64,000 nt of DNA from Xanthomarina gelatinilytica (GTDB lineage: Bacteria; Bacteroidota; Bacteroidia; Flavobacteriales; Flavobacteriaceae), in the NCBI RefSeq assembly GCF_000348685.1, contig NZ_ANLA01000004.1:496001-560000 (forward strand). The letters run 5' to 3'. Numbering within the stretch: the first letter of the stretch is position 1; every line of letters begins with the position of its first letter. Below, in pieces: positions 1 through 64,000 of the stretch. Made by a program: the position numbers and the translations under genes. Below the pieces are notes generated by a model. That model had not been told where the DNA came from, searched no databases, and worked only from the letters and a program-made list of their open reading frames with translations.

Positions 1-4
1 CCTT

Positions 5-925
5 CTATTTTAATGCAACAGATGAGTAATATTCTTTTTCTTTTTTTAATTTACCATATAAAGGTAAATAAGTCAACAAAAATAAGATAAATACTATAGG
101 TGCAATAACCCAAATGGCAAATAAAAGATAATAATTAAACATTTTTACATATAATTGTCGTTTTGTGTCATTTTTTTTGCCTTTGGAAATAATGAAACTT
201 GCCCATTTTGAAAAAATTACGTTGGCTCGTTTATCAACAGTTATTAAAAAAGGTTTGATGTTTACGGCTTCCTTTTCCAATAATTTGTCTTGTAAGGTTG
301 CGTAATTGTTATCGATGAGATGATTTTTAATGATGGGACTGAATTTCACGGAATGATCGATGTCTTTTTGGGAAACACCTGGTTTAGGAAAAACACCCAA
401 GAAACGTTCTTTTTTTCCAGAAAACATCCATTGTGCAATGGTAATGACACTTATATGGTTTATGTGCCTGTCTGCCAAAACAATATTGCCTACTAGTTGG
501 GCTTGAAGTTCCAAAAGTTTTTTCTTCATTTTTTCCTGAGCCATAATCCACATGTTCCTACAGCCAATAACAGTTATTACAGGTGTGTTGGCAAACAACT
601 TTTTGGCATCTGGAGTGTTTAAGAAAGAGGTGGTTGGTAGCGAAGGTGTTAGGTACCAAATGGAATATCCAAGAACAATTAAATCGTATGTTTTGTTAAG
701 GATGGATTCTGGAACCGGTTTGGTTTTTTCGGGTATTTGTAAAAAAGTTTCGGGAAACACACCGTAAAACTCTTTTTTGTTCCATGGAAACGGAAACGGT
801 TTTTCCATTTCAATGTTAAGAAATGTTAGGTTTGTTTCAGGGGTTTTTAAATCTGAAACAATATTATTTACAATTTCTGTTAACTGTCCAGACTGCGAAT
901 AATGTATAACTAAAACTTCTTTCAT
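5..925 (-). CDS. darA: DarA-like flavodoxin-fold protein of the flexirubin locus
   Basis: This 306-residue protein starts with a flavodoxin-like fold: residues 4-14 read VLVIHYSQSGQ, the FMN-phosphate loop pattern. Near the C-terminus, at about residues 265-288, is one strongly hydrophobic membrane segment followed by a lysine-rich tail. Proteins of this length and layout in Flavobacteria are named dialkylresorcinol condensing enzyme DarA and sit in flexirubin loci, where a dialkylresorcinol is made and esterified to the aryl polyene. The neighbours (acyltransferase, ACP, ketosynthase, ketoreductase, tyrosine ammonia-lyase) fit that locus. The gene is complete, with an ATG start, and lies 13 nt after the acyltransferase gene. 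The rest of the locus, including any darB, would lie left of the window. The assignment rests on family resemblance and context; no catalytic residue could be verified. Confidence 0.72.
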   Translation of the reverse strand: MKEVLVIHYSQSGQLTEIVNNIVSDLKTPETNLTFLNIEMEKPFPFPWNKKEFYGVFPETFLQIPEKTKPVPESILNKTYDLIVLGYSIWYLTPSLPTTSFLNTPDAKKLFANTPVITVIGCRNMWIMAQEKMKKKLLELQAQLVGNIVLADRHINHISVITIAQWMFSGKKERFLGVFPKPGVSQKDIDHSVKFSPIIKNHLIDNNYATLQDKLLEKEAVNIKPFLITVDKRANVIFSKWASFIISKGKKNDTKRQLYVKMFNYYLLFAIWVIAPIVFILFLLTYLPLYGKLKKEKEYYSSVALK

Positions 926-938
926 TTGTATCTGATAA

Positions 939-1820
939 TTATTTTAGGGCATTCCAAAAATCGAAATAGTTAAACCATTGCAAAGGATGTTTTTTAAGCA
1001 TCCATGTTACACTTTGGGTATATTCTTTTAGTAAAGCTTGAGCATCCCTGTGTTTTGCCTGAGATTTTCTGGCGTACAAATGGTAATGCTTGTTGGTTTC
1101 CTTCATGACATACACAAACAATACTGGTACGTTAAGCCTGGAGGCCAACATAAATGGACCAGCAGGGAACTTTGCTTCTTTGCCCAAAAGTTCTTCTGTT
1201 AAAAATTTAGAACCTTTAACATAGCGATCTCCTGTAATGCAGACAATTTCATTTCTTGCTAAGGCTGCATTCACTTCAAAAATATGGGAAAGGTCCTCTT
1301 TTATTAAAATTAATTTAATGTTCGATTTTTTCCTAACACTGTCCAAATATTCTTTTATGGCCGTGTGTTCCACATCTGTGGTTAGTAAACTTATAGAGGC
1401 ATTTTCTTCCAAAATACCAAAAAAGTGTTCGGAAATTTCAAAATTTCCAACATGAGCACTAATTAAGACGCCACCTTTTTTTGCTTTTAAGGTTTCGTTT
1501 ATAAAATGAACTCCATCAGATTCGTAAGTAAATCTATCACTCAAACCTGAGGATATGGCTATTTTATCCAAAATGGTTTGTCCAAAAACATAGTAACTTT
1601 TAAAAATGCCAAAAACACTTTTAAGTTTTGAATATTTTAAACGATGCCTTAAATAATAATAAATGGATTTGGTACTGTCTTTAGAAAAGAAGCAAAAATA
1701 TGCTGCCACAAAATACAGAATAAAGTAAGCTGCTCCTATTCCAACTTTCTTCATGAAAAACACGAAGATTTTGTATCCTAGAACAGTTCCTCTGGATTTA
1801 CCTTGCCATTCAGCAGCCAT
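939..1820 (-). CDS. LpxL/HtrB-family acyltransferase of the flexirubin locus
   Basis: This 293-residue protein belongs to the lysophospholipid/lipid A acyltransferase family (LpxL/HtrB). The N-terminus WQGKSRGTVLGYKIF is typical. A hydrophobic segment spans about residues 28-48. The family HX4D/E motif appears as HVGNFE near residue 123, with the downstream arginine-containing segment TGDRYVKGSKF. The family moves an acyl chain from acyl-ACP to a hydroxyl acceptor at the inner face of the membrane. In flexirubin loci such enzymes are proposed to help join the polyene acid to the dialkylresorcinol, or to modify lipids; this is inference. It lies between darA and the ACP gene on the same strand, with gaps of 13 and about 22 nt, so it is probably co-transcribed. 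It could instead be an ordinary lipid A late acyltransferase. Confidence 0.8.
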   Translation of the reverse strand: MAAEWQGKSRGTVLGYKIFVFFMKKVGIGAAYFILYFVAAYFCFFSKDSTKSIYYYLRHRLKYSKLKSVFGIFKSYYVFGQTILDKIAISSGLSDRFTYESDGVHFINETLKAKKGGVLISAHVGNFEISEHFFGILEENASISLLTTDVEHTAIKEYLDSVRKKSNIKLILIKEDLSHIFEVNAALARNEIVCITGDRYVKGSKFLTEELLGKEAKFPAGPFMLASRLNVPVLFVYVMKETNKHYHLYARKSQAKHRDAQALLKEYTQSVTWMLKKHPLQWFNYFDFWNALK

Positions 1821-1842
1821 ATTATGTTATAAGTAGAATTGT

Positions 1843-2085
1843 TTAGCTTAATTTACGTTCAATAAGCGCATAGAAATCGCTAAGCGACTTTACGTTAATA
1901 AAATCTTCACCAACCAATTTTACGCCAAAATTAGATTCTACGGCAACCACAAGGTCAACAAAATCCAAACTGTCCAGCTCGAGCGTTTCTTTTAAATTGG
2001 CATCTGGTGAAATATCTTCACTTTCAACTTCAAATTCGTCAATAAGAAAGTCGTTTATCTTTTCAATAATAACCTCTTTAGTCAT
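1843..2085 (-). CDS. Acyl carrier protein of the flexirubin locus
   Basis: This small acidic protein has an acyl carrier protein fold. The phosphopantetheine attachment serine sits in LELDSLDFVDL, at about residue 39 from the chosen ATG. The carrier holds the growing polyene chain while the adjacent ketosynthase and ketoreductase extend and reduce it. The frame is open to a GTG two codons upstream (2091). I prefer the ATG at 2085 because it gives the usual MTKEVIIEKI beginning and leaves 10 nt after the ketosynthase gene. It lies directly downstream of that ketosynthase, as expected for a dedicated ACP. A housekeeping AcpP would normally sit next to fabF in a fatty acid operon, so this is probably pathway-specific. 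Confidence 0.9.
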   Translation of the reverse strand: MTKEVIIEKINDFLIDEFEVESEDISPDANLKETLELDSLDFVDLVVAVESNFGVKLVGEDFINVKSLSDFYALIERKLS

Positions 2086-2095
2086 TGCCACACAA

Positions 2096-3310
2096 TTATT
2101 TTTTAATTATTAATGCTGAATTTGTTCCCCCAAATCCAAACGAATTGGACAAAAATACATCAAATTTTTTATCTAACGTTTTGTTAACAAGATTTAATTT
2201 GGATGCTGCTTCATCTGGTTGTTCCAAATTAATGTTTGGAGCAATAAAATTGTTTTGCATCATAAGAACCGAATACAATACTTCGCTGGCTCCTGCCATC
2301 CAACATTCGTGTCCTGTCATGGATTTTGTTGAACTTACATAAGGTCCTTTGTCGCCAAAAACTTCAAAAATGGCTTTGGCTTCATTAGCATCCCCAACTG
2401 GAGTTGAAGTGGCGTGTGCATTAACATATTGAATGTCTTTTGGGTCTATTTGGGCTTGGTCTATAGCCATTTTCATGGCTCTGGCAGGACCATCCACATT
2501 TGGTGTTGATATGTGGTCTCCATTTGAAGAAAAACCATAGCCTATAATTTCTCCATATATAGGAGCGCCTCTTTTTACGGCAGACTCATAGGTTTCCAAA
2601 ATAAGGGTTGCTGCACCTCCACTAGGTACCAAACCGTCCCTATTTAAATCGAAAGGTCTACAGGCCTTTTCAGGTTGGTCTATATTTTTTGAAAACACAC
2701 CTAAGCCATCAAAACTTCCCATAGCAAGTTTGTTTATTTCTTGGGCACCACCACAAATAATATAATCTTGCAAACCACTTTTTATTAATTGATATGCCAT
2801 ACCAATGGAGTGAGAACCACTGGCACATGCAGCACTAATGGTAAAATTGACCCCTTTTAATTTAAAGATGGTAGACAGGTTCATGGTGACCGAAGAATTC
2901 ATTCCTCTAAAAATGGCCCCAGAACCTACAAGGGTTGTATCTTTTTTCTCCCTTATGGTATCGTTGGATTCTATTATGGATTTTGCAGTGCTGTCATTTC
3001 CGTACAGAATACCAATTTCATGAGTGTCTAAAAATTCCTCGGATATTTGAGCGTTTTTTAGGGCTTCCAAGGTGGCTACATAAGCATATTCACCTTCTTC
3101 CCCTAAACTGATACGCTGTCTTCGGGACAATAGGTTTTTGAGGTTAGGCGCTTTAACCATACCTGTTAAAGGTGAACGGTATCCAAATTCAATACGTTCG
3201 TTATCTATGACAATTCCAGACGTTCCTTTATATAAAGATTCTTTTACTTCTTCTAAATTTTCTCCTATACAAGAATATATTCCCATTCCTGATATCACAA
3301 CTCTCCTCAT
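2096..3310 (-). CDS. Beta-ketoacyl-ACP synthase (FabB/FabF-type) of the polyene pathway
   Basis: This is a 404-residue condensing enzyme of the KAS I/II family. The catalytic triad is visible: Cys162 in ISAACASGSHS, His299 in NAHATSTPVGD and His334 in KSMTGHECWMAGA. The full-length fold ends in the family motif SNSFGFGGTN. It carries out decarboxylative condensation of malonyl-ACP with an acyl- or aryl-ACP. Next to tyrosine ammonia-lyase and a dedicated ACP, it most likely extends the 4-coumaroyl starter of flexirubin. This substrate is inferred from context, since the sequence alone does not separate it from a fatty acid KAS. It starts with ATG, 13 nt after the ketoreductase gene. Confidence 0.92.
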   Translation of the reverse strand: MRRVVISGMGIYSCIGENLEEVKESLYKGTSGIVIDNERIEFGYRSPLTGMVKAPNLKNLLSRRQRISLGEEGEYAYVATLEALKNAQISEEFLDTHEIGILYGNDSTAKSIIESNDTIREKKDTTLVGSGAIFRGMNSSVTMNLSTIFKLKGVNFTISAACASGSHSIGMAYQLIKSGLQDYIICGGAQEINKLAMGSFDGLGVFSKNIDQPEKACRPFDLNRDGLVPSGGAATLILETYESAVKRGAPIYGEIIGYGFSSNGDHISTPNVDGPARAMKMAIDQAQIDPKDIQYVNAHATSTPVGDANEAKAIFEVFGDKGPYVSSTKSMTGHECWMAGASEVLYSVLMMQNNFIAPNINLEQPDEAASKLNLVNKTLDKKFDVFLSNSFGFGGTNSALIIKK

Positions 3311-3323
3311 TCCTTAATTTAAT

Positions 3324-4055
3324 TTACGAGTAAATACCTCCATTTATATTTATAACTTCACCAGTAATATACGAAGCTTTTTTTGAAGCTAAAAACGATA
3401 CAGCATGAGCGACCTCTTCTGGTTCCCCAAACCTGTTTATTGGAATTAAATTTTTTAATTCGGCTTCATTCAATTCGGAAGTCATATCCGATTTAATAAA
3501 ACCGGGAGCCACAGCGTTAACGGTTATTTTACGTTTGGCCACTTCTTGTGCCAAAGCTTTGGTTGCTGCAACCAAGGCACCTTTTGCAGCCGAATAATTG
3601 GTCTGTCCTGCAGTTCCTTTAACACCAGAAACGGAAGCTATATTTATTATGCGACCATATCTGTTACGTAACATTTTTTGGATAAGATGGTTGGTCACGT
3701 TAAAAAACCCGTTTAAAGAGGTGTTAATCACATCTTGCCAATCGGTTTGTGGCATCCACATAAAGAGTCCATCTTTTGTAATTCCAGCATTGTTCACTAT
3801 CACCTCAATGGTAGCTTCTTTGTTGTTTTCTTGCCAAGTATCTAGTGCTGTTTTCACCTGTTCGGCATCTGTTACGTTAAATTGAATGATGTCTCCTGTG
3901 TTGCCTTCAGCTTCAACTTCTTTTAAAGTGTCTAAGGCAGCTTCTTTGTTGTTGTTGTAATTTATTAGTATGTGGTAGTCTGTATCAATTGCTAATTGTT
4001 TGCAAATGGCTTTTCCAATCCCTCTAGATCCACCAGTAATTAGGGCACATTTCAT
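3324..4055 (-). CDS. 3-oxoacyl-ACP reductase (FabG-like, SDR)
   Basis: This 243-residue protein is a classical short-chain dehydrogenase. The cofactor glycine motif TGGSRGIG is at residues 7-14, NNAG at 88-91, and the catalytic Ser141/Ser143-Tyr154-x3-Lys158 set is in NIASVSGVKG and NYSAAKG. It reduces the beta-keto group of an acyl-ACP with NAD(P)H. The C-terminal GEVININGGIYS is typical of FabG. It sits immediately before the ketosynthase and ACP genes, so the natural reading is the reductive step of aryl-polyene chain growth. It could equally serve fatty acid synthesis. The ATG start is unambiguous, and the gap to the upstream WG-repeat gene is 44 nt. Confidence 0.9.
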   Translation of the reverse strand: MKCALITGGSRGIGKAICKQLAIDTDYHILINYNNNKEAALDTLKEVEAEGNTGDIIQFNVTDAEQVKTALDTWQENNKEATIEVIVNNAGITKDGLFMWMPQTDWQDVINTSLNGFFNVTNHLIQKMLRNRYGRIINIASVSGVKGTAGQTNYSAAKGALVAATKALAQEVAKRKITVNAVAPGFIKSDMTSELNEAELKNLIPINRFGEPEEVAHAVSFLASKKASYITGEVININGGIYS

Positions 4056-4099
4056 GTATTTGTATTTTTTTTTGTAAGTATTTAGGATTTGAGCAGCTG

Positions 4100-5227
4100 C
4101 TAATTGAAAAGTTCCAAATTATCAAATTGTAAACCTTTGATAACTTCACCATTGGTATTTATGTAAGACCAAGATTTTTTTTCCTTAACTCTTGCAACAC
4201 CATCCTTAAAGCCTTTTAGGTTGTTTTTTTGGAAAATGGAAAATCCTCCAGCTGTAATATCATATTTTTCTTCAATTACCAATTTTCCTTCAGTGTTGAT
4301 GAATCCCCAAAGTTTTGAGGATTTAACAGGTGCTAAACCATCTTCACTAAAAATTTCGGCATCTTTATATTGAAAGGGGATCACAACGTCTCCTTTGGTA
4401 TTTATGTAACCCCATTCCTTGTCTTTCATTACAGGGGCCAAACCCTTAACAAAGGCGCGAGCTTTATCGTAAGCAGGTTCTATAATCCATTCCCCTTTAT
4501 TGTTGATAAAACCAATTTTATCTCCTTTTTTAGCATAGGTAATATTGGAGTTGTTAGAGAAATCCCAGATTTTTTCTGCACCTTCAACAACTTTAAATTC
4601 GTTATTGATGATAAGGCCATGGGTATCACCAAGATTGGCTACCACGTTTCCATCGTAGTAATTGCTAACTCCATCATATTCGGTTTTAACAAAATAGTTT
4701 CCAGAAGGATCAATTAAACCCCATTTTCCGTTTTCTAGAACTTTGGCATAGCCATTTTCAAAATCGAAAGCCTTGGTAAATTTTACTGGAACAACGGTTT
4801 CACCTTTGGTATTAATAAATCCTACGGAGTCTCCATTTCTAATAATGGCATAACCTTCTTTAAAGTCGTAAATTTTGTCTGTTGAAACATTGGTTAATAT
4901 AGGTTCTCCTTTGGTGTTGATGTAAATCCACTCTTTGTCTTTTAATACCACAGCAATACCAGAATTAAATTCCTTTGTTTTATCAAAGACAGGTTCAATA
5001 ACCCATTCGCCTTTACGGTTAATAAATCCCCAAGTTTTACCATCATTGGATGCTTCAGCTAAATCTTCTGAGAAATTTTTAGCCACTTTAAAATTGGGTT
5101 CAATTTGCCAATCTCCAGTTTTGGTAATATATCCATATTTACCATTTTGGTTAGCCAAAGCTAACTCTTGGGCATGAAAATGCATGCTTACAAAAAGCAT
5201 TACGATTAATAGCACTTTAGTTTTCAT
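4100..5227 (-). CDS. Secreted WG-repeat protein within the flexirubin locus
   Basis: This 375-residue protein has an N-terminal signal peptide (MKTKVLLIVMLFVSMHFHAQ). Nearly all of the rest is made of WG (KWG) repeats. I count about ten units by their centres: YGYI, WGFI, WIYI, VGFI, WGLI, HGLI, IGFI, WGYI, WGFI and WSYI. Each unit is some 30-35 residues, with the theme KxWGFINxxGEWVIEPxFD. Such repeats build beta structures and occur in exported proteins of many Bacteroidota; the molecular function is not established. It lies between the ketoreductase and tyrosine ammonia-lyase genes in the same direction, so it may be co-transcribed. Whether it has any role in pigment biology is unknown. 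Confidence 0.88.
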   Translation of the reverse strand: MKTKVLLIVMLFVSMHFHAQELALANQNGKYGYITKTGDWQIEPNFKVAKNFSEDLAEASNDGKTWGFINRKGEWVIEPVFDKTKEFNSGIAVVLKDKEWIYINTKGEPILTNVSTDKIYDFKEGYAIIRNGDSVGFINTKGETVVPVKFTKAFDFENGYAKVLENGKWGLIDPSGNYFVKTEYDGVSNYYDGNVVANLGDTHGLIINNEFKVVEGAEKIWDFSNNSNITYAKKGDKIGFINNKGEWIIEPAYDKARAFVKGLAPVMKDKEWGYINTKGDVVIPFQYKDAEIFSEDGLAPVKSSKLWGFINTEGKLVIEEKYDITAGGFSIFQKNNLKGFKDGVARVKEKKSWSYINTNGEVIKGLQFDNLELFN

Positions 5228-5245
5228 AATAAATAATTTGATTTG

Positions 5246-6772
5246 TTATGTTTTATTGTTAATGATAAAATCTTTAACAAGGTTAACATAAGGATACATA
5301 ATAACGTCTTTTGTAAAGATAGGAACTAAATTTCTAATTTCATCGTACATCTTTTTGGTTTTTGAAGAGATTTTATCCTGAACTTGAAGATATTCAATGG
5401 CTTGAACTATGGTAATAAGCTCGATGGCCAAAACTTCAAAGGCGTTTTCTATGACTTTCTTGGTGGTTAGAGCTGCATTGGTTCCCATACTAACAATATC
5501 CTGATTGTCATTGTTATTTGGAATACTGTGTACATACATTGGGTTGGAAAGCATTTGGTTTTCGGCAGTGGTAGATGTTGCCGTAAATTGGACCCCTTGC
5601 ATTCCAAAATTCAATCCTAGTTTGCCAAGGTTCACAAATGGAGGAAGCATGTTGTTTAACCTGGCATTCAGTAAGTAGTTTAATTGTCTTTCAGAGAGCA
5701 TGCTTAATTTGGTGACAACGGTTTTTAACTTATCCATTTCTAAAGACACATAATCTCCATGAAAATTACCGCCATGATATACGTGTTTCTTTTCTACGTT
5801 CACAATAGGGTTGTCGTTGGCAGAATTAACTTCTTCAATCAATATCTTTTCCACATTGTTTAAGGTGTCCAGTACTGGTCCTAAAATTTGAGGGACACAC
5901 CTTAGGGAATAATATTCTTGAACTTTGTCTTCAAAAACGGAAACATCGTCGTTTTTTGAATACAAGTGATGTTCTCTTTTTCTGGTTAATTGACTATCTT
6001 TTAAATGCTCACGCATGGCTTCGGCAATTTTTCGTTGCCCAACATGTCTTTTGGATTGGTTTAACTCGAAAGACAAATGGTCATCGTAAGCCTTAACAAT
6101 TTCATTTATGGCAGCAGAACAGGAGGTCATCCAGTTCAACAAGCGTTTGGTGTAAATGGCATTTACAATACCAATTCCTGTCATGACAGACGTGCCATTC
6201 ATTAAAGCCAGACCTTCGCGCAATTCTACCGAAATAGGCTTTAAACCTAAGGTCTTGAACACGTCTTCTGTGGCTTTTCTTTCGCCTTTATAAAACACTT
6301 CGCCTTCACCTATTAAAACCAATGCTAAATGCGCCAACTGTACCAAATCGCCACTGGCGCCAACACCTCCATGTTCGTATATTAAAGGAGTGATGTCTTG
6401 ATTGATAAGTTCTGTCATTAATTCAATAACAGACTTATGGACACCAGAATTCCCTAGGGACAAAGTATTTAACCTAGCCAACATAGCAGCTTTTACATAC
6501 ATTGGAGCAATAGGCTGCCCTGTTCCAGAGGCATGACTTCTAATTAAATTATATTGCAGTTGAATGCGTTCAGAATCTTTAATCTTATATTGTGCCATAG
6601 GTCCAAAACCCGTGTTAACGCCATATATAACCTTGTCTTCTGAGAATTTTTTTAAGAAATTGAAGCTATCATCAACGGTTGTGTAAACCTTTTCATCTAT
6701 ATGTATTTTGCTATTTTCAAAAATAACTTTGTAAAAATCTTTTAATTCTAATGTCCCGTTAAATGTTAGCAT
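5246..6772 (-). CDS. Tyrosine ammonia-lyase (MIO enzyme) of flexirubin synthesis
   Basis: This 508-residue protein belongs to the aromatic amino acid ammonia-lyase family. The Ala139-Ser140-Gly141 triad in HGGVGASGDLVQL forms the MIO electrophile, and Tyr50 in VIYGVNTGFGP is the catalytic base position. The residues that set substrate choice read Ser79-His80 (LIRSHASGTG). That pair looks like histidine ammonia-lyase. As I remember it, the characterised tyrosine ammonia-lyase of Flavobacterium johnsoniae has the same pair and is closely similar along its length. The enzyme would deaminate L-tyrosine to 4-coumarate, the aryl starter of flexirubin. It faces the halogenase gene divergently across 108 nt. 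Automatic annotation as hutH is a likely error: no hutU, hutI or hutG genes are present in the window. Confidence 0.88.
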   Translation of the reverse strand: MLTFNGTLELKDFYKVIFENSKIHIDEKVYTTVDDSFNFLKKFSEDKVIYGVNTGFGPMAQYKIKDSERIQLQYNLIRSHASGTGQPIAPMYVKAAMLARLNTLSLGNSGVHKSVIELMTELINQDITPLIYEHGGVGASGDLVQLAHLALVLIGEGEVFYKGERKATEDVFKTLGLKPISVELREGLALMNGTSVMTGIGIVNAIYTKRLLNWMTSCSAAINEIVKAYDDHLSFELNQSKRHVGQRKIAEAMREHLKDSQLTRKREHHLYSKNDDVSVFEDKVQEYYSLRCVPQILGPVLDTLNNVEKILIEEVNSANDNPIVNVEKKHVYHGGNFHGDYVSLEMDKLKTVVTKLSMLSERQLNYLLNARLNNMLPPFVNLGKLGLNFGMQGVQFTATSTTAENQMLSNPMYVHSIPNNNDNQDIVSMGTNAALTTKKVIENAFEVLAIELITIVQAIEYLQVQDKISSKTKKMYDEIRNLVPIFTKDVIMYPYVNLVKDFIINNKT

Positions 6773-6880
6773 CTATTAATTTATTCTGTATTTTTATAAT
6801 AAAATTTTAATAACTTAAACTAAAGTAGTTATTTTGGATTGCAAATTTATAATAATTAATGAATTAATACTACAAAGACC

Positions 6881-8131
6881 ATGAACGATATACATGTTGA
6901 TGTTTTAATTATTGGAGCAGGACCATCTGGTTGTGTTGCAGCAGCTTACTTAAATAACCAAGGGTATGATATTAAGGTAGTTGAAAAGAGTGTTTTCCCT
7001 AGGTTTGTTATAGGTGAAAGTTTGTTGCCTAGATGTATGGATCATTTTGAGGAGGTAGGCTTATTGGACTGTTTAAAAGCAGCTAATTTTGAGTTGAAAC
7101 CTGGAGCAAGGTTTTTAAGAGGAGACGTGGTTTGTAATTTTGATTTTAGCGATAAACACTCGGAAGGTTGGGATTGGACATGGCAGGTGCCCAGAGCAGA
7201 TTTTGACCATATATTGGTAAAGGAAATCATTAAAAAAGGAGTGGATGTGTCTTTTGACCACGAAGTAACAGCTGTGGAAATTGCAGATGATGGTTCGTCT
7301 AAAACCACCATAAAAACCAAAGAAGGGGACACTTATACCATACATGCAAAATTTATTATAGATTCCAGTGGATATGGTCGTGTACTGCCAAGATTATTGG
7401 ATTTGGACAAACCTTCGGCTTTGCCAGACCATTCGTCTATTTTTACGCATGTAAAGGATGTAAACAGAGAGGAGGGAACCGAAGGAACCCTTATTACTTT
7501 CGATGTTTTGGATAAAGATACCTGGTTTTGGGTCATTCCTTTTTCCAATGGGAATACCAGTTTGGGCTTTGTTAGCAAAACCGAATATATAGATTCCTTT
7601 AAGGGTAGTAATACCGAACGAATGAAAGAGATGCTAAAACTCTCTGATTATTATTATGACAGGTTTAAGGATGTGGATTTCCTTTTTGAACCCATAAACA
7701 TTAAAAATTACTCAAAATCCGTAAAGCAACTATATGGTAAAGGCTATGCGCTCACAGGAAATAGCTCTGAATTTTTGGATCCAGTATTTTCCTCTGGTGT
7801 GACCTTTGCTACCGAATCTGCTTTGATGTCTGCAAAACTAATCTCAAAAGAATTAAGAGGGGAATTGGTGGACTGGGAAGAAGAGTACTCCAATTACATT
7901 AAATATGGTGTGGCCGTTTTCTCAACCTATGTTAAAGAATGGTACACAGGTAACTTACAGACTCTATTTTTCCACAGACCGGAAAATCCAGATGTAAAAA
8001 GACAGATTTGTGCTGTTTTAGCTGGTTATGTTTGGGATAAAACCAATCCATTTGTAACCAAACACGATCGAATTGTTAAAACATTGGCACATTTAATAGA
8101 TATGGAAAAAGAACAAAGCGAGGCTAATTAA
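6881..8131 (+). CDS. FAD-dependent halogenase/oxidoreductase of the flexirubin locus
   Basis: This 416-residue flavoprotein carries the FAD-binding GAGPSG at residues 12-17. GESLLP (45-50) and a W-x-W-x-I-P motif (WFWVIP, 215-220) are hallmarks of flavin-dependent halogenases. A second FAD segment, GYALTGNSSEFLDPVFSSGV, lies near residue 290. The enzyme would use reduced flavin, O2 and chloride to chlorinate a phenolic ring, and chlorinated flexirubins are known. It could instead be a hydroxylase of the geranylgeranyl-reductase-like family that shares the fold. It is divergent from tyrosine ammonia-lyase, and its stop codon lies in the loop of a strong terminator hairpin. Chlorination itself is inferred. 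Confidence 0.8.
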   Translation: MNDIHVDVLIIGAGPSGCVAAAYLNNQGYDIKVVEKSVFPRFVIGESLLPRCMDHFEEVGLLDCLKAANFELKPGARFLRGDVVCNFDFSDKHSEGWDWTWQVPRADFDHILVKEIIKKGVDVSFDHEVTAVEIADDGSSKTTIKTKEGDTYTIHAKFIIDSSGYGRVLPRLLDLDKPSALPDHSSIFTHVKDVNREEGTEGTLITFDVLDKDTWFWVIPFSNGNTSLGFVSKTEYIDSFKGSNTERMKEMLKLSDYYYDRFKDVDFLFEPINIKNYSKSVKQLYGKGYALTGNSSEFLDPVFSSGVTFATESALMSAKLISKELRGELVDWEEEYSNYIKYGVAVFSTYVKEWYTGNLQTLFFHRPENPDVKRQICAVLAGYVWDKTNPFVTKHDRIVKTLAHLIDMEKEQSEAN

Positions 8132-8143
8132 CCTCGCTTTTTT
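8117..8143 (+). terminator. Rho-independent terminator of the halogenase gene
   Basis: A perfect 7-bp stem AGCGAGG/CCTCGCT with an 8-nt loop is followed by a run of T. The stop codon TAA of the halogenase-like gene lies inside the loop, so the last codons form the left arm. Confidence 0.85.
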
Positions 8144-8164
8144 AAAAACTATAAAAACGTTTGT

Positions 8165-8767
8165 TTACTTTGTTTTTTTGCTTAGGTCCTTCGCAAAGGT
8201 TTTAGCTAATTTGGCATAGGATTCCGATATTCTGTAGCCAGAATCGAAATCGTAACCCATAGCTCCACTACCTTCGGCATTGGTATATTTTACCGAAAAG
8301 ATAACAGTATCTGGATTGTCGTTTTTGTAAACAGAGATTACGGCATCAATTTTTGAAGGTCTTCTACTTACACCTACGTTGTATCCTGCAAAGATTAATG
8401 TGGTATGTACTTTCATGGTGTATTCTGCGTCACCTAAATCTTTATCCACTTTTATTTCACCATCATCAAAACGCTTGTTAAAAGACTCAATGAATTTAGG
8501 TTCATAACGGTTTTCCCTATCTGCAAACCAAGATTCTTTAAATTTCTCACCGGTTCCTGGCTCTTTTTCGTCACGTTTGGCCATTTTGTCTTTTAAGAAA
8601 TCTTCTTCAGAATCGTATTTTGGAATTTCCAGGTTGGCGTAATCAAATACTAGGTTGTATTCAGTGATACCCTTTAAATTTTTCCAATCCCCTTCTTGAA
8701 CTTTAGACTTTTGCGAAAACAATAGTGAGGTGGAAAACAATAATGCTAAAAATAATAACTTTTTCAT
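8165..8767 (-). CDS. Secreted protein of unknown function
   Basis: I do not recognise this 200-residue protein. It begins with a clear signal peptide (MKKLLFLALLFSTSLLFSQ), typical of Bacteroidota exported proteins. The mature part is rich in charged residues, with an acidic/lysine segment near residues 58-85. It ends in a tyrosine- and serine-containing amphipathic stretch (GYRISESYAKLAKTFAKDLSKKTK) reminiscent of small periplasmic lipoproteins that bind other envelope proteins. The segment GYNVGVSRRPSKIDAVISVY looks like beta strands. It is a single gene that ends close to the halogenase terminator on the opposite strand. There is no evidence that it belongs to the pigment locus. Confidence 0.85.
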   Translation of the reverse strand: MKKLLFLALLFSTSLLFSQKSKVQEGDWKNLKGITEYNLVFDYANLEIPKYDSEEDFLKDKMAKRDEKEPGTGEKFKESWFADRENRYEPKFIESFNKRFDDGEIKVDKDLGDAEYTMKVHTTLIFAGYNVGVSRRPSKIDAVISVYKNDNPDTVIFSVKYTNAEGSGAMGYDFDSGYRISESYAKLAKTFAKDLSKKTK

Positions 8768-8863
8768 GATAAGTTGGTTTTTAAATGATTTACTGGGCTA
8801 ATATAAAGTAACTTCATATAAAATTACATACGAAGAGTTACGTATTTTCAGTAAAAAATTGTC

Positions 8864-9823
8864 CTAAACCGATTGTTTTTCCTTTTTCTTTAAATTGGTG
8901 AGCATTTCTGAGGTTATATCGTTCAATGAAAAACGATGTTTCCAGCTCCAGTCTTCCCTGGCACGAGAGTCGTCTATACTTTTTGGCCATGAGTCTGCTA
9001 TTTTTTGTCTGAAGTCTGGTTTGTAAGTTACAGTAAATTCTGGCAGGTGTTTTTGTATGGACTCTGTAATTTCTTTTGGTGTAAAACTTACGGCAGATAG
9101 GTTATAGGATGATCTTATTTTAATGTCTTCCGGTTTGGCGTCCATAATATCTATGGTGGCTTTAATGGCGTCGTCCATAAACATCATTGGCAGTTGGGTG
9201 TTTTCAGATAAAAAACATTCGTAAGTGTTATCGGCTATCGCTTTATGGTAGATTTCAACAGCATAATCTGTAGTGCCTCCACCAGGTAAGGTTTTCCAGC
9301 TTATAATGCCTGGATAACGAATGCTTCTTACATCTACCCCATATTGGTTGTGGTAATACTCGCACCAACGTTCGCCAACTTGCTTGGTCATGCCATAAAC
9401 CGTAGATGGCTCCATAATAGTATATTGTGGAGTGTTTTCTTTAGGGGTTGTGGGACCAAACACTGCAATACTGGAAGGCCAAAACAATTTTTTAATAAAG
9501 CCTTCTTTTGCTAAATTTAAAACATGAAATAGGGAATCCATGTTTAAATCCCATGCTTTCATTGGGTATTTTTCGCCAGTGGCACTTAACATGGCAGCCA
9601 TTAAATACACCGTGTTGATTTTGTGTTTGTCTATACAAACCTTTACAGAGGTATAATCTTGAGCATCTAAAATCTCAAAAATTCCAGAGTTCACTATATC
9701 TAAATTATTGTAGCTTATGTCGCTGGCAATAACATTATCTTTTCCATGAATGCTTCTTAAGGTATGCGTTAGTTCTGATCCTATTTGTCCACATGCACCA
9801 ATAATTAATATTTTAGGAGTCAT
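8864..9823 (-). CDS. tdh: L-threonine 3-dehydrogenase, SDR type
   Basis: This 319-residue protein is an extended SDR enzyme. The Rossmann motif GACGQIGSEL begins at residue 8, the active-site region reads WPSSIAVFGP, and the catalytic Tyr-x3-Lys is in STVYGMTKQVGERW. The opening TPKILIIGACGQIGSEL and the later SIRYPGIISWKTLPGGGTTDYAVEIY are characteristic of the NAD-dependent threonine dehydrogenases first described in Flavobacterium. These oxidise L-threonine to 2-amino-3-ketobutyrate, the first step of threonine breakdown to glycine and acetyl-CoA. The length is normal. A -7-like box (TATTTTTG) lies on the minus strand at 9854-9847, upstream of the ATG. General annotation as a UDP-glucose epimerase would be less specific. 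Confidence 0.9.
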   Translation of the reverse strand: MTPKILIIGACGQIGSELTHTLRSIHGKDNVIASDISYNNLDIVNSGIFEILDAQDYTSVKVCIDKHKINTVYLMAAMLSATGEKYPMKAWDLNMDSLFHVLNLAKEGFIKKLFWPSSIAVFGPTTPKENTPQYTIMEPSTVYGMTKQVGERWCEYYHNQYGVDVRSIRYPGIISWKTLPGGGTTDYAVEIYHKAIADNTYECFLSENTQLPMMFMDDAIKATIDIMDAKPEDIKIRSSYNLSAVSFTPKEITESIQKHLPEFTVTYKPDFRQKIADSWPKSIDDSRAREDWSWKHRFSLNDITSEMLTNLKKKEKQSV

Positions 9824-9950
9824 TTCTTGTAAGTTTTTAAGGTCTTCAAAAATAACAAGATTTTTAATGTACTATTATAAAATTAACTTAAAAAACCATC
9901 ATAATTATTAAACATGTGCTAAACCATAGCATATAAAAAACCGAAATCTA

Positions 9951-9958
9951 TATATTTG
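9951..9958 (+). promoter_or_regulatory. Probable -7 promoter box of the lipoprotein gene
   Basis: TATATTTG matches the Bacteroidota -7 consensus TAnnTTTG and lies 12 nt before the first ATG of the next gene, so the leader would be very short. No clear -33 TTG was found at the expected distance. Confidence 0.5.
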
Positions 9959-9969
9959 CTATTCTATAA

Positions 9970-10488
9970 ATGTTTAGTATGAAATTTATTATAAGTTTTT
10001 GTTTGTTGATCTGCTTGGTCTCTTGTGGCAAAAGTGTTGATGAGACTCCTAAAGTTGAACAGGAAAACACCTTGTCATCCCTTTCTAAACAGACCATCCA
10101 GAAATTTAATTACACGGAATATTTATTGGACCCCAAGGTTAAGAAAATTACAAACAATTGGGTTAAATATAATGAATTGGAAGGTGTTGTAATGAATTTA
10201 AAACAAGCTGATTTAACTTATTTCAAAGAAAATCATGAAATTTTGGAAGCCTTGATTACCGATTTAAAGCAAAGTCTTCCAGAAACCTTGAACTCTCCAG
10301 CTATTATGTCCAGATTGATTGCTTTGGAAACCAAATTATATAAACTGGAGAGTCTTGTAAATCTATCTAATGCCACACCAGAGAGCATCATGCCGGGCAT
10401 TCAGGAAGTTTTGGTTTCTTTTTCAAATTTAAACCTGCAAATGAACAAAAAGATTGAAAGAGACTCCCAAAAAATCATAAAACCTTAA
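9970..10488 (+). CDS. Lipoprotein of unknown function
   Basis: This 172-residue protein has a lipoprotein signal: FIISFCLLICLVSC ends in the lipobox cysteine, followed by GKSVDE. The mature part is predicted to be mostly helical, with the repeating leucine and lysine pattern of a short coiled region (ESLVNLSNATPESIMPGIQEVLVSFSNLN). No enzyme motif is visible. Two in-frame ATG codons exist, at 9970 and 9979. The second gives the more usual MKFIISF start. The gene stands alone, with a -7 box just upstream, and is followed by the M13 peptidase gene after about 110 nt. The function is unknown. Confidence 0.85.
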   Translation: MFSMKFIISFCLLICLVSCGKSVDETPKVEQENTLSSLSKQTIQKFNYTEYLLDPKVKKITNNWVKYNELEGVVMNLKQADLTYFKENHEILEALITDLKQSLPETLNSPAIMSRLIALETKLYKLESLVNLSNATPESIMPGIQEVLVSFSNLNLQMNKKIERDSQKIIKP

Positions 10489-10597
10489 AAATGCTTGTAT
10501 ATCCTTAATTCTTAAGGTTATGTTAATGTTTATTCCGCGTATTTATATTACTGTTATTTATTGTTAAATTTCACCCTTAAAATTCAACCTTAACCCT

Positions 10598-12694
10598 ATG
10601 AATAGAAAATTTTTAAAGCTATCCCTATACAGTGCAGTAGCTTTTACAGGCTTTGTAGCTTGTAAAAACGATGCAAATAAGGATGTGGCACAAGTAGAAA
10701 CAGAACAGGTTCCTGGAATTAATTTAGATTACATGGATACCTCAGTAGCACCAAATCAGGATTTCTTCAATTATGTAAATGGAACTTGGTTAAAAACCAA
10801 TGAAATTCCAGCCGATAGAACCAGATGGGGAAGCTTTGACGAACTTCGCAAAAAAACAGATGCAGATGCCTTGAACATTTTAAAATCTGCCATGTCTGAA
10901 AACAAAGACATGGAAAAAATAACCGTATTGCCTGGATCTGACCAAGAAAAAGCAGTAGAGTTTTTTCAAACCATTATGGATACGGTTTCCAGAGATAATC
11001 AAGGTATAGACCCTTTAAAGCCATATCTGGCCAAGATTGAAAACATAAAAAACATAGAAGACCTTCAAGCCTATTTAATAGAAATGGAACCTCAAGGAGG
11101 TGCCGGATTTTTTGGGTTTGGTGTTGGCTCCCACCCAAAAAACAGTAATTTAAATACAGCATACCTAGGAGGAGGTTCCTTAGGTTTAAGTAGGGATTAT
11201 TATGTGGACCAAGACGAAGACACCAAAGAGAAAAGGGAATTGTACCGAGCTCATATAGCAAGAATGTTACAATACATTGGGGAAGATGAAGCCACTGCCA
11301 AAACAAAAGCTGATGAAATTTTGGATTTTGAAACCAAAATGGCAGAACCTAGAATGACAAAAGAAGAACGTAGAGACCCAAGAAAACGTTTTAACCCAAA
11401 ATCCATTGAAGAGCTGAATAACATGACTTCTTCTATCGATTGGAAAGCTTATTTTAATGGCATAGGAGCCACAACCATAGACACTGTAATTGTAACAGAT
11501 CCAGGGTATTTTAAAGCGTTGGATGCTATTTTTAAAGAAAACAATGTTCAGGTTTGGAAAGATTATTTAAACTGGACGCTTGTTAGAAGTGCAGCCAACC
11601 AGCTTACAACAGATATGGAAACTGCAAATTGGGAATTTTACAGTAGGGATTTAAGAGGTTCCAAAGAACAAAGACCCAGAGAAGAAAGAGCTTTAGGCAC
11701 TTTAAACGCTACCATTGGTGAAGCCTTGGGTAAACTGTATGTGGATAAAATGTTCCCTCCAGAAGCCAAGGAGAAAGCAGAAAAAATGATACAAAATATC
11801 ATGGTGGCTTTTGAAAACAGAATCCAGAACTTGGACTGGATGACCCCAGAAACCAAAGAAAAAGCTATAGAGAAACTTAACAAAATGACTGTTAAAATAG
11901 CTTACCCAGACAAATGGAAAGATTATTCTGAACTGGAAGTTAAAAGTGTTGAAGAAGGTGGATCATATTTTGAAAATTTAAATCATGTTTCTGAATGGAA
12001 CTTTAAAGAGGATTTAAATAAATTAGGGAAACCAGTAGATAAAAGCGAATGGTTAATGGCACCACAAATTGTGAATGCTTACTTTATGCCTCCTTATAAC
12101 GAAATTGTGTTTCCAGCTGCTATTTTACAACCTCCATTCTATAACTATCATGCAGATGAAGCTGTAAACTATGGTGGTATTGGAGCTGTCATTGGTCATG
12201 AAATATCTCATTGTTTCGATGATTCCGGTTCTCGATATGATGCTGATGGAAATTTAAACAACTGGTGGACAGAAGAGGATTTAGAGCAGTTTACAGCTCT
12301 TGGAGAAGAACTTTCTGCACAATATAGCAATGTAAACGCGCTTCCAGATGTAAAATTAAATGGCGATTTTACCTTAGGTGAAAACATTGGTGATTTAGGA
12401 GGGGTTAATGCAGCTTATGATGGCTTGCAGTTGTATTTAGCTGAAAACGGCAGGCCGGAAAATATTGATGGTTTTACTCCAGAACAGCGTTTCTTTATGA
12501 GCTGGGCTACGGTTTGGAGAACCAAATACACTGAGGATGCCTTAAGAAATCAAATAAAAACAGATACACATTCTCCAGGAATGTATCGTGCAGTAATGCC
12601 TCTACAAAACATAGATGCTTTTTATGAAGCATTCAATATTCAAGAGACAGATAACATGTATTTAGCTCCAGAAAAGCGAGTTAAAATATGGTAA
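10598..12694 (+). CDS. pepO: M13-family zinc metallopeptidase lipoprotein (PepO/neprilysin-like)
   Basis: This 698-residue protein is a full-length M13 peptidase. A lipobox-like end (FTGFVAC) suggests it is a lipoprotein anchored in the envelope. The N-terminal M13 domain begins with the typical YMDTSVAPNQDFFNYVNGTWL. The zinc site HExxH is in GAVIGHEISHCFDD, the third ligand glutamate in GENIGDLGG, and the family motif NAYFMPPYNEIVFPAAILQPPF precedes it. These enzymes cleave small peptides outside the cytoplasm, on the amino side of hydrophobic residues. The gene is monocistronic: a strong terminator separates it from the convergent TPR gene. The gene symbol follows family naming only. Confidence 0.93.
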   Translation: MNRKFLKLSLYSAVAFTGFVACKNDANKDVAQVETEQVPGINLDYMDTSVAPNQDFFNYVNGTWLKTNEIPADRTRWGSFDELRKKTDADALNILKSAMSENKDMEKITVLPGSDQEKAVEFFQTIMDTVSRDNQGIDPLKPYLAKIENIKNIEDLQAYLIEMEPQGGAGFFGFGVGSHPKNSNLNTAYLGGGSLGLSRDYYVDQDEDTKEKRELYRAHIARMLQYIGEDEATAKTKADEILDFETKMAEPRMTKEERRDPRKRFNPKSIEELNNMTSSIDWKAYFNGIGATTIDTVIVTDPGYFKALDAIFKENNVQVWKDYLNWTLVRSAANQLTTDMETANWEFYSRDLRGSKEQRPREERALGTLNATIGEALGKLYVDKMFPPEAKEKAEKMIQNIMVAFENRIQNLDWMTPETKEKAIEKLNKMTVKIAYPDKWKDYSELEVKSVEEGGSYFENLNHVSEWNFKEDLNKLGKPVDKSEWLMAPQIVNAYFMPPYNEIVFPAAILQPPFYNYHADEAVNYGGIGAVIGHEISHCFDDSGSRYDADGNLNNWWTEEDLEQFTALGEELSAQYSNVNALPDVKLNGDFTLGENIGDLGGVNAAYDGLQLYLAENGRPENIDGFTPEQRFFMSWATVWRTKYTEDALRNQIKTDTHSPGMYRAVMPLQNIDAFYEAFNIQETDNMYLAPEKRVKIW

Positions 12695-12713
12695 TTTAAA
12701 AGTGTTGATTAAA

Positions 12714-12741
12714 AAAAGCCAGCAATTAAGCTGGCTTTTTT
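12714..12741. terminator. Bidirectional terminator between the M13 peptidase and TPR genes
   Basis: The hairpin AGCCAGC/GCTGGCT has a 6-nt loop, an A-run on its left and a T-run on its right. It can stop transcription in both directions between these convergent genes. Confidence 0.88.
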
Positions 12742-12758
12742 ATTTAGTATAGTAAATG

Positions 12759-13457
12759 TCAATCTTTTTTTGAAGGCTGAGGTTTTTGACCCAACAACGC
12801 ATTTCTACTTACATAGGCCAAATTAAAATTAGGAGCCATGGTGAGCGCCTGTTCTAAATAGGTAACAGCTGTATCTATATTGGTTTCTTTGTCCTGATTG
12901 AAAACAATGAGCCCTTTTAAATACAAAAACCCAGCTTTTAATGGTACTTGATATGGTTGCTGAGACTCGTAGTAGGTTTTTTTCATGTTATCCTGTACAT
13001 GCAACAACCCATATTCCACTTGTTTGGAAGCCTCTTCTAAATTTTGGTTTTGCAGGTATAATTCTGCCAATTCGTAGGCTAAAGTGACATTCTGTGTTCT
13101 TCTAAACAGCTCTTCAAATTGCTTAACTGCTAATTTTGGTTGATTTAAGGATTTTAATGAAACGGCTTTTATTTCAACAGCCATGTCCGAATCGTCAGCC
13201 ATTAAATCAACTCCTATGGTATTCAACGCTTGAACAAATTTACCTTCATTCATATATAAATAAGCCAAAGTATCTTGTCTGGCAGCTGAAGGTGAAAGAA
13301 TGTTTAAATGTGTCAAGCCATTAATAATCCCTTGCATGTCTCCTTGAGCTTTCATTTGTTTGTAGTAAGCTTCATAATGCTTTAACAATTCCTGATTGTT
13401 TTGGGCTTGCACATGGAAACTAAAAGCAATACCAACCAATAGAATAAGATTTTTCAT
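12759..13457 (-). CDS. Exported TPR-repeat protein
   Basis: This 232-residue protein has a signal peptide (MKNLILLVGIAFSFHVQAQ). Behind it lies a helical body with several degenerate tetratricopeptide repeats, for example around residues 100-190, where AVKQFEELFRRTQNVTLAYELAELYLQNQNLEEASKQ and the last repeat ending near NLAYVSRNALLG show the alternating helix pattern. TPR proteins of this size act as docking surfaces in envelope complexes. No partner can be deduced here. It shares a terminator with the convergent M13 peptidase gene and stands upstream of no obvious partner gene. The function is unknown. Confidence 0.82.
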   Translation of the reverse strand: MKNLILLVGIAFSFHVQAQNNQELLKHYEAYYKQMKAQGDMQGIINGLTHLNILSPSAARQDTLAYLYMNEGKFVQALNTIGVDLMADDSDMAVEIKAVSLKSLNQPKLAVKQFEELFRRTQNVTLAYELAELYLQNQNLEEASKQVEYGLLHVQDNMKKTYYESQQPYQVPLKAGFLYLKGLIVFNQDKETNIDTAVTYLEQALTMAPNFNLAYVSRNALLGQKPQPSKKD

Positions 13458-13539
13458 AACATGTAATAATTTAATGTGCCAAAACTATAAAAATTTATGA
13501 GGTAATGTCTTAAAAACATGCTAATTATTTCCAACGGAC

Positions 13540-15837
13540 TTAATCAAAACGTATGGTTTTCTTTAGCATCACAGCATCGTTTAAGATAAAAGGTTTAGGG
13601 GTCAAGTCTTTTGGGCGTTCAGGAACATCAAACAATGGGTTGTGAAGCATGTTAAACGAAGATTCGTAATACCTAAGGGTGGTTTGTTGGTTTTTGGGCA
13701 CTGAAAACTCCAATTCCAAAAAGGTGTCGTCCACCACATAATATTCAAAAAGCCTATTAAAATCCCTATTTGCAAACACTAAACCATTTTTGTCTTTTTC
13801 AATTTCAAGACCATTGATGTTAAAAGACCCAAACACATTTGTGGAATCGGCATAGATGTCCATTCTGTTAACCAGTCGTTGAGGTGAAATAAACAATTTG
13901 AGATGTCTGTATTCACCAATTATGGTATCTTTTTTTACATCAACATACGGTTGTTTTATGGGTTTTATATTGGCCTTTTTACTATAGCTAAATGGCGTGT
14001 TGTATTTACTGCCAAAAGTTGTTTTTGTTATGGCATGTTTGCTGTCTGGAGTATTGGTTAGGTAGGTTTCGGTCCAGGGACCCAATATGTTGTCATAGGT
14101 TGCCCAAACAGCTTCATTGTTATCTAAATCTAAATAGTAAACAAGGCTGTTGGGTTTGGGATGTTCATTGTTAAAACTGGAATTTAAATGTGCTGAAATA
14201 AACACGCAGATGGTTATTAAAAACAGGGCATAAGACCATCTGTTTTTATGTCTAAAGAAACCAAAAACAGGTATAAGCAAACCAAAAATCAAGGTCACCA
14301 AAACCGTAGAAGCCATTAAAAGCTTTAAGCCCAAACCTACTGGAAACATTTGTACAAAAGGCGACATGATGGTTAATACCGGAAACGCCAAGAATGTCAT
14401 TAATATCAGGTTTGGTTGTTTTTGCCTAACCAATACAAAAAGACTAACTAAAGCAAAAAACACAGGAATGATAAAAAAACTGGCACCTTGAAGTTGCCAA
14501 GCAACAAAAGCGCAAATAATGAGCCATAAAAATATGGGGCCAATCAGTAAACTGGCTGTATTTTCAGGGTTGTAAACTTTATGGTATCCCCAAAAACAAA
14601 TAGCGATTGCCAACAAGGAAAATGCCCAAATATAGGTATGTCCATTGTAAGTAAATCCGTGAAGCATTTCGGTGTATTGTGGATATACAGACACTAAAAA
14701 TTTCCATCCAAAAAAACCAAGAAGACCATTGATTATCAAAACAGCAAGAAACATAAGAGTCCCTTTGCCTATTTGTTTGGCATTAAGGGTTCTTTTGCTT
14801 ATGCCATAAAAAACAAGCATTATAAAAATTAATAAGGCTAGAATTAACAAGGGCACAATCCATGTAAAAGGATAACTAACTGTCTTAAAAAGAGGTACGT
14901 TAAAATAAACATCATCGGTTTCGCTTTTTAAATTATTTAAATTGGCATCAGCAAAATAATGTAATAAAGGCATCAAATAACTGCCTTGGTGTTCCAAGGT
15001 GTTTCTGTCCAACCTTTCGTAAGTATCCAACGCTGTGTGGTAATCGAAATGGTCGTCAATAAAAGCAAAATTAAAACCATCAATATTTCCTTCTTCCCTA
15101 AATCTGGTTAAATCGGTATCGTTGGGCAGTTTTTTATATACGCTATAGGCCAGGGAGTTTGCAACAGGATATTCAGGATGTGCTTCTTTAAAACTGGAAA
15201 TTAAATTTTTGTTGCCTCCATTGGTTTCCATAAGCATGTAGCTAGGGCCACCACTTCCTCGAGCCTCAAAATTTAACACTAAACCAACATCCTTTGCCCA
15301 AGGATGGTTTTTTACAAACAGCGATGCGCCATTTAAACCCAACTCTTCAGCATCGGAAAACATGACAATGATATCGTTTTTATGACTTTTACCCTCACTT
15401 AAAAAAGCTCTTAAACCTTCCAAAATAGTCACCACTCCAGAGCCAGCATCACTGGCTCCCAATGAGGCATGAGACTTGCTGTCGTAATGCGAAAGTAGTA
15501 AAAGGGCTTTGGAATTATCAGTGCCTTTTATTCTGGCAAGTATGTTTTTTGGTTTGGTAATCGTTCCCCAATCTGTTAAAACATAGCCTTCTTGAATTTG
15601 GGTTTCCAAACCTAAATTCCCTAAAGCGTTTACAAGATAATCTTTCACCCTTTCATGGTCTGGACTTCCAACATAATGTGGGTTTTTGGAAATTTCTTTT
15701 AGGTGAAGTAAGGCTCGCTGTGTAGAAAATGCATTGTCTGGTGCATCGATAGTGGATATGTTACTTGGCAACAAAGCAAAAAAACTCCAATAAACAGCAA
15801 CTATAATTAAGATAATGGAAACACCTTTTTTAAACAT
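13540..15837 (-). CDS. M28-family membrane metallopeptidase (ERMP1/Fxna-like)
   Basis: This 765-residue protein has three parts. An N-terminal membrane anchor is followed by an M28 zinc peptidase domain (about residues 40-300), with ligands visible in LLSHYDSKSHA, GASDAGSG and FSDAEELGLNGA. Then come about eight hydrophobic helices (about 325-550), and a soluble C-terminal beta-rich domain. The same order is seen in eukaryotic endoplasmic-reticulum metallopeptidase 1 (Fxna) and its bacterial homologues. The peptidase domain should face the periplasm and cleave aminoacyl or peptide substrates; the exact substrate is unknown. The gene is isolated: it is divergent from the CBS gene, with 113 nt between the starts. 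Confidence 0.88.
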   Translation of the reverse strand: MFKKGVSIILIIVAVYWSFFALLPSNISTIDAPDNAFSTQRALLHLKEISKNPHYVGSPDHERVKDYLVNALGNLGLETQIQEGYVLTDWGTITKPKNILARIKGTDNSKALLLLSHYDSKSHASLGASDAGSGVVTILEGLRAFLSEGKSHKNDIIVMFSDAEELGLNGASLFVKNHPWAKDVGLVLNFEARGSGGPSYMLMETNGGNKNLISSFKEAHPEYPVANSLAYSVYKKLPNDTDLTRFREEGNIDGFNFAFIDDHFDYHTALDTYERLDRNTLEHQGSYLMPLLHYFADANLNNLKSETDDVYFNVPLFKTVSYPFTWIVPLLILALLIFIMLVFYGISKRTLNAKQIGKGTLMFLAVLIINGLLGFFGWKFLVSVYPQYTEMLHGFTYNGHTYIWAFSLLAIAICFWGYHKVYNPENTASLLIGPIFLWLIICAFVAWQLQGASFFIIPVFFALVSLFVLVRQKQPNLILMTFLAFPVLTIMSPFVQMFPVGLGLKLLMASTVLVTLIFGLLIPVFGFFRHKNRWSYALFLITICVFISAHLNSSFNNEHPKPNSLVYYLDLDNNEAVWATYDNILGPWTETYLTNTPDSKHAITKTTFGSKYNTPFSYSKKANIKPIKQPYVDVKKDTIIGEYRHLKLFISPQRLVNRMDIYADSTNVFGSFNINGLEIEKDKNGLVFANRDFNRLFEYYVVDDTFLELEFSVPKNQQTTLRYYESSFNMLHNPLFDVPERPKDLTPKPFILNDAVMLKKTIRFD

Positions 15838-15950
15838 GACTTTATGGGATTGGTTTGTTTTATAAAAATAGAAAAATTATCCCACAAAAGCTTGGTTAGG
15901 ATAACTCGTTATTATTGAGTATATTTAAGTTTCAATTAAAAACAACAATC

Positions 15951-16418
15951 ATGGCAATCAAGAGTTTTCAAGGCGCTAGAAAGCAACAACAAAATACATC
16001 AGAAGAGATTCCTTTCAAGGTTCGCGATGTGATGTGCAAAGATCTTATCACTTTTAAACCAGAACAATCTGTGGAAGAAGTTATAGATACGCTAATTAGA
16101 AATAAAATTTCGGGAGGACCAGTTGTAAATGATAAAAATGAATTGGTAGGGATTATTTCTGAAGGAGACTGTTTAAAACAAATAAGCGAAAGTAGATATT
16201 ACAACATGCCCATGGAAAATGACAATGTGGAAAAACGCATGATAAAAGACGTGGAAACCATTGATGGTAATATGAATGTATTGGATGCTGCCAACAAATT
16301 TCTGGAATCCAGAAGAAGACGCTTTCCAATAGTTGAAGACGGGAAATTAATAGGGCAGATTAGTCAGAAAGACATCCTAAAAGTGGCTATGGAACTAAAA
16401 GGGCATACCTGGAAGTAA
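15951..16418 (+). CDS. CBS-domain pair protein
   Basis: This protein of about 155 residues consists mainly of two CBS domains. The first begins VRDVMCKDLITFKPEQSVEEVIDTLIRN and the second ends RRFPIVEDGKLIGQISQKDILKVAMEL. CBS pairs bind adenosine nucleotides and sense energy or redox state. No catalytic domain is attached, so it probably regulates another protein. The frame is open from a TTG at 15915, but the ATG at 15951 (MAIKSFQGARKQQQ) is the likely start. Its stop codon directly abuts the stop of nadB on the other strand, with no bases between them, so the two transcripts must overlap. Confidence 0.85.
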   Translation: MAIKSFQGARKQQQNTSEEIPFKVRDVMCKDLITFKPEQSVEEVIDTLIRNKISGGPVVNDKNELVGIISEGDCLKQISESRYYNMPMENDNVEKRMIKDVETIDGNMNVLDAANKFLESRRRRFPIVEDGKLIGQISQKDILKVAMELKGHTWK

Positions 16419-17966
16419 CTACGTATTGTCTACATTAAAATAACCACCTTTGTTTTCTTTTCTGTTTAAAGATTGCCCAATGATTAAATGGGCTACATTC
16501 ACCATGTTTCGCAATTCGCAAAGTGTGGTGGATATTTTAGAAGTTTTGTAAAGCTCTTCCACTTCGTTATATATCATGTCCAAGTGCGTGATGGCTTTGT
16601 TTAAACGGTCGTTGCTTCTAACAATTCCCACATAATCACGCATTAAAGCCTGAAGTTCTTTTAAGTTGTGTTTTATCAATACATGTTCTTTGGGCATGCT
16701 TGTACCTTCGTCGTTCCAATCAGGAAGAAACTTTTGTATATCCAACACCTCATGTTTGCAAAGATATTTGTAAATGTTATGCGCATACACCAAGGCTTCC
16801 AAAAGGGAATTGGAAGCCAATCTATTGGCGCCATGAAGTCCTGTTCTGGTACATTCACCACAAGCAAATAGGTTATTTATGGAAGTTTTCCCGTGTGAAT
16901 CAACCACAATGCCTCCACAGAGATAATGTGATGCCGGAACCACAGGAATCCAATCTTTCGAAATATCTATATGATGTTCCAAACAGGTTTTATAAATATT
17001 GGGAAAATGGTCCCTAAAGGATTTTAAATCCAAGTGGGTACAATCTAAAAACACACAAGGGTCACCAGATTTTTTTAGTTCGGTATCAATACTTTGCGAG
17101 ACAATATCCCTTGAGGCCAATTCAGCACGTTTATCGTAATTGGGCATAAACCTAGTGCCATCTTTGGTGCGCAAATAAGCGCCAAAACCTCTCACTGCTT
17201 CCGAAATTAAAAAAGCAGAACCTTCTTGATTGGTGTATAAAGCCGTGGGATGAAACTGAACAAATTCCATATCCTTAATTCTAGCTTTAGCTCTATATGC
17301 CATGGCTATACCATCTCCTGTGGCAATGGCTGGATTGGTTGTGTGACCATAAACCTTGCCAATGCCACCTGCAGCCAAAACCGTGCAATTTGATTGTAAC
17401 GTAAGGACCTTTCCGGTTTTCTGATTTAATACATAAGCACCATAACAACTAATGTTTTCCGAAACTTGTTTTAATTGATGTTCTGTAATTAAATCAATAG
17501 CAAAATGATGTGGCAACAAGCTAATATTTTTAAGTTGGTGCACTCTGGCCAATAACGCGCGTTCTATTTCGTAACCAGTGATATCTTTATGGTGCACCAC
17601 CCGAAATTGGCTATGTCCTCCTTCTTTTCCCAAATCGAGATTTCCGGTTTGGTCCAAATCAAACTGAGCTCCCCAAGCCATAAGTTCCTTTAACCGTTTG
17701 GGACCTTCAGTAATAACCATGTTTACAACGTCTATGTCACATAAACCATCTCCAGCAATCAAGGTGTCTTGAATGTGTTTTTGAAAGGAATCTGTTTTTT
17801 CATCAAGAACAACAGCCACGCCACCTTGTGCATATTTGGTGTTGGATTCGTCTTCATTACCTTTGGTTACTATGGTAATCTGTTTTTCAGGAAAAGCTTC
17901 AGCATGTTTTACAGCCAAGGTCAAACCTGCAACGCCAGAACCAATAATGAGTAATTGGGTTTTCAT
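16419..17966 (-). CDS. nadB: L-aspartate oxidase (quinolinate pathway)
   Basis: This is an FAD-dependent L-aspartate oxidase of about 515 residues. The dinucleotide motif GSGVAGLTLA is at the N-terminus. The substrate and active-site segments GGHSQFRVVHHKD, EFVQFHPTALY, ELASRDIVSQSI and HGANRLASNSLLEALV are typical of NadB within the succinate dehydrogenase flavoprotein family. It oxidises aspartate to iminoaspartate, which NadA condenses with dihydroxyacetone phosphate. The frame extends further upstream to 17999, but the ATG at 17966 (MKTQLLIIGSG) is 4 nt downstream of the nadA stop and gives the normal N-terminus. It is clearly an operon with nadA. Confidence 0.95.
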   Translation of the reverse strand: MKTQLLIIGSGVAGLTLAVKHAEAFPEKQITIVTKGNEDESNTKYAQGGVAVVLDEKTDSFQKHIQDTLIAGDGLCDIDVVNMVITEGPKRLKELMAWGAQFDLDQTGNLDLGKEGGHSQFRVVHHKDITGYEIERALLARVHQLKNISLLPHHFAIDLITEHQLKQVSENISCYGAYVLNQKTGKVLTLQSNCTVLAAGGIGKVYGHTTNPAIATGDGIAMAYRAKARIKDMEFVQFHPTALYTNQEGSAFLISEAVRGFGAYLRTKDGTRFMPNYDKRAELASRDIVSQSIDTELKKSGDPCVFLDCTHLDLKSFRDHFPNIYKTCLEHHIDISKDWIPVVPASHYLCGGIVVDSHGKTSINNLFACGECTRTGLHGANRLASNSLLEALVYAHNIYKYLCKHEVLDIQKFLPDWNDEGTSMPKEHVLIKHNLKELQALMRDYVGIVRSNDRLNKAITHLDMIYNEVEELYKTSKISTTLCELRNMVNVAHLIIGQSLNRKENKGGYFNVDNT

Positions 17967-17970
17967 TTGT

Positions 17971-18930
17971 TTATTTAGAAAGTTCAAGCATGCGTTCAAT
18001 AGGGAGCAATGCTTTTTTTCTTATAGGTTCAGGTACATCTATCTGAGGGCTTTCATTTAATAAACAATCGTATAATTTTTGAAGGGTATTTACCTTCATA
18101 AACGCACATTCACTACAAGCACAGGTGTTGTCCTCTTCGGCTGGAGCAGGAATTAAAAGGGTGTTTGGCACTTCTTGTTGCATTTTATGCAAGATGCCAG
18201 CTTCTGTGGCAACAATAAATTTTTCCTGTGGATGTGTTTTTACATAATTTATCATACCAGCTGTAGAACCAATATAATTTGCTGCATCGAGAATATGTGC
18301 TTCAGATTCTGGATGTGCAATAATTTTAGAGCCAGGATGTTCTTTGTATAATTTTAAAAGTTTATCTATTGAAAACGCTTCATGCACAATACAAGAGCCA
18401 TCCCATAGCACTAAATCCCGACCAGACACTTTGCTGATATAATGACCTAAGTTTTTATCTGGAGCAAAGATGATGGGGATTTCCTTTGGTACAGATTCCA
18501 CAATCTTTAAAGCGTTGGATGATGTACAAACAATATCGCTCATGGCTTTAATTTCTGCCGAACAATTGATATAAGTAATCACCAAATGGTCTGGATGCTG
18601 TTCCTTAAAAGCTTTAAAAGCTTCTGGAGGACAGGAGTCAGCCAAAGAGCACCCAGCATTTAAATCGGGTAAAACAACTGTTTTGTCAGGGTTTAAAATT
18701 TTAGCCGTTTCAGCCATAAAATGCACACCTGCAAAAACAATGATATCAGCATCTGTTTCTGCAGCTTTTTGCGACAAGCCCAAGCTATCTCCAACATAAT
18801 CAGCAACATCCTGTATTTCCGGCACTTGGTAATAATGTGCTAAAATAACGGCGTTCTTTTCTTTTTTTAAACGAAGGATTTCTTTTTTTAAGTCCAAAAC
18901 TTTTAGATAATTACGGTTTTTACAAGCCAC
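17971..18930 (-). CDS. nadA: Quinolinate synthase A (4Fe-4S enzyme)
   Basis: This quinolinate synthase has up to 319 residues. Cluster cysteines are visible at Cys94 ([10 protein letters not shown]), Cys180 ([11 protein letters not shown]) and in the C-terminal [10 protein letters not shown] around 270-275. The substrate-binding segment [20 protein letters not shown] is conserved. The enzyme makes quinolinate for NAD synthesis with an oxygen- and NO-sensitive [4Fe-4S] cluster. No ATG is available before the conserved region. The start is either the GTG at 18930 or a TTG about 12 codons later, so the N-terminus is uncertain. A -7 box (TATCTTTG, 18984-18977) lies about 47 nt upstream, and a palindrome overlaps the predicted transcription start. 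The gene is divergent from the Rrf2 regulator gene. Confidence 0.94.
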
Positions 18931-18957
18931 AAATTTATTGGTAACCTGCCTTTTAAA

Positions 18958-18975
18958 TTATGATATAAATCATAA
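18958..18975. promoter_or_regulatory. CRP/FNR-like palindrome between nadA and the Rrf2 gene
   Basis: TTATGAT-N4-ATCATAA is a perfect 7-bp inverted repeat with the TGA-N6-TCA core of CRP/FNR-family operators. It overlaps the predicted nadA transcription start and lies about 64 bp upstream of the predicted start of the Rrf2 gene. It shares ATGA-N6-TCAT with the palindrome upstream of norC. The protein that binds it is unknown. Confidence 0.55.
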
Positions 18976-18976
18976 A

Positions 18977-18984
18977 CAAAGATA
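18977..18984 (-). promoter_or_regulatory. Probable -7 promoter box of nadAB
   Basis: On the minus strand this reads TATCTTTG, an exact TAnnTTTG box. Transcription would start near 18973, inside the adjacent palindrome. Confidence 0.6.
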
Positions 18985-19019
18985 ATGTTAATTGAAATAG
19001 GATAAAAACATCTTTTTTA

Positions 19020-19027
19020 TATCTTTG
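19020..19027 (+). promoter_or_regulatory. Probable -7 promoter box of the Rrf2 gene
   Basis: TATCTTTG matches TAnnTTTG exactly. A TTG that could serve as the -33 element is at 18992-18994, with a rather long spacer of 25 nt. The last three bases of the box are the first possible TTG start codon of the gene, which argues against that start. Confidence 0.55.
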
Positions 19028-19039
19028 AAAAAAAATACT

Positions 19040-19519
19040 GTGTTATCAAATGCGTGTCAATATGCTATAAGATCCATTCTTTATTTAGGAATGTGTTCCG
19101 ATGAAAAGCATAAAATAGGAGTGAAGATTATTTCAGGAGAATTAGAAGCACCTCAACCTTTTTTGGCTAAATTACTGCAACAATTAAATAAAAATGGTTT
19201 GGTTACTTCTACAAAAGGACCTTATGGTGGGTTTTATTTAAGCGAAGAAAACAAAACCAAAACCGTTTGGGATATTGTTCTTGTAATTGATGGTAATGAA
19301 AGGTTCAGTCAGTGCTTTTTGGGACTTTCTAAATGTGGCGACAGCAATCCCTGTCCTGTGCATTTTACGGTTTCGGCATTCAAGGACAAATTGTTCAAGG
19401 ATTTTAAGGACAAAAGCATTGCAGAGTTTGTGGAAGAAATAAAGGTTAAAGGGAGGTATATTTCGTTAAAATCTTTTGATGTCTTAAAAACAGATTCAAA
19501 GCCTAAGACCATTGATTAG
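19040..19519 (+). CDS. Rrf2-family transcription regulator with C-x6-C-x5-C motif
   Basis: This Rrf2-family winged-helix regulator has about 159 residues. The N-terminal helix LSNACQYAIRSILYLG and the recognition region PQPFLAKLLQQLNKNGLVTSTKGPYGGFYLS are typical. Three cysteines follow as C-FLGLSK-C-GDSNP-C, the Fe-S ligand region of IscR/NsrR-type sensors. NsrR-type members sense nitric oxide, and this gene lies directly beside an NO reductase operon. The frame is open from TTG 19025, but that codon is part of the predicted -7 box. GTG 19040 gives the usual MLSNACQYAI start and an almost leaderless mRNA. The 3' end overlaps the convergent norB-like gene by 24 nt. NO sensing is inferred. Confidence 0.85.
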   Translation: MLSNACQYAIRSILYLGMCSDEKHKIGVKIISGELEAPQPFLAKLLQQLNKNGLVTSTKGPYGGFYLSEENKTKTVWDIVLVIDGNERFSQCFLGLSKCGDSNPCPVHFTVSAFKDKLFKDFKDKSIAEFVEEIKVKGRYISLKSFDVLKTDSKPKTID

Positions 19520-20821
19520 CTTTCTTAATATAGGTAAACCAATAAACACCATACTTGTGGTGAGTGTTATTCCAAACACGAAAAAAGCCATATAGACCCA
19601 GAACAAACTCTCTTGCATGTTTGAAAAAGAGGTGTCGTTTCCTGCGTACATCCAATGACTTCTTCTGGCACCAGCTACCAATAAAGCCATAAAGAACAAA
19701 AAGAGTGAGATATTAAATCCCAAAAGACTTCTTTTTATAGAAGTTTCTTCTTTCTTGGTAAAAGCAGATATCCTAGAAACTATAAATAAAAGCGAAGCAA
19801 ATAAAATGCTTGTGTTAATACCAATGGTTGTTCCCATGGAGTGCGCTACTGTAATATGTGTGCCATGGGTAAAGAAATTTATGGCTGGAATGGAGAAAAG
19901 CAATGCAATGATTAAATTGACGAATATCCAGAAGTCTGTTGTCACTAAAAATCTATAAGCCAAAGGGTAACTGTCTTTTTCTGTCTTGGTTAGGCTGCGT
20001 CTCCATTCGTAAATCATATATCCCAAAACAATCCATTCGGTCATGCTTACGCCATAAGCCACATAACGAATCCATGGTAATGTAGGAACAATATAGGTAT
20101 GATGTGCCCAACCAAACATGAGATTTGTTAAGCCCAGAAAATAGAAGAAGAAAGCCAGTTTACCCCTTCCAATGGCATGGTCTCCTTTTATTTTGGCCAT
20201 CACGTAAATAGAAATTCCATAAACCAACATATTCCAAGAGCCAACAAAAGAACCATAAGATTTCCACTGAACCGTTAAATCTTTTATAACATGCTCCCTA
20301 AAATATGGCATTAACCACAAATGAGCTTCGGTTAAATGAATCATCATAAAAACAATTCCAGTTCCCCACATCCAATAATAAACAGGCCAGTTTTTAACCT
20401 GTTTCAGCATGGTTTTAAAATAGTTAATCCCAAAAAGAAGCCAACCAAACAAAATGGGAATGGTTAAAATTGGGGTAAAAGCCAAGTATTCCCTGCCTTC
20501 CATTTTCCCGAAGAAATAAGACAGGTAGATGCCAATTCCTGTAATAAGAAATACAATGAAATGAGTTTTCATTAATTTATCTGAAAATAATTTGAACTTT
20601 TCAACTTGGCTCAAGTAAAAATAAATACTTCCAGTAGCACAAAGCACTATCCAGGTAATCACTGTTGTTACATGAAACGGTCTCATTTTATGAAACGGTA
20701 AAAGGTCCTTTAAGAACTCAGGAATGAGATACTGTAAGGCAGCCAAAAGCCCAAAAGCAACACCCATTAACAAAGCTAAAAGAGCTGTAATTAAAAAAAG
20801 GGTACTGGTTTTATTTTTCAT
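19496..20821 (-). CDS. Second NorB-like haem-copper oxidase-family subunit I with altered ligands
   Basis: This 441-residue protein has about 12 membrane helices and aligns with NorB at 25794 across its length. It keeps the low-spin haem His50 (RPFH), the TM-VII pair His240-His241 (WAHHTYI), Glu262 and the high-spin haem His327. By alignment anchored on Trp186, Trp196 and the HH pair, the TM-VI FeB ligand is Tyr189 instead of His, the catalytic Glu is Val193, and the second low-spin haem His is Met329. Extra His162, Glu165 and His167 lie in the preceding helix. It is the last gene of the nor operon and overlaps the cytochrome c gene by 11 nt. The activity is unknown: NO reduction, another nitrogen-oxide reaction, or electron transfer only. 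It should not be called cbb3 oxidase. Confidence 0.85.
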   Translation of the reverse strand: MKNKTSTLFLITALLALLMGVAFGLLAALQYLIPEFLKDLLPFHKMRPFHVTTVITWIVLCATGSIYFYLSQVEKFKLFSDKLMKTHFIVFLITGIGIYLSYFFGKMEGREYLAFTPILTIPILFGWLLFGINYFKTMLKQVKNWPVYYWMWGTGIVFMMIHLTEAHLWLMPYFREHVIKDLTVQWKSYGSFVGSWNMLVYGISIYVMAKIKGDHAIGRGKLAFFFYFLGLTNLMFGWAHHTYIVPTLPWIRYVAYGVSMTEWIVLGYMIYEWRRSLTKTEKDSYPLAYRFLVTTDFWIFVNLIIALLFSIPAINFFTHGTHITVAHSMGTTIGINTSILFASLLFIVSRISAFTKKEETSIKRSLLGFNISLFLFFMALLVAGARRSHWMYAGNDTSFSNMQESLFWVYMAFFVFGITLTTSMVFIGLPILRKLINGLRL

Positions 20822-21242
20822 TTTTATACTCTAATTCAATCCAACCACTCGGTTTAAATATAGCATGGTAGTTTGGATAATATCCAGTGCTATCCACAAA
20901 TTTTAAATAACTAACCAAAGCTTCTTTTTCGCTTTCAGAAAAGTTGAATTTTGGCATTGTTTTTACACCGCTGTTTAAAAAGGCTTTAATGTATTGAGGG
21001 CCTTTATTTTTTGCACTGTACACATTGGTTAAATCTGGACCCAAATAGCCTCCCAAACCATAGGTTTGATGGCAAGACCAACAATTGTTTTCCTGCCATA
21101 AACGCTGCCCGTGAAGTGCTTGTTCCGTTAATATTACTGGATTTGCGTTTTCTTTAGAGGTGTAAACAAATCCATTGTAAACAACAAAAAGAATGAGCAA
21201 GATGCTTATAATGGCAATATTGTATTTGGTCTTTTCGGTCAT
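20811..21242 (-). CDS. Membrane-anchored monohaem cytochrome c (second NorC-like)
   Basis: This 143-residue protein has one N-terminal membrane anchor (about residues 8-27) and a periplasmic cytochrome c domain. The haem site is Cys54-x-x-Cys57-His58 (CWSCH) and the probable axial ligand is Met96 (KTMPKF). It resembles NorC at 27152, with the same spacing and the same EQALHGQRLWQENNC pattern. The tail beyond the haem domain is longer (DSTGYYPNYHAIF and on). It should feed electrons to the NorB-like subunit encoded next, whose start it overlaps by 11 nt. The upstream small subunit gene is 1 nt away, showing tight coupling. Confidence 0.92.
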   Translation of the reverse strand: MTEKTKYNIAIISILLILFVVYNGFVYTSKENANPVILTEQALHGQRLWQENNCWSCHQTYGLGGYLGPDLTNVYSAKNKGPQYIKAFLNSGVKTMPKFNFSESEKEALVSYLKFVDSTGYYPNYHAIFKPSGWIELEYKNEK

Positions 21243-21243
21243 A

Positions 21244-21480
21244 TTAAATTATTAAAACCAAACCAATAAAAATGGTTAAGAATGCAATTAACAAGGCTTT
21301 CCAGAACGTATTGGCATGACGTAATTCCATAAAATAAAAAGCAACTGCCAAAAATTTAAAAGCAGCTAAAACCATAATGATTGTGGCAGCATTTTCCAAA
21401 TGTGAATTTGCAACAACAGCCGATAAAACGGTTAATGCAATTAACAATATCAAAACATAAAAAAAAGGGTTCTGTTTCAT
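21244..21480 (-). CDS. NorF/CoxIV-like small membrane subunit
   Basis: This 78-residue, highly hydrophobic protein has three predicted membrane helices. The central segment FKFLAVAFYFMELRHANTFWKALL matches the prokaryotic cytochrome c oxidase subunit IV family, to which NorF-type proteins are related. It probably stabilises or helps assemble the oxidase-like complex. It lies 1 nt after the subunit III gene and 1 nt before the cytochrome c gene, so the four products are likely made in step. Confidence 0.8.
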   Translation of the reverse strand: MKQNPFFYVLILLIALTVLSAVVANSHLENAATIIMVLAAFKFLAVAFYFMELRHANTFWKALLIAFLTIFIGLVLII

Positions 21481-21481
21481 C

Positions 21482-22060
21482 TTAAAACACTAAATAAATT
21501 ACAGGGAACAACAACAGCCAAATAAGGTCACACATATGCCAAAAAGTGGCACTGGCTTCCACATCTTCCATAATGAGTTTTTCGGGGTTTTTATTCATGG
21601 TCCTAAAAACAGAAGCTAAAATCACCAGTCCAACCAAAACATGAATCACGTGAAATAGCGTTAACATCCAATAAAAGGAAAAGAAGGTGTTGTAGCCCAT
21701 GGTTAGTCCAGCTTCAATTTTATCAAAGTATTCTACGGTCTTCAAGCCTAAAAACAACAACCCTCCAAGCATGGTCAGTTTTAAGTATGTTTTTGATTTT
21801 GATAGGTTGTTTGTTTTTAAAGCAGTAACTGTAAGAGCCATAAAAAAGCCACTAACCAATAAAAACAAAGTATTTATGGCACCAAAGGTAGTGTTTAACT
21901 GCAACCTGGACTCATGGAAAATGCTGGCTTCGTCTTTGCTGTATAATGCCATGGCCACCAAAACGGCTCCAAAGGTGAACAATTCCAAATACACTATAAT
22001 CCACATTAAAATACCACCTGGTGGATAATAAAGTGATGCTTTTGTAGTAACTTGACTCAT
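21482..22060 (-). CDS. norE: NorE/cytochrome c oxidase subunit III-like protein
   Basis: This 192-residue protein has five predicted membrane helices and subunit III-family features: WIIVYLELFTFGAVLVAM, the FHVIHVLVGLVIL segment and the closing ATFWHMCDLIWLLLFPVIYLVF. NorE proteins of denitrifiers are stand-alone subunit III relatives that raise NO reductase activity by an unclear mechanism. It is part of the minus-strand nor operon, 10 nt after the DUF438 gene and 1 nt before the small subunit IV-like gene. It may instead be a true subunit of the second NorB-like complex encoded downstream. Confidence 0.85.
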   Translation of the reverse strand: MSQVTTKASLYYPPGGILMWIIVYLELFTFGAVLVAMALYSKDEASIFHESRLQLNTTFGAINTLFLLVSGFFMALTVTALKTNNLSKSKTYLKLTMLGGLLFLGLKTVEYFDKIEAGLTMGYNTFFSFYWMLTLFHVIHVLVGLVILASVFRTMNKNPEKLIMEDVEASATFWHMCDLIWLLLFPVIYLVF

Positions 22061-22070
22061 AATCTCAATG

Positions 22071-23045
22071 CTAATCCCAATCTAACAATCTTTTTTGTCC
22101 TTCTAGTTTTTGGATTTCTGTAATGTCTTGAGACATTTCTATAACCCCTTTATAGGTTTTGTTTTTGTCCCTTATGGCAAAATATCTAATATGGATGATT
22201 CGCCCTTTAAAGTTGAACCAAAACTCGGCAGAGTCCTTATTTCCTGCTTTAAATTCCTCTAAAATCCTTAAAACCATGTCCACACTTTTTGGTGGATGGC
22301 AAAAACGTACTTCTCTTCCAATAATCCCTTTGCTTCTTGCAAACACTCGGTCTTCTCCACGATTGTAAAAAATTACTTTGTCGTTTTCATCTACATAAGT
22401 AATGTCTACAGGTAAAAACCTCAATAATAAATTTACCTGTTCGGGAGTCATGTAACCTTCGTCGTAATGAAAAGTGTTTTCTATAGAAAATCTTTGTGTG
22501 CGATCTGTTAGGTCTTCACTTGGATGTATATATTTTGAATCTTTATTTGGAAAAGGCGCAGGCTTTTCTTTAAGCATCCAACCAATTTCCTCGTCTCCTT
22601 CATAAAATTCCTCCCAATCTTCTTTGGTTAGCAAACGCATGGCGTTGGGAAACAATTTTTGATCCTCAATAAGCATTAATCGTTTTATACCTTCCAATAA
22701 ATAAGGAAGGTTTTCAGTGATTTTTTCCACATCTTTTGTTTCGTTGTGTTTGTGCAGCAGTTTAATTTGCTCTCTTAATACATCATGAAAAGACCACATA
22801 CCTTGACTTGGCCCATTCCAATGATGTTTTTCTAAATACGGAAAAAGCTGATTTTCTTTTCGTTTGAAGCGCTTTTCAATTGTGGTGAGTTGATTGAAAA
22901 TATTAAAGTATTTTTGAAAATCTTCTGATACTTTCACATCGTATAATTCTAAAATCAAGTCCTGAATCAACGCGCTTTCTTGATAATATACCTGCAAAGG
23001 ATGTCCTTGTTCCAACTTTTCTACTTCGGGTAAGTATGAATTCAT
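22071..23045 (-). CDS. DUF438 hemerythrin-like/PAS protein in the nor operon
   Basis: This soluble 324-residue protein has two parts. Residues 1-150 form a helical DUF438/hemerythrin-like domain, seen in HPLQVYYQESALIQDL, RKENQLFPYLEKHHW and IEDQKLFPNAM, whose His and Glu residues can bind a di-iron centre. Residues 205-320 are a PAS domain (VDITYVDENDKVIFYNRGEDRVF to GVIEMSQDITEIQKLEG). There is no kinase or DNA-binding domain. Hemerythrin-like proteins such as YtfE handle NO or repair Fe-S damage, and PAS domains bind haem or small ligands. The gene lies 2 nt after norD and 10 nt before norE, so a role in NO sensing or NOR assembly is plausible but unproven. Confidence 0.85.
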   Translation of the reverse strand: MNSYLPEVEKLEQGHPLQVYYQESALIQDLILELYDVKVSEDFQKYFNIFNQLTTIEKRFKRKENQLFPYLEKHHWNGPSQGMWSFHDVLREQIKLLHKHNETKDVEKITENLPYLLEGIKRLMLIEDQKLFPNAMRLLTKEDWEEFYEGDEEIGWMLKEKPAPFPNKDSKYIHPSEDLTDRTQRFSIENTFHYDEGYMTPEQVNLLLRFLPVDITYVDENDKVIFYNRGEDRVFARSKGIIGREVRFCHPPKSVDMVLRILEEFKAGNKDSAEFWFNFKGRIIHIRYFAIRDKNKTYKGVIEMSQDITEIQKLEGQKRLLDWD

Positions 23046-23047
23046 GT

Positions 23048-24817
23048 TTAACTTTGATGCTTTATTTTTTCGTAGAGTTTCACTAACGATTGTAACAACT
23101 CTACAGGTGTTGTTAATATTTGATAATGGTTTTGCCCAAACATTTGTGGCAAATAATATTTTGCTTGTGCTTCAATAGCCAAAGCATAAGAATTGATGTT
23201 TCGCTGATTTAATTCACGAAGCGCCTGCTTCACATCGTTGATGCCGTATTTGCCCTCGTATTTATCGTAATCGTTGGGTTTTCCGTCTGAGATTAAAATA
23301 ACCCATTTGTTTTTTGTGTCCCTTGAGTCCAACAAAGCGCCCGAATGACGTAAAGCAGCACCAATCCTGGTGTAGCCACTAGGTTCCACAGCGCCAATTT
23401 TGTGTTTGGCCTTATCCCAAGTGTCGTCAAACCCTTTTAGGGAGAGATAGGTGGCGTAATTTCTGGTTTTGGAATAAAAGCTTTGAATGGAGAAATCAAC
23501 ATTGAATTCATTAAGGATTTCACCAAAAATAATGGATACTTGTTTTTCAACATCAATAACTTTATTGCCTCCAGCATAACCATCACTGGACAGACTGACA
23601 TCCAATAGTATTAAAATGGAAAGGTCTTTGTCTTTTTTACGTTTGGACAGGTATATTTTTTCTGAAGGTGTGTGTCTGGAATGGACATCTACATACAAAT
23701 CTGTGATGGCATCCAGATCAAAATCCTCACCTTGGGTTTGCCTGCGTTGTTGTTGGTATTTGTTGTTAACCGACGTTAACATTTTACGCAATCCTGTTAA
23801 GGTTGAAGCATTTTTTTGAAGTGTTTTTTTATAATATGCAGTATCTGTTTCCTGTTGTATTTTGGGATAGACCTTGCAAAATTTTGGTTTGTACTCCCTT
23901 TTGGAAAAATCCCATTCGTCGTAAGCAATATGTGGAGCTTCGGTATTTAGTTCGGTACTTTCGGAAATGGTAGTGTTTTCAATAAATTCTGCTTGATAAA
24001 TGGAATGTGTTGGGTCGTCTACCCTAACGGTATGTTTCATGTTAAGGTCTTCCAAGGCATTGGCATGATCATCCAGATCGTCGTCGCCATCAAAATCCCT
24101 CCAGCCACCTTCCCATTCTTCGGCAGTTTCAATTTTTTCAAAATTATGTGTCATCACATAATCTTCCTGTTGTTTTTTATCAATTTCCAAAGAGGTGATT
24201 TCCTCTACGGCATTGGCTTTTAAAATGGTATTTATTTCCTGGTCTATGGCTTGTTTTACTTGTTCTGAGATGTTGTTTAAAACGGCTTTTTTTAAGATTT
24301 TAGGATCGTTTTTCATCCATTTACCATAAATAAAGCTTAAGTCTTCAGGCTTTTTGTCTGTTGCCATTTTAAAATAATGGGAAATAAGTTCCTGATGGAT
24401 ATGTTTGGTAATGGGGAATTGGTTAAACATGTCATTTAAGACCAACGTGGATGTTTCTTGGGCTTTTTCCCGAGCATGTTCTAAGGTAAACTCTTCTTCA
24501 GCAGTAAAGTTTAAGTCCAAGTTTTTTTGAACAGATAGGTATACTATCCTAAAAATATAGAACTTGGTATTTTGTTCCAAGGTTTGAAACTCGGCATATC
24601 GAGAGGGCAGAAAAAAACTGTTGTTTTTATAGCCACCTTCACGTTCGGCTTCAAAAATTTCAATGGCTTCACCGGTTATGGCTCTGGAAAAAATGGTAAG
24701 TCGCTGTTTGATATCGTTTAATTTTACAGCATGTTCCAGTGTTTCCTGAGCTTGCTTTTTACGTCGCTTTAAGAAATTAACTACTTTGGAATAGATGAAT
24801 TCATCTGGTTCAAACAT
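23048..24817 (-). CDS. norD: NorD, von Willebrand A-domain assembly factor of NO reductase
   Basis: This 589-residue protein has a long N-terminal helical region. At about residues 400-585 is a C-terminal VWA domain with the metal-site motif D-x-S-x-S in LILLDVSLSSDGYAGG and a second acidic site in ILISDGKPNDYD. NorD pairs with the AAA+ protein NorQ to insert the non-haem iron of NO reductase (by analogy with CbbQ/CbbO). The acidic middle section (around residues 235-265) is rich in Asp and Glu. It starts with ATG 10 nt after norQ. The length agrees with other NorD proteins. Confidence 0.92.
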   Translation of the reverse strand: MFEPDEFIYSKVVNFLKRRKKQAQETLEHAVKLNDIKQRLTIFSRAITGEAIEIFEAEREGGYKNNSFFLPSRYAEFQTLEQNTKFYIFRIVYLSVQKNLDLNFTAEEEFTLEHAREKAQETSTLVLNDMFNQFPITKHIHQELISHYFKMATDKKPEDLSFIYGKWMKNDPKILKKAVLNNISEQVKQAIDQEINTILKANAVEEITSLEIDKKQQEDYVMTHNFEKIETAEEWEGGWRDFDGDDDLDDHANALEDLNMKHTVRVDDPTHSIYQAEFIENTTISESTELNTEAPHIAYDEWDFSKREYKPKFCKVYPKIQQETDTAYYKKTLQKNASTLTGLRKMLTSVNNKYQQQRRQTQGEDFDLDAITDLYVDVHSRHTPSEKIYLSKRKKDKDLSILILLDVSLSSDGYAGGNKVIDVEKQVSIIFGEILNEFNVDFSIQSFYSKTRNYATYLSLKGFDDTWDKAKHKIGAVEPSGYTRIGAALRHSGALLDSRDTKNKWVILISDGKPNDYDKYEGKYGINDVKQALRELNQRNINSYALAIEAQAKYYLPQMFGQNHYQILTTPVELLQSLVKLYEKIKHQS

Positions 24818-24827
24818 GATTTTTTAT

Positions 24828-25670
24828 TTAAATCATTAAATCGCACAAATCCGATAAAGCTTCGGTAATTTCGATGTCGTCTGTTAAAGGTTCAACCACT
24901 GCTACACGAACGGCCAAACGTTTGCCCAAGCCAGTGTGAATAAGTTTGGCAGCATCCACCAATAAACGTGTGGATACAGTTTCGGTCAAGCCTAATTCTG
25001 TAAGGTTTCTAATTTTATTGGCAATAGCCACTAGTTTTTTTGCTGTTGAAGCGTCAATTTGTGTTTCGTTGATTAAAATTTCGGCTTCGTCCTTTTCATT
25101 GGGATAGTTAAAGGCTAAAGCTATAAAACGCTGCCTGGTTGAAGGTTTTAATTCCTTAAAACCTTTTTGGTAACCTGGATTAAAAGATGCCACCAACATA
25201 AAGTCTGGATGTGCTTTTATGGTTTTACCCAATTTATCGATATAGAGTTCTTTTCTGTGATCTGTGAGGGAATGAATGGCCACAATAACATCTGGTCTGG
25301 CTTCTGCAATCTCATCTAGATAGATTACGGCTCCTTCTTTTACAGCTTTGGTAAGAGGGCCATCTATCCATACGGTTTCGGCTCCTTTTATGATATAACG
25401 ACCAATTAAATCTGTGGAAGACGTTTCTTCATGACAGGAAATGGTAATTAATTCTTTGTTCAATTTATGGGTCATAAAATCCACAAAACGTGTTTTTCCG
25501 GTACCAGTTGGCCCTTTTAATAACATGGGAATTTTGTTTGTAAAAGCCTGTTCAAACACTTCAATTTCTTTAGCTATAGGTTTATAGAAAGGTGTTTCAG
25601 TGTTTGTATGTTGGGTTTCTGTTTTCAAAATAGTGGGTTTTAAACTAGGTTTTATTAGTGTTTTTTCCAT
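24828..25670 (-). CDS. norQ: NorQ, AAA+ ATPase for NO reductase maturation
   Basis: This 280-residue MoxR/CbbQ-type AAA+ protein has Walker A GPTGTGKT at 53-60 and Walker B in AVIYLDEIAEARPDVIVAIHSLTDHR. Sensor 1 lies in FMLVASFNPGYQKGFKELKPSTRQRFIAL, and a CbbQ-type C-terminal region follows. With NorD it remodels or metallates NorB. The N-terminal 25 residues are a less conserved, threonine-rich extension. The gene follows norB after 123 nt of non-coding sequence containing a possible long stem (25685-25779) and precedes norD by 10 nt. Confidence 0.94.
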   Translation of the reverse strand: MEKTLIKPSLKPTILKTETQHTNTETPFYKPIAKEIEVFEQAFTNKIPMLLKGPTGTGKTRFVDFMTHKLNKELITISCHEETSSTDLIGRYIIKGAETVWIDGPLTKAVKEGAVIYLDEIAEARPDVIVAIHSLTDHRKELYIDKLGKTIKAHPDFMLVASFNPGYQKGFKELKPSTRQRFIALAFNYPNEKDEAEILINETQIDASTAKKLVAIANKIRNLTELGLTETVSTRLLVDAAKLIHTGLGKRLAVRVAVVEPLTDDIEITEALSDLCDLMI

Positions 25671-25684
25671 GTTGCTTAATATTT

Positions 25685-25779
25685 AAAAAGGCCCTTAAGT
25701 TTAAGATTTATGAAGTGGGTGATTGTCAGGTATGAGCAAATTTTACTTCAGGATCTGTAAGCAACCAAAAGGACCTTTT
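25685..25779 (-). other. Possible long-range RNA stem between norB and norQ
   Basis: The 123-nt gap is non-coding. On the minus strand AAAAGGUCC (25779-25771) can pair with GGGCCUUUU (near 25693-25685) over 9 bp, one of them G-U, across a loop of about 77 nt. A U-run follows. It could be a weak terminator or a stabilising stem that lowers norQD expression relative to norCB. Confidence 0.35.
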
Positions 25780-25793
25780 CTTGCTATTAATTG

Positions 25794-27137
25794 TTATAAA
25801 TCGGATTCTAAGTCTAAAGCTTCATCTGTTGGTTTTCCATGTTTATAAAAATCCCAGATATACATTACTATTCCAGTTGCAAACATGGTAGCACATAAAA
25901 TTAGTACCACAAAGTGGATGCTAATTTCAGCTTGAACTTCCATAAAGTCCATTTTAAATTTACGTTCTAAATATACTTGTGCCACACCAGCAACGCCAAA
26001 GGCCACTGTCATTCCTAGCATGCCAATATTGGAGAGCCAAAATGCTGCTCTACCAACACTGCTATCGTATAGTTTTCTACCTGTCATGTTTGGTAAGGCA
26101 TAGCTAATAATGGCCAACACAATCATGGCGTAAGCTCCCCAAAAGGCTAGGTGACCATGCATGGCTGTTACCAAGGTACCATGTGTGTATAAATTTGTTT
26201 GTGGCAAGGTATGTGCAAACCCTAATAAACCTGCACCTACAAAGGATACGATGGCTGAACCAAGGGTCCAGAACAAAGCTATTTTATTAGGGTGTTTCTT
26301 TTCCCCTTTTCTATACATGTTTACTGCAAACAAAGCCATTGCTAAGAAAGCCAAAGGTTCCAATGCAGAGAAAATACCACCCACAATTAACCAAATTTTG
26401 TTAACACCAATGTAATAGTAGTGGTGACCAGTTCCAAGAATACCTGATAAGAACGTTAAACCAACAATTACATATAGCCACTTTTCAATCACTTCTCTAT
26501 CAACACCAGTTAATTTTATCAATAAGAAAGATAAAATACCTCCCATAATCAATTCCCATACGCCTTCAACCCATAAGTGTACAACCCACCATCTGAAAAA
26601 GGAGTCTGTTACCTGACTGTCAAAAGGAAGCATACCAGGAATATAAAGTAATGCAGCAAACAGTAATCCCATAGTAAGAACCAAAGCCGTTGTGGTTTTT
26701 CGTTTTCCTTTAAAGAGGGTTGCTAAAATGAGACCTAAAAATAAAAGGACATTCACTACTACCAAATAATCCAATTGTCTTGGGATTTCTAAAAACTTTC
26801 TTCCTTCCCACCAATTGAAATGGTAACCAATTATTGCAGCTACACCAACAACAGCCAAGGAAATAAGTTGTACATAAGCAAGCTTTACACTTACAAGTTC
26901 ACGTTGAGCCTCTTCAGGAATAATATAGTAAGCAGCACCCATAAAACCAGACAAGAGCCATACAACCAACAGGTTTGTATGCACAGCTCTTGCTGTGTTA
27001 AAAGGAATAAATTCGTGTAAACCATCAAACCCAATACGAGCAAAGCCCATGATGAATCCGTAGGTAATTTGTAAAACGAGTAGTAGCATGGAAAAGGCAA
27101 AAAACCAATAGGCTACTTTTTGAGATTTATATTTCAT
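25794..27137 (-). CDS. norB: Nitric oxide reductase large subunit NorB (cNOR type)
   Basis: This 447-residue membrane protein has about 12 helices and all the hallmark residues of cytochrome c-dependent NO reductase. These are low-spin haem His53 (RAVH) and His329, high-spin haem His327 (AMHGHLAFW), FeB ligands His187 and His238-His239 (TGHHYYYIG), catalytic Glu191 (HLWVEGVWE) and Glu260 (SALEPL). It reduces two NO to N2O in the inner membrane with electrons from NorC. It does not have the long N-terminal extension of quinol-dependent NOR. It follows norC by 14 nt. Confidence 0.96.
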   Translation of the reverse strand: MKYKSQKVAYWFFAFSMLLLVLQITYGFIMGFARIGFDGLHEFIPFNTARAVHTNLLVVWLLSGFMGAAYYIIPEEAQRELVSVKLAYVQLISLAVVGVAAIIGYHFNWWEGRKFLEIPRQLDYLVVVNVLLFLGLILATLFKGKRKTTTALVLTMGLLFAALLYIPGMLPFDSQVTDSFFRWWVVHLWVEGVWELIMGGILSFLLIKLTGVDREVIEKWLYVIVGLTFLSGILGTGHHYYYIGVNKIWLIVGGIFSALEPLAFLAMALFAVNMYRKGEKKHPNKIALFWTLGSAIVSFVGAGLLGFAHTLPQTNLYTHGTLVTAMHGHLAFWGAYAMIVLAIISYALPNMTGRKLYDSSVGRAAFWLSNIGMLGMTVAFGVAGVAQVYLERKFKMDFMEVQAEISIHFVVLILCATMFATGIVMYIWDFYKHGKPTDEALDLESDL

Positions 27138-27151
27138 AGTTAGTTAGTTTA

Positions 27152-27595
27152 TTAGTTTTTATCCATTCTGTCTTTTGCCAAAGGAGATACAACAGTATCG
27201 AAACCATTTAGGTCTATGCCTTCTATCCATTCAAAGAAAGCTATCAAATCTTCAGCTTCTTCTTTTGAAAATCCGTAGGCAACCATTTGTCTGCCATTAG
27301 GATTCCAAGGAATAGGAGACATTAAAACGGCTTTGATGTAGCCTTCGCCTCGACGTTCAATGACTTTGGTTAATTCTGGTGCGTAATAAGCTCCTTCACC
27401 TAAAATGGTATGGCAACCCATACAATTGTTTTCTTCCCATAAAACTTTTCCACGAACAACTTGTTCTGTAATACCTTCATGGTTTGTTTGATCCTGCCCT
27501 TTGCTAAAAGAGAATATGGTTAATCCTATAAAGATTAAGAATGTCACCACAGTGCCTCCAAGGAAAAAAGCGCGTGCTTGTTTTTTTGATAACAT
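27152..27595 (-). CDS. norC: Nitric oxide reductase cytochrome c subunit NorC
   Basis: This 147-residue protein has one N-terminal membrane helix (about 10-30) and a periplasmic cytochrome c domain. The haem motif is Cys58-x-x-Cys61-His62 (CMGCH) and the axial ligand is probably Met104 (GRQMVAYGF). The conserved ILGEGAYYAPELTKV segment is typical of NorC. It is the first gene of the nine-gene nor operon. The promoter (-7 box 27649-27642) and a CRP/FNR-like palindrome lie directly upstream. It supplies electrons to NorB, encoded 14 nt downstream. Confidence 0.96.
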   Translation of the reverse strand: MLSKKQARAFFLGGTVVTFLIFIGLTIFSFSKGQDQTNHEGITEQVVRGKVLWEENNCMGCHTILGEGAYYAPELTKVIERRGEGYIKAVLMSPIPWNPNGRQMVAYGFSKEEAEDLIAFFEWIEGIDLNGFDTVVSPLAKDRMDKN

Positions 27596-27641
27596 GAGAT
27601 TTCTAGTTAAGTTAGTTAAAAAGACCTTTTTATCTTTTATA

Positions 27642-27649
27642 CAAAAATA
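27642..27649 (-). promoter_or_regulatory. Probable -7 promoter box of the nor operon
   Basis: On the minus strand this reads TATTTTTG, matching TAnnTTTG. It places the transcription start near 27638, about 43 nt before the norC ATG. Confidence 0.55.
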
Positions 27650-27667
27650 TAATGACGCTTAGGTTTA

Positions 27668-27689
27668 AAACATGACTTTAATCATGTTT
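27668..27689. promoter_or_regulatory. CRP/FNR-type operator upstream of norC
   Basis: This is a perfect 8-bp inverted repeat, AAACATGA-N6-TCATGTTT, containing the TGA-N6-TCA core of CRP/FNR operators. Its centre (27678.5) is about 41 bp upstream of the start predicted from the -7 box, the classic class II activator position. The likely regulator is a DNR/HcpR-like protein or another NO- or O2-responsive factor, not encoded in the window. Confidence 0.6.
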
Positions 27690-27736
27690 AAGAAATTTTT
27701 TTTGATCGAAGAGTGAAAAGTAAGGAGGTTTCTTTA

Positions 27737-28084
27737 TTAGTTTTCTCGTTTTACCAGTGCAAAATAATCTCCTTCCAATGGCAAGTAGCCTTGGTCGTAT
27801 ACAAAATAATATACTGTTCCGGCCTTGGTAGTGTAGATACTGGTAAAGTAATTGAAGTCGAATCCTTTTTCTATAAGTTTGGCTCTGGATGTTTTGGTTT
27901 TTTGGTCTGGATTTAATTCCTCAAGGATTCTGTAATTTTTTCTTAAACGGTTATTGGTATTTCTAATTAAGTTTTTACTGTCCTTATTTATTCTGTTGTT
28001 ATAAGAATTTCTACAGGCATCACTACAGAATTTTTTGTCTATTCTGCCTACAATTTTATCGCCACATTCAGGACAAGTTTTCAT
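27737..28084 (-). CDS. Small zinc-ribbon protein of unknown function
   Basis: This protein has 115 residues when started at the ATG at 28084. The N-terminus carries a double CxxC zinc ribbon: CPECGDKIVGRIDKKFCSDACRNSYNN. The middle is rich in Asn, Arg and Lys, and the C-terminal part (FDFNYFTSIYTTKAGTVYYFVYDQGYL) looks like a small beta domain. Similar short zinc-ribbon proteins are common in Flavobacteria, without known function. The frame runs on upstream to 28222 into the neighbouring membrane gene, but the ATG just before the zinc ribbon is the natural start, 7 nt after that gene. The two genes are probably one unit. Confidence 0.82.
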   Translation of the reverse strand: MKTCPECGDKIVGRIDKKFCSDACRNSYNNRINKDSKNLIRNTNNRLRKNYRILEELNPDQKTKTSRAKLIEKGFDFNYFTSIYTTKAGTVYYFVYDQGYLPLEGDYFALVKREN

Positions 28085-28091
28085 GTGATAC

Positions 28092-28823
28092 CTATTGATT
28101 TTGTATGATTTTCTTATAATACCAAAGACTGTATAGGGCAAATAACAGGAAACCAACGGCTTGAAGGGATTCTCTAACCTCAATGATTCTATTGGCTTCG
28201 TCAAGTTGCGAATGGAAACCATAAATGGTTCCGTATAGCGCTAAGTAATTAACTACAAAAAAGGCTCCAATCCACAGTGGAACAATAGGGATTCCTATGT
28301 GAGTGATAAACTTTTTAAACTGTACCGAAACAAAGCATGCTACAGGAATAAGCACACAGTATATCATCCAGAAAATGGTGTACAGTCTTCCCATATTTAA
28401 AAACAGTTCCATAAAAGATTTTGAAGAACCATCTTTGTTGCTGGCCTGAAATAACCATAAATTATGAAAATTGGTTTCGTTTTGAGCATTCATTTCCATT
28501 AAGGATTCTGGAGTGCTCCAACCAAAGATGCGTTGTCCCCAACTAATTTCTTCGCCACAGGAGATTAAAAACAACAAAGCTAACAAGCCATAAAACACAT
28601 TTCTTTTGGTTTTAATACCAAAAAATAAATTGTCTAGGTTTTTGGATTTAAAAAATAAGTAGGTAAAAATTATAAATGCAAAGAAAAAAGCAATAGCGCT
28701 TGTGTTTTCAAACAAGCCGTCTTCCCTTGTTAAATTAAATTGTGTTTCAGGACTGGTATTTACCAAGGCTATGTAGATAATGATAACCGAAATATATAAA
28801 GCAAGCTTTTTAAATAATCCCAT
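28092..28823 (-). CDS. Multi-pass membrane protein with GEEISWGQR motif
   Basis: This 243-residue membrane protein has about six to seven hydrophobic segments. The striking conserved-looking stretch is CGEEISWGQRIFGWSTPE, followed by NAQNETNFHNLWLF: polar and charged residues between helices 3 and 4 that look like an active or binding site. I recall such sequences in many bacterial membrane proteins of unknown function. The start ATG at 28823 is clear. It is followed on the same strand by a zinc-ribbon protein gene and, further on, by the nor operon, which has its own promoter. Confidence 0.82.
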   Translation of the reverse strand: MGLFKKLALYISVIIIYIALVNTSPETQFNLTREDGLFENTSAIAFFFAFIIFTYLFFKSKNLDNLFFGIKTKRNVFYGLLALLFLISCGEEISWGQRIFGWSTPESLMEMNAQNETNFHNLWLFQASNKDGSSKSFMELFLNMGRLYTIFWMIYCVLIPVACFVSVQFKKFITHIGIPIVPLWIGAFFVVNYLALYGTIYGFHSQLDEANRIIEVRESLQAVGFLLFALYSLWYYKKIIQNQ

Positions 28824-28958
28824 GTTGGTTTAATTGTTGGTTGATTTAAAAATAAATATACAGATTTTTTTATTACAAAAAGTTAAAGCTAAGTAACAAT
28901 AGCATAATTTATTAAAGATCAAATTTTAAACTGAAGTTCCTGAAATACTTTGGATTAA

Positions 28959-29351
28959 TTATTTTAAAGCATCTATGGCTTTTTTAAGATGGTCTTCTAC
29001 TTCTTTGGCAACCTTGCCAAGATTTTTGTTTTCTACAGCTCCCATAGAGGCAATTGGGTTTACTGCTGCTACCTCAATTTGGTTGTTTTTTAATTGTTTC
29101 ACTATCACATTGCATGGTAAGAAAACACCAATATGTGGTTCGCTCTGTATGGCTTGGTATGCATGCTTTGGACTACAAGCTCCCAATATAATATAGGGAT
29201 CCAAATTAACATCCAATTTCTTTTTAAGGGTATCTTTAATGTTTATCTCGGTTAAAACTCCAAAACCTTCATCCTTTAAAGCTAATTTTGTTTTTTCTAT
29301 GGCATCTTCAAAAGAGATGTTGTTTATAATTGCGGAATAATAATAGGACAT
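28959..29351 (-). CDS. DUF302-family protein
   Basis: This 130-residue cytoplasmic protein matches the DUF302 pattern: MSYYYSAIINNISFEDAIEKTKLALKDEGFGVLTEINI at the N-terminus, then YIILGACSPKHAYQAIQSEPHIGVFLPCNVIVKQL with its central Cys. DUF302 proteins form small alpha-beta homodimers; their function is unknown, and some are linked to sulfur or redox stress. It is a single gene, preceded by about 50 nt of non-coding sequence and with a 135-nt gap to the membrane protein gene downstream. Confidence 0.88.
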   Translation of the reverse strand: MSYYYSAIINNISFEDAIEKTKLALKDEGFGVLTEINIKDTLKKKLDVNLDPYIILGACSPKHAYQAIQSEPHIGVFLPCNVIVKQLKNNQIEVAAVNPIASMGAVENKNLGKVAKEVEDHLKKAIDALK

Positions 29352-29403
29352 AATCTTGAATTTTTAGTTAATATTCTAAATTTACAAAATAACGGCCGAA
29401 AGT

Positions 29404-30048
29404 TTATAAAGAGCTTGTTAAAATTATGGTATTGGTATGGTTTACTTTTTCATAAACGGCAACTTTAAAAACATGCGATTTTAAAAAGTGAATCACTGTT
29501 GTTAATTTGGACCCCATATTGGGTTCCAAAGATGCATTAAATAAAATGACACCACTTGAAGTTTTAAGGGCTACAACCTGTTTCCAAAAGGGTATTTCCA
29601 GAAATTGGTCTGGAACTTGTGTGTCGATAAACAGATCGATAATAATTAAATCGAATGTTTTGTGGGTTGATTTGGTAAACTCTAGCGCATCTTGACAAAC
29701 AATATGCAGGTTTTCTATTGTGCTAAGTTGAAATTCTTCTTTTGCAATTTCGATAATTACAGGATCAATATCTACAGCTGTTATGGGCTTTTGATGGTTA
29801 AAATCTTTTCTAAGGGTTTCAATCACACTGCCACCACCAAGTCCCAGTAACAAAACAGAATTTACTTTTGTAAGATCTACCTTGTCTAAACCAAATTTTA
29901 AAATCTGTTGTAAAGAGCCATAGGAATAGTTGGCATTTTTTGAGTTTAAATGCTTTTTCCCGTTGTGCCAGGTTAGTTCTAGTGTGCCATTGATATCCGA
30001 TTCAATTTTTTTAGTGATTGGATATAAATAACTTAAAATTCTTGCCAT
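29404..30048 (-). CDS. Spermidine synthase-like methyltransferase-fold protein
   Basis: This 214-residue protein has the Rossmann fold of the spermidine synthase/SAM-dependent group. Motif I reads SVLLLGLGGGSVIETL, motif II ITAVDIDPVIIEIAKEEF, and FDLIIIDLFIDTQVPDQFLE follows. The N-terminal beta domain of true spermidine synthases is very short, and no complete polyamine-binding signature could be identified. It may therefore be a methyltransferase or a polyamine synthase relative. It is divergent from ssb, and the 10-bp-phased repeats at 30091-30116 lie 43 bp upstream of its ATG. Confidence 0.8.
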   Translation of the reverse strand: MARILSYLYPITKKIESDINGTLELTWHNGKKHLNSKNANYSYGSLQQILKFGLDKVDLTKVNSVLLLGLGGGSVIETLRKDFNHQKPITAVDIDPVIIEIAKEEFQLSTIENLHIVCQDALEFTKSTHKTFDLIIIDLFIDTQVPDQFLEIPFWKQVVALKTSSGVILFNASLEPNMGSKLTTVIHFLKSHVFKVAVYEKVNHTNTIILTSSL

Positions 30049-30090
30049 TACTTATAAAGGTAAGGATTTTTATGGTACGCTTAACCAAGT

Positions 30091-30116
30091 ACAAACGACT
30101 ACAAACATTTACAAAC
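30091..30116. repeat. Three ACAAAC direct repeats phased by 10 bp
   Basis: ACAAAC occurs at 30091, 30101 and 30111, exactly one helical turn apart, with related AAAC further on. The array lies between the methyltransferase-like gene and ssb. It looks like a multi-site protein-binding element on one face of the DNA. Confidence 0.5.
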
Positions 30117-30208
30117 GAATTTAAACAGTTAAAAACCGACTAACATTTGCAAGTGGTTGCATCTTTGCCTTGTCGAAACATCAGAACTCGATAGTATTAA
30201 CTGTTTAA

Positions 30209-30229
30209 CCCGCTTGTCTTCGGGCAGGC
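30209..30229. repeat. Short G+C-rich palindromic element in the ssb leader
   Basis: CCCG-N8-CGGG with a following CAGGC stands out in A+T-rich surroundings, 17 nt before the ssb ATG. It resembles the CCTGCC/GGCAGG palindromes seen inside metG, and in mRNA could form a small hairpin. Confidence 0.4.
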
Positions 30230-30245
30230 ATTAAAATTTAAAATT

Positions 30246-30578
30246 ATGAACACGCTTAGAAACAAAGTACAGTTGATTGGAAGATTAGGACAAGACCCTG
30301 AAATTATCAATTTTGAAGATGGTAACAAAATGGCCAAATTCTCATTAGCTACAGACGATAGCTACAAAGACAAAAAAGGAGAAAAAGTAGAACGCACTTA
30401 CTGGCACAACATTATCGTAAAAGGTGGATTGGTGAAAGTTGTTGAAAACTATATAACCAAAGGAAAAGAAATTGCCGTAGAAGGCAAATTAACAAACCGT
30501 TCTTGGGAAGATAAAGACGGTAAAAAACATTACACAACCGAAATCTTATGCAATGAGTTGTTAATGTTGAGTAAATAG
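30246..30578 (+). CDS. ssb: Short single-stranded DNA-binding protein without acidic tail
   Basis: This 110-residue protein consists of one OB-fold SSB domain: NKVQLIGRLGQDPEI, the WHNIIVKGGLVKVVENYITKGKEIAVEGKLTNRSWEDKDGKKHYTTEI core and ELLMLSK. It binds single-stranded DNA. Most replicative SSB proteins are longer and end in an acidic tip (DDDIPF-like) that recruits partners. Here the protein stops directly after the fold. It is therefore probably an accessory SSB, for example in recombination, DNA uptake or repair, rather than the essential one. The leader is about 180 nt, with phased repeats, and a strong terminator follows. Confidence 0.93.
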   Translation: MNTLRNKVQLIGRLGQDPEIINFEDGNKMAKFSLATDDSYKDKKGEKVERTYWHNIIVKGGLVKVVENYITKGKEIAVEGKLTNRSWEDKDGKKHYTTEILCNELLMLSK

Positions 30579-30599
30579 TATGTAGCGCATCTTTTTACG

Positions 30600-30630
30600 A
30601 GCGACCTGTATCATTCAGGTCGCTTTTTTT
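30600..30630 (+). terminator. Rho-independent terminator of ssb
   Basis: An 8-bp perfect stem GCGACCTG/CAGGTCGC with a 7-nt loop is followed by seven T. The stop codon of the convergent EamA gene lies in its right half. Confidence 0.9.
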
Positions 30631-31490
30631 GTTTTTATTAGTTGTTTTTCAAAAAAGGTTACACGAATACCAAAGAGTAAAATAAAGCCACCAAGAACCA
30701 TTTGCAATGAAATGGCTTCATCTATAAACAACCACGCTAAAATAGAAGCCAAAATGCCTTGCCCCAACAAACTTACAGAAACTCGAGTTGCTCTCATATG
30801 CTGTGTTGCATAGCTAATAAGCAACCAGGCTAAAAGTTGACAAACCACTGCCTGAATTACCAAAACCAACCAACCAGCATTTGAAAAACCAGTAAATGGT
30901 TCGTTTATGGCATAACTTACCACACCTAAATAAATTGAGGAAGACAACAAGCTTATGGTCATAAACGAGATTACTGTCATGCTCTTTAAAACCTCTTTGC
31001 TTACCAACATATATATGGCATATAAAACTCCAGAAAGAACCCCAAAAATAAAGGCTAAATCAAAATCCAGATTTTTAAACACTGCAAAACCAACCAACAT
31101 AATCATTCCAAAAACAGCTATAACAGTACCAATCCAAAAATTGGTTTTAGGCTTATCTTTTAAAAAGAACAACGAAAATACACCTACCCAAACAGGAGAT
31201 AAATTTGTTAACAGGGAAGCTTGTGTTGCAGTAGATTCCTGAATGGCAATGTTCCAAACAGCCACATCACTTCCAAAGATCACACCACAAATAACGGCTA
31301 GAAGTCCAGCTTTTAAATTGGGTATTTGTAGCTGTTTGCTTATTAACACATAAGGCAATATCAACAGTAGGGAAAACAACATTCTGTAGAATGCCGAAAT
31401 CACACCTGGAGTTAGGTTTAATTTTACCAAAATAGGGAATATGGAAATACAAAATATTCCAACAACCAATGCGATTCTTGCCTTTTTCAT
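30615..31490 (-). CDS. EamA/DMT-family transporter
   Basis: This membrane protein of 291 residues has ten predicted helices arranged as two EamA repeats, for example NLSPVWVGVFSLFFLKDKPKTNFWIGTVIAVFGMIM in the first half and SVSLLGQGILASILAWLFIDEAISLQMVLGGFILL in the second. The drug/metabolite transporter superfamily exports amino acids or small metabolites; the substrate cannot be deduced. The frame extends to 31526, but the ATG at 31490 (MKKARIALVVGIF) is the expected start. The last codons run into the ssb terminator. Confidence 0.9.
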   Translation of the reverse strand: MKKARIALVVGIFCISIFPILVKLNLTPGVISAFYRMLFSLLLILPYVLISKQLQIPNLKAGLLAVICGVIFGSDVAVWNIAIQESTATQASLLTNLSPVWVGVFSLFFLKDKPKTNFWIGTVIAVFGMIMLVGFAVFKNLDFDLAFIFGVLSGVLYAIYMLVSKEVLKSMTVISFMTISLLSSSIYLGVVSYAINEPFTGFSNAGWLVLVIQAVVCQLLAWLLISYATQHMRATRVSVSLLGQGILASILAWLFIDEAISLQMVLGGFILLFGIRVTFFEKQLIKTKKAT

Positions 31491-31594
31491 AAAACAACTA
31501 TTTAGCTTCTTAAAATGAAGCGGCAAAAGTACACAACCTTTACGGTTTTAACTAAGACTAAATTAGCAAGATATGGTTAAATATTATCCAGTTT

Positions 31595-33712
31595 TTATGA
31601 TTGCAATTGTAATTGAATGCGTTTTCTGGGCACATCCACTTCCAGAACTTTTACTATAACTTGTTGATGTAAACCAACATGTTCGTTTACATCGCTCACA
31701 AAACCATCTGATAAATTAGACACGTGAATCAAGCCACTTTCTTTAATGCCAATATCCACAAAAGCTCCAAAATTGGTAATGTTGTTTACAATGCCAGGAA
31801 GCAGTTGTCCTTTTTGTAAATCGGTTATGGATTTAATGTTTTGATTAAACGTGAACACCTTGGCTTGTTCCCTAATATCCAGACCTGGTTTTTCCAGTTC
31901 TTTAAGAATGTCCTGAAGTGTGGGCAAGCCTACGGTATCCGTAACATATTTTTTTAAATCTATTTTTTCAAGCAGGTCTTTATTTCCAATCAAGTCTGAA
32001 ACTTTTTTGTTTAAATCCGTAGCCATTTTTTCAACAATGGCATAACTTTCTGGATGTACTGCAGAATCGTCCAAGGGATTTTTGGCCTCTTTAATCCTTA
32101 AAAAAGCAGCCCCTTGTTCAAAGGCTTTATCACCTAAACGTGGTACTTTTTTAATCTCTTTTCTGGATTTAAAAACACCATGTTCTGCTCGATAATTAAA
32201 AATGTTTTCTGCAAGTTTTGGTCCAATTCCAGAAACATAGCTCAATAAACTGGTACTTGCCGTATTGATGTTTACACCAACAGCATTCACACAATTTTCA
32301 ACGACATTATCTAATTCTTTTTGAAGTTTCGTTTGGTCTACATCATGCTGGTATTGTCCAACTCCAATGGATTTGGCATCAATTTTTACCAGTTCGGCAA
32401 GAGGGTCTTGCAAACGCCTTCCTATGGAAACCGAACCACGAACGGTTACATCGTAATTTGGGAATTCGTCCCGAGCAATTTTGGAGGCCGAATAAATACT
32501 GGCTCCAGCCTCACTAACCACAAAAACCTGAATATCATTTTTAAACCGAATTTTCCTAATAAGGGCTTCGGTTTCCCTGGAAGCTGTTCCATTGCCAATG
32601 GCAATGGCTTCAATTTGATAGGCTTCAGAAAGGGAACTTATTTTTTTCATGGCTCCAATGGCATCGTTTTTTGGTGGATGTGGATAAATGGTTTCGTTGT
32701 GTTTTAAATTCCCTTGGGCATCCAAACACACAATTTTGCAACCTGTTCTAAAACCAGGATCGATGGCCAACACACGTTTTTCTCCCAAGGGCGAACCTAA
32801 TAACAACTGTTTTAGGTTTTTTGCAAATACATCAATGGCAGCTTCGTCTGCTTTTTCTTTGGCTTTTTGAAGTGCTTCATTAGATAAAGATGGGAACAAC
32901 AGGCGCTTATAGGCATCTTGAATAGCAATCTGTATTTGTTCTGAACAGGCATTCCTAGACCGAATGATGCGTGCTTCAATTTTAGCCAAAGCTCTTTCAT
33001 CATCTATGTTTATTTTTACTTTAATGAAGCCTTCTTTTTCAGCTCTTAATATAGCTAGTAATCTGTGTGAAGGAATTCGGCTTAACGCTTCTTCCCAATC
33101 AAAATAATCCCTGAATTTTTGAGCCTCATCTTCTTCAGCTTTCTTTTTTACGGCTTTTGTGGCAATGGTTGCAAAGCGTTCCAATTGATAACGTATGTTG
33201 TTTCTAACATCAGTACGTTCGTTAATCCACTCGGCAATAATATGTCTGGCACCTTCCAGAGCCTCCTCGGCAGAAGCAACTTCCCCTTTTACATATTTAA
33301 AAGCAATGGAGTCAATATCGGAAGCATTTTGGCTCATAATAATTTTAGCCAAAGGCTCCAAGCCAATTTTTCTAGCGGTTTCAGCTTTTGTTTTTCTGCT
33401 TTTTTTGAAGGGCAGGTAAAGGTCTTCCAGCGTAATTAAATCCTGGGCTTCTTTTATTTTTTGTTTAAGCTCTTCTGTTAAAACAGCTTGATCCTCTAAA
33501 GATTTCAAGATGGCTTCCTTACGTTTTTCAAGGGCTTCAAATTGTTCTTTATATTTTAGAATGTCACCAATTTGAATTTCATCCAAATTACCTGTGCGTT
33601 CTTTTCTATAGCGTGAAATAAAAGGAATGGTGCCACCTTCATTTAATAATGCAATGGTATTTTTTACCGAAACTTCTGGAAGTTGGGTTTGGGATATTAT
33701 ATAGGAAATCAT
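31595..33712 (-). CDS. tex: Tex-family RNA-binding transcription accessory protein
   Basis: This 705-residue protein matches Tex along its length. It has an N-terminal helical region (TQLPEVSVKNTIALLNEGGTIPFISRYRKERTGNLDE), a YqgF/RNase H-like domain (VLAIDPGFRTGCKIVCLD), and helix-hairpin-helix repeats (NINTASTSLLSYVSGIGPKLAENI). The C-terminal S1 domain reads GIVNNITNFGAFVDIGIKESGLIHVSNLSD. Tex binds RNA and is related to eukaryotic Spt6, with roles in transcription and toxin gene expression in other bacteria. The ATG start is clear. The gene stands alone between the EamA and NlpE-like genes. Confidence 0.96.
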   Translation of the reverse strand: MISYIISQTQLPEVSVKNTIALLNEGGTIPFISRYRKERTGNLDEIQIGDILKYKEQFEALEKRKEAILKSLEDQAVLTEELKQKIKEAQDLITLEDLYLPFKKSRKTKAETARKIGLEPLAKIIMSQNASDIDSIAFKYVKGEVASAEEALEGARHIIAEWINERTDVRNNIRYQLERFATIATKAVKKKAEEDEAQKFRDYFDWEEALSRIPSHRLLAILRAEKEGFIKVKINIDDERALAKIEARIIRSRNACSEQIQIAIQDAYKRLLFPSLSNEALQKAKEKADEAAIDVFAKNLKQLLLGSPLGEKRVLAIDPGFRTGCKIVCLDAQGNLKHNETIYPHPPKNDAIGAMKKISSLSEAYQIEAIAIGNGTASRETEALIRKIRFKNDIQVFVVSEAGASIYSASKIARDEFPNYDVTVRGSVSIGRRLQDPLAELVKIDAKSIGVGQYQHDVDQTKLQKELDNVVENCVNAVGVNINTASTSLLSYVSGIGPKLAENIFNYRAEHGVFKSRKEIKKVPRLGDKAFEQGAAFLRIKEAKNPLDDSAVHPESYAIVEKMATDLNKKVSDLIGNKDLLEKIDLKKYVTDTVGLPTLQDILKELEKPGLDIREQAKVFTFNQNIKSITDLQKGQLLPGIVNNITNFGAFVDIGIKESGLIHVSNLSDGFVSDVNEHVGLHQQVIVKVLEVDVPRKRIQLQLQS

Positions 33713-33743
33713 AGGTCAATTTTGAAAGTTGAAAAGTAATAAA

Positions 33744-33775
33744 AAAACCTCGTAGTACATAGTCTACGAGGTTTT
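33744..33775. terminator. Bidirectional terminator downstream of the NlpE/META gene
   Basis: A stem AAAACCTCGTAG/CTACGAGGTTTT of 12 perfect pairs encloses an 8-nt loop, with an A-run and a T-run at the two sides. It ends the minus-strand lipoprotein operon just upstream of tex. Confidence 0.9.
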
Positions 33776-33798
33776 TCGTATATAGTGACGTAATGGAC

Positions 33799-34599
33799 TT
33801 ATTCCACAGCTTCAAAAACTGCCAAAGGCGCCATTTTAGCCTTGTTCAATGTCATGGTATTTCCGTTAAGCGAAAAGTTGTCTGCTTTGTTCAGGACCTC
33901 TTTAAATTGATCTTCAACTGTCATGTCTGGACAAGCCTTCATGGTTGTTGCTATTTTGGAAAGTTTCAATTGTGTGTTGTTCTCAATGGTATAGGTGCCA
34001 TTAAAGGTGTTGCATCCAGCATGACCAAACACTCTATTTTCTTCAGTCGCAAAAGAAATAAAAGCCTCACTGTTGGTAATGTCTTTTCCCATAAGTTTCA
34101 TCAATTTCCATTTGGTGTCTGTAAAGGCAATCTCGTTATCATTGGAATTATTTTGTTTTTTCAAAACGTAAAAATCGGCTAATTCGCCAGTTACTTTATT
34201 TCCAGATCTATCCAGTTGTGTCAAGGTGTTTTCACCTACAAAATACATGGTACCATTATCGTCTGATAATTGTATTTTTTGACCATCGTCCAACCATTTA
34301 ATATAGCCACGACTATCAAAAACACCATCTTTTTTGCCTAGGTAATTGTCTTTGGCAACAAAGGTTTGGTCTTTTTTAATGGTAATGGTTCTTTCAATCC
34401 CTTCACAATCGGCACATGGTAAGGTCCCTTTGTATGTGCCTTCCCAATCCAAGGAACTTTCGCTTGTATGTGAATCGATTACCATTTCTTCTTCAAGAAG
34501 GTTTTCTGAGGATGTTTCAGGATTCTTTTTTTCGTTGTTATTGCAACTGGTAAAAAGAATAAGCGCTAAGGCTGTTAATTCTAATAATCTAAATTTCAT
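33799..34599 (-). CDS. NlpE-like plus META-domain lipoprotein
   Basis: This 266-residue lipoprotein has the lipobox in LALILFTSC, followed by NNNEKK. Residues 50-145 resemble the NlpE N-terminal domain, with the CADC motif (GTLPCADCEGIERTITI). Residues 155-262 form a META/HslJ domain (WKLMKLMGKDI, FGHAGCNTFNGTYTI, MKACPDMTVEDQF). NlpE in E. coli signals envelope or copper stress, and META domains are linked to heat or antibiotic resistance. It starts 11 nt downstream of the OmpA-family gene and ends at a terminator, so it is part of a short envelope operon. Confidence 0.9.
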   Translation of the reverse strand: MKFRLLELTALALILFTSCNNNEKKNPETSSENLLEEEMVIDSHTSESSLDWEGTYKGTLPCADCEGIERTITIKKDQTFVAKDNYLGKKDGVFDSRGYIKWLDDGQKIQLSDDNGTMYFVGENTLTQLDRSGNKVTGELADFYVLKKQNNSNDNEIAFTDTKWKLMKLMGKDITNSEAFISFATEENRVFGHAGCNTFNGTYTIENNTQLKLSKIATTMKACPDMTVEDQFKEVLNKADNFSLNGNTMTLNKAKMAPLAVFEAVE

Positions 34600-34610
34600 T
34601 TGTATATTTA

Positions 34611-35315
34611 TTAATTGTTTGCTTGGTTTTTAGCTTCTTCTATCATTTTTTCACTAGGTAAAATGGCCACATTTACACGTCTGTTTTTGGCTCTGCCTTC
34701 TGCAGTGGAATTGTCGTGCATAGGTTGTGTTTCCCCAAACCAATTGGTTGTAAACCTACCACTGTTCAATCCTGTGCCAATTAGGTAATTGGTAACGGCA
34801 TAGGCCCTATTTTTAGAGAGTGTCATATTATAAGATTCTGCACCAACACTGTCTGTATGGCCAACAACCAAAATATTGGTATCTGGATATTCTTTGAACA
34901 CGTTTGCCAATTTATTTAAGGTTTCTTGAGAGGCACTATTAATGTTGTATTTGTCTGTTGCAAAATACACACCACTATTTTCGTCAAAGGTAACCACAAT
35001 ACCATCATCTACACGTTCTACTTGTGCTCCAGGGATTTCTTCCTCAATTTTTTGGGCTTGCTTGTCCATTTTATTACCAATAAGCACACCAGCTCCACCA
35101 CCTACAACGCCACCAATAACAGCACCTAATTCGCCATTACCACCTTTACCAACATTGTTGCCAATTATGGCACCCAATATGGCTCCACCAGTTGCACCAA
35201 TTACAGCACCTTTTTGCTTGTTGTTTGCGTTGTCTACAGCTTTGCAATTTGTAAAGCTAATTAGTGTTAAGCCTATTAGAGTGGCTATTTTTAATTTATT
35301 TATAAGTAAGTTCAT
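34611..35315 (-). CDS. OmpA-family lipoprotein with glycine-zipper segment
   Basis: This 234-residue protein has a lipobox (LISFTNC-KAVDN). Residues 35-83 form a glycine-zipper region (GAVIGATGGAILGAIIGNN and following). Residues 115-225 form an OmpA C-terminal peptidoglycan-binding domain, with NILVVGHTDSVGAESYN and the arginine motif AEGRAKNRRVNVAI. It should link the outer membrane to peptidoglycan. The upstream lipocalin-like gene ends 4 nt before its start, and the NlpE/META gene follows 11 nt later, so three envelope lipoproteins are co-transcribed. Confidence 0.93.
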   Translation of the reverse strand: MNLLINKLKIATLIGLTLISFTNCKAVDNANNKQKGAVIGATGGAILGAIIGNNVGKGGNGELGAVIGGVVGGGAGVLIGNKMDKQAQKIEEEIPGAQVERVDDGIVVTFDENSGVYFATDKYNINSASQETLNKLANVFKEYPDTNILVVGHTDSVGAESYNMTLSKNRAYAVTNYLIGTGLNSGRFTTNWFGETQPMHDNSTAEGRAKNRRVNVAILPSEKMIEEAKNQANN

Positions 35316-35319
35316 GATT

Positions 35320-35790
35320 TTAAAGTTTTGTAAAGTTCATAAATATGGTAAATGGCTTATTGTTTACAGAAACGGTTTGTTGCCATTGCATGTTGGTTTC
35401 GGATAAGGCATTGAGTCTTAACCTAAACCCTTGATTGGTTTCCGATTTGCCTTTTTTGTTTGTTGGCTTTAGAAGGAAGTCGTACAAACCTGTGGTTTCA
35501 TCAATTTCTTGAATGGTAAACACAAAATAGCGTTCTCCCAGTTCACAGGAAGAATCGTTTATACTGTAAACACCTGTGTTGTTATTTGGAATAAACTGCC
35601 AAGTACTACCTTCAAAACAGGACTTGGAAGCATCGTCCAAAAGGGTTACGTTATAGGTTCCCGATTCACTGTATGTTATGGAGGTTAATGTCCAGTTTCC
35701 TTTAATGACTTTTTTGGAATCCCTAACGGTTTTTGAGGTTCCACAAGAGATTAAGCATAAAGCAAATAAAAAAATGAGTGCATGTTTCAT
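35320..35790 (-). CDS. Lipocalin-like lipoprotein
   Basis: This 156-residue protein has a lipobox (LFALCLISC-GTSKT). A lipocalin-like beta barrel typical of Bacteroidota follows: VIKGNWTLTSITYSESGTYNV, the CFEGSTWQFIPNNNTGVYSI segment and a closing strand NKPFTIFMNFTKL. Small lipophilic or envelope-stress ligands are possible but unknown. It is the first gene of the three-gene lipoprotein operon. Confidence 0.87.
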   Translation of the reverse strand: MKHALIFLFALCLISCGTSKTVRDSKKVIKGNWTLTSITYSESGTYNVTLLDDASKSCFEGSTWQFIPNNNTGVYSINDSSCELGERYFVFTIQEIDETTGLYDFLLKPTNKKGKSETNQGFRLRLNALSETNMQWQQTVSVNNKPFTIFMNFTKL

Positions 35791-35948
35791 CTTTAATGAT
35801 TGTTTTTATATGTGTATCAAATGTAGGCAATAAACCCTTTCAAGATTGATGCAAAAAATTAAAATTATAATTCATTTACGTGCGTGACTATCTTATTTAC
35901 GGAAGAATTTTCCTATGAGATGTTTTTGTTATTGATTTTCAGAAAACC

Positions 35949-36581
35949 TTAACATCTTTTAAATAAGGTATAAATGTATGGTCGTTCGCCACCAAAGGGG
36001 TTTATAAAGGTATGATTGAATGAATCTATAAGTTGAAAGTCTGCTCCAAGACTATTTTGAAGCATCTCCACATTGTAGCGTTTTAAATCCAAACCACAGC
36101 ATTTTGGGGCACCAACCAAGGAAAAAACGGCAATAAGCACATAGCCATTTTTAGAAACTATGTTTTTAATAAGGTTGAAATAAGCCCTTTGTTCTTCTTC
36201 TTTTAGAAAAAAATGAAGCACAGCTCGATCAACCCATACATCTATAGGTTCTAGATTTTGTAATAAAGTGGGATTGGTTAAATCGTCGGCTATGCAGTTT
36301 AGGGTATAACCATGGGATTTTAGGATTCTGTCTTTTAGTTTTTTAAGGGCAACAGGGCTTAAATCGTTTGCAATAAGATTTGTATAGCCTTTATCTAAAA
36401 GTGCCTCTATTAAGGTAGTGGTTCCAACACCTACATTTAAAATTTTGGCATCGGTTTCAAGCTTGCAGGACTCAATAAGCTGCATGGTTTGTGCTGGGTT
36501 TTCTTCAAACCAACCAAGCTTCTGGTCTTCCTTGTTATAAGCTGTATTCCAATGCGATTGTAAATCTTTAGGGTTGTTCAT
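35949..36581 (-). CDS. Class I SAM-dependent methyltransferase
   Basis: This 210-residue cytoplasmic protein has a class I methyltransferase fold. Motif I is ILNVGVGTTTLIEALLDKG, followed by LIANDLSPVALKKLKDRI and the active-site side segment VDVWVDRAVLHFF. The opening SHWNTAYNKEDQKLGWFEENP resembles thiopurine methyltransferase and CSKMT-like enzymes, where this region binds the substrate. The acceptor is unknown. The gap of 18 nt to the next gene downstream suggests co-transcription with it. Confidence 0.88.
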   Translation of the reverse strand: MNNPKDLQSHWNTAYNKEDQKLGWFEENPAQTMQLIESCKLETDAKILNVGVGTTTLIEALLDKGYTNLIANDLSPVALKKLKDRILKSHGYTLNCIADDLTNPTLLQNLEPIDVWVDRAVLHFFLKEEEQRAYFNLIKNIVSKNGYVLIAVFSLVGAPKCCGLDLKRYNVEMLQNSLGADFQLIDSFNHTFINPFGGERPYIYTLFKRC

Positions 36582-36599
36582 CTCTGTTTAATAAAACTA

Positions 36600-38007
36600 T
36601 TAAAATTTAAAAAAATTGTAAGCCTGTGAAGTTCTGTCGAAACCACCCCAAATAAAATGGTTTTTATATTTAAAAATAGTTTGGGCTTCTAACGTATTTA
36701 ATTTTTTGTTTGCTTTAAAAGCATGTATTTTATCAAATCCATTTTTAGGTATTTCTCCTTGAACATGATTAAAATTTTCGTCCAATAAACTCAAAACCCT
36801 TATAGATTTACTATTGGTATAAGAGTCAAACATGGACATAATAATAGCTCCAGTAATACCACCTAGAACGCCTCCAGTTATCATGCTCAAATTGCTTGGT
36901 CTGGGCTCGTAACTTCCCAAGGTAACCACATAATTGTTATTGTTTTTATATGCTGAAATTGCCATTTTAGAATGAATAACCTTTCTAATGAATTGAGATG
37001 TTTTCTCCAATTCCCTATAACCATCAAAATCACCACCTTCCAGAATAATGGGAGAATTTTTAAAATGAATAGAATCATCCTCAGAAATTACATATTCCTT
37101 TATTATGGTATTATTTGTTAGGTCTATAAAGTTTATGACCAATTTTTCATTTGAAATATACGAGTCAATAAGTACTTCATCTATTAAAAAACTGCTATGT
37201 GTATTTGCAGAATTGTTTTTGGAAAAATGTACATTTTCAATTTTATTAAAACCAGATACTTCATTTTTTAGGTCTAGGCTAATAACATAGGTGTGCTTAT
37301 CAGTGAGGTTTATTGTTAAAATGATAGTGTCTTGTGTTGAAAAAATTTTCGTGCTGGCCACGGCTTGGTCTAAAGAACAGGGTAAATTATTGTCAATAAA
37401 TTCAAAAGCATTGGTTTTGTGTACAATAAATAAAAAGGAATATAGATTGTAGGTTATTCCATTGTCTCTTTCAAAGGTTTTGTCTGAAAAATCATAGGAA
37501 CTTTCTTTAAATGTTCCATTCAAATTAAAAGTGTACAGTTTAAGAGTGGACGATTTCTTTTTAATTGTTAGCAAATGAAGTCCTAGCTCATTTTTTACAA
37601 ATTGAATGGGGTTTTCGCCTTTTAAATCTATTGCCACATCATCAATAAGTTGACTGGTTCCTAAATTGAAATCAACTTTAACACAACTTATTTTTTTCAT
37701 GGATGCATTTGCAAAAAACAAGGTATATTGAAATCCTTCAAACACATAACCTACTAAATCTTCAGAGGGCAAATTGTTAAAAGAAAAAGTATGCAATAAT
37801 TGTTTTTCATTATTATAAAGCTCAGCAATGAAACCTTTTTTTATTTTATAAAATATAGCAAATTCACCAGTTTTGGAATTGACAATAGGTGTTGCTTCTT
37901 TTATGGTTTCGTTTTCAAAAAGTCTGTTGGTTGAATATAACCAATCTTCTTGGGCAGTAGCCAAACATGAAACAAAAGCATACAAGCAAAAAAAAAAAGG
38001 CTCTCAT
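36600..38007 (-). CDS. Exported protein of unknown function with frameshifted signal peptide
   Basis: The in-frame part (36600-37985) encodes about 461 residues without an ATG start. An ATG at 38007, 1 nt after the metG stop, opens M-R-A-F-F-F, but 11 T (coding strand) put it one base out of frame with the rest. With ten T it reads MRAFFFCLYAFVSCLATAQ, a good signal peptide ending just before EDWLYSTNRL. The mature part is a beta-rich protein with no motif I recognise. Near residue 385 is a glycine-rich hydrophobic segment (ITGGVLGGITGAIIMSMF). Either the tract is a phase-variable switch in the off state, or the sequence has a one-base error. The function is unknown. Confidence 0.75.
37988..37998. 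repeat. 11-A homopolymer tract within the signal-peptide codons
   Basis: Eleven consecutive A (T on the coding strand) interrupt the signal peptide of the gene above. Ten or thirteen would restore the frame. Such tracts are prone to slippage in replication and to sequencing error. Confidence 0.85.
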
Positions 38008-38008
38008 A

Positions 38009-40165
38009 TTAACTTATATGCAATCCGTTATTCACTTTGGCATCATCAGGATTTACGAACACCAATTTGCCATCAGCAGTCTCTGTCATTAAAATCATGC
38101 CTTGACTTTCCACACCACGTAAGGCTCTTGGTGCCAAATTAACCAAAACCGTAACTTTTTTTCCAACTACTTCTTCTGGAGTGAAACTTTCGGCAATTCC
38201 GGACACAATGGTCCTTACATCAATGCCTGTATCTACTTTTAAAACCAAAAGTTTTTTGGCTTTGGGCATTTTTTCAGCTTCCAAGATGGTTCCAACCCTT
38301 AGGTCCAGCTTGGTGAAATCTTCAAATGAAATGGTTTCTTTTTGAGGTTCTACGGCTTTGTTCGCAGCTTCATTGGCTTTTTTGGTCGCCAATAATTTGT
38401 CTATTTGTGCCTGAACGGTTTCGTCTTCAATTTTTGAGAACAACAATTCGGCTTTTCCTATTTGATGTCCAACAGGTAGTAGAGTGTCTTTTAATGATAT
38501 GTCATTCCAACTTAAAGTGTCTTTGCGAGACTTATTTTTTTGAGCCGTGGCAATCTCTTTGTTTGATGAGATAACCACATCGCTTTGCTCCTCGTTATGA
38601 CATAATCTTAAAATATCTTTTAATTTGTTTGAAGTAAATGGTAAAAAAGGCTCGCTTAATGTAGCTAAAGCCGAAGCTATTTGTAAGGCGACAAACATAA
38701 TGGTTCGTGTTCTGGCTTCATTTTCTTTAATTACTTTCCAAGGTTCTTCGTCTGCTAAATATTTATTTCCAAGTCTGGCTAAATTCATTAGCTCCTGACC
38801 GGCTTCACGAAACCTGTAACGCTCAATGGAGCTTGCAATAACAGCAGGATAGGCTTTTACTGTCGCAAGGGTTTCTTCGTCTATTTGCGAAAATTCACTT
38901 GGTTCGGGAACAAGGCCGTTGTAATACTTGTTGGTCAACACCACCACACGGTTGATAAAGTTTCCAAAAATGGCTACCAACTCGTTGTTGTTTCTTGCCT
39001 GAAAATCTTTCCAGGTAAAATCGTTATCCTTTGTTTCTGGAGCATTGGCTGTTAAAGCATATCGCAATACGTCCTGCTGATTTGGAAAATCTTCTAAATA
39101 TTCTGGCAACCAAACAGCCCAATTTTTAGAGGTTGACAATTTGTTGCCTTCTAAATTCAAAAATTCGTTTGCAGGTACATTATCTGGTAAAATATAACTT
39201 CCTTCAGCTTTTAGCATGGCAGGAAATATAATACAGTGAAACACAATATTGTCCTTGCCTATAAAATGAACCAATTTGGTGTCTTTATCTTTCCAGTAAG
39301 GCTCCCAGTCTTTTCCTTCGCGTGCTGCCCACTCTTTGGTTGCGGAAATATAACCAATAGGCGCATCAAACCAAACATAAAGCACTTTGCCTTCGGCATC
39401 TGGAAGAGGCACGGGAATTCCCCAGTCTAAATCCCTAGTTACAGCTCTTGGACGCAAACCATCGTCAATCCAAGATTTTACTTGTCCGTAAACATTGGGT
39501 TTCCAGTCTTTTTTGTGTCCTTTTAAAATCCATTCCCTTAAAAAGGCTTCGTGTTTATCTAGAGGTAAAAACCAGTGTTTGGTTTGTTTTAAAGTTGGTA
39601 CATTGCCAGTAATGGCAGACTTCGGGTTGATTAAATCCGTGGCATTATGACTGGTTCCACATTTTTCACATTGATCGCCATAACTTTCTTCGTTGCCACA
39701 TTTTGGGCAGGTTCCAATTACAAATCTATCGGCTAAAAACTGGTTGGCTTCCTCATCGTACAATTGTTCTGTAACCTCTTCAATAAACTCGCCTTTGTTG
39801 TAAAGTGTTGTAAAAAATCCTGAAGCTGTCTCGTGATGAATTTTTGCCGATGTTCTGGAATAATTGTCCAAAGAAATCCCAAAATCCTCGAACGATTTTT
39901 TTATAATGGCATGATATTTATCTACAATATCCTGAGGGGAAACCCCTTCTTTCTTTGCTTTAATGGTAATGGGAACGCCATGTTCGTCGCTTCCACAAAT
40001 AAAAGCCACATCGTTTCCTGTTAATCTTAAATAGCGTGCGTAAATATCTGCAGGCACATAAACACCTGCCAGATGACCAATATGAATTGGGCCATTTGTG
40101 TAAGGTAAAGCAGCTGTTATGGTATACCTGCTTGCCGACGAGGCAGGTTTTTTTGGTTGATTCAT
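38009..40165 (-). CDS. metG: Methionyl-tRNA synthetase with C-terminal tRNA-binding domain
   Basis: This 718-residue class I synthetase has the HIGH motif in [10 protein letters not shown], a zinc knuckle [18 protein letters not shown], the KMSKS variant [11 protein letters not shown], and a C-terminal EMAP-like tRNA-binding domain ([23 protein letters not shown]). It charges tRNA-Met. Two segments look foreign. Residues 6-14 (KPASSASRY) come from a perfect DNA palindrome. Residues 522-555 ([20 protein letters not shown] and following) come from a repeat-like element in the linker before the tRNA-binding domain. Neither touches the catalytic core. The next gene starts 1 nt after its stop. Confidence 0.97.
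38501..38601. repeat. Palindromic repeat element translated within the metG linker
   Basis: A region of about 101 bp is bounded by GTCAT/ATGAC. Its inner stem GTGGCAATCTC (38547-38557) / GAGATAACCAC (38568-38578) matches at 9 of 11 positions around a 10-nt loop. Flanking pieces such as TTGCGAG and CTCCTCGTTATGAC resemble the cattgcgagg...gtggcaatctc repeats I know from Bacteroidota intergenic DNA. It is read in frame as about 34 residues. Confidence 0.7.
40126..40148. repeat. Perfect palindromic repeat at the metG N-terminus
   Basis: Arms ACCTGC and GCAGGT enclose 11 nt (TTGCCGACGAG), itself partly symmetrical. It is translated on the minus strand as codons 6-14. Elements of this type (CCTGCC...GGCAGG) are frequent between genes in Flavobacteria. 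Confidence 0.65.
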
Positions 40166-40282
40166 ATATTTTGAATTATGTCATGTTAAACACAGTCTCT
40201 AAAATGACAAAAAATTGTTTTTTTAAGATTACAAAAGTACACATTTTAAAAGCGATTTATAAAAAAAATGTACATTTACCAT

Positions 40283-41299
40283 ATGATAAAAAACACATGC
40301 CTATTATGTTTGTTCTGTTTGGTTTTTTTCTTTGGAAAAACAACACTTTCAGCTCAAGAAGCACTAACTTATAAAACTCAAGTTTTGATACAACCTCCAT
40401 ATTTAAAAGCTGGCGATACAGTTGCTATTGTTGCTCCTTCAGGAATTTTAAAGAACAGATTGGGTGAAGTCCAACAAGCAACAGATTTACTAAAAAGTTG
40501 GGGCTTGAACGTAGTGGTTGGGAAGCATGTTTTTAATCAAAACAATCATTTTGCAGGAACGGATGCTGAAAGGTACGAAGATTTTCAGCAAGCGATGGAC
40601 GACCCAACCATAAGTGCCATTTGGTGTGCTCGAGGAGGTTATGGAACCGTTAGGATTTTAGATAAATTAAACTTTTCAAAATTTAGGGAAAACCCTAAAT
40701 GGCTTATAGGTTACAGCGATATTACTGCCTTGCACAATCAATTTCACAACGAAGGGTTTGAAAGCATCCATGCCTTAATGTGTACCAGTTTGACCAAGAA
40801 TTTAAAAGATATGAAAGATTCTATTTCAACTTTTAAGAAAGCCATTTTTGGAGAACCAATAAGTTATACGCTTAAGGGTTCCGATTATAATAGAACTGGA
40901 ACGGTTACAGCTCCTTTGGTTGGTGGAAATTTAACCATGTTGCATACTATGTTAGGTTCTAAAACGAGTATCGATACTAGTGGAAAAATTTTGTTTATTG
41001 AAGAAATAGGAGAGTATAAATATCATATAGACAGGATGTTACAAAGTTTAAAACGAGCAGGTTATTTTGATAATTGTGCAGGTGTTTTGGTTGGCGATAT
41101 GAGCAAATTGAGAAAAAATACAACCCTTTGGGGAACGTCCATTGAACAGCTTATCTTAGATGCCCTTGCAGAATATAATTTTCCGATTGCCTTTAACATG
41201 CCAGCTGGACACGAAACTGATAATCGTGCCATGATTTTAGGGAGAACCATTGAAATGACCGTTGAGAAGGATAATACAACGGTTGTTTTTGAGCCATAA
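40283..41299 (+). CDS. LD-carboxypeptidase (peptidase family S66), exported
   Basis: This protein has about 338 residues and a signal peptide (MIKNTCLLCLFCLVFFFGKTTLSAQ). The S66 fold shows the nucleophile Ser in WLIGYSDITALHN, the Glu in LFIEEIGEYKYHIDRML and the His in FNMPAGHETDNRAM. S66 enzymes remove the terminal D-Ala from muropeptide tetrapeptides during murein recycling, or in some cases hydrolyse peptide antibiotics. The export signal suggests a periplasmic role. An upstream ATG at 40268 is in frame, but the one at 40283 begins the signal peptide. Confidence 0.92.
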   Translation: MIKNTCLLCLFCLVFFFGKTTLSAQEALTYKTQVLIQPPYLKAGDTVAIVAPSGILKNRLGEVQQATDLLKSWGLNVVVGKHVFNQNNHFAGTDAERYEDFQQAMDDPTISAIWCARGGYGTVRILDKLNFSKFRENPKWLIGYSDITALHNQFHNEGFESIHALMCTSLTKNLKDMKDSISTFKKAIFGEPISYTLKGSDYNRTGTVTAPLVGGNLTMLHTMLGSKTSIDTSGKILFIEEIGEYKYHIDRMLQSLKRAGYFDNCAGVLVGDMSKLRKNTTLWGTSIEQLILDALAEYNFPIAFNMPAGHETDNRAMILGRTIEMTVEKDNTTVVFEP

Positions 41300-41310
41300 T
41301 ATTATCGTCC

Positions 41311-41324
41311 CATCCTGAAGGATG
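41311..41324. other. Small hairpin after the LD-carboxypeptidase gene
   Basis: CATCC-TGAA-GGATG is a 5-bp stem with a tight loop, 12 nt after the stop codon and without a T-run. It may be a fragment of a dispersed repeat or stabilise the 3' end; it is a poor terminator. Confidence 0.35.
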
Positions 41325-41341
41325 AAGCCTGTAAGTTGTTA

Positions 41342-41695
41342 TTAAAACAATTTTTTCTGAAAGAAAAAAAATAAAATAGCGCCAAAAAAATAAAGAAACA
41401 CATCAATTAAATCTCCTGTATATCGCGTATGGAGTTGTGGCATAAGCCATTCAAAATAAAAGGCATAATATGCTGTCATTAATAAGATAATACCCAAAGG
41501 TACATAAATGCTTTCCGTTTTTTTTATAAAACGTAGTATTGCCAAACTTAAACCTAGCACAATAGGCATGCATAATAAATCATTTACATAAAAATACACC
41601 CAATTAGGAAGAGGTAATGAGAACTTGCTTGCCAAATAAATTAAAAAAGCAAAAAAGCAAAGAATTAAAAAGATATGATTTTTTAAGATTTTCAT
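41342..41695 (-). CDS. Small four-helix membrane protein
   Basis: This protein of 117 residues from the ATG at 41695 has four predicted membrane helices. Conserved-looking polar positions lie in WVYFYVNDLLCMPIVLGL, YYAFYFEWLMPQLHTRYTGDLIDVFLYFFGA: Asp, Glu and His around helices 2-4. I recall similar short proteins in Flavobacteria, some annotated without proof as magnesium citrate transporter. Its ATG overlaps the stop of the upstream zinc-ribbon gene (ATGA at 41695-41692), so the two are translationally coupled. The frame extends further upstream, but only within that gene. Confidence 0.8.
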   Translation of the reverse strand: MKILKNHIFLILCFFAFLIYLASKFSLPLPNWVYFYVNDLLCMPIVLGLSLAILRFIKKTESIYVPLGIILLMTAYYAFYFEWLMPQLHTRYTGDLIDVFLYFFGAILFFFFQKKLF

Positions 41696-41988
41696 GCTGC
41701 AATGGCTGAAACTAGCCAAGCTATAAACATCCCAATTGCCATAAAAACTAGCCAAATAGAACGGATAATTTTAGCTCCAATTCTAACTATTAGAAAACGA
41801 TGATTTATATATTTTTCAAAAAAAGCTGGTTTCTTCTCTTTTAAAGCTTCTTGTTTCAAGCGCTCCTCTTTTTCCTTTTTTAAAACGAGTTCCCGTCTTA
41901 TTTTATAGGATAAAACAGTCCCACAATGCTCACAATAATCTCTGTTGGTATTGTAAATCCCACAATTTGGACATTTAATGGTAGCCAT
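41692..41988 (-). CDS. Zinc-ribbon membrane protein
   Basis: This protein of 98 residues starts at the ATG at 41988 (MATIKCPNCG). An N-terminal zinc ribbon CPNCGIYNTNRDYCEHCG is followed by a highly charged lysine/glutamate helix (LKKEKEERLKQEALKEKK). A C-terminal hydrophobic helix (IIRSIWLVFMAIGMFIAWLVSAIAA) then anchors it in the membrane. The zinc ribbon faces the cytoplasm if the usual topology holds. It is coupled to the four-helix protein gene through an ATGA overlap, which suggests they work together. The function is unknown. Confidence 0.8.
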   Translation of the reverse strand: MATIKCPNCGIYNTNRDYCEHCGTVLSYKIRRELVLKKEKEERLKQEALKEKKPAFFEKYINHRFLIVRIGAKIIRSIWLVFMAIGMFIAWLVSAIAA

Positions 41989-42159
41989 GTTCAGCGCTTT
42001 TGATGAAAACACAAAAGTACTACTTATTGTACGATTTACTTTTTAATTTGAAATTTACATTTACTTATTGTTAAATGAGTGAGAGATGGTTATCTTTAGC
42101 AAGAGACTGATAAAATGGTTTAATTAACGGAAAGCAATTTCTGATTCAAGGGAACTGGA

Positions 42160-42525
42160 ATGGCATATCACAACGAACTTGGCGAATGGGGAGAACAATT
42201 GGCAACAGAATACCTGTTAAAAAAAGGCTATGAAATTCTGGAGCGTAATTACTTTTACGACAAAGCCGAAGTAGATATAATTGCCAAAACACCAACAGGC
42301 GATTGTATTGCATGTGTAGAGGTGAAAACCAGAAACTCTGATGTGTTTGGCGATCCTCATAGCTTTGTAAGCAAAGGAAAAATTAAGCTTCTTGTTAAAG
42401 CAATGGACGCCTATCTTGTTGAAAATGATATTCCTCTTGAAACACGTTTTGATATAATTGCCATTATAAAAAACAAATCCACAGAAGAGCTTACACATTA
42501 TGAAAATGCATTTTACCACTTTTAA
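42160..42525 (+). CDS. YraN/UPF0102-family endonuclease-like protein
   Basis: This 121-residue protein is typical of YraN: GEWGEQLATEYLLKKGYEILERNYFYDKAEVDIIAK followed by CIACVEVKTRNSDVFGDPHSFVSKGK. The Asp and Glu-x-Lys (EVDII...CVEVK) form a restriction-endonuclease-like metal site. Members are thought to act on DNA or RNA structures, with the exact role unknown. It is a single gene convergent with mfd, with a 66-nt gap. Confidence 0.92.
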   Translation: MAYHNELGEWGEQLATEYLLKKGYEILERNYFYDKAEVDIIAKTPTGDCIACVEVKTRNSDVFGDPHSFVSKGKIKLLVKAMDAYLVENDIPLETRFDIIAIIKNKSTEELTHYENAFYHF

Positions 42526-42591
42526 CTCTCACACTTTTTATTGGCAAAGAAGAATGTGAAAACTTTATCAAATAAATACGAACCTCATAAA

Positions 42592-45500
42592 TTAGTTGAC
42601 AATAGGCCTTAAAACTGCCAGAGCCTGTTTTACGGTCTTAATGTTTTCGAAAGTAAGCAACAAACGCAAACCGTTTCTGGTTTGTTTTTCTTTCATTTTA
42701 CAAGCTCCAGGATGCGATTGGATGTATTGTAAAATTTTTGTGAAACCATTGCTTTGATAAAAACCACTTTTTTGATCGGTTATAAAATAACCAATGAGTT
42801 TGCCTTGTTTCATCACTACTTTTTCAAGACCCATTTTAGTGGCAAGCCATTTTACCCGAACACTGTTGAACAAATCCACTACTTGGGTTGGTAATTCACC
42901 AAAACGATCTATGATTTCAGTCTCGAATTTTTGAAGTTCCTCTTCGGTTTTTAGGTTGTTAAGTTGTGTGTAAAGGTTTAAACGTTCAGAAATATTGTTC
43001 ACATAATCGTCTGGAAAAAGCATCTCAATATCAGAGTCGATGGTTACATCTTTTACATATTCTTTTTCTTTGCCATCGTCTTTATATAAGTCTTTAAACT
43101 CATTTTCCTTCAATTCCTCAATGGCTTCATTCAATATTTTTTGATACGTGTCAAAACCAATATCATTAATAAACCCACTTTGTTCGCCACCCAATAAATC
43201 TCCTGCACCACGAATTTCCAAATCCTTCATGGCAATATTAAAACCACTGCCAAGTTCTGAAAATTGTTCCAATGCTGTCATTCGTTTTCTGGCATCTTCG
43301 GTCATGGCTGCATATTCTGGTGTAATAAAGTAGCAAAAAGCTTTTTTATTGCTTCGTCCCACACGTCCACGCATTTGGTGTAAATCGCTTAAACCAAAAT
43401 TATTGGCATTGTTAATAAAAATGGTGTTGGCATTTGGCACATCCAAACCGCTTTCCACAATAGTGGTACTAATTAAAACATCAAATTCGCCATTTATAAA
43501 AGCGAGCATCAATTGTTCCAATTTTTTACCTTCCATTTGTCCATGGCCAATCCCAATTTTGGCATCTGGTACCAAACGTTGAACCATTCCTGCCACTTCC
43601 TTGATGTTCTCTATGCGATTGTGGATAAAGAAAATTTGTCCACCACGTTGTATTTCGTAAGTAATGGCGTCCCTTATGGTTTCTTCGTTAAAACGTATTA
43701 CATGACTCTCTATAGGATAACGGTTTGGTGGAGGTGTTGTGATAACCGATAAATCCCTAGCTGCCATTAAACTAAACTGAAGGGTTCTAGGGATTGGCGT
43801 TGCTGTTAAGGTAAGCACATCCACCTGTTCTTTAAGGGTTTTTAATTTGTCTTTTACAGCCACTCCAAATTTTTGTTCCTCATCAACTATCAATAAGCCC
43901 AGATCCTTAAACTTTACATTTTTATTTACTAACTGATGGGTTCCAATAATAATGTCCACTTGACCATTTTCCAACTGTTCCAAGGTTTCCCGTTTTTCTT
44001 TGGCAGTTCTAAAACGGTTTAAATAATCCACTGTTACAGGAAAATCCTTTAAACGTTCTTTAAAGGTTCTGGAATGTTGATAGGCCAAAATGGTTGTAGG
44101 TACCAAAACAGCAACTTGCTTCCCGTTGTCAACGGCTTTAAAAGCAGCACGAATGGCGACTTCTGTTTTGCCAAAACCAACATCGCCACAAACCAATCGG
44201 TCCATGGGTCTTTCACTTTCCATATCAGCCTTTATGTCTGCAGTGGCAGTAATTTGGTCTGGCGTGTCTTCGTAGATAAACGAAGATTCCAATTCCAGTT
44301 GCATGTGACTGTCTGGATGGTATTGGTATCCTTTTTCCAATTTTCTTTTGGCATAAACCTGAATTAGGTTAAAAGCAATTTCCTTGACTCTGGATTTGGT
44401 TTTTTGCTTGAGGTTTTTCCAGGCAGCAGACCCTAATTTGTAAATTTTTGGAGGTTTGCCATCCTTACCATTGAATTTTGTGATTTTATGTAGCGAATGA
44501 ATACTTAAATACAAGATGTCCCGTTCGCCATAAACCAATTTTATCGCTTCTTGTTTTTTTCCTTCAACATCTATTTTTTGCAAACCACCAAACCTGCCAA
44601 TTCCATGGTCTATATGTGTGACATAATCGCCAATCTCCAGGTTTGTAAGTTCTTTTAGGGTAATGGCTTGCTTTTTGGCATAGCCATTTTTTAGGTGAAA
44701 TTTATGATAACGCTCAAAAATTTGGTGGTCTGTATAACAAGCTATTTTATAATCCTTGTCTATAAAACCTTGGTAAAGGGAAAGTACAATGGTTTTGTAA
44801 TGTACCTGTTCCTCCAAATCTTCAAAAATATCATGAAAACGTTTGGCCTGCTGCTCGCTAACACAAGCTATGTAGTTGGTATAACCATTCTCGTGATTGG
44901 TGTTGAGGTTTTCAATTAATAAGTTGAACTGTTTGTTAAAGGATGGTTGTGGAGAGGTGTTAAATTGAACGGTTTGCGACTCTTCGTGTGGCTTGTCTTG
45001 AGCGAAGTCGAAAGGCCCTGAATGACCAAACACAGCTTGTGACCCAAATTCCACTAAGGTAAAATCCAATAACTGCTTTTTTAATAATGTTGAATTGCAA
45101 AACAATTCGTCAGGCTCTGCATGTTTTAATTCCGATGATAGATTTTTAAAGGCTTCTACGGCTTTTTCAAAAAAATCGTCTATTCTAGAAAACAAGATAT
45201 CGCTGTTTTTGGTAAAAATGACCGTTTTGGAAGCGATATAATTTAAAAAACCTTGTCTGCTTTCTTCCAAAAGTTTGTTGGCAACATTTGGAATGATGTT
45301 AATTTTCTTGATTTGTTCTGTAGATAGCTGTGTTTCCACATCAAAAGTTCGAATACTATCCACATCGTCTCCAAAAAACTCAATTCTATAAGGCTCGTCG
45401 TGACTAAAAGAAAAGACATCCACGATACCACCACGAACCGAAAATTCTCCTGGTTCGGTTACAAAATCCACACGTTTGAATTTGTATTCAAACAGGACTT

Positions 45501-45972
45501 CGTTTACAAAGTCTATGGACAACTTATCGTTGATCGAAATTTTTAGCGTATTTCGTTCCAACTCTTTCCTTGTCACAACTTTTTCAAAAAGTGCATCTGG
45601 ATATGTAACAATAATAGCTGGTTTTTTTCGGGAATTTATTCGGTTCAAAACTTCAGCCCTTAAAAGTACATTGGCATTGTCTGTTTCTTCTATTTGGTAA
45701 GGTCTTCTGTAACTTCCAGGATAAAAAAGCACGTCTTTATCGTTCAGTAATACCTCCAAATCGTTGAGGTAAAAAGCAGCTTCTTCTTTATCGTTAAAAA
45801 CAAGCAGAAAAGGTTTGTTTGCTTGCTTGAATGTTTCAGTTAAAACAAAGGACAACGATGAACCTACAAGGCCTTTTAAATGTGTTTTACTTTGATTTTG
45901 GGCAATAGCAGATTGCAGATTTTGCGTTTGCAAAGCCTGTGCATATGTTTGCGAGAGAACAGTTTTACTCAA
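42592..45972 (-). CDS. mfd: Transcription-repair coupling factor Mfd
   Basis: This 1126-residue protein has an N-terminal UvrB-like region, a CarD-like RNA polymerase-interaction domain (LEIGDYVTHIDHGIGRFGG), a RecG-like helicase with Walker A GDVGFGKTEVAIRAAFKAV, DEEQ and the TATPIPRTL motif, and a C-terminal TRCF domain. It removes stalled RNA polymerase and recruits UvrA. The start is TTG at 45972: an in-frame stop lies four codons upstream and no nearby ATG exists. Residues 316-328 (GHSGPFDFAQDKPHEE region) are encoded by a repeat-like element, in a loop between domains. Confidence 0.97.
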   Translation of the reverse strand: MSKTVLSQTYAQALQTQNLQSAIAQNQSKTHLKGLVGSSLSFVLTETFKQANKPFLLVFNDKEEAAFYLNDLEVLLNDKDVLFYPGSYRRPYQIEETDNANVLLRAEVLNRINSRKKPAIIVTYPDALFEKVVTRKELERNTLKISINDKLSIDFVNEVLFEYKFKRVDFVTEPGEFSVRGGIVDVFSFSHDEPYRIEFFGDDVDSIRTFDVETQLSTEQIKKINIIPNVANKLLEESRQGFLNYIASKTVIFTKNSDILFSRIDDFFEKAVEAFKNLSSELKHAEPDELFCNSTLLKKQLLDFTLVEFGSQAVFGHSGPFDFAQDKPHEESQTVQFNTSPQPSFNKQFNLLIENLNTNHENGYTNYIACVSEQQAKRFHDIFEDLEEQVHYKTIVLSLYQGFIDKDYKIACYTDHQIFERYHKFHLKNGYAKKQAITLKELTNLEIGDYVTHIDHGIGRFGGLQKIDVEGKKQEAIKLVYGERDILYLSIHSLHKITKFNGKDGKPPKIYKLGSAAWKNLKQKTKSRVKEIAFNLIQVYAKRKLEKGYQYHPDSHMQLELESSFIYEDTPDQITATADIKADMESERPMDRLVCGDVGFGKTEVAIRAAFKAVDNGKQVAVLVPTTILAYQHSRTFKERLKDFPVTVDYLNRFRTAKEKRETLEQLENGQVDIIIGTHQLVNKNVKFKDLGLLIVDEEQKFGVAVKDKLKTLKEQVDVLTLTATPIPRTLQFSLMAARDLSVITTPPPNRYPIESHVIRFNEETIRDAITYEIQRGGQIFFIHNRIENIKEVAGMVQRLVPDAKIGIGHGQMEGKKLEQLMLAFINGEFDVLISTTIVESGLDVPNANTIFINNANNFGLSDLHQMRGRVGRSNKKAFCYFITPEYAAMTEDARKRMTALEQFSELGSGFNIAMKDLEIRGAGDLLGGEQSGFINDIGFDTYQKILNEAIEELKENEFKDLYKDDGKEKEYVKDVTIDSDIEMLFPDDYVNNISERLNLYTQLNNLKTEEELQKFETEIIDRFGELPTQVVDLFNSVRVKWLATKMGLEKVVMKQGKLIGYFITDQKSGFYQSNGFTKILQYIQSHPGACKMKEKQTRNGLRLLLTFENIKTVKQALAVLRPIVN
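44991..45027. repeat. Repeat element translated in frame within mfd
   Basis: The + strand reads GCTTGTCTTGAGCGAAGTCG followed by AAAGGCCCTGAATGACC. The CTTGAGCGAAGTCGAAAGG core is a common dispersed repeat in Flavobacteriaceae, and its translation as PFDFAQDKP is recognisable. It lies at about residues 316-328 of Mfd. Confidence 0.7.
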
Positions 45973-46111
45973 GACAATTTATTTTAATGAATCCAAGATT
46001 CTTAGCAGTGCAAATATAAAGTTTCCTATTTAATATGACCGGAATTTATTTCTTGAATGCCATGTTGGTTTGTAGAGTTAAAAAAAGCAATGTTTATATT
46101 TTAAAAGGTAG

Positions 46112-46129
46112 TATCTTTGATTATATTTG
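46112..46129 (+). promoter_or_regulatory. Two consecutive -7 promoter boxes upstream of the TerB-like gene
   Basis: TATCTTTG (46112-46119) and TATATTTG (46122-46129) both fit TAnnTTTG, 10 nt apart, giving two possible transcription starts shortly before the ATG at 46154. No convincing -33 TTG was seen. Confidence 0.5.
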
Positions 46130-46153
46130 CAGCACTTTAAAAAACAAGATTAT

Positions 46154-46585
46154 ATGTCATTTTTAGATTTATTTGATAGCGGATTTAAACAACGTAACGC
46201 AGACCACTTTGCAGCTATAGTTAGAGTGGCTATGGACGATGGAATTATTACAGATGATGAGAAAGCGTTTTTAGACCGTTTGGCTCGTAATTTGGATATT
46301 AGTGAAGACGAGTATAAAACCATCTTAAAAGACTACCAGTCTCACCCAATTAACCCTCCTACATCTTACGAAAGACGTTTGGAGCGTTTATACGATTTGG
46401 CAAGAATGGTTTATGTAGATCACATTAAAGGGGACAGCGAAGAGATTGTTCTTAAAAAAATAGCAGTTGGTTTGGGCTTTAGTCCAGACAACGTAAAGTA
46501 TGTTGTGGACAAAGCATTGACTTTGGTAAGCAATGGTGTGGATTTAGATACTTTTTCTGAAGAAATAAGAAACATGAATAGATAA
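46154..46585 (+). CDS. TerB-like helical protein
   Basis: This 143-residue protein resembles the TerB/DjlA-N fold: FAAIVRVAMDDGIITDDEKAFLDRLARNLDISEDEYKTILKDY, with acidic metal-binding positions DDGIITDDE, then a second helical repeat VYVDHIKGDSEEIVLKKIAVGLGFSPDNVKYVV. TerB-like proteins bind divalent metal and occur in stress-response modules, but no ter genes are nearby. The frame begins at 46127; the ATG at 46154 (MSFLDLFDSG) follows the promoter boxes and is preferred. It shares a terminator with fbp. Confidence 0.85.
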   Translation: MSFLDLFDSGFKQRNADHFAAIVRVAMDDGIITDDEKAFLDRLARNLDISEDEYKTILKDYQSHPINPPTSYERRLERLYDLARMVYVDHIKGDSEEIVLKKIAVGLGFSPDNVKYVVDKALTLVSNGVDLDTFSEEIRNMNR

Positions 46586-46610
46586 CAACATCTATTTTAA
46601 GATAAAAAAA

Positions 46611-46645
46611 AGCGAATGGAACCTGTAGTGCCATTCGCTTTTTTT
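46611..46645. terminator. Bidirectional terminator between the TerB-like gene and fbp
   Basis: A perfect 9-bp stem AGCGAATGG/CCATTCGCT has an 11-nt loop, with an A-run to the left and a T-run to the right, between two convergent genes. Confidence 0.92.
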
Positions 46646-46663
46646 ATGCAATATGTAAAAGGT

Positions 46664-47671
46664 TTATTTGGCGTTTCTCATAAACTCTTCGGCTTTTTCC
46701 ACCATGTTTTTACTGCCACAGAAAAAAGGAACACGTTGGTGCAATTCGGTTGGTTTTATATCCATAATTCTATTAAAACCATCGCTGGCTTTGCCTTTGG
46801 CTTGTTCGGCCAAAAAAGCCATTGGGTTACATTCGTAAAGCAAGCGTAGTTTTCCATTGGAATTTTTGGAGCTTTTTGGGTACAGATAAATACCACCTTT
46901 AATCATGTTTCTATGAAAATCTGATACCAAGGACCCAATGTATCTGCTGGTATAAGGTCTGTCGCCTTCTTCCATTTGGCAATACTTAATGTAATCTTTA
47001 ACACCTTGAGGGAAATGAATATAATTTCCTTCGTTTACTGAATAAATTCTGCCATTTTCAGGAAAGGTCATTCTTGGATGCGATAAATAGAAGGTGCCAA
47101 TGGCAGGATTGAGCGTAAAACCATTCACACCATCTCCAGTGGTATAAACCAACATGGTTGAAGTGCCATAAACCACATATCCAGCAGCAACCTGTTTGTT
47201 GCCTTCCTGAAGAAAATCCTCGATGGTTACTGGAGTTCCAACTGGAGTTACACGTCTGTATACGGAAAAGATAGTTCCAACAGAGACATTGACATCAATG
47301 TTTGAAGAGCCATCCAAAGGATCTATTAAAACAATATATTTGTTTTGGTTGTTTTCGTCTTGACTATTAATGGTAATAAAATCATCTTCTTCTTCACTGG
47401 CTATACCACAAACAATATTTCTGTTTTTTAAAGTTTGAATAAACTTCTCATTGGCATACACGTCTAGTTTTTGTTGGTCTTCCCCTTGTATGTTTGTGTC
47501 TCCAGCAGCACCAATAATATCTACCAGTCCAGCTTTGTTCACTTCGTGGTTAACTACCTTGGCTGCTAAACGAATGGAGTTGATAAGTCGAGACAATTCT
47601 CCAGAAGTATATTTAAAAGAGGCTTGATTTTCAATAATAAATTCTCCTAAAGTTTGATTTTTTCTAGACAT
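46664..47671 (-). CDS. fbp: Fructose-1,6-bisphosphatase, class I
   Basis: This 335-residue enzyme is a typical class I FBPase. The metal and active-site motif [23 protein letters not shown] is conserved, with the earlier Glu region GIASEEEDD and the substrate part [26 protein letters not shown]. It dephosphorylates fructose-1,6-bisphosphate in gluconeogenesis. The ATG start is clear. The gene is divergent from the GNAT-aspartokinase operon, with a gap of about 122 nt between the start codons. Confidence 0.97.
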
Positions 47672-47793
47672 GAAGTTTTAGTATGTTGATTGTATTGCAA
47701 ATATCGTATTTTTTAACAAACTATAACGTTTTCAAAAAAGATAAATATGAGATAATAAGCAACTTTAAACTATCTTTATCCCAAATTTTTTTT

Positions 47794-48273
47794 ATGAAAA
47801 TCTCTATTCGTAAAGCGAAAAAAGAAGATATGGCTGCTGTTCTTAAATTAATTAAGGAATTGGCAGTGTTTGAGAAGGAACCAGATGCTGTGGAAATTTC
47901 TGTTGCAGATTTACAGCGTGATGGTTTTAAGGAACAACCAGAATTTGAATGTTTTGTTGCAGAAGTAGCTGAAAAAATTCAAGGAATCGCTTTGGTTTAC
48001 AAACGTTATTCCACCTGGAAAGGCCCTGTGTTGCATTTGGAAGATTTAATTGTGAGCCAGAACATGAGAGGTCATAATATTGGAACCTTGTTGTTAAATG
48101 AAGTCGTAAGATATGGCAACCAGTTAGGGGTAAAACGTATAAGTTGGGAGGTATTGGACTGGAATGAACCAGCCATTGCATTTTATGAAAAGAAAGGAGC
48201 CAACGTGATGCGGGATTGGGATGTGGTGCACTTAAACGAAAAAGGAATTAAAGCATATTTATCAAAATTGTAA
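47794..48273 (+). CDS. GNAT-family N-acetyltransferase
   Basis: This protein of 159 residues from the ATG at 47794 (MKISIRKAKKEDMAAVLKLI) has the GNAT core: VLHLEDLIVSQNMRGHNIGTLLLNEVVRYG, with the acetyl-CoA loop RGHNIG, then ISWEVLDWNEPAIAFYEKKGANV. The closest known group is the diamine/spermidine acetyltransferase-like GNATs. The substrate is unknown. Translation runs directly into the aspartokinase gene, with a TAATG overlap of stop and start. The frame extends upstream to 47683, but the ATG that begins the domain is preferred. Confidence 0.88.
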   Translation: MKISIRKAKKEDMAAVLKLIKELAVFEKEPDAVEISVADLQRDGFKEQPEFECFVAEVAEKIQGIALVYKRYSTWKGPVLHLEDLIVSQNMRGHNIGTLLLNEVVRYGNQLGVKRISWEVLDWNEPAIAFYEKKGANVMRDWDVVHLNEKGIKAYLSKL

Positions 48274-49523
48274 TGCAAGTATTTAAATTTGGAGGAGCAT
48301 CGGTTAAAGATGCCAAAGGCGTAAAAAACTTAGTAAATGTTTTAAATAAAACTGGATATAAAAATACCTTGGTGGTAGTTTCTGCCATGGGAAAAACCAC
48401 CAATGCCTTGGAAAAGGTTATTGCCAATTACTTTGATAACAAAGGCGAACTTCAAAGTTCACTTCAAGAGGTTATAAAATTTCACAATGGTATTTTATTG
48501 GACCTGTTTGACAATGAGCAACACGCTGTATATAAAAAAATAACAGCTTTATTTAATGAGCTAACAGCTTTTATGGACAGAAATAAATCGCCAGATTATA
48601 ATTTTGTTTACGATCAGGTCATTGGTTTTGGAGAATTGGTTTCCACAACCATTGTTAGTGAGTATTTAAACGACGTGGGCTTGAAAAACCAGTGGTTGGA
48701 TGTTAGGGACTTTATAAAAACAGACAATTATTATAGAAGTGCCCATGTAGATTGGGAAGCATCTCAAGAGCGTATTGCAACGCAATTTAACAGAACCCAG
48801 TTAAACATCACTCAAGGGTTTTTAGGTAGTGATGCCAACAATTTTACAACTACTTTAGGACGAGAAGGTAGTGACTATACAGCTGCTATTTTTGCCTACT
48901 GCTTAAATGCCCAAAGCGTGACTATTTGGAAAGATGTTCCAGGTGTTTTAAATGCCGATCCAAGGTATTTTGAAAATGCCCAGTTGTTAAACAAAATATC
49001 GTATAGAGAAGCCATAGAGTTGGCTTTTTATGGGGCTTCCGTAATTCATCCCAAAACCTTGCAGCCTTTGCAACGAAAAGAAATTCCTTTGTTTGTAAAA
49101 TCGTTTTTACAACCAGAAAACAAAGGCACCATGGTTAGTAAGGAAGCAGGACTGGATCCACAGATTCCATGTTTTATCGTAAAGAAAAACCAGGTGCTGA
49201 TTTCCTTGTCTTCTTTGGATTTCTCATACATAGTGGAGGATAATATCAGCGAGATTTTCAAATTGTTGCACTTATATAAAATGAAGGTGGACGTGATTCA
49301 AAATTCTGCCATCAGTTTTTCGGTATGTGTGGACAATATGTATAAAAACCTGGAAAAGTTATTACAACACTTAAAAGCAAAGTTTAAAGTAACCTGTACG
49401 GAAAACGTATCCTTATACACCATAAGGCATTATAATGAACTAGCTATAAAACAGTTGGAAAAAGATAAGGAAGTGTTACTGAAACAATTAACGCACGAAA
49501 CCATGCAAATAGTTACTAAATAA
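48273..49523 (+). CDS. lysC: Aspartate kinase
   Basis: This 416-residue monofunctional aspartokinase has the N-terminal KFGGASVKDAKGVKNL and the kinase core TTLGREGSDYTAAIFAYCLNAQSVTIWKDVPGVLNADPRYF. The C-terminal part has two weakly conserved ACT-like segments (about 300-400), which may bind lysine or threonine. It phosphorylates aspartate for the lysine, threonine and methionine pathways. It starts one base before the end of the GNAT gene (TAATG) and is followed 23 nt later by the acyltransferase gene. The symbol is given for function; which feedback type it is cannot be told. Confidence 0.9.
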   Translation: MQVFKFGGASVKDAKGVKNLVNVLNKTGYKNTLVVVSAMGKTTNALEKVIANYFDNKGELQSSLQEVIKFHNGILLDLFDNEQHAVYKKITALFNELTAFMDRNKSPDYNFVYDQVIGFGELVSTTIVSEYLNDVGLKNQWLDVRDFIKTDNYYRSAHVDWEASQERIATQFNRTQLNITQGFLGSDANNFTTTLGREGSDYTAAIFAYCLNAQSVTIWKDVPGVLNADPRYFENAQLLNKISYREAIELAFYGASVIHPKTLQPLQRKEIPLFVKSFLQPENKGTMVSKEAGLDPQIPCFIVKKNQVLISLSSLDFSYIVEDNISEIFKLLHLYKMKVDVIQNSAISFSVCVDNMYKNLEKLLQHLKAKFKVTCTENVSLYTIRHYNELAIKQLEKDKEVLLKQLTHETMQIVTK

Positions 49524-49546
49524 ACATTTTCATTACATTTGTATTC

Positions 49547-51376
49547 ATGACAAAGCAACCAGATACAGGATTGGTGTCGGCCAAAGAAGTGGCTAAAGCC
49601 ATACAATTGGATTCTTACGGATTTGTAGGGACGTTTATTGGATGGATACTTATGAAAGTGCTTAAAATATCTACCCTAAACGATATTTACAACAGAAACA
49701 AACACCTTGAAAAGGTAGATTTTTTAAATGGTATTTTGCACGAATTCCAAATTAAATTCGAAATCCCGGAAGAAGATTTAAAACGATTGCCAAAAGATGG
49801 CGCTTACATTACGGTTTCCAATCATCCACTTGGAGGGATTGATGGCATTTTGCTTTTAAAATTAATGCTGGAACAACGAGAAGATTTTAAAATTATAGCC
49901 AATTTCCTTCTTCATAGAATAGAGCCATTAAAACCTTACATTATGCCAGTAAATCCTTTTGAAGACAGGAAGGATGTTAAATCTAGTATTGCAGGTTTTA
50001 AAAATGCGATAAAACACTTGCAAGAAGGGCATCCACTTGGTGTGTTTCCAGCTGGTGAAGTTTCTACTTATAGAGACGGGAAATTATTGGTAGACAAACC
50101 TTGGGAAGAAGCAGCCATGAAGCTTATTCAAAAAGCCGAAGTACCTGTGGTACCAATATATTTCCATGCCAAAAACAGCACACTTTTTTATAAGTTATCC
50201 AAGATTAGCGATACGTTTAGAACGGCAAAGCTGCCATCGGAATTGCTAACTCAAAAACGTAGAACCATAAAAGTAAGAATAGGAAGGCCAATTTCGGTTG
50301 CAGACCAAAAGGAACATCAAAGCCTTGATGAATTTTCAGAATTCATTAGAAAAAAAACCTATATGCTTTCCAATTCGTTTGATGAAAAAGGAAATTTATT
50401 AAGCAATATCTCATCCACCTTAAAAGTGCCAAAACCACCAAAACGAATTGTAACGCCAATTTCAAAAGACATCATGAACCAAGAGGTGGAAGCATTAAGA
50501 AAAGGGGATTGTAGGTTGTTGCAAAGCAAGAATTACGAGGTATTTTTGGCCACATCTACCGAAATACCGAACATTTTAAGGGAAATAGGCAGATTGCGTG
50601 AAATTACTTTTAGGGAAGTTGGCGAAGGAACAAATGAAGCCATAGACCTAGATACTTTTGATACCTATTACCACCATATGTTTCTTTGGGACAGCGAACA
50701 ACAGCTTGTAGCTGGCGCTTACAGAATGGGATTAGGCTCTGAGATTTATGCCAAATATGGGATAGACGGATTTTACCTTCAGGATTTATTTAGGTTTGAG
50801 CCGGAATTGTTTAAAATGATGAGCGAATCCATAGAAATGGGTCGCGCCTTTATAATAAAAGAATATCAACAAAAACCCATGCCATTATTTTTGCTATGGA
50901 AAGGCATAGTACACACTACGTTGCGTTATCCTGAACACAAATTTTTAATAGGTGGAGTAAGTATTAGCAACCAGTTTTCAAATTTCTCAAAATCGTTAAT
51001 GATTGAGTTTATGAAATCTCATTATTACGATCCATACATTGCACAATATGTGCATCCAAAAAAAGAGTTTAAAGTAAAACTGAAAGATGCAGATAAAGAT
51101 TTTGTTTTTGATGAAACCGAAGCCGATTTAAACAAATTTGACAAAATTATAGATGAGGTAGAACCAGGTGCTTTGCGATTGCCAGTATTGCTTAAAAAAT
51201 ACATCAAACAAAATGCCAAATTGGTAGCCTTTAATGTGGATCCTTTGTTTAACAATTCGGTGGATGGCTTGATGTACATAAAAATTGCCGACTTACCGGA
51301 AAGTACTGTAAAACCTGTTATGGAAGAGTTTCAAGCTGAATTGGAACAAAAACTCTCTGAACAGAATGATGCTTAA
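49547..51376 (+). CDS. olsF: OlsF-like bifunctional acyltransferase (ornithine lipid synthesis)
   Basis: This 609-residue protein has two fused acyltransferase domains. Residues 75-260 are PlsC-like (OlsA type), with VSNHPLGGIDG and FPAGEVSTYRDG. Residues 320-520 are a GNAT/OlsB-like domain (IPNILREIGRLREITFREVGEGTNEAIDLDTFDTYYHHMFLWD). This order matches OlsF, which acylates ornithine twice and is known from Serratia and Flavobacterium. Ornithine or related amino-acid lipids would be the product. The amino acid specificity, for example ornithine versus glycine in flavolipin-type lipids, cannot be read from sequence. It lies downstream of the aspartokinase gene in one apparent operon. Confidence 0.83.
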   Translation: MTKQPDTGLVSAKEVAKAIQLDSYGFVGTFIGWILMKVLKISTLNDIYNRNKHLEKVDFLNGILHEFQIKFEIPEEDLKRLPKDGAYITVSNHPLGGIDGILLLKLMLEQREDFKIIANFLLHRIEPLKPYIMPVNPFEDRKDVKSSIAGFKNAIKHLQEGHPLGVFPAGEVSTYRDGKLLVDKPWEEAAMKLIQKAEVPVVPIYFHAKNSTLFYKLSKISDTFRTAKLPSELLTQKRRTIKVRIGRPISVADQKEHQSLDEFSEFIRKKTYMLSNSFDEKGNLLSNISSTLKVPKPPKRIVTPISKDIMNQEVEALRKGDCRLLQSKNYEVFLATSTEIPNILREIGRLREITFREVGEGTNEAIDLDTFDTYYHHMFLWDSEQQLVAGAYRMGLGSEIYAKYGIDGFYLQDLFRFEPELFKMMSESIEMGRAFIIKEYQQKPMPLFLLWKGIVHTTLRYPEHKFLIGGVSISNQFSNFSKSLMIEFMKSHYYDPYIAQYVHPKKEFKVKLKDADKDFVFDETEADLNKFDKIIDEVEPGALRLPVLLKKYIKQNAKLVAFNVDPLFNNSVDGLMYIKIADLPESTVKPVMEEFQAELEQKLSEQNDA

Positions 51377-51403
51377 ATAACTATTATTTAAAGCCCAAAT
51401 ATT

Positions 51404-52435
51404 ATGTTCCAAATCAACTTTAAATTAGCCAGCTTCCTGTTTTTTTTAAGTATTTTTAGTTTACAAGCACAACAAGTTTCGGGTGTTGTTTACAACAAAA
51501 AAACTCAGGAACCTATGGAAGGGGTTACTGTTTATTTCAATAACACTACCATAGGTACTATCACCAACAGTAAGGGTATTTTTAAGCTTGATATACAAGA
51601 AATACGTACCTCATTGGTAGTCTCATTTTTAGGCTTTAAGAAAATAGTACAAGAAAATTATTCTGAAGACAAGGTTTATACCTTTTATCTAGAAGAAGAA
51701 ATTAGTGTTTTAAATGAAGTAGTTATAAGTACTCAAGATTCTTGGACTAGAGAACATAAACTTATTCAGTTTAAAAGACACTTTCTAGGGTATAGTAAAA
51801 ACGCTCGTTCTTGTTCCATATTAAATGAAGATGAAATATTTTTAAAGTTTGATGAAAAATCAATGCAATTAACAGCAACTTCAAAAACTCCTATCATTAT
51901 AAAAAATGATAATTTAAAATATGAAATTGCATATGATTTACAAGATTTTGAAGTAACTTATAAAATTAATTCTACAAATAATCACAATGGACATCCATAT
52001 GTAGAACGTGTTTATTATGAAGGGACTTCATATTATAAATCGTTATTAGATGAGCCTAAAAATAGAATAGATAAAAGAAGAGAAGAAGCTTATAAAGGAT
52101 CGGTTTTGTATTTTATGAGAGCACTTTTTAAAGATACTTTAATTAAGGATCGCTTTACTTTTTATTATAATAAAGAACAAATTCCTATAGAAAACTATTT
52201 AAGTTTATACAAAACGCAACATGATAATTTAATTAAAGTACGCTTGTATAAAGCCTTAGACGTTGTTGATCCGTTTGGTTGCCAATCTACAATTACACCT
52301 TTAGACACTTATTTTTACGTGAATAGTTTAGGAAACTATTCTCCAGTTAATGCCATTTCTTTTTCAGGCTATATGGGAGAACAACGCGTAGGAGATGCAC
52401 TTCCATTGGATTACCAACCTACATTGGAAAATTAA
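51404..52435 (+). CDS. Exported CarboxypepD_reg-like domain protein
   Basis: This 343-residue protein has a signal peptide (about 22 residues, ending SLQAQ). Next comes a carboxypeptidase-regulatory-like beta-sandwich domain typical of SusC/TonB receptors: VSGVVYNKKTQEPMEGVTVYFNNTTIGTITNSKGIFKLDI. No plug or barrel domain follows; the rest, from residue 110 on, is unrecognised, with basic, tyrosine-rich segments. Similar stand-alone proteins are common in Flavobacteriia and of unknown role. Codon use is more A+T-rich than its neighbours. It follows the olsF-like gene by 27 nt. Confidence 0.85.
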   Translation: MFQINFKLASFLFFLSIFSLQAQQVSGVVYNKKTQEPMEGVTVYFNNTTIGTITNSKGIFKLDIQEIRTSLVVSFLGFKKIVQENYSEDKVYTFYLEEEISVLNEVVISTQDSWTREHKLIQFKRHFLGYSKNARSCSILNEDEIFLKFDEKSMQLTATSKTPIIIKNDNLKYEIAYDLQDFEVTYKINSTNNHNGHPYVERVYYEGTSYYKSLLDEPKNRIDKRREEAYKGSVLYFMRALFKDTLIKDRFTFYYNKEQIPIENYLSLYKTQHDNLIKVRLYKALDVVDPFGCQSTITPLDTYFYVNSLGNYSPVNAISFSGYMGEQRVGDALPLDYQPTLEN

Positions 52436-52439
52436 ATGC

Positions 52440-52802
52440 CTAAAAGGAATGAAACCATTCCTGAAATTGGTTTCCCAAAAAAGGAATATGTCTCAATTCG
52501 CCACTTAAAGAACCAATTAAGCTAATAATCCATATAATAAAAAAACCAACATTTACAATCCATCCTATAACAGGCACAAAGCTAAAGATTAAGATGCCTA
52601 ACATGATGCCAAGAGATTGCCTAATATAAAATGAAGCATAGGCATTTTTGGCATTATGGTTCATTACAAACGCAATGATCCATCCAATGATGGTCATGTG
52701 TGCAATAATGGCTATGGTTTTGCCATCTTTTAAAACCTCATTCGAATATTTTGGACCATTTTGATAGGTGCCATCTTCAAAATTTTTATTTTCTTCAGAC
52801 AT
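52440..52802 (-). CDS. Small membrane protein, DUF4870-like
   Basis: This 120-residue protein has about three membrane helices in the pattern of the DUF4870 family: TIAIIAHMTIIGWIIAFVMNHNAKNAYASFYIRQSLGIMLGILIFSFVPVIGWIVNVGFFIIWIISLIGSLSG. The first 30 residues are polar, acidic and probably cytoplasmic. The function is unknown. It ends 4 nt past the end of the convergent gene, with no terminator in between. Confidence 0.85.
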   Translation of the reverse strand: MSEENKNFEDGTYQNGPKYSNEVLKDGKTIAIIAHMTIIGWIIAFVMNHNAKNAYASFYIRQSLGIMLGILIFSFVPVIGWIVNVGFFIIWIISLIGSLSGELRHIPFLGNQFQEWFHSF

Positions 52803-52904
52803 GATTTTAAAATTTAGAATTTTGCCTACTAAAGATAATGAAAATTAAGGAGTTATGCTTTTATTTTAAGTTAAAACTAATAACAAGCGACAGCTTTTTA
52901 TATG

Positions 52905-53291
52905 TTATTGAAAGGCTTTATCAATAGGTTCCCATAATTCTATTTTATTGCCATCGTTATCCAGGATCCAACCAAATTTACCATATTCATATTCTTCTAT
53001 GTTTCCAACAATAGTGACACCTTCTGCTTTTAAGGCAGTCATTAATTCGTGTAAATTTTCTACACGATAATTAAACATGAAATCTTTTTTTGAAGGTTCA
53101 TAATAGTTGCTTTCCTCGGGAAAAGGACTCCATTGTGTGGAACAATCCTTGCCATCTTGGTCTTTCCACCAAAAGGTACAGCCGTAATCGTCTGTATTAA
53201 ACCCAAGATGCTTCTGGTACCATTCTTTGGTGGCTTTGGGGTCTTTGGTTTTAAAAAATAAACCACCTATTCCTGTAACGCGTTTTTTCAT
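52905..53291 (-). CDS. Glyoxalase/VOC-family protein
   Basis: This protein of about 128 residues has a vicinal oxygen chelate fold: KKRVTGIGGLFFKTKDPKATKEWYQKHLGFNTDDYGCTFWW for the first half and KFGWILDNDGNKIELWEPID for the second. The Glu in IELWEP is a usual metal ligand. The substrate is unknown; such proteins range from lyases to bleomycin-type resistance factors. The frame has a further ATG at 53300, so three residues may be added. It is preceded by a short region with two hairpins. Confidence 0.88.
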   Translation of the reverse strand: MKKRVTGIGGLFFKTKDPKATKEWYQKHLGFNTDDYGCTFWWKDQDGKDCSTQWSPFPEESNYYEPSKKDFMFNYRVENLHELMTALKAEGVTIVGNIEEYEYGKFGWILDNDGNKIELWEPIDKAFQ

Positions 53292-53322
53292 TTTGAACAT
53301 TATTTTTTAATCTCCAGAACAA

Positions 53323-53352
53323 CCTGTCAATAGACAGGAAGGAGGAAACCTC
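53323..53352. other. Two adjacent small hairpins between DUF1801 and VOC genes
   Basis: CCTGTC-AATA-GACAGG and, 3 nt on, GAGG-N3-CCTC lie in a 108-nt gap. There is no T-run next to them, so they are more likely repeat remnants or leader structures than a terminator. Confidence 0.35.
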
Positions 53353-53408
53353 ATATTAGTAAATATTTTTTTTTGAATACCTAAAAGGTAAAAAAACCTT
53401 GCAACATG

Positions 53409-53864
53409 TTATTTTTTAATGGTTTGTTCATAAACCTGAACCCAATCTTCCACAGTCATCTTTTGGGATAATTCTGCAATAAGCTCGAAGGGAATCTCTT
53501 CGGGTTTTTTAAAACGAATACAGCTTTTTCCCATATCCAATTTTCGTTTACAGTGTTTTGGATATTCGCTAACAAACCAATCGTGTATTTCCGGAACAGC
53601 ATAAATACCACTATGATACAGGTTGATGGAGTTTTTTTGCGATGCAAAACTCATAAAAGGCAAAGGTTCCTTTGGTGAGCAATGATAGCCATCTGGATAC
53701 ATGCTATGTGGAACATAATAACCAATCATCCCATATTGTATGCCTTCTTCAAACCCTTTTGGAAGGTTGGTTTTAATGGTTTCCCTTAGTTTTTTTAAGG
53801 CCTCTTGTCTCGCTTCAGGTGCTTGACTTATATAATCTTCTGGTGAATTTGCTTGGTATTGCAT
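53409..53864 (-). CDS. DUF1801/YdhG-like domain protein
   Basis: This 151-residue protein matches the DUF1801 family: YISQAPEARQEALKKLRETIKTNLPKGFEEGIQYGMIGYYVPHSMYPDGYH and later FMSFASQKNSINLYHSGIY and MGKSCIRFKKPEEIPFELI. Family members form small alpha-beta folds related to YdeI-type proteins and possibly bind metals; the biochemical role is unknown. It is followed on the same strand by the VOC gene. Confidence 0.9.
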   Translation of the reverse strand: MQYQANSPEDYISQAPEARQEALKKLRETIKTNLPKGFEEGIQYGMIGYYVPHSMYPDGYHCSPKEPLPFMSFASQKNSINLYHSGIYAVPEIHDWFVSEYPKHCKRKLDMGKSCIRFKKPEEIPFELIAELSQKMTVEDWVQVYEQTIKK

Positions 53865-53891
53865 GTGTTTTGTTTCCTTTAGGTTGTAAAG

Positions 53892-54851
53892 TTAACAATT
53901 TCGAAGTTTTGGGATAGCTTTTATTTTATCTACAATGGTTTGGGCCAATTTTTCCTTGCTTTCAACAGTCCATCCAGCTACATGAGGTGTTAAGATTACA
54001 TTTTGTGCTTGAATTAAATATCGAAATGCCTCTGGCATGTTTTCATCGTTATTTTTAAATAAATTCTCAAATGAGGCTTTTTCGTATTCCAAAACATCCA
54101 ATCCAGCTCCTAAAATTTTTCCTGTTTTTAAAGCCGAAACCAAATCGTTTGTTACAACACTTTTACCACGAGCTGTATTTAATAACCAAAAGGGCTTATT
54201 AAATGCATGGATAAATTTAGAATTTACCATTTTTTTGGTCAGTTCTGTTTGTGGCGTATGCAAGCTTACAACATCTGCTTGTTCTTGAAATGTTGCTAAA
54301 GACACTTGTTTGGCATTTTTATCTCCTACGTTGGCTTTAATGTCGTAACATAGCACATCAACATCAAAGCCTCTCAGTTTTTTTGCAAAAGCTTTTCCCA
54401 TGTTGCCATATCCTATAATTCCAACGGTTTTCCCATCGAGTTCCAAGCCTCTATTGTCCTCACGTAACCATTTACCTTCACGAATTTCACTATCGGCTTT
54501 GTTGAGCTTGTTGAATAAGGATAGGAGCAAAGCTAAGGTATGTTCGCCTACGGCATTGCTATTGCCTTCTGGAGCGGAAATTAAAATAACCCCTTTTTTT
54601 TCGGCATAATCGCAATCTATATTTTCTAAACCAGCACCAACCCTTCCAATAAACTTTAAGTTTTTTGCTGCATCCAAAAACGTTTTATCTATGGTAAAGC
54701 GACTTCTGATAATTATTCCATCGTAATTTGAAATGATAGTTTCAATATCTTTTTTTGAAGCAGTGTACTCTTGGTGGTTTTGAAATCCCAACTCGTTGAG
54801 CTGCTTTATAAGCAAGGGATGATTGGTATCTAGATGGAGGATTTTCATCAT
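53892..54851 (-). CDS. D-isomer-specific 2-hydroxyacid dehydrogenase (SerA-like)
   Basis: This 319-residue protein has an NAD-binding core with GIIGYGNMGKAFAKKLRGF, the catalytic Arg/Glu/His set in LNTARGKSVV, GLDVLEYE and LTPHVAGWT, and an N-terminal substrate-binding domain. It resembles D-3-phosphoglycerate dehydrogenase without the C-terminal ACT domain. It would oxidise or reduce a 2-hydroxy/2-oxo acid, possibly 3-phosphoglycerate for serine synthesis, though without serC beside it that is uncertain. Its start codon overlaps the mgtE stop (TAATG). Confidence 0.87.
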   Translation of the reverse strand: MMKILHLDTNHPLLIKQLNELGFQNHQEYTASKKDIETIISNYDGIIIRSRFTIDKTFLDAAKNLKFIGRVGAGLENIDCDYAEKKGVILISAPEGNSNAVGEHTLALLLSLFNKLNKADSEIREGKWLREDNRGLELDGKTVGIIGYGNMGKAFAKKLRGFDVDVLCYDIKANVGDKNAKQVSLATFQEQADVVSLHTPQTELTKKMVNSKFIHAFNKPFWLLNTARGKSVVTNDLVSALKTGKILGAGLDVLEYEKASFENLFKNNDENMPEAFRYLIQAQNVILTPHVAGWTVESKEKLAQTIVDKIKAIPKLRNC

Positions 54852-56224
54852 TAAAACCCTAAAATTAGTTTGGCAATTAAAAAGTAGGTAAGAATTCCAA
54901 AAACATCGTTGCTTGTGGTAATAAAAGGTCCTGTGGCCACAGCTGGATCAATCCCTCTTTTGTCTAAAAATATAGGAATAAAGGTACCTATAAGTGCTGC
55001 CATAATAATAACAGCAACCAAAGCAATGGCTATGGTAATGGAAACAATATATGGTGTTCCAAACACAAAGTGTGTAATGCCCAAACCTATTAACGCAATG
55101 GCAAATCCATTAACCAAACCCAAAATAAATTCTTTAAATAGGCGCTTTAAAATGTTGCCATCCACACTATCGTTAGCAAGCCCTTGAACCACAATGGCAG
55201 AAGACTGTACACCAACATTTCCAGCAGTTGCTTGAATAAGTGGTACAAAACTTAAAAGCACGATAAAACTTCCCATGCTTTGGTTAAAATGCTCGATAAT
55301 GCTTGCAGCTCCCAAGCCACCAAACATACCAATAAGCAACCAAGGCAAGCGCGCTATGGTTAATTTCCAGATACTATCATCTGCTTCTACATCCCTGGAA
55401 ATACCTGCAGCCATTTGATAATCTTTATCTGCTTCATCCCTTATTACATCCACAATGTCATCAATGGTAATTCGACCAAGAAGCACCATGTCTTCATCAA
55501 CAACTGGAATGGCTTCCAAATCGTATTTTTGCATGACCCTTGCCACTTCTTCCACATCTTCATCCACTTTAACATAATCCACACTTTTAATGTAGATATC
55601 TGCAATTTTTTGATCGCTTTTGGCAACTATTAAATCTTTTAAAGACAACCTGCCAATTAATTTGTTTTGTTTGTTTACCACATAAATGGAGTGAACCCTT
55701 CTTACATCTTTGGCTTGACCTCTAATTCTACGTAAACAGCCTGCAACTGTCCAGGTTTCGAAAACTTTTACCAGCTCTTTGGCCATCAAACCACCAGCTG
55801 TATCTTCGTCGTAGGCCAATAATTCGGTGATTTCTGCTTTGTGCTCTTCGTCCAGGATTTGAGAGATAACCTCTTGTTGTCTTTCTTCTGGAAGTTCAGC
55901 TATAATATCGGCAGCATCATCTGTGTCCAATTCCTCAATTTCTTCAGCAATCTCTTTGGCTGAGAGGTTTTTAAGGACCTTTTCCCTGTTGTCCTCATCC
56001 AGTTCCATCAACACATCAGAGGTGGTCTCGGAATCCAGAAGTTTAATCACATACATAGCCTCCTCTAGATTGACTTCATCTAAAATTTCGGCAATATCAG
56101 CATAATGAAAGCCTTTGAGTAATTGTTGAAGTTCCTTATCGTTTTTTGTTTCGATAAGTTGTTCAACTTGCTCAATAAGCTCATCGGTTAATTCAAATTG
56201 TATGTTTTCTTTTTCTTCAGACAT
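54851..56224 (-). CDS. mgtE: Magnesium transporter MgtE
   Basis: This protein has about 457 residues. The N domain is helical and rich in acidic residues (IAEILDEVNLEEAMYVIKLLDSETTSDVL and ADIIAELPEERQQEVISQILD). Next comes a CBS pair (SIYVVNKQNKLIGRLSLKDLI, AIPVVDEDMVLLGRITIDDIVDVIRDEADKD), then five membrane helices with the pore motif RLPWLLIGMFGGLGAASIIEHF and GTFIPIFLDKRGIDPAVATGPFITTSNDVFGI. It imports Mg2+ and is gated by cytoplasmic Mg2+. The preferred start is the ATG at 56224 (MSEEKENIQFEL); the frame runs on upstream to 56260. It follows rsmA by 41 nt. Confidence 0.95.
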   Translation of the reverse strand: MSEEKENIQFELTDELIEQVEQLIETKNDKELQQLLKGFHYADIAEILDEVNLEEAMYVIKLLDSETTSDVLMELDEDNREKVLKNLSAKEIAEEIEELDTDDAADIIAELPEERQQEVISQILDEEHKAEITELLAYDEDTAGGLMAKELVKVFETWTVAGCLRRIRGQAKDVRRVHSIYVVNKQNKLIGRLSLKDLIVAKSDQKIADIYIKSVDYVKVDEDVEEVARVMQKYDLEAIPVVDEDMVLLGRITIDDIVDVIRDEADKDYQMAAGISRDVEADDSIWKLTIARLPWLLIGMFGGLGAASIIEHFNQSMGSFIVLLSFVPLIQATAGNVGVQSSAIVVQGLANDSVDGNILKRLFKEFILGLVNGFAIALIGLGITHFVFGTPYIVSITIAIALVAVIIMAALIGTFIPIFLDKRGIDPAVATGPFITTSNDVFGILTYFLIAKLILGF

Positions 56225-56265
56225 GAGGTTTCTTGTCGTTTCACTTTGTTGAAAAAACAAAAGCT

Positions 56266-57057
56266 TTATGGATTAATATCGTTTTCAATTAATAGCGTAA
56301 GTTCTATAAACTCTTGTACTGATAATTGTTCTGGACGTTTGTCAAAGATACTATTTGCTTTTAAATTATCGGATAAATTAAAAGTTTTTAAACTGTTGCG
56401 AAGTGTTTTTCTTCGTTGTTGAAACCCTGTTTTAACCACTTTAAAAAGTAAGGTTTCGTCACAGGGAAGCGTGAAGTTTTCTTTACGTTTTAATAGCAAG
56501 ACGCCAGAATCTACCTTTGGTGGCGGATTGAATACATGTGGAGGTACTGTAAATAAGTATTCGGCATGGTAAAAGGCTTGGGTTAACACAGATAAAATGC
56601 CATAGACTTTACTGCCTTCTTTTGAGCAAATACGTTGTGCAACTTCTTTTTGAAACATCCCGGAAAATTCAGGGATTTGGTCTCGCATTTCTAGGGTTTT
56701 AAACACAATTTGGGTTGAAATGTTATATGGATAATTACCAATAATGGCAAAGGGTTCGTTATTGAACACCAGGTTTAAATCGAATTTTAAAAAGTCCTGC
56801 TCTATAACCCTATTTGCTAAATTTAAATAGTTGTTTTTAAGATATTCTACAGATTCTGTATCTATTTCTATAACATGTGTAATAGTGTCTTTTTGAAGTA
56901 GGTATTTTGTTAAAACGCCCATTCCTGGCCCAATTTCCAATACGTGCTTATAGCCTTGAAACGATAAGGTGTTAGCTATTTTTTCTGCCACAGATTCATC
57001 GTTTAAAAAATGCTGTCCTAAATGTTTTTTTGCTTTTACTTGATGGTCTTTGGACAC
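56266..57057 (-). CDS. rsmA: 16S rRNA dimethyladenosine methyltransferase RsmA/KsgA
   Basis: This 263-residue enzyme is a typical KsgA. The SAM site [16 protein letters not shown] and the motif [16 protein letters not shown] are conserved, and the C-terminal part [12 protein letters not shown] is a family mark. It dimethylates two adenosines in the 3' end of 16S rRNA, late in 30S assembly. The upstream DUF4286 gene ends 13 nt before its start, and mgtE follows. Confidence 0.96.
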
Positions 57058-57070
57058 AGTGTTTTTTGTT

Positions 57071-57397
57071 TTAAGGGTTAAAAGTCACAGAATATTCGTC
57101 TATAATTTCCAATTCGGTTCTAAAAGCCAGCATTTTGTCTGCAAAGCGTTTTAAGCCATCTTGTCTTAATCTATCTGCATGATGCTGGTAATATGCTTCT
57201 AAATCTTCCCTGGATTTTGCTCTATATTGAATGGAGTAGGTAAACCCTTCAATATCTTGCTCCACCAGTACACGGGTTAATTTGGCATCTGTAAATTTAC
57301 CTGTAGCCAAAACTTGAGGAATGTGTTCCTTAATCCAATTTAGCCACTCATCGTGTATGTTTTCTTCTATGTTTATGGTAACGTTGTAAATAATCAT
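57071..57397 (-). CDS. DUF4286-family protein
   Basis: This 108-residue protein matches DUF4286: [71 protein letters not shown]. It is a ferredoxin-like dimeric alpha-beta fold with no known activity. In many Bacteroidota this family sits next to rsmA, as here (13 nt), but no functional link has been shown to my knowledge. Confidence 0.9.
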
Positions 57398-57499
57398 TTT
57401 TAAAAGTATAAGTGTCTAAAGTTAAAGGTGCCTATTTGAATCACAATGCTAAAATTATAAATTTTAAATGGTTTTAATAAGGCATTGGAACTTGGAATT

Positions 57500-58012
57500 T
57501 TAATGTAAATCCTTTGCAAATAACAGAAGTTCTTCATCATCTTCAAAAGGTTTTACCCTTTTTTCATAAGTTAAGCCTAATTTTTCCAATAACTTGATGG
57601 AATTTGAATTTGTTGGCAATGTAATGGCCAAGATTCTAGTGAGCTTAAAGGTGTTTTTGGCCAGTTTTAAAATCTCTTTGGAAGCCTCCAAGCCAAATCC
57701 TTTCCCTTCATAACCTGGCAACATGGCAAAACCAATGTCCACATGATCCAATTGTTCTCTTTTTACCAAGCCACAAGTGCCAATGGTTTTGTTTTGTTCC
57801 TGTTTAAGCTGCAATTTATAAAACCCAAACCCAAAGTTCTTGTAACTTTTAAGAGTGCCTTCTTTTAAATAGTTTTTTGCGTCTTCAAGAGTTTTCAGGT
57901 TTTTGTTGCCAACATATTTTATAAAATGAGGTGTGTTTGTAAGCTCTAGAATAAAAGAGGCATCTTCTAGAGTTAGTTTTGAAATTATAAGTCTGTTGGT
58001 TTCAGCTATCAT
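57500..58012 (-). CDS. GNAT acetyltransferase, RimJ/RimL-like
   Basis: This 170-residue protein follows the RimJ/RimL layout: TNRLIISKLTLEDASFILELTNTPHFIKYVG at the N-terminus, the acetyl-CoA loop in LPGYEGKGFGLEASKEILKLAKNTF, and ILAITLPTNSNSIKLLEKLGLTYEKRV. It probably acetylates an alpha-amino group or a small amine. It lies alone, with gaps of 58 and about 102 nt. Confidence 0.9.
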   Translation of the reverse strand: MIAETNRLIISKLTLEDASFILELTNTPHFIKYVGNKNLKTLEDAKNYLKEGTLKSYKNFGFGFYKLQLKQEQNKTIGTCGLVKREQLDHVDIGFAMLPGYEGKGFGLEASKEILKLAKNTFKLTRILAITLPTNSNSIKLLEKLGLTYEKRVKPFEDDEELLLFAKDLH

Positions 58013-58070
58013 TAACTTTACATGTTGGATGAGTTTTTACAAAAGGTGTATTATTTTATTGTAAAAAGAA

Positions 58071-59846
58071 TTAATTAATGGCATCACCTCGCAGTGACCT
58101 AAAGTTGTTTCTGGCATCCACAAAATAAATGCTGTCTTGATAGTTAAAAACTATTTTTTCGTATAGTTCTTGGGCTTTTTCAGGTTGATTCAGTTTTTTT
58201 CTATATAATTCTGCTAGAAAAAAATAGGCGTCGTCTGCTAAGATATCATCACTAAAATTGGTAATAATGGCTTGGTAATTTGCTTCGGCTCTATGGTATT
58301 CCTGATTCTTTTCGAACAATTGAGCCTGCTTAAATAGGGCTTGGTCTTCAATGGTTTTTCCTTTGTGATTGGTTAAAATCTCATCTAAAAGTTCAATGGC
58401 ATTATCTGTTTGGTTCTGGAAAGCCATTAAATCTGCTTTGGCATAAAGTTTTAAAGCAGTTTGTGTGGAATCTTCGTATTTATTGTCTGTAATAAGCAAC
58501 ATGAGGTCCAAGGCATCGTTGGCAATTAATTGTGAAGTGGAGGACTTTAAAATTTTAAGCTGAGATTCTGCCCATTTAAAATCGCCTTTGTAATAACTGG
58601 TTTTTGCCACTTTATATCGAGCTTCTTGGGACAAGGTACTGTTTTTTAAATTGCGTTGTACTTGGGTGTAATAAATAAGGGCTTCGTTAAACTTTTCCTG
58701 TAACACCAAAACATCACCAAGTTCCAATTTAACACCAGCTTCTTGAAAGGAGTTTAATGGCAGTTCCAAGCTTTGTTTTAAAACAGAAACAGCCTGATTG
58801 GGTTCATGTTTGTAAAATGCTAAAAAATGCGCGTAAGAAATTTGTATGAACAGTGTTTTAGTATGTGTGCCATAAGTGTCAAAAATAGCTTTGTATTCAC
58901 TTAAAATACTGTTATATTCTTCTTTGGTTGCCAGTTGGGTTTTAATTTCAATAAGATTGTAATATGCTTTAAGCTTGGTGTCCAGGTCTTGGGCTGTTTC
59001 GGTTAGGTAGGTAAAGATGTCCAGAGCCACTTGATAGGCCTTATCTGCCAAAGCTATATGTGCCAGTTCCTCAATCCTGTCTAAGCTTTCCGGTTGTCTA
59101 AAAAACATGGCTTTTTCTTGTGTAAATGCTTTGTTGTAATCTTTTTGTTGTACAAAAAGCCAGCTTAGCATTTCGTTCCATAATAAATTTTGGTCTGTTT
59201 GAATTTTTTTCAATAAGATGCGTTTTAGCAACACATTGTTTTTGTTGTCGCTGTTTTCACTTATAAATTCACTAAAAGCCCTTTTTATGGTGTTTATATA
59301 AGAGTCATTCAGCTCCACAAAATTCAAATAGCTTTCAAACATTTTTTCCACATTTCCTTGATCGCCATAAATACGAGCCAATTGCACATTAAAATTTAAA
59401 TCCGGCTTTAATACCATGGCTTTTTCATAGGCAGTAATGGCTTGGTCCAGCAAAGACCTGTCTTCGAAAGCCTTTCCAACTACAAATACAAAATTTGGAT
59501 TTTGGTCTATGGTTTTTAAAGCATTCTCGTAGTATGTTTCAGCTTGGATGATGTTGTTTTGTAGCTGATAATTATAGCCTAATTCAATTAATAAAGGTGG
59601 GTAATTAACTCTGGAAATCTGCTCTAAAAGCAAGGTTTCTGCTTCTTGGTATTTCTCCAATTGCTGAAGTGATTTCACTAACTGCAGCAAATAGGTGTTG
59701 TTGTTGGGCGACTTGTTGTAGAGCTTTTTATAGGAGAGTAAGGCTTTTTCAAAATCACCATTTTTATAATATTCAGCAGCAACAATATCTTCTTGCGAAA
59801 ACATGTTGAAACAACATAAAAAACTTATAACAAATAGAAACCTCAT
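58071..59846 (-). CDS. Exported TPR-repeat protein
   Basis: This 591-residue protein has a signal peptide (MRFLFVISFLCCFNMFSQ). At least ten tetratricopeptide repeats can be traced across residues 25-580, such as KALLSYKKLYNKSPNNNTYLLQL, QAITAYEKAMVLKPDLNFNVQLARIYGDQGN and, near the end, YHRAEANYQAIITNFSDDILADDAYFFLAELYRK. The C-terminal repeats resemble BamD/YbgF-type envelope scaffolds. The partner is unknown. A weakly structured 228-nt region separates it from the small gene upstream. Confidence 0.9.
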   Translation of the reverse strand: MRFLFVISFLCCFNMFSQEDIVAAEYYKNGDFEKALLSYKKLYNKSPNNNTYLLQLVKSLQQLEKYQEAETLLLEQISRVNYPPLLIELGYNYQLQNNIIQAETYYENALKTIDQNPNFVFVVGKAFEDRSLLDQAITAYEKAMVLKPDLNFNVQLARIYGDQGNVEKMFESYLNFVELNDSYINTIKRAFSEFISENSDNKNNVLLKRILLKKIQTDQNLLWNEMLSWLFVQQKDYNKAFTQEKAMFFRQPESLDRIEELAHIALADKAYQVALDIFTYLTETAQDLDTKLKAYYNLIEIKTQLATKEEYNSILSEYKAIFDTYGTHTKTLFIQISYAHFLAFYKHEPNQAVSVLKQSLELPLNSFQEAGVKLELGDVLVLQEKFNEALIYYTQVQRNLKNSTLSQEARYKVAKTSYYKGDFKWAESQLKILKSSTSQLIANDALDLMLLITDNKYEDSTQTALKLYAKADLMAFQNQTDNAIELLDEILTNHKGKTIEDQALFKQAQLFEKNQEYHRAEANYQAIITNFSDDILADDAYFFLAELYRKKLNQPEKAQELYEKIVFNYQDSIYFVDARNNFRSLRGDAIN

Positions 59847-59961
59847 GGCATTGCTTTGTGTAAATATAACAAAAGTGGTTTTTAGAACCTGTATGAAACC
59901 TTATTTTTAAGAATGATTTAAGATGCTTAAATGAAAAAGGCCATTCTTTTACGGGATAAAA

Positions 59962-59990
59962 AAAATGCCCGAAGAAACTTCAGGCATTTT
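59962..59990 (-). terminator. Terminator downstream of the 41-codon gene
   Basis: AAAATGCC-C-GAAG-AAA-CTTC-A-GGCATTTT folds into a 12-bp stem with one mismatch. On the minus strand it is followed by a T-run, as required to end transcription coming from 60200. Confidence 0.8.
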
Positions 59991-60074
59991 ACCAACCAAA
60001 ATAAATGTGCTATTAATCTTGTTTACTTAACATGATTCAATTACTCGATTGGGGCAATAATAATTACCAAATCA

Positions 60075-60200
60075 TTATTTAGTGGCAGCAACAATTACTG
60101 TCTTGTTTTCGGAACTTGATACATGAAAATCTGAAAACAAAACTTTACTTGCTAATACTACTAAGGCAAGAAGGAGAAAAATACGAATCACATTTTTCAT
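60075..60200 (-). CDS. Small 41-residue exported or membrane peptide, unknown
   Basis: This open frame of 41 codons starts with ATG at 60200 and ends with TAA at 60075-60077. The product begins MKNVIRIFLLLALVVLASKV, an export-type or membrane-helix sequence with two lysine/arginine residues in front, followed by a polar tail (LFSDFHVSSSENKTVIVAATK). It lies alone between two terminator hairpins (60261-60304 and 59962-59990). That suggests a separate transcript, though no clear TAnnTTTG box was found. I do not recognise it. It could be a small secreted peptide or a single-helix regulator. Confidence 0.5.
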   Translation of the reverse strand: MKNVIRIFLLLALVVLASKVLFSDFHVSSSENKTVIVAATK

Positions 60201-60260
60201 TATAAGTAGGTTTTTTGTTTGGGAGTACTAACTTGAAAAAAATAATTTAAAAAACAAAAT

Positions 60261-60304
60261 AAAACGCTAAAAATTCGTTAAACAACGTTTATTTTTAGCG
60301 TTTT
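60261..60304. terminator. Strong bidirectional terminator downstream of serS
   Basis: A perfect 14-bp stem AAAACGCTAAAAAT/ATTTTTAGCGTTTT encloses 16 nt that can itself fold (CGTT/AACG), with A- and T-rich ends. It lies 30 nt past the serS stop. A second palindrome, TTTTATCGATAAAA (60301-60314), touches its right end. Confidence 0.88.
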
Positions 60305-60333
60305 ATCGATAAAATAGGAATAATCCTATAAAT

Positions 60334-61605
60334 TTAATTAATTATTTTGAATCCAGTATATGGTACTAAAACTTCAGGAATTACAATACCATCATTGGTT
60401 TGGCAATTCTCTAAAATGCCTGCAAGCACTCTTGGTAATGCCAAAGAACTTCCGTTTAAGGTATGTGCCAATTCGTTTTTTCCTTCAGAATTTTTAAAAC
60501 GAAGTTTCAGTCTGTTGGCTTGAAAGGTTTCAAAATTGGACACAGATGAGATTTCCAACCATCTGTCTTGAGCTGTTGAAAACACTTCAAAATCGAAGGT
60601 TAGAGCGGCAGTAAACCCAATATCGCCACCACAAAGCCTTAAAATCCTGTATGGTAATTTCAATTCCTTTAAAATGGTTTTCACATGTTCTACCATCTCG
60701 TTCAAAGCTTGATAGGAACGCTCTGGATGTTCCACACGTAATATTTCCACCTTATCAAATTGATGCAAACGGTTTAAACCTCTTACGTGGGCACCATAGC
60801 TTCCAGCTTCTCTTCTAAAACAAGGTGTGTAACCTGTAATTCCAATAGGTAGATCGGATTCGTTTAAAATAACATCCCTAAAAATATTGGTTCCAGGTAC
60901 TTCTGCTGTAGGAATCAAGTATAAGTTGTCTTCTGTAACATGGTACATTTGACCTTCTTTGTCTGGCAGTTGTCCTGTGCCAAAACCTGAAGCTTCGTTT
61001 ACCAAATGAGGTAATTGATATTCGGTATATCCAGCAGCTGTATTCTTATCTAAAAAATAAGCAATTAAGGCACGTTGTAATCTGGCTCCTTTTCCTTTGT
61101 AAACTGGAAAACCAGCTCCAGTGATTTTGTTGCCCAACTCAAAATCTATGATATCGTATTTTTTAGCCAATTCCCAATGTGGCAGTGCTTCTTCATGCAA
61201 CAACGGGATGGTCCCTTCGCTATAAACAATTTCGTTATCATCTTCTGTGCTTCCCTTTGGAACAGAAAGATGAGGTATGTTTGGGATTTTGTACAACAAT
61301 TGGTTTAAAGCTTCAATGGTTTCGTTTAAGCTTTCGGTTAAAGATTTGGTGGTTTCTTTAAGTTCGATGGTTTTTTCTTTTAAAACATTGGCTTCTGCTG
61401 CTTTCCCCAATTTATACAAGTTCCCTATTTCTTTGGATAAGGTATTGGATTCCGCCAAGGCATTATCTAAGAGTGTTTGGGTGTGTCTTCTGTCTTCATC
61501 TAAAGAAATAACGTCTTCTATCATTTGGCTAGCGTCTATATTTCTAACGGCTAATCTTTTAATGACGTCTTCTTTGTTTTCTCTAATAAAAGGTACTTGT
61601 AACAT
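60334..61605 (-). CDS. serS: Seryl-tRNA synthetase
   Basis: This 423-residue class II synthetase has an N-terminal coiled coil arm (about 30-105), then motif 2 in TPCFRREAGSYGAHVRGLNRLHQFDKVE and motif 3 in ALPRVLAGILENCQ, with the motif 1 region in PHLVNEASGFGTGQLPDKEGQMYHV. It charges tRNA-Ser. The ATG start is clear. No T-box leader is visible. It is followed by a strong terminator. Confidence 0.97.
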   Translation of the reverse strand: MLQVPFIRENKEDVIKRLAVRNIDASQMIEDVISLDEDRRHTQTLLDNALAESNTLSKEIGNLYKLGKAAEANVLKEKTIELKETTKSLTESLNETIEALNQLLYKIPNIPHLSVPKGSTEDDNEIVYSEGTIPLLHEEALPHWELAKKYDIIDFELGNKITGAGFPVYKGKGARLQRALIAYFLDKNTAAGYTEYQLPHLVNEASGFGTGQLPDKEGQMYHVTEDNLYLIPTAEVPGTNIFRDVILNESDLPIGITGYTPCFRREAGSYGAHVRGLNRLHQFDKVEILRVEHPERSYQALNEMVEHVKTILKELKLPYRILRLCGGDIGFTAALTFDFEVFSTAQDRWLEISSVSNFETFQANRLKLRFKNSEGKNELAHTLNGSSLALPRVLAGILENCQTNDGIVIPEVLVPYTGFKIIN

Positions 61606-61808
61606 GTTTTATGAAATTTAAGCGACAAATTTAAGGAATTGCCAAGATATTTAATCCTTCTTGCAAGGTTTAATTGTTGGCTCTTTAGAAATAAAAATGA
61701 TACATGATTAGAAAGACAGGCAAGCACTTTGTGTGAAAGGGATAGAAAGCTGGCTTTTAATGGCTGTAATATTTCCTTTGCTTTTTTAGCGCTTAAGACT
61801 TTTTTATC

Positions 61809-63128
61809 TCACAGTTTTGGTTGTGGCATAATCCATTCGCAATGTTTAAACGGATCCCATGTTACAGAGGTTAAATCCACCTCTGGATTGATAAGTTGTT
61901 TGTAAGGGGATCCATTGATGCTGATTTTACAATCTACATATACAGAAATGTCTTCTTCCCCTTTTTTGGCATAGATATCCTTTAATCGTTGCGAAAATTG
62001 CCAAATCACATCTGGTTTTGTGGATACCAAATGAATTTGTTTATTGGTCAAATAGTCGTTAAGTTGAATGATGGTTGGTTTTTTTGTTTTATTGTTAACC
62101 ACTTTATAAATAGCAAATCCCTGTTTGGAACGCAGCATCATGCGCCAAGACATCCTGTGACCTTCTTCGGTCCACAGCACATTGTCTTCTATAAAATGAT
62201 GTCTTAACGGAAGAGCTATCTGGATAATAAAATACACAGCGCATAAGGTTATCAAGATGCGTTTATATGCAGGAACAATAATCTCATTTTCATTGTAAAA
62301 CGGTTTCTTTTTTAAGAAGATATGATGGATGGTTTTTGGCTCGAAAAAGAACAATGCGAATGCCAACGATAAATAAGGGAAAATCCCAACCTGAAACACA
62401 ATGGAGTTAAACAAATGAAAGAATATGGATGCAAAAAATGCCCATTTCCTAGTGGGTTTATATAGCAACAAAGGAATAATCAACCCATCAAATAAAATAC
62501 CACCATAAGCCAAAAAATAATGTACCCATTTTTGTTGCAACAAGTCGCCTATAAGTATGTAATGTTGTTTGCTTTTCATTAAAATCTCTATAAACGTGGT
62601 ATCCAACCAATCTGGGTATATCTTGGCAATGGCTCCATAGGTATAGACTATAAACATTTGCAGAATAAATAGCAAACGACACCAATTTGGCATGGCTATT
62701 TGTTGGATGCCTGGATTTTTTTTGGCATCTAGGGAGTAATAGGTGTTTGCTGGTTGAAAAACCATAATTCCACTTAATAAAATCAATAAATAATAATGAT
62801 TGTTATAAGATGCCTTTTGCATGAAATAAGTTCCAGCCCAAAGTATGGTAAACATGATGGTGCTTAACCTATATTTGTAACCTATCATTATTAACAAACC
62901 AAAAACGCCCATAACTGAGTAATACGCGTACATCCAATTGCCTGGAAGGGGTTGTAACCATTCCAGACCTATAAATGAAAAGGTGAATTCAGGTTCAATA
63001 AGGGTTCTTTTAATCCAACCTGTAAAAATGGCTCCAACCGACTCTAAAAAACACAACAGACCAAAAATAATCCTAAAAACTATTAAGGAACTGTTGTCTA
63101 TATGTTTAAAGAGTAATTTATTGAGCAT
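61809..63128 (-). CDS. HTTM-domain membrane protein (gamma-carboxylase-like)
   Basis: This 439-residue protein has an N-terminal membrane part with about six to seven helices (residues 1-300) in the HTTM pattern shared with vitamin K-dependent gamma-carboxylases: DNSSLIVFRIIFGLLCFLESVGAIFTGWIKRTLIEPEFTFSFIGLEWLQP. A soluble C-terminal part follows (VVNNKTKKPTIIQLNDYLTNKQIHLVSTKPDVIWQFSQRLKDIYAKKG). The family's function in bacteria is mostly unknown, and whether it carboxylates anything is open. Its start overlaps the ribF 3' end by 11 nt, so it is coupled to ribF. Confidence 0.87.
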   Translation of the reverse strand: MLNKLLFKHIDNSSLIVFRIIFGLLCFLESVGAIFTGWIKRTLIEPEFTFSFIGLEWLQPLPGNWMYAYYSVMGVFGLLIMIGYKYRLSTIMFTILWAGTYFMQKASYNNHYYLLILLSGIMVFQPANTYYSLDAKKNPGIQQIAMPNWCRLLFILQMFIVYTYGAIAKIYPDWLDTTFIEILMKSKQHYILIGDLLQQKWVHYFLAYGGILFDGLIIPLLLYKPTRKWAFFASIFFHLFNSIVFQVGIFPYLSLAFALFFFEPKTIHHIFLKKKPFYNENEIIVPAYKRILITLCAVYFIIQIALPLRHHFIEDNVLWTEEGHRMSWRMMLRSKQGFAIYKVVNNKTKKPTIIQLNDYLTNKQIHLVSTKPDVIWQFSQRLKDIYAKKGEEDISVYVDCKISINGSPYKQLINPEVDLTSVTWDPFKHCEWIMPQPKL

Positions 63129-64000
63129 GGCATTTTTCTATGTATTGCAAAGCCGTTAGCCTATCCTTTTGTAGCTGGTTTTTTAAATGATCCAAGGAAT
63201 CGAATTTTTTTTCGTCCCTGATTCTATCCAATAGTTCAATCACCAAGTTTTTGTTATAAATAGCTTCGTTGAAATTAAAAAAATGTACTTCTATGGATTG
63301 CTGGTTGTTGCTATCTATGGTTGGGTTGGTACCAATATTCATCATACCAAAAACAGTTTGTGTTTTAATGGTAGCTTTTACAATATAAACACCATGTTTT
63401 GGAATGAGTTTATAGGATTCTTTAATGTGTATGTTTGCAGTAGGAAACCCAAGGGTGTTTCCAAGGCCTTTTCCTTTTACAACCTTTCCGGAGAGTATGT
63501 AATTAGCGCCTAAATATTTATTGGCAGTCTTTAAGTCGCCACTGTTTAGTGCTTTTCTAATTTTTGTGGAACTAACCGATACTTCGTTGATATCTTGAGC
63601 GGAAATTTCTTCTACTTCAAAATCGTACATGTTTCCAAAAGCCTTTAAATCGTCTATATTGGCCGCTCTATTTCTTCCAAAATGGTGGTCGTAACCAATA
63701 ATGATTTTTTTAACTTGAAGTTGTTTCACCAATATTTCGGAAACAAAAGCTTCTGCTGTTAATCGTGAGAAATCTTTGGTGAACTTTTTAATGACCAACA
63801 CATCCAACCCAAGTTGTTCCAGAATCCTACTGCGCTCCTCTATGGTATTGATAAGTTTGATGTTGGCATCTTTTTGCAAGACCATTCTTGGATGAGGGAA
63901 AAAGGTTAGGACTACCGAATGTAATTGGCTTTTTTTGGCAGTTTGAACCAAGCGTTCAATAATTTTTCGGTGCCCTATATGAACACCATCAAAAGTGCCT
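63118..64000 (-). CDS. ribF: Riboflavin kinase/FAD synthetase, 5' end beyond the window
   Basis: The minus-strand frame runs to the right edge of the window, so the first codons lie outside. The visible part holds the nucleotidyltransferase motif GTFDGVHIGHR at the very edge, GYDHHFGRNRAANI, SSTKIRKALNSGDL, and in the C-terminal riboflavin kinase domain GNTLGFPTANIHIKE and HFFNFNEAIYNKNLVIELLDRIRDEKKF. It converts riboflavin to FMN and then FAD. The downstream HTTM gene overlaps it by 11 nt. Confidence 0.95.
   Translation of the reverse strand, partial: GTFDGVHIGHRKIIERLVQTAKKSQLHSVVLTFFPHPRMVLQKDANIKLINTIEERSRILEQLGLDVLVIKKFTKDFSRLTAEAFVSEILVKQLQVKKIIIGYDHHFGRNRAANIDDLKAFGNMYDFEVEEISAQDINEVSVSSTKIRKALNSGDLKTANKYLGANYILSGKVVKGKGLGNTLGFPTANIHIKESYKLIPKHGVYIVKATIKTQTVFGMMNIGTNPTIDSNNQQSIEVHFFNFNEAIYNKNLVIELLDRIRDEKKFDSLDHLKNQLQKDRLTALQYIEKCHAQ

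Follow-up and report, generated by a model that had tools for sequence, protein, structure and literature searches.

A conserved NorB-like haem-copper subunit with altered metal and haem ligands, and its cytochrome c partner, in Bacteroidota

The gene run and the X–cytC2 pair

The window, that is, the whole stretch of 64,000 nucleotides analysed here, carries one same-strand gene run in which a NorB-like gene, called X in what follows, is found together with true norCBQD genes; it is listed here with the convergent regulator next to X:

19025..19519, plus strand: Rrf2-family regulator, convergent to X (PF02082 and TIGR00738, over cut-off)
19496..20821, minus strand: X, NorB-like haem-copper-type subunit I, 441 aa (PF00115, 104.8 bits; cut-off 34.8)
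Codons of X, minus strand: H50 20674-20672; E165 20329-20327; G190 20254-20252; G194 20242-20240; H240-H241 20104-20099; E262 20038-20036; H327 19843-19841; M329 19837-19835
20811..21242, minus strand: cytC2, monohaem cytochrome c with CxxCH and a conserved Met (Cytochrome_CBB3/Cytochrom_C)
21244..21480, minus strand: COX4_pro small membrane protein (PF03626), which by size and place we take to be NorF-like
21482..22060, minus strand: COX3-like protein (PF00510), presumably NorE-like
22071..23045, minus strand: hemerythrin and PAS domain protein (PF01814, PF13596)
23048..24817, minus strand: NorD-like VWA protein (PF13519/PF00092), named by domain and place
24828..25670, minus strand: NorQ-like AAA+ ATPase (PF07728; PF08406, CbbQ/NirQ/NorQ C-terminal)
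25794..27137, minus strand: canonical cNorB, the comparison protein (3o0r_B, E 1.6e-112; HLWVEG, GHHY and HGH all in register)
27152..27595, minus strand: NorC (PF00034)

A preliminary description of this DNA had read X and the three genes upstream of it as a four-gene complex. The CxxCH cytochrome, COX4_pro and COX3 open frames are there as described, on the minus strand and with gaps of -11, 1 and 1 nt (cytC2/X, COX4_pro/cytC2 and COX3/COX4_pro, respectively), the 3' end of cytC2 running 11 nt into the start of X. The complex itself did not hold across loci: COX3/COX4 genes are found in 26 of 92 X loci and follow norD (25/26), not X, and only cytC2 stays with X, adjoining it in 91 of the 92. 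CytC2 has, judged by eye, an N-terminal membrane anchor; CxxCH and Met96 are present in all 87 cytC2 proteins that passed the gap filter, and its gene and X overlap at 69 of 87 loci when start codons are assigned mechanically. On this gene order, X and cytC2 are a two-gene module in many Bacteroidota.

The Rrf2-family regulator and X overlap by 24 nt at their 3' ends; the NsrR model NF008240 gave this regulator only 26.2 bits, the cut-off being 182. In the flanks of 84 X loci we identified a DUF542-hemerythrin (ScdA/Ric-type) protein in 41, an Rrf2 regulator in 34, a Crp/Fnr regulator in 24 and nosD in 11. Two other neighbours were considered: u405TM was rejected as a second haem-copper protein (hhalign probability to X 1.6%; its single PDB match is an antiporter subunit, E 0.022), and u603 has no Pfam match and no PDB match at E 0.1. 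Among plasmids, 232 records gave matches, all below 60% identity; the best 15 of these 232 are 22-25% identical, and some are annotated as nitric-oxide reductase.

Residues kept and lost in X

X is conserved, and its predicted structure (pLDDT 89.6) is that of a haem-copper-type subunit I of NorB fold, the model matching 3o0r_B (TMq 0.85) and 4xyd_A (TMq 0.86) in Foldseek; together with PF00115 over its cut-off, this places X among the subunits I of the haem-copper superfamily. A passage of PMC3413370 gives six conserved histidines as the superfamily signature; X and its relatives keep four of them (H50, H240, H241 and H327), and the other two positions align with Gly190 and Met329. H50, H240, H241, E262 and H327 are present, as had been proposed, and across relatives the first four are kept in 93 of 93 rows and H327 in all 92 rows that cover the position; where NorB has its second low-spin-haem His, all 92 have Met329. 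Tyr243 is also retained, K187 and N197 are invariant and H322 is nearly so (91/92). The additional His162, Glu165 and His167 fared unevenly: Glu165 is invariant (93/93), but H162 is found in 82 and H167 in 69 of 93 rows, and with Glu165 alone invariant their candidacy as a new metal triad is weakened. These counts cover 92 of 93 loci, the fragment L122 having been dropped; L006 and L068 are apparently one contig, being of the same length, so the rows are not all independent, and the invariant residues are unchanged in a set of 69 rows (<88% identity), where H322 is again nearly invariant. The pattern of altered residues is more than chance, because it recurs at 92 further loci and dN/dS between X and four near relatives is 0.054-0.096.

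In cNOR, FeB is ligated by three His and a Glu, of which a His and the Glu lie on TM VI, and both are seen in the window NorB. Tyr189 and Val193 had been named as their replacements in X. The first is off by one: the FeB/CuB His falls on Gly190 in the seven-group alignment and in the HMM alignments to both 4xyd and 9g6b, and Tyr189 varies (Y 55, G 22, T 13, N 2, A 1). The second depends on the register, since the Glu falls on Gly194 in the seven-group alignment and in a one-residue gap beside Gly194 in the HMM alignment to 4xyd, whereas hhalign does pair the Glu with Val193 and opens a gap of 4 residues at the His. Gly190 and Gly194 are invariant in X (Gly194 in 93/93). An FeB-site His and Glu, sought by alignment, did not appear: whatever the register, the helix columns 181-212 hold zero His in 93 rows, and Glu is confined to the helix ends (column 181 in 2 rows, 209 in 9 and 210 in 1). 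On these alignments, both TM-VI metal ligands are lost from X and are best aligned with invariant glycines. What stands of the original proposal, then, is a NorB-like subunit I with changed metal and haem ligands; the TM-VI residues as first named are off by one in most alignments. It is hardly credible, and already contradicted, that X is an ordinary NOR with misaligned residues or a decaying duplicate: only the ambiguous TM-VI register speaks for it, and the helix without His, Met329, the low dN/dS and a clade of its own (below) speak against it.

Comparison with known haem-copper classes

In our tree, X is sister to cNOR+(qNOR,NOD), outside the cbb3 and cox clades (support 100 for X, 100 for the NOR clade and 98 for their junction). 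Comparison with each class revealed both similarities and differences: (i) X resembles cNOR (NorBC) in fold, in having a separate monohaem cytochrome c subunit (cytC2, as NorC), in His50, the His pair, Glu262 and His327, and in sharing its gene run in the window; however, it lacks the TM-VI FeB His and Glu (Gly190/Gly194), has Met329 for the second low-spin-haem His and occurs without NorD. The abstract of PMC9976466 reports that FeB insertion in cNOR requires NorQ/NorD, whereas NorD, the one of the two searched genome-wide, is present in only 25 of 58 X genomes. (ii) qNOR lies in the sister clade and has the same retained residues as X in the seven-group alignment, except H319, but X, at 441 aa and matching only PF00115, lacks the fused N-terminal cytochrome-c-like domain of qNOR (PF22085) and shows the ligand losses at TM VI and at the second low-spin-haem His. 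(iii) NOD is, like X, a NOR-branch protein with an altered active site. According to a passage of PMC3413370, Asn replaces one metal His and Gln replaces a Glu in NOD-type proteins, and in the NOD-type L148 these changes fall on X columns H241 and E262. The pattern of X is the opposite: NOD keeps the TM-VI His and the second low-spin His, and X as a NOD was rejected on H240, H241 and E262, all 93/93. (iv) The cbb3 (C-family) CcoN resembles X in fold (TMq 0.84) and in QW at the start of TM VI, and TIGR00780 gives X 34.1 bits (cut-off 583); X differs by lacking the second low-spin His and by its separate clade, and where O2 reductases have a CuB His on TM VI and an active-site Tyr, X has Gly190 and Gly194. 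(v) For sNOR, eNOR, gNOR and CuANor (bNOR), we take the diagnostic residue to be the Tyr/Glu position on TM VI. Table A4 of PMC8756737 lists the residue at the diagnostic active-site position as N, Q, D and N, respectively, and another part of that paper describes a cupredoxin second subunit for sNOR, eNOR and gNOR; X has Gly194, none of N, Q or D, in an alignment made without these proteins and from which the hhalign register differs, and its partner is a CxxCH cytochrome. These comparisons support the view that X belongs to none of the NOR classes with which it was compared, in agreement with the first failure to match it to a named subfamily, and no paper on the X family was found in the literature searched, which left out most subscription journals.

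The invariant E165, K187 and N197, the near-invariant H322 and the two glycines suggest a rebuilt pocket, and in one genome (G630) a NOD-like gene is the divergent neighbour of the X module. X–cytC2 might accordingly perform redox chemistry on another small molecule, such as traces of O2, hydroxylamine or side chemistry near NOD-type enzymes, which we regard as improbable: the Tyr is missing at the O2-reductase position, and the NOD link is one genome of 58.

Occurrence with nosZ and possible function

Genome-wide searches covered 58 of 94 X-bearing genomes or loci, namely 14 G genomes and 44 of 80 loci that were hand-picked, mainly longer contigs and isolates; the genome of L122 (G467) is counted among them. 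A cNOR or qNOR-domain match was absent in 32 of the 58, G630 being scored as 'NOR' although its PF22085 protein is NOD-like. CNorB was not found in 33 of the 58 and NorD was missing from the same 33, so that NorD is present in exactly the 25 with cNorB; completeness figures cover the 14 G genomes, 12 of which reach at least 90%, and NorD was found in 3 of those 12. The suggested link with true NOR thus holds as a shared gene run in the window but not as dependence, and X as an obligate cNOR accessory was rejected.

Clade II nosZ, in contrast, is present in 52 of the 58 X genomes, a link invisible from a single window. In the order-level set, nosZ was found in 8/9 X genomes against 35/287 others (p 8.8e-7; by genus, p 3.5e-4), and in the phylum set in 8/8 X genomes against 127/395 overall (p 9.8e-5), these larger surveys having scored at most 3-5 candidates per genome, with misses possible. 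Among the nosZ genomes of the order, NOR is found in 3/8 with X and 12/35 without (p = 1), which gives no statistical support to X as a replacement for NOR. Four of the 58 have nirK and nosZ but no cNOR or qNOR-domain match, and one of them (G653) has, besides X, only A-type and fused cbb3 oxidases; four others gave no match for NOR, NosZ or NirK.

The explanation that we tentatively prefer, from sequence patterns, is that X–cytC2 may be a cytochrome-c-fed NO-handling enzyme with its FeB site rebuilt or absent. It is favoured by the position of X as sister to the NOR clade, the invariant His pair and Glu262, which a distal pocket without a role would hardly explain, the low dN/dS, the NorC-like partner, the flanking DUF542-hemerythrin, regulator and nosD genes, nosZ in 52/58, the four genomes with nirK and nosZ but no NOR match and the NOD-like neighbour in G630. 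Against it are the absence of the FeB ligands of known NORs, the 33/58 genomes in which NorD was not found, the failure of X to substitute statistically for NOR and the four genomes scored without NOR, NosZ or NirK. Electrons would pass from a periplasmic donor to the haem c of cytC2, to a low-spin haem b held by His50 and Met329, and on to haem b3, with His327 as its proximal ligand. NO or a close N-oxide would bind haem b3 and be scavenged or reduced there, whether by the haem by itself or jointly with a metal on His240, His241 and Glu262, a putative His-His-Glu site that would replace the classic three His and Glu. NosZ-carrying Bacteroidota, whether or not they also have a true NOR, may use X against NO as oxygen becomes exhausted.

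Loss of the TM-VI ligands would also suit an electron-transfer module with no catalysis, in which haem b3 is six-coordinate (e.g. through H240 or H241) and electrons pass to or from partners in the periplasm, such as clade II NosZ. The statistical tie to nosZ points the same way, as do at least eight genomes (G241, G673, G674, G675, G678, G679, G682 and G683) with X and nosZ about 7-15 kb apart on one contig. We nonetheless consider this module unlikely: X is missing from 35 of the order's 43 nosZ genomes, nosZ lies within the fetched flank at just 5 of 80 loci (4.6-9 kb off), and the chain would not cross the membrane, because both haems of the haem-copper fold sit in its periplasmic half. 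The Rrf2 and Crp/Fnr genes of the flanks would fit a role of X as an NO or redox sensor in the membrane, or in the assembly of NOR or NosZ, but this is more doubtful still, given the nosZ genomes without X and the X genomes without cNorB, and a dedicated haem c donor fits turnover better than sensing.

Returning to NO handling, we would suggest, with greater reserve than for the preferred reading itself, that X–cytC2 could be a new enzyme class of the haem-copper superfamily, working with a His/Met low-spin haem b but lacking the classic distal metal site. Its substrate would be NO or a related N-oxide, and its hosts the nosZ-carrying Bacteroidota, some of which currently count as having no NO reductase. 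A 2025 genome survey reports that Bacteroidota make up the majority (53%) of denitrification 'terminators', and X would probably not be included in a set of this kind. Should X prove to turn over NO, too many nosZ bacteria are being described as unable to reduce NO; should it prove not to, a haem-copper protein has been conserved although its metal site is abolished, which raises the question of what this fold can do without FeB or CuB. X is carried by many Bacteroidota, mostly by those with a nitrous oxide reductase gene, and its function is testable in named strains, such as Aequorivita viscosa, Winogradskyella jejuensis and Flavobacterium silvisoli, which have X and nosZ but gave no cNorB match and no qNOR-domain match above the cut-off.

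The X-cytC2 unit within the nor gene run

Nine genes lie on one strand of the window, from 27595 down to 19496, in this order:

from 27595, minus strand: norC, norB, norQ and norD
22071-23045, minus strand: hemerythrin-PAS protein gene, between norD and the COX3-like gene
minus strand: COX3-like gene, then COX4-like gene
20811-21242, minus strand: cytC2, a CxxCH monohaem cytochrome c
19496-20821, minus strand: X, a 441-aa NorB-like haem-copper-type subunit I

An Rrf2 regulator gene, convergent to X, overlaps its 3' end by 24 nt. The genome encodes four PF00115 proteins: X, the true NorB and two others, whose sequences mark one as an A-type oxidase and the other as a fused cbb3 subunit. Relatives of the hemerythrin-PAS protein are present in 7/92 X loci.

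The preliminary description had proposed a four-gene complex, a composition that we now revise: the unit is X plus cytC2. Indeed, cytC2 adjoins X in 91 of 92 loci, the sole exception (L101) being a locus in which X starts at base 1, whereas COX3/COX4 genes occur in only 26, 25 of them with norD, and in several loci lie kilobases from X, either upstream or downstream; norD without COX3/COX4 was seen in three loci (L040-L042). All 87 cytC2 sequences passing the gap filter carry CxxCH and a conserved Met, and in 69 of these loci cytC2 overlaps the start of X, as judged with mechanically assigned start codons.

Conservation, fold and ligands of X

X was found by protein search in 9 of 296 genomes of the order; the eight other proteins are 44-62% identical to it (E < 1e-100), and the first match after them is the cNorB of genome G025, at 3e-15. 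A loose-threshold scan of public genomes gave at least 559 relatives, of which the best 80 loci, all at least 50% identical, were retained. Usable X came from 92 of 93 loci, giving, with the window, an alignment of 93 rows in which H50, E111, E165, W186, K187, G190, G194, N197, H240, H241, Y243 and E262 are invariant; so are H319, H327 and M329 in the 92 rows covering them, with H322 present in 91 of the 92 covering that position. A non-redundant set of 69 rows has the same invariants, H322 being nearly invariant. Against four near relatives, dN/dS was 0.054-0.096 for X and 0.025-0.032 for norB (Nei-Gojobori, with high synonymous differences), and saturated for cytC2 in three of four comparisons.

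The AlphaFold2 model on the 69 rows (mean pLDDT 89.6, pTM 0.91) found its best Foldseek matches in cNOR (3o0r_B, TMq 0.85; 4xyd_A, 0.86), followed by cbb3 (8smr_E, 0.84). In a maximum-likelihood tree of 52 sequences, all from genomes found here and covering neither eNOR, sNOR, gNOR, bNOR nor nNOR, the X clade (support 100) is sister to cNOR plus qNOR/NOD (100), the joining node having 98, and cbb3 with a cbb3-like group forms another clade (100).

In a joint alignment of X with cNOR, qNOR, the NOD-like protein, cbb3, the cbb3-like group and A-type oxidases, Gly190 faces the TM-VI His of every other group and Gly194 the Glu of cNOR/qNOR/NOD. HMM alignments to 4xyd and 9g6b also place Gly190 there; hhalign differs, setting Val193 against the Glu and the His over a gap. 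The earlier naming of Tyr189 and Val193 as the replaced residues was thus probably one residue off. The ligand loss that it described stands in either register, since no row has a His in the TM-VI columns. In TM X, the H-x-H pair is H327-x-M329. X retains four of the six histidines called the superfamily signature in PMC3413370.

X has the subunit I fold of the haem-copper superfamily but lacks the ligand sets of cNOR, qNOR, NOD and the O2 reductases. From sNOR, eNOR and gNOR, as presented in PMC8756737, it differs by its cytochrome partner, and Gly194 is not among the residues given there as diagnostic for them, a comparison made by description and not by alignment. A literature search of partial coverage found no description of an X-like family; given that coverage, one may exist elsewhere.

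Haem b3 would persist on His327. The low-spin haem b would be ligated by His50 and Met329, which to our knowledge is unusual for the haem-copper superfamily. A metal may remain on His240/His241 with Glu262 replacing the lost ligands, or there may be no metal. That H240, H241 and Glu262 never vary favours a working distal pocket. It is unlikely that X is instead an electron-transfer module, less likely again that it acts on another substrate, and least likely of these that it serves in sensing or assembly.

Genomes carrying X and their gene surroundings

Among 58 X-bearing genomes, hand-picked mainly for longer contigs and isolates, cNorB occurs in 25, a qNOR-domain protein over the cut-off in three (one NOD-like) and, likewise over the cut-off, NirK in 24 and clade II NosZ in 52. 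No cNOR/qNOR-domain match was found in 32 of the 58; 28 of these carry nosZ, four of the 28 also nirK, and the other four have neither. PF00115 proteins were enumerated in 10 of the 58: G264 (75% complete) and G653 (Aequorivita viscosa) combine nirK, nosZ and X, having otherwise only A-type and fused cbb3 oxidases. NorD is confined to exactly the 25 cNorB genomes; NorQ/NorD are reported to be essential for FeB insertion into cNOR (PMC9976466).

Genomes G282, G154 and G262 encode a cbb3-like protein of 577-583 aa (L188, L189, L190) that has all six haem-copper histidines but a Phe near where cbb3 carries its Tyr; the tree places it as sister to cbb3. This protein may belong to the C family and be NOR-like. 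Since it might be another NOR, G154 and G282, whose versions measure 578-583 aa, were not counted as NOR-free. In G630 (C1:534604-538482), a NOD-like qNOR relative with Asn in the H241 column and Gln in the E262 column adjoins the cytC2-X module divergently (L148, L118).

X is associated with nosZ (all tests ignoring phylogeny): (i) in the order set, nosZ is present in 8/9 X genomes against 35/287 others (Fisher p 8.8e-7; by genus, p 3.5e-4); (ii) in the phylum set, it is present in 8/8 X genomes against 127/395 overall over the cut-off (p 9.8e-5), three of the eight being common to the order set and the five new ones alone giving p 0.003. Among nosZ genomes of the order, NOR is unrelated to X (3/8 with X, 12/35 without; p = 1). 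X and nosZ share a contig, at a distance of about 7-15 kb, in no fewer than eight genomes, and the fetched flanks of 80 X loci hold nosZ in five and nirK in five.

Other genes also lie near X. In the fetched flanks nadA (53/92 loci) and nadB (55/92) occur in varying orientation, in the window at 16419-18930. At L061:18348-19565 and in 32 further loci there is a membrane protein of 405 aa that matches nothing in Pfam; HxHSH, HFQxNGW and another His do not vary among the eight sequences aligned, and in Flavobacterium its gene adjoins Crp/Fnr and fasciclin genes. A 603-aa protein (L095:18249-20060 and 31 other loci), directly downstream of X in several, gave no match in Pfam and PDB searches.

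In Flavobacterium, X loci form an island with Crp/Fnr, ScdA/Ric-type, nadA-nadB and nosD genes, a globin-like gene just under the Pfam cut-off, and nrdD, nrdG and nosL labelled by eye. The genes around X point to nitrosative and low-oxygen conditions and, together with the invariant His pair and Glu262, favour the reading, which we hold tentatively and short of probable, that X handles NO.
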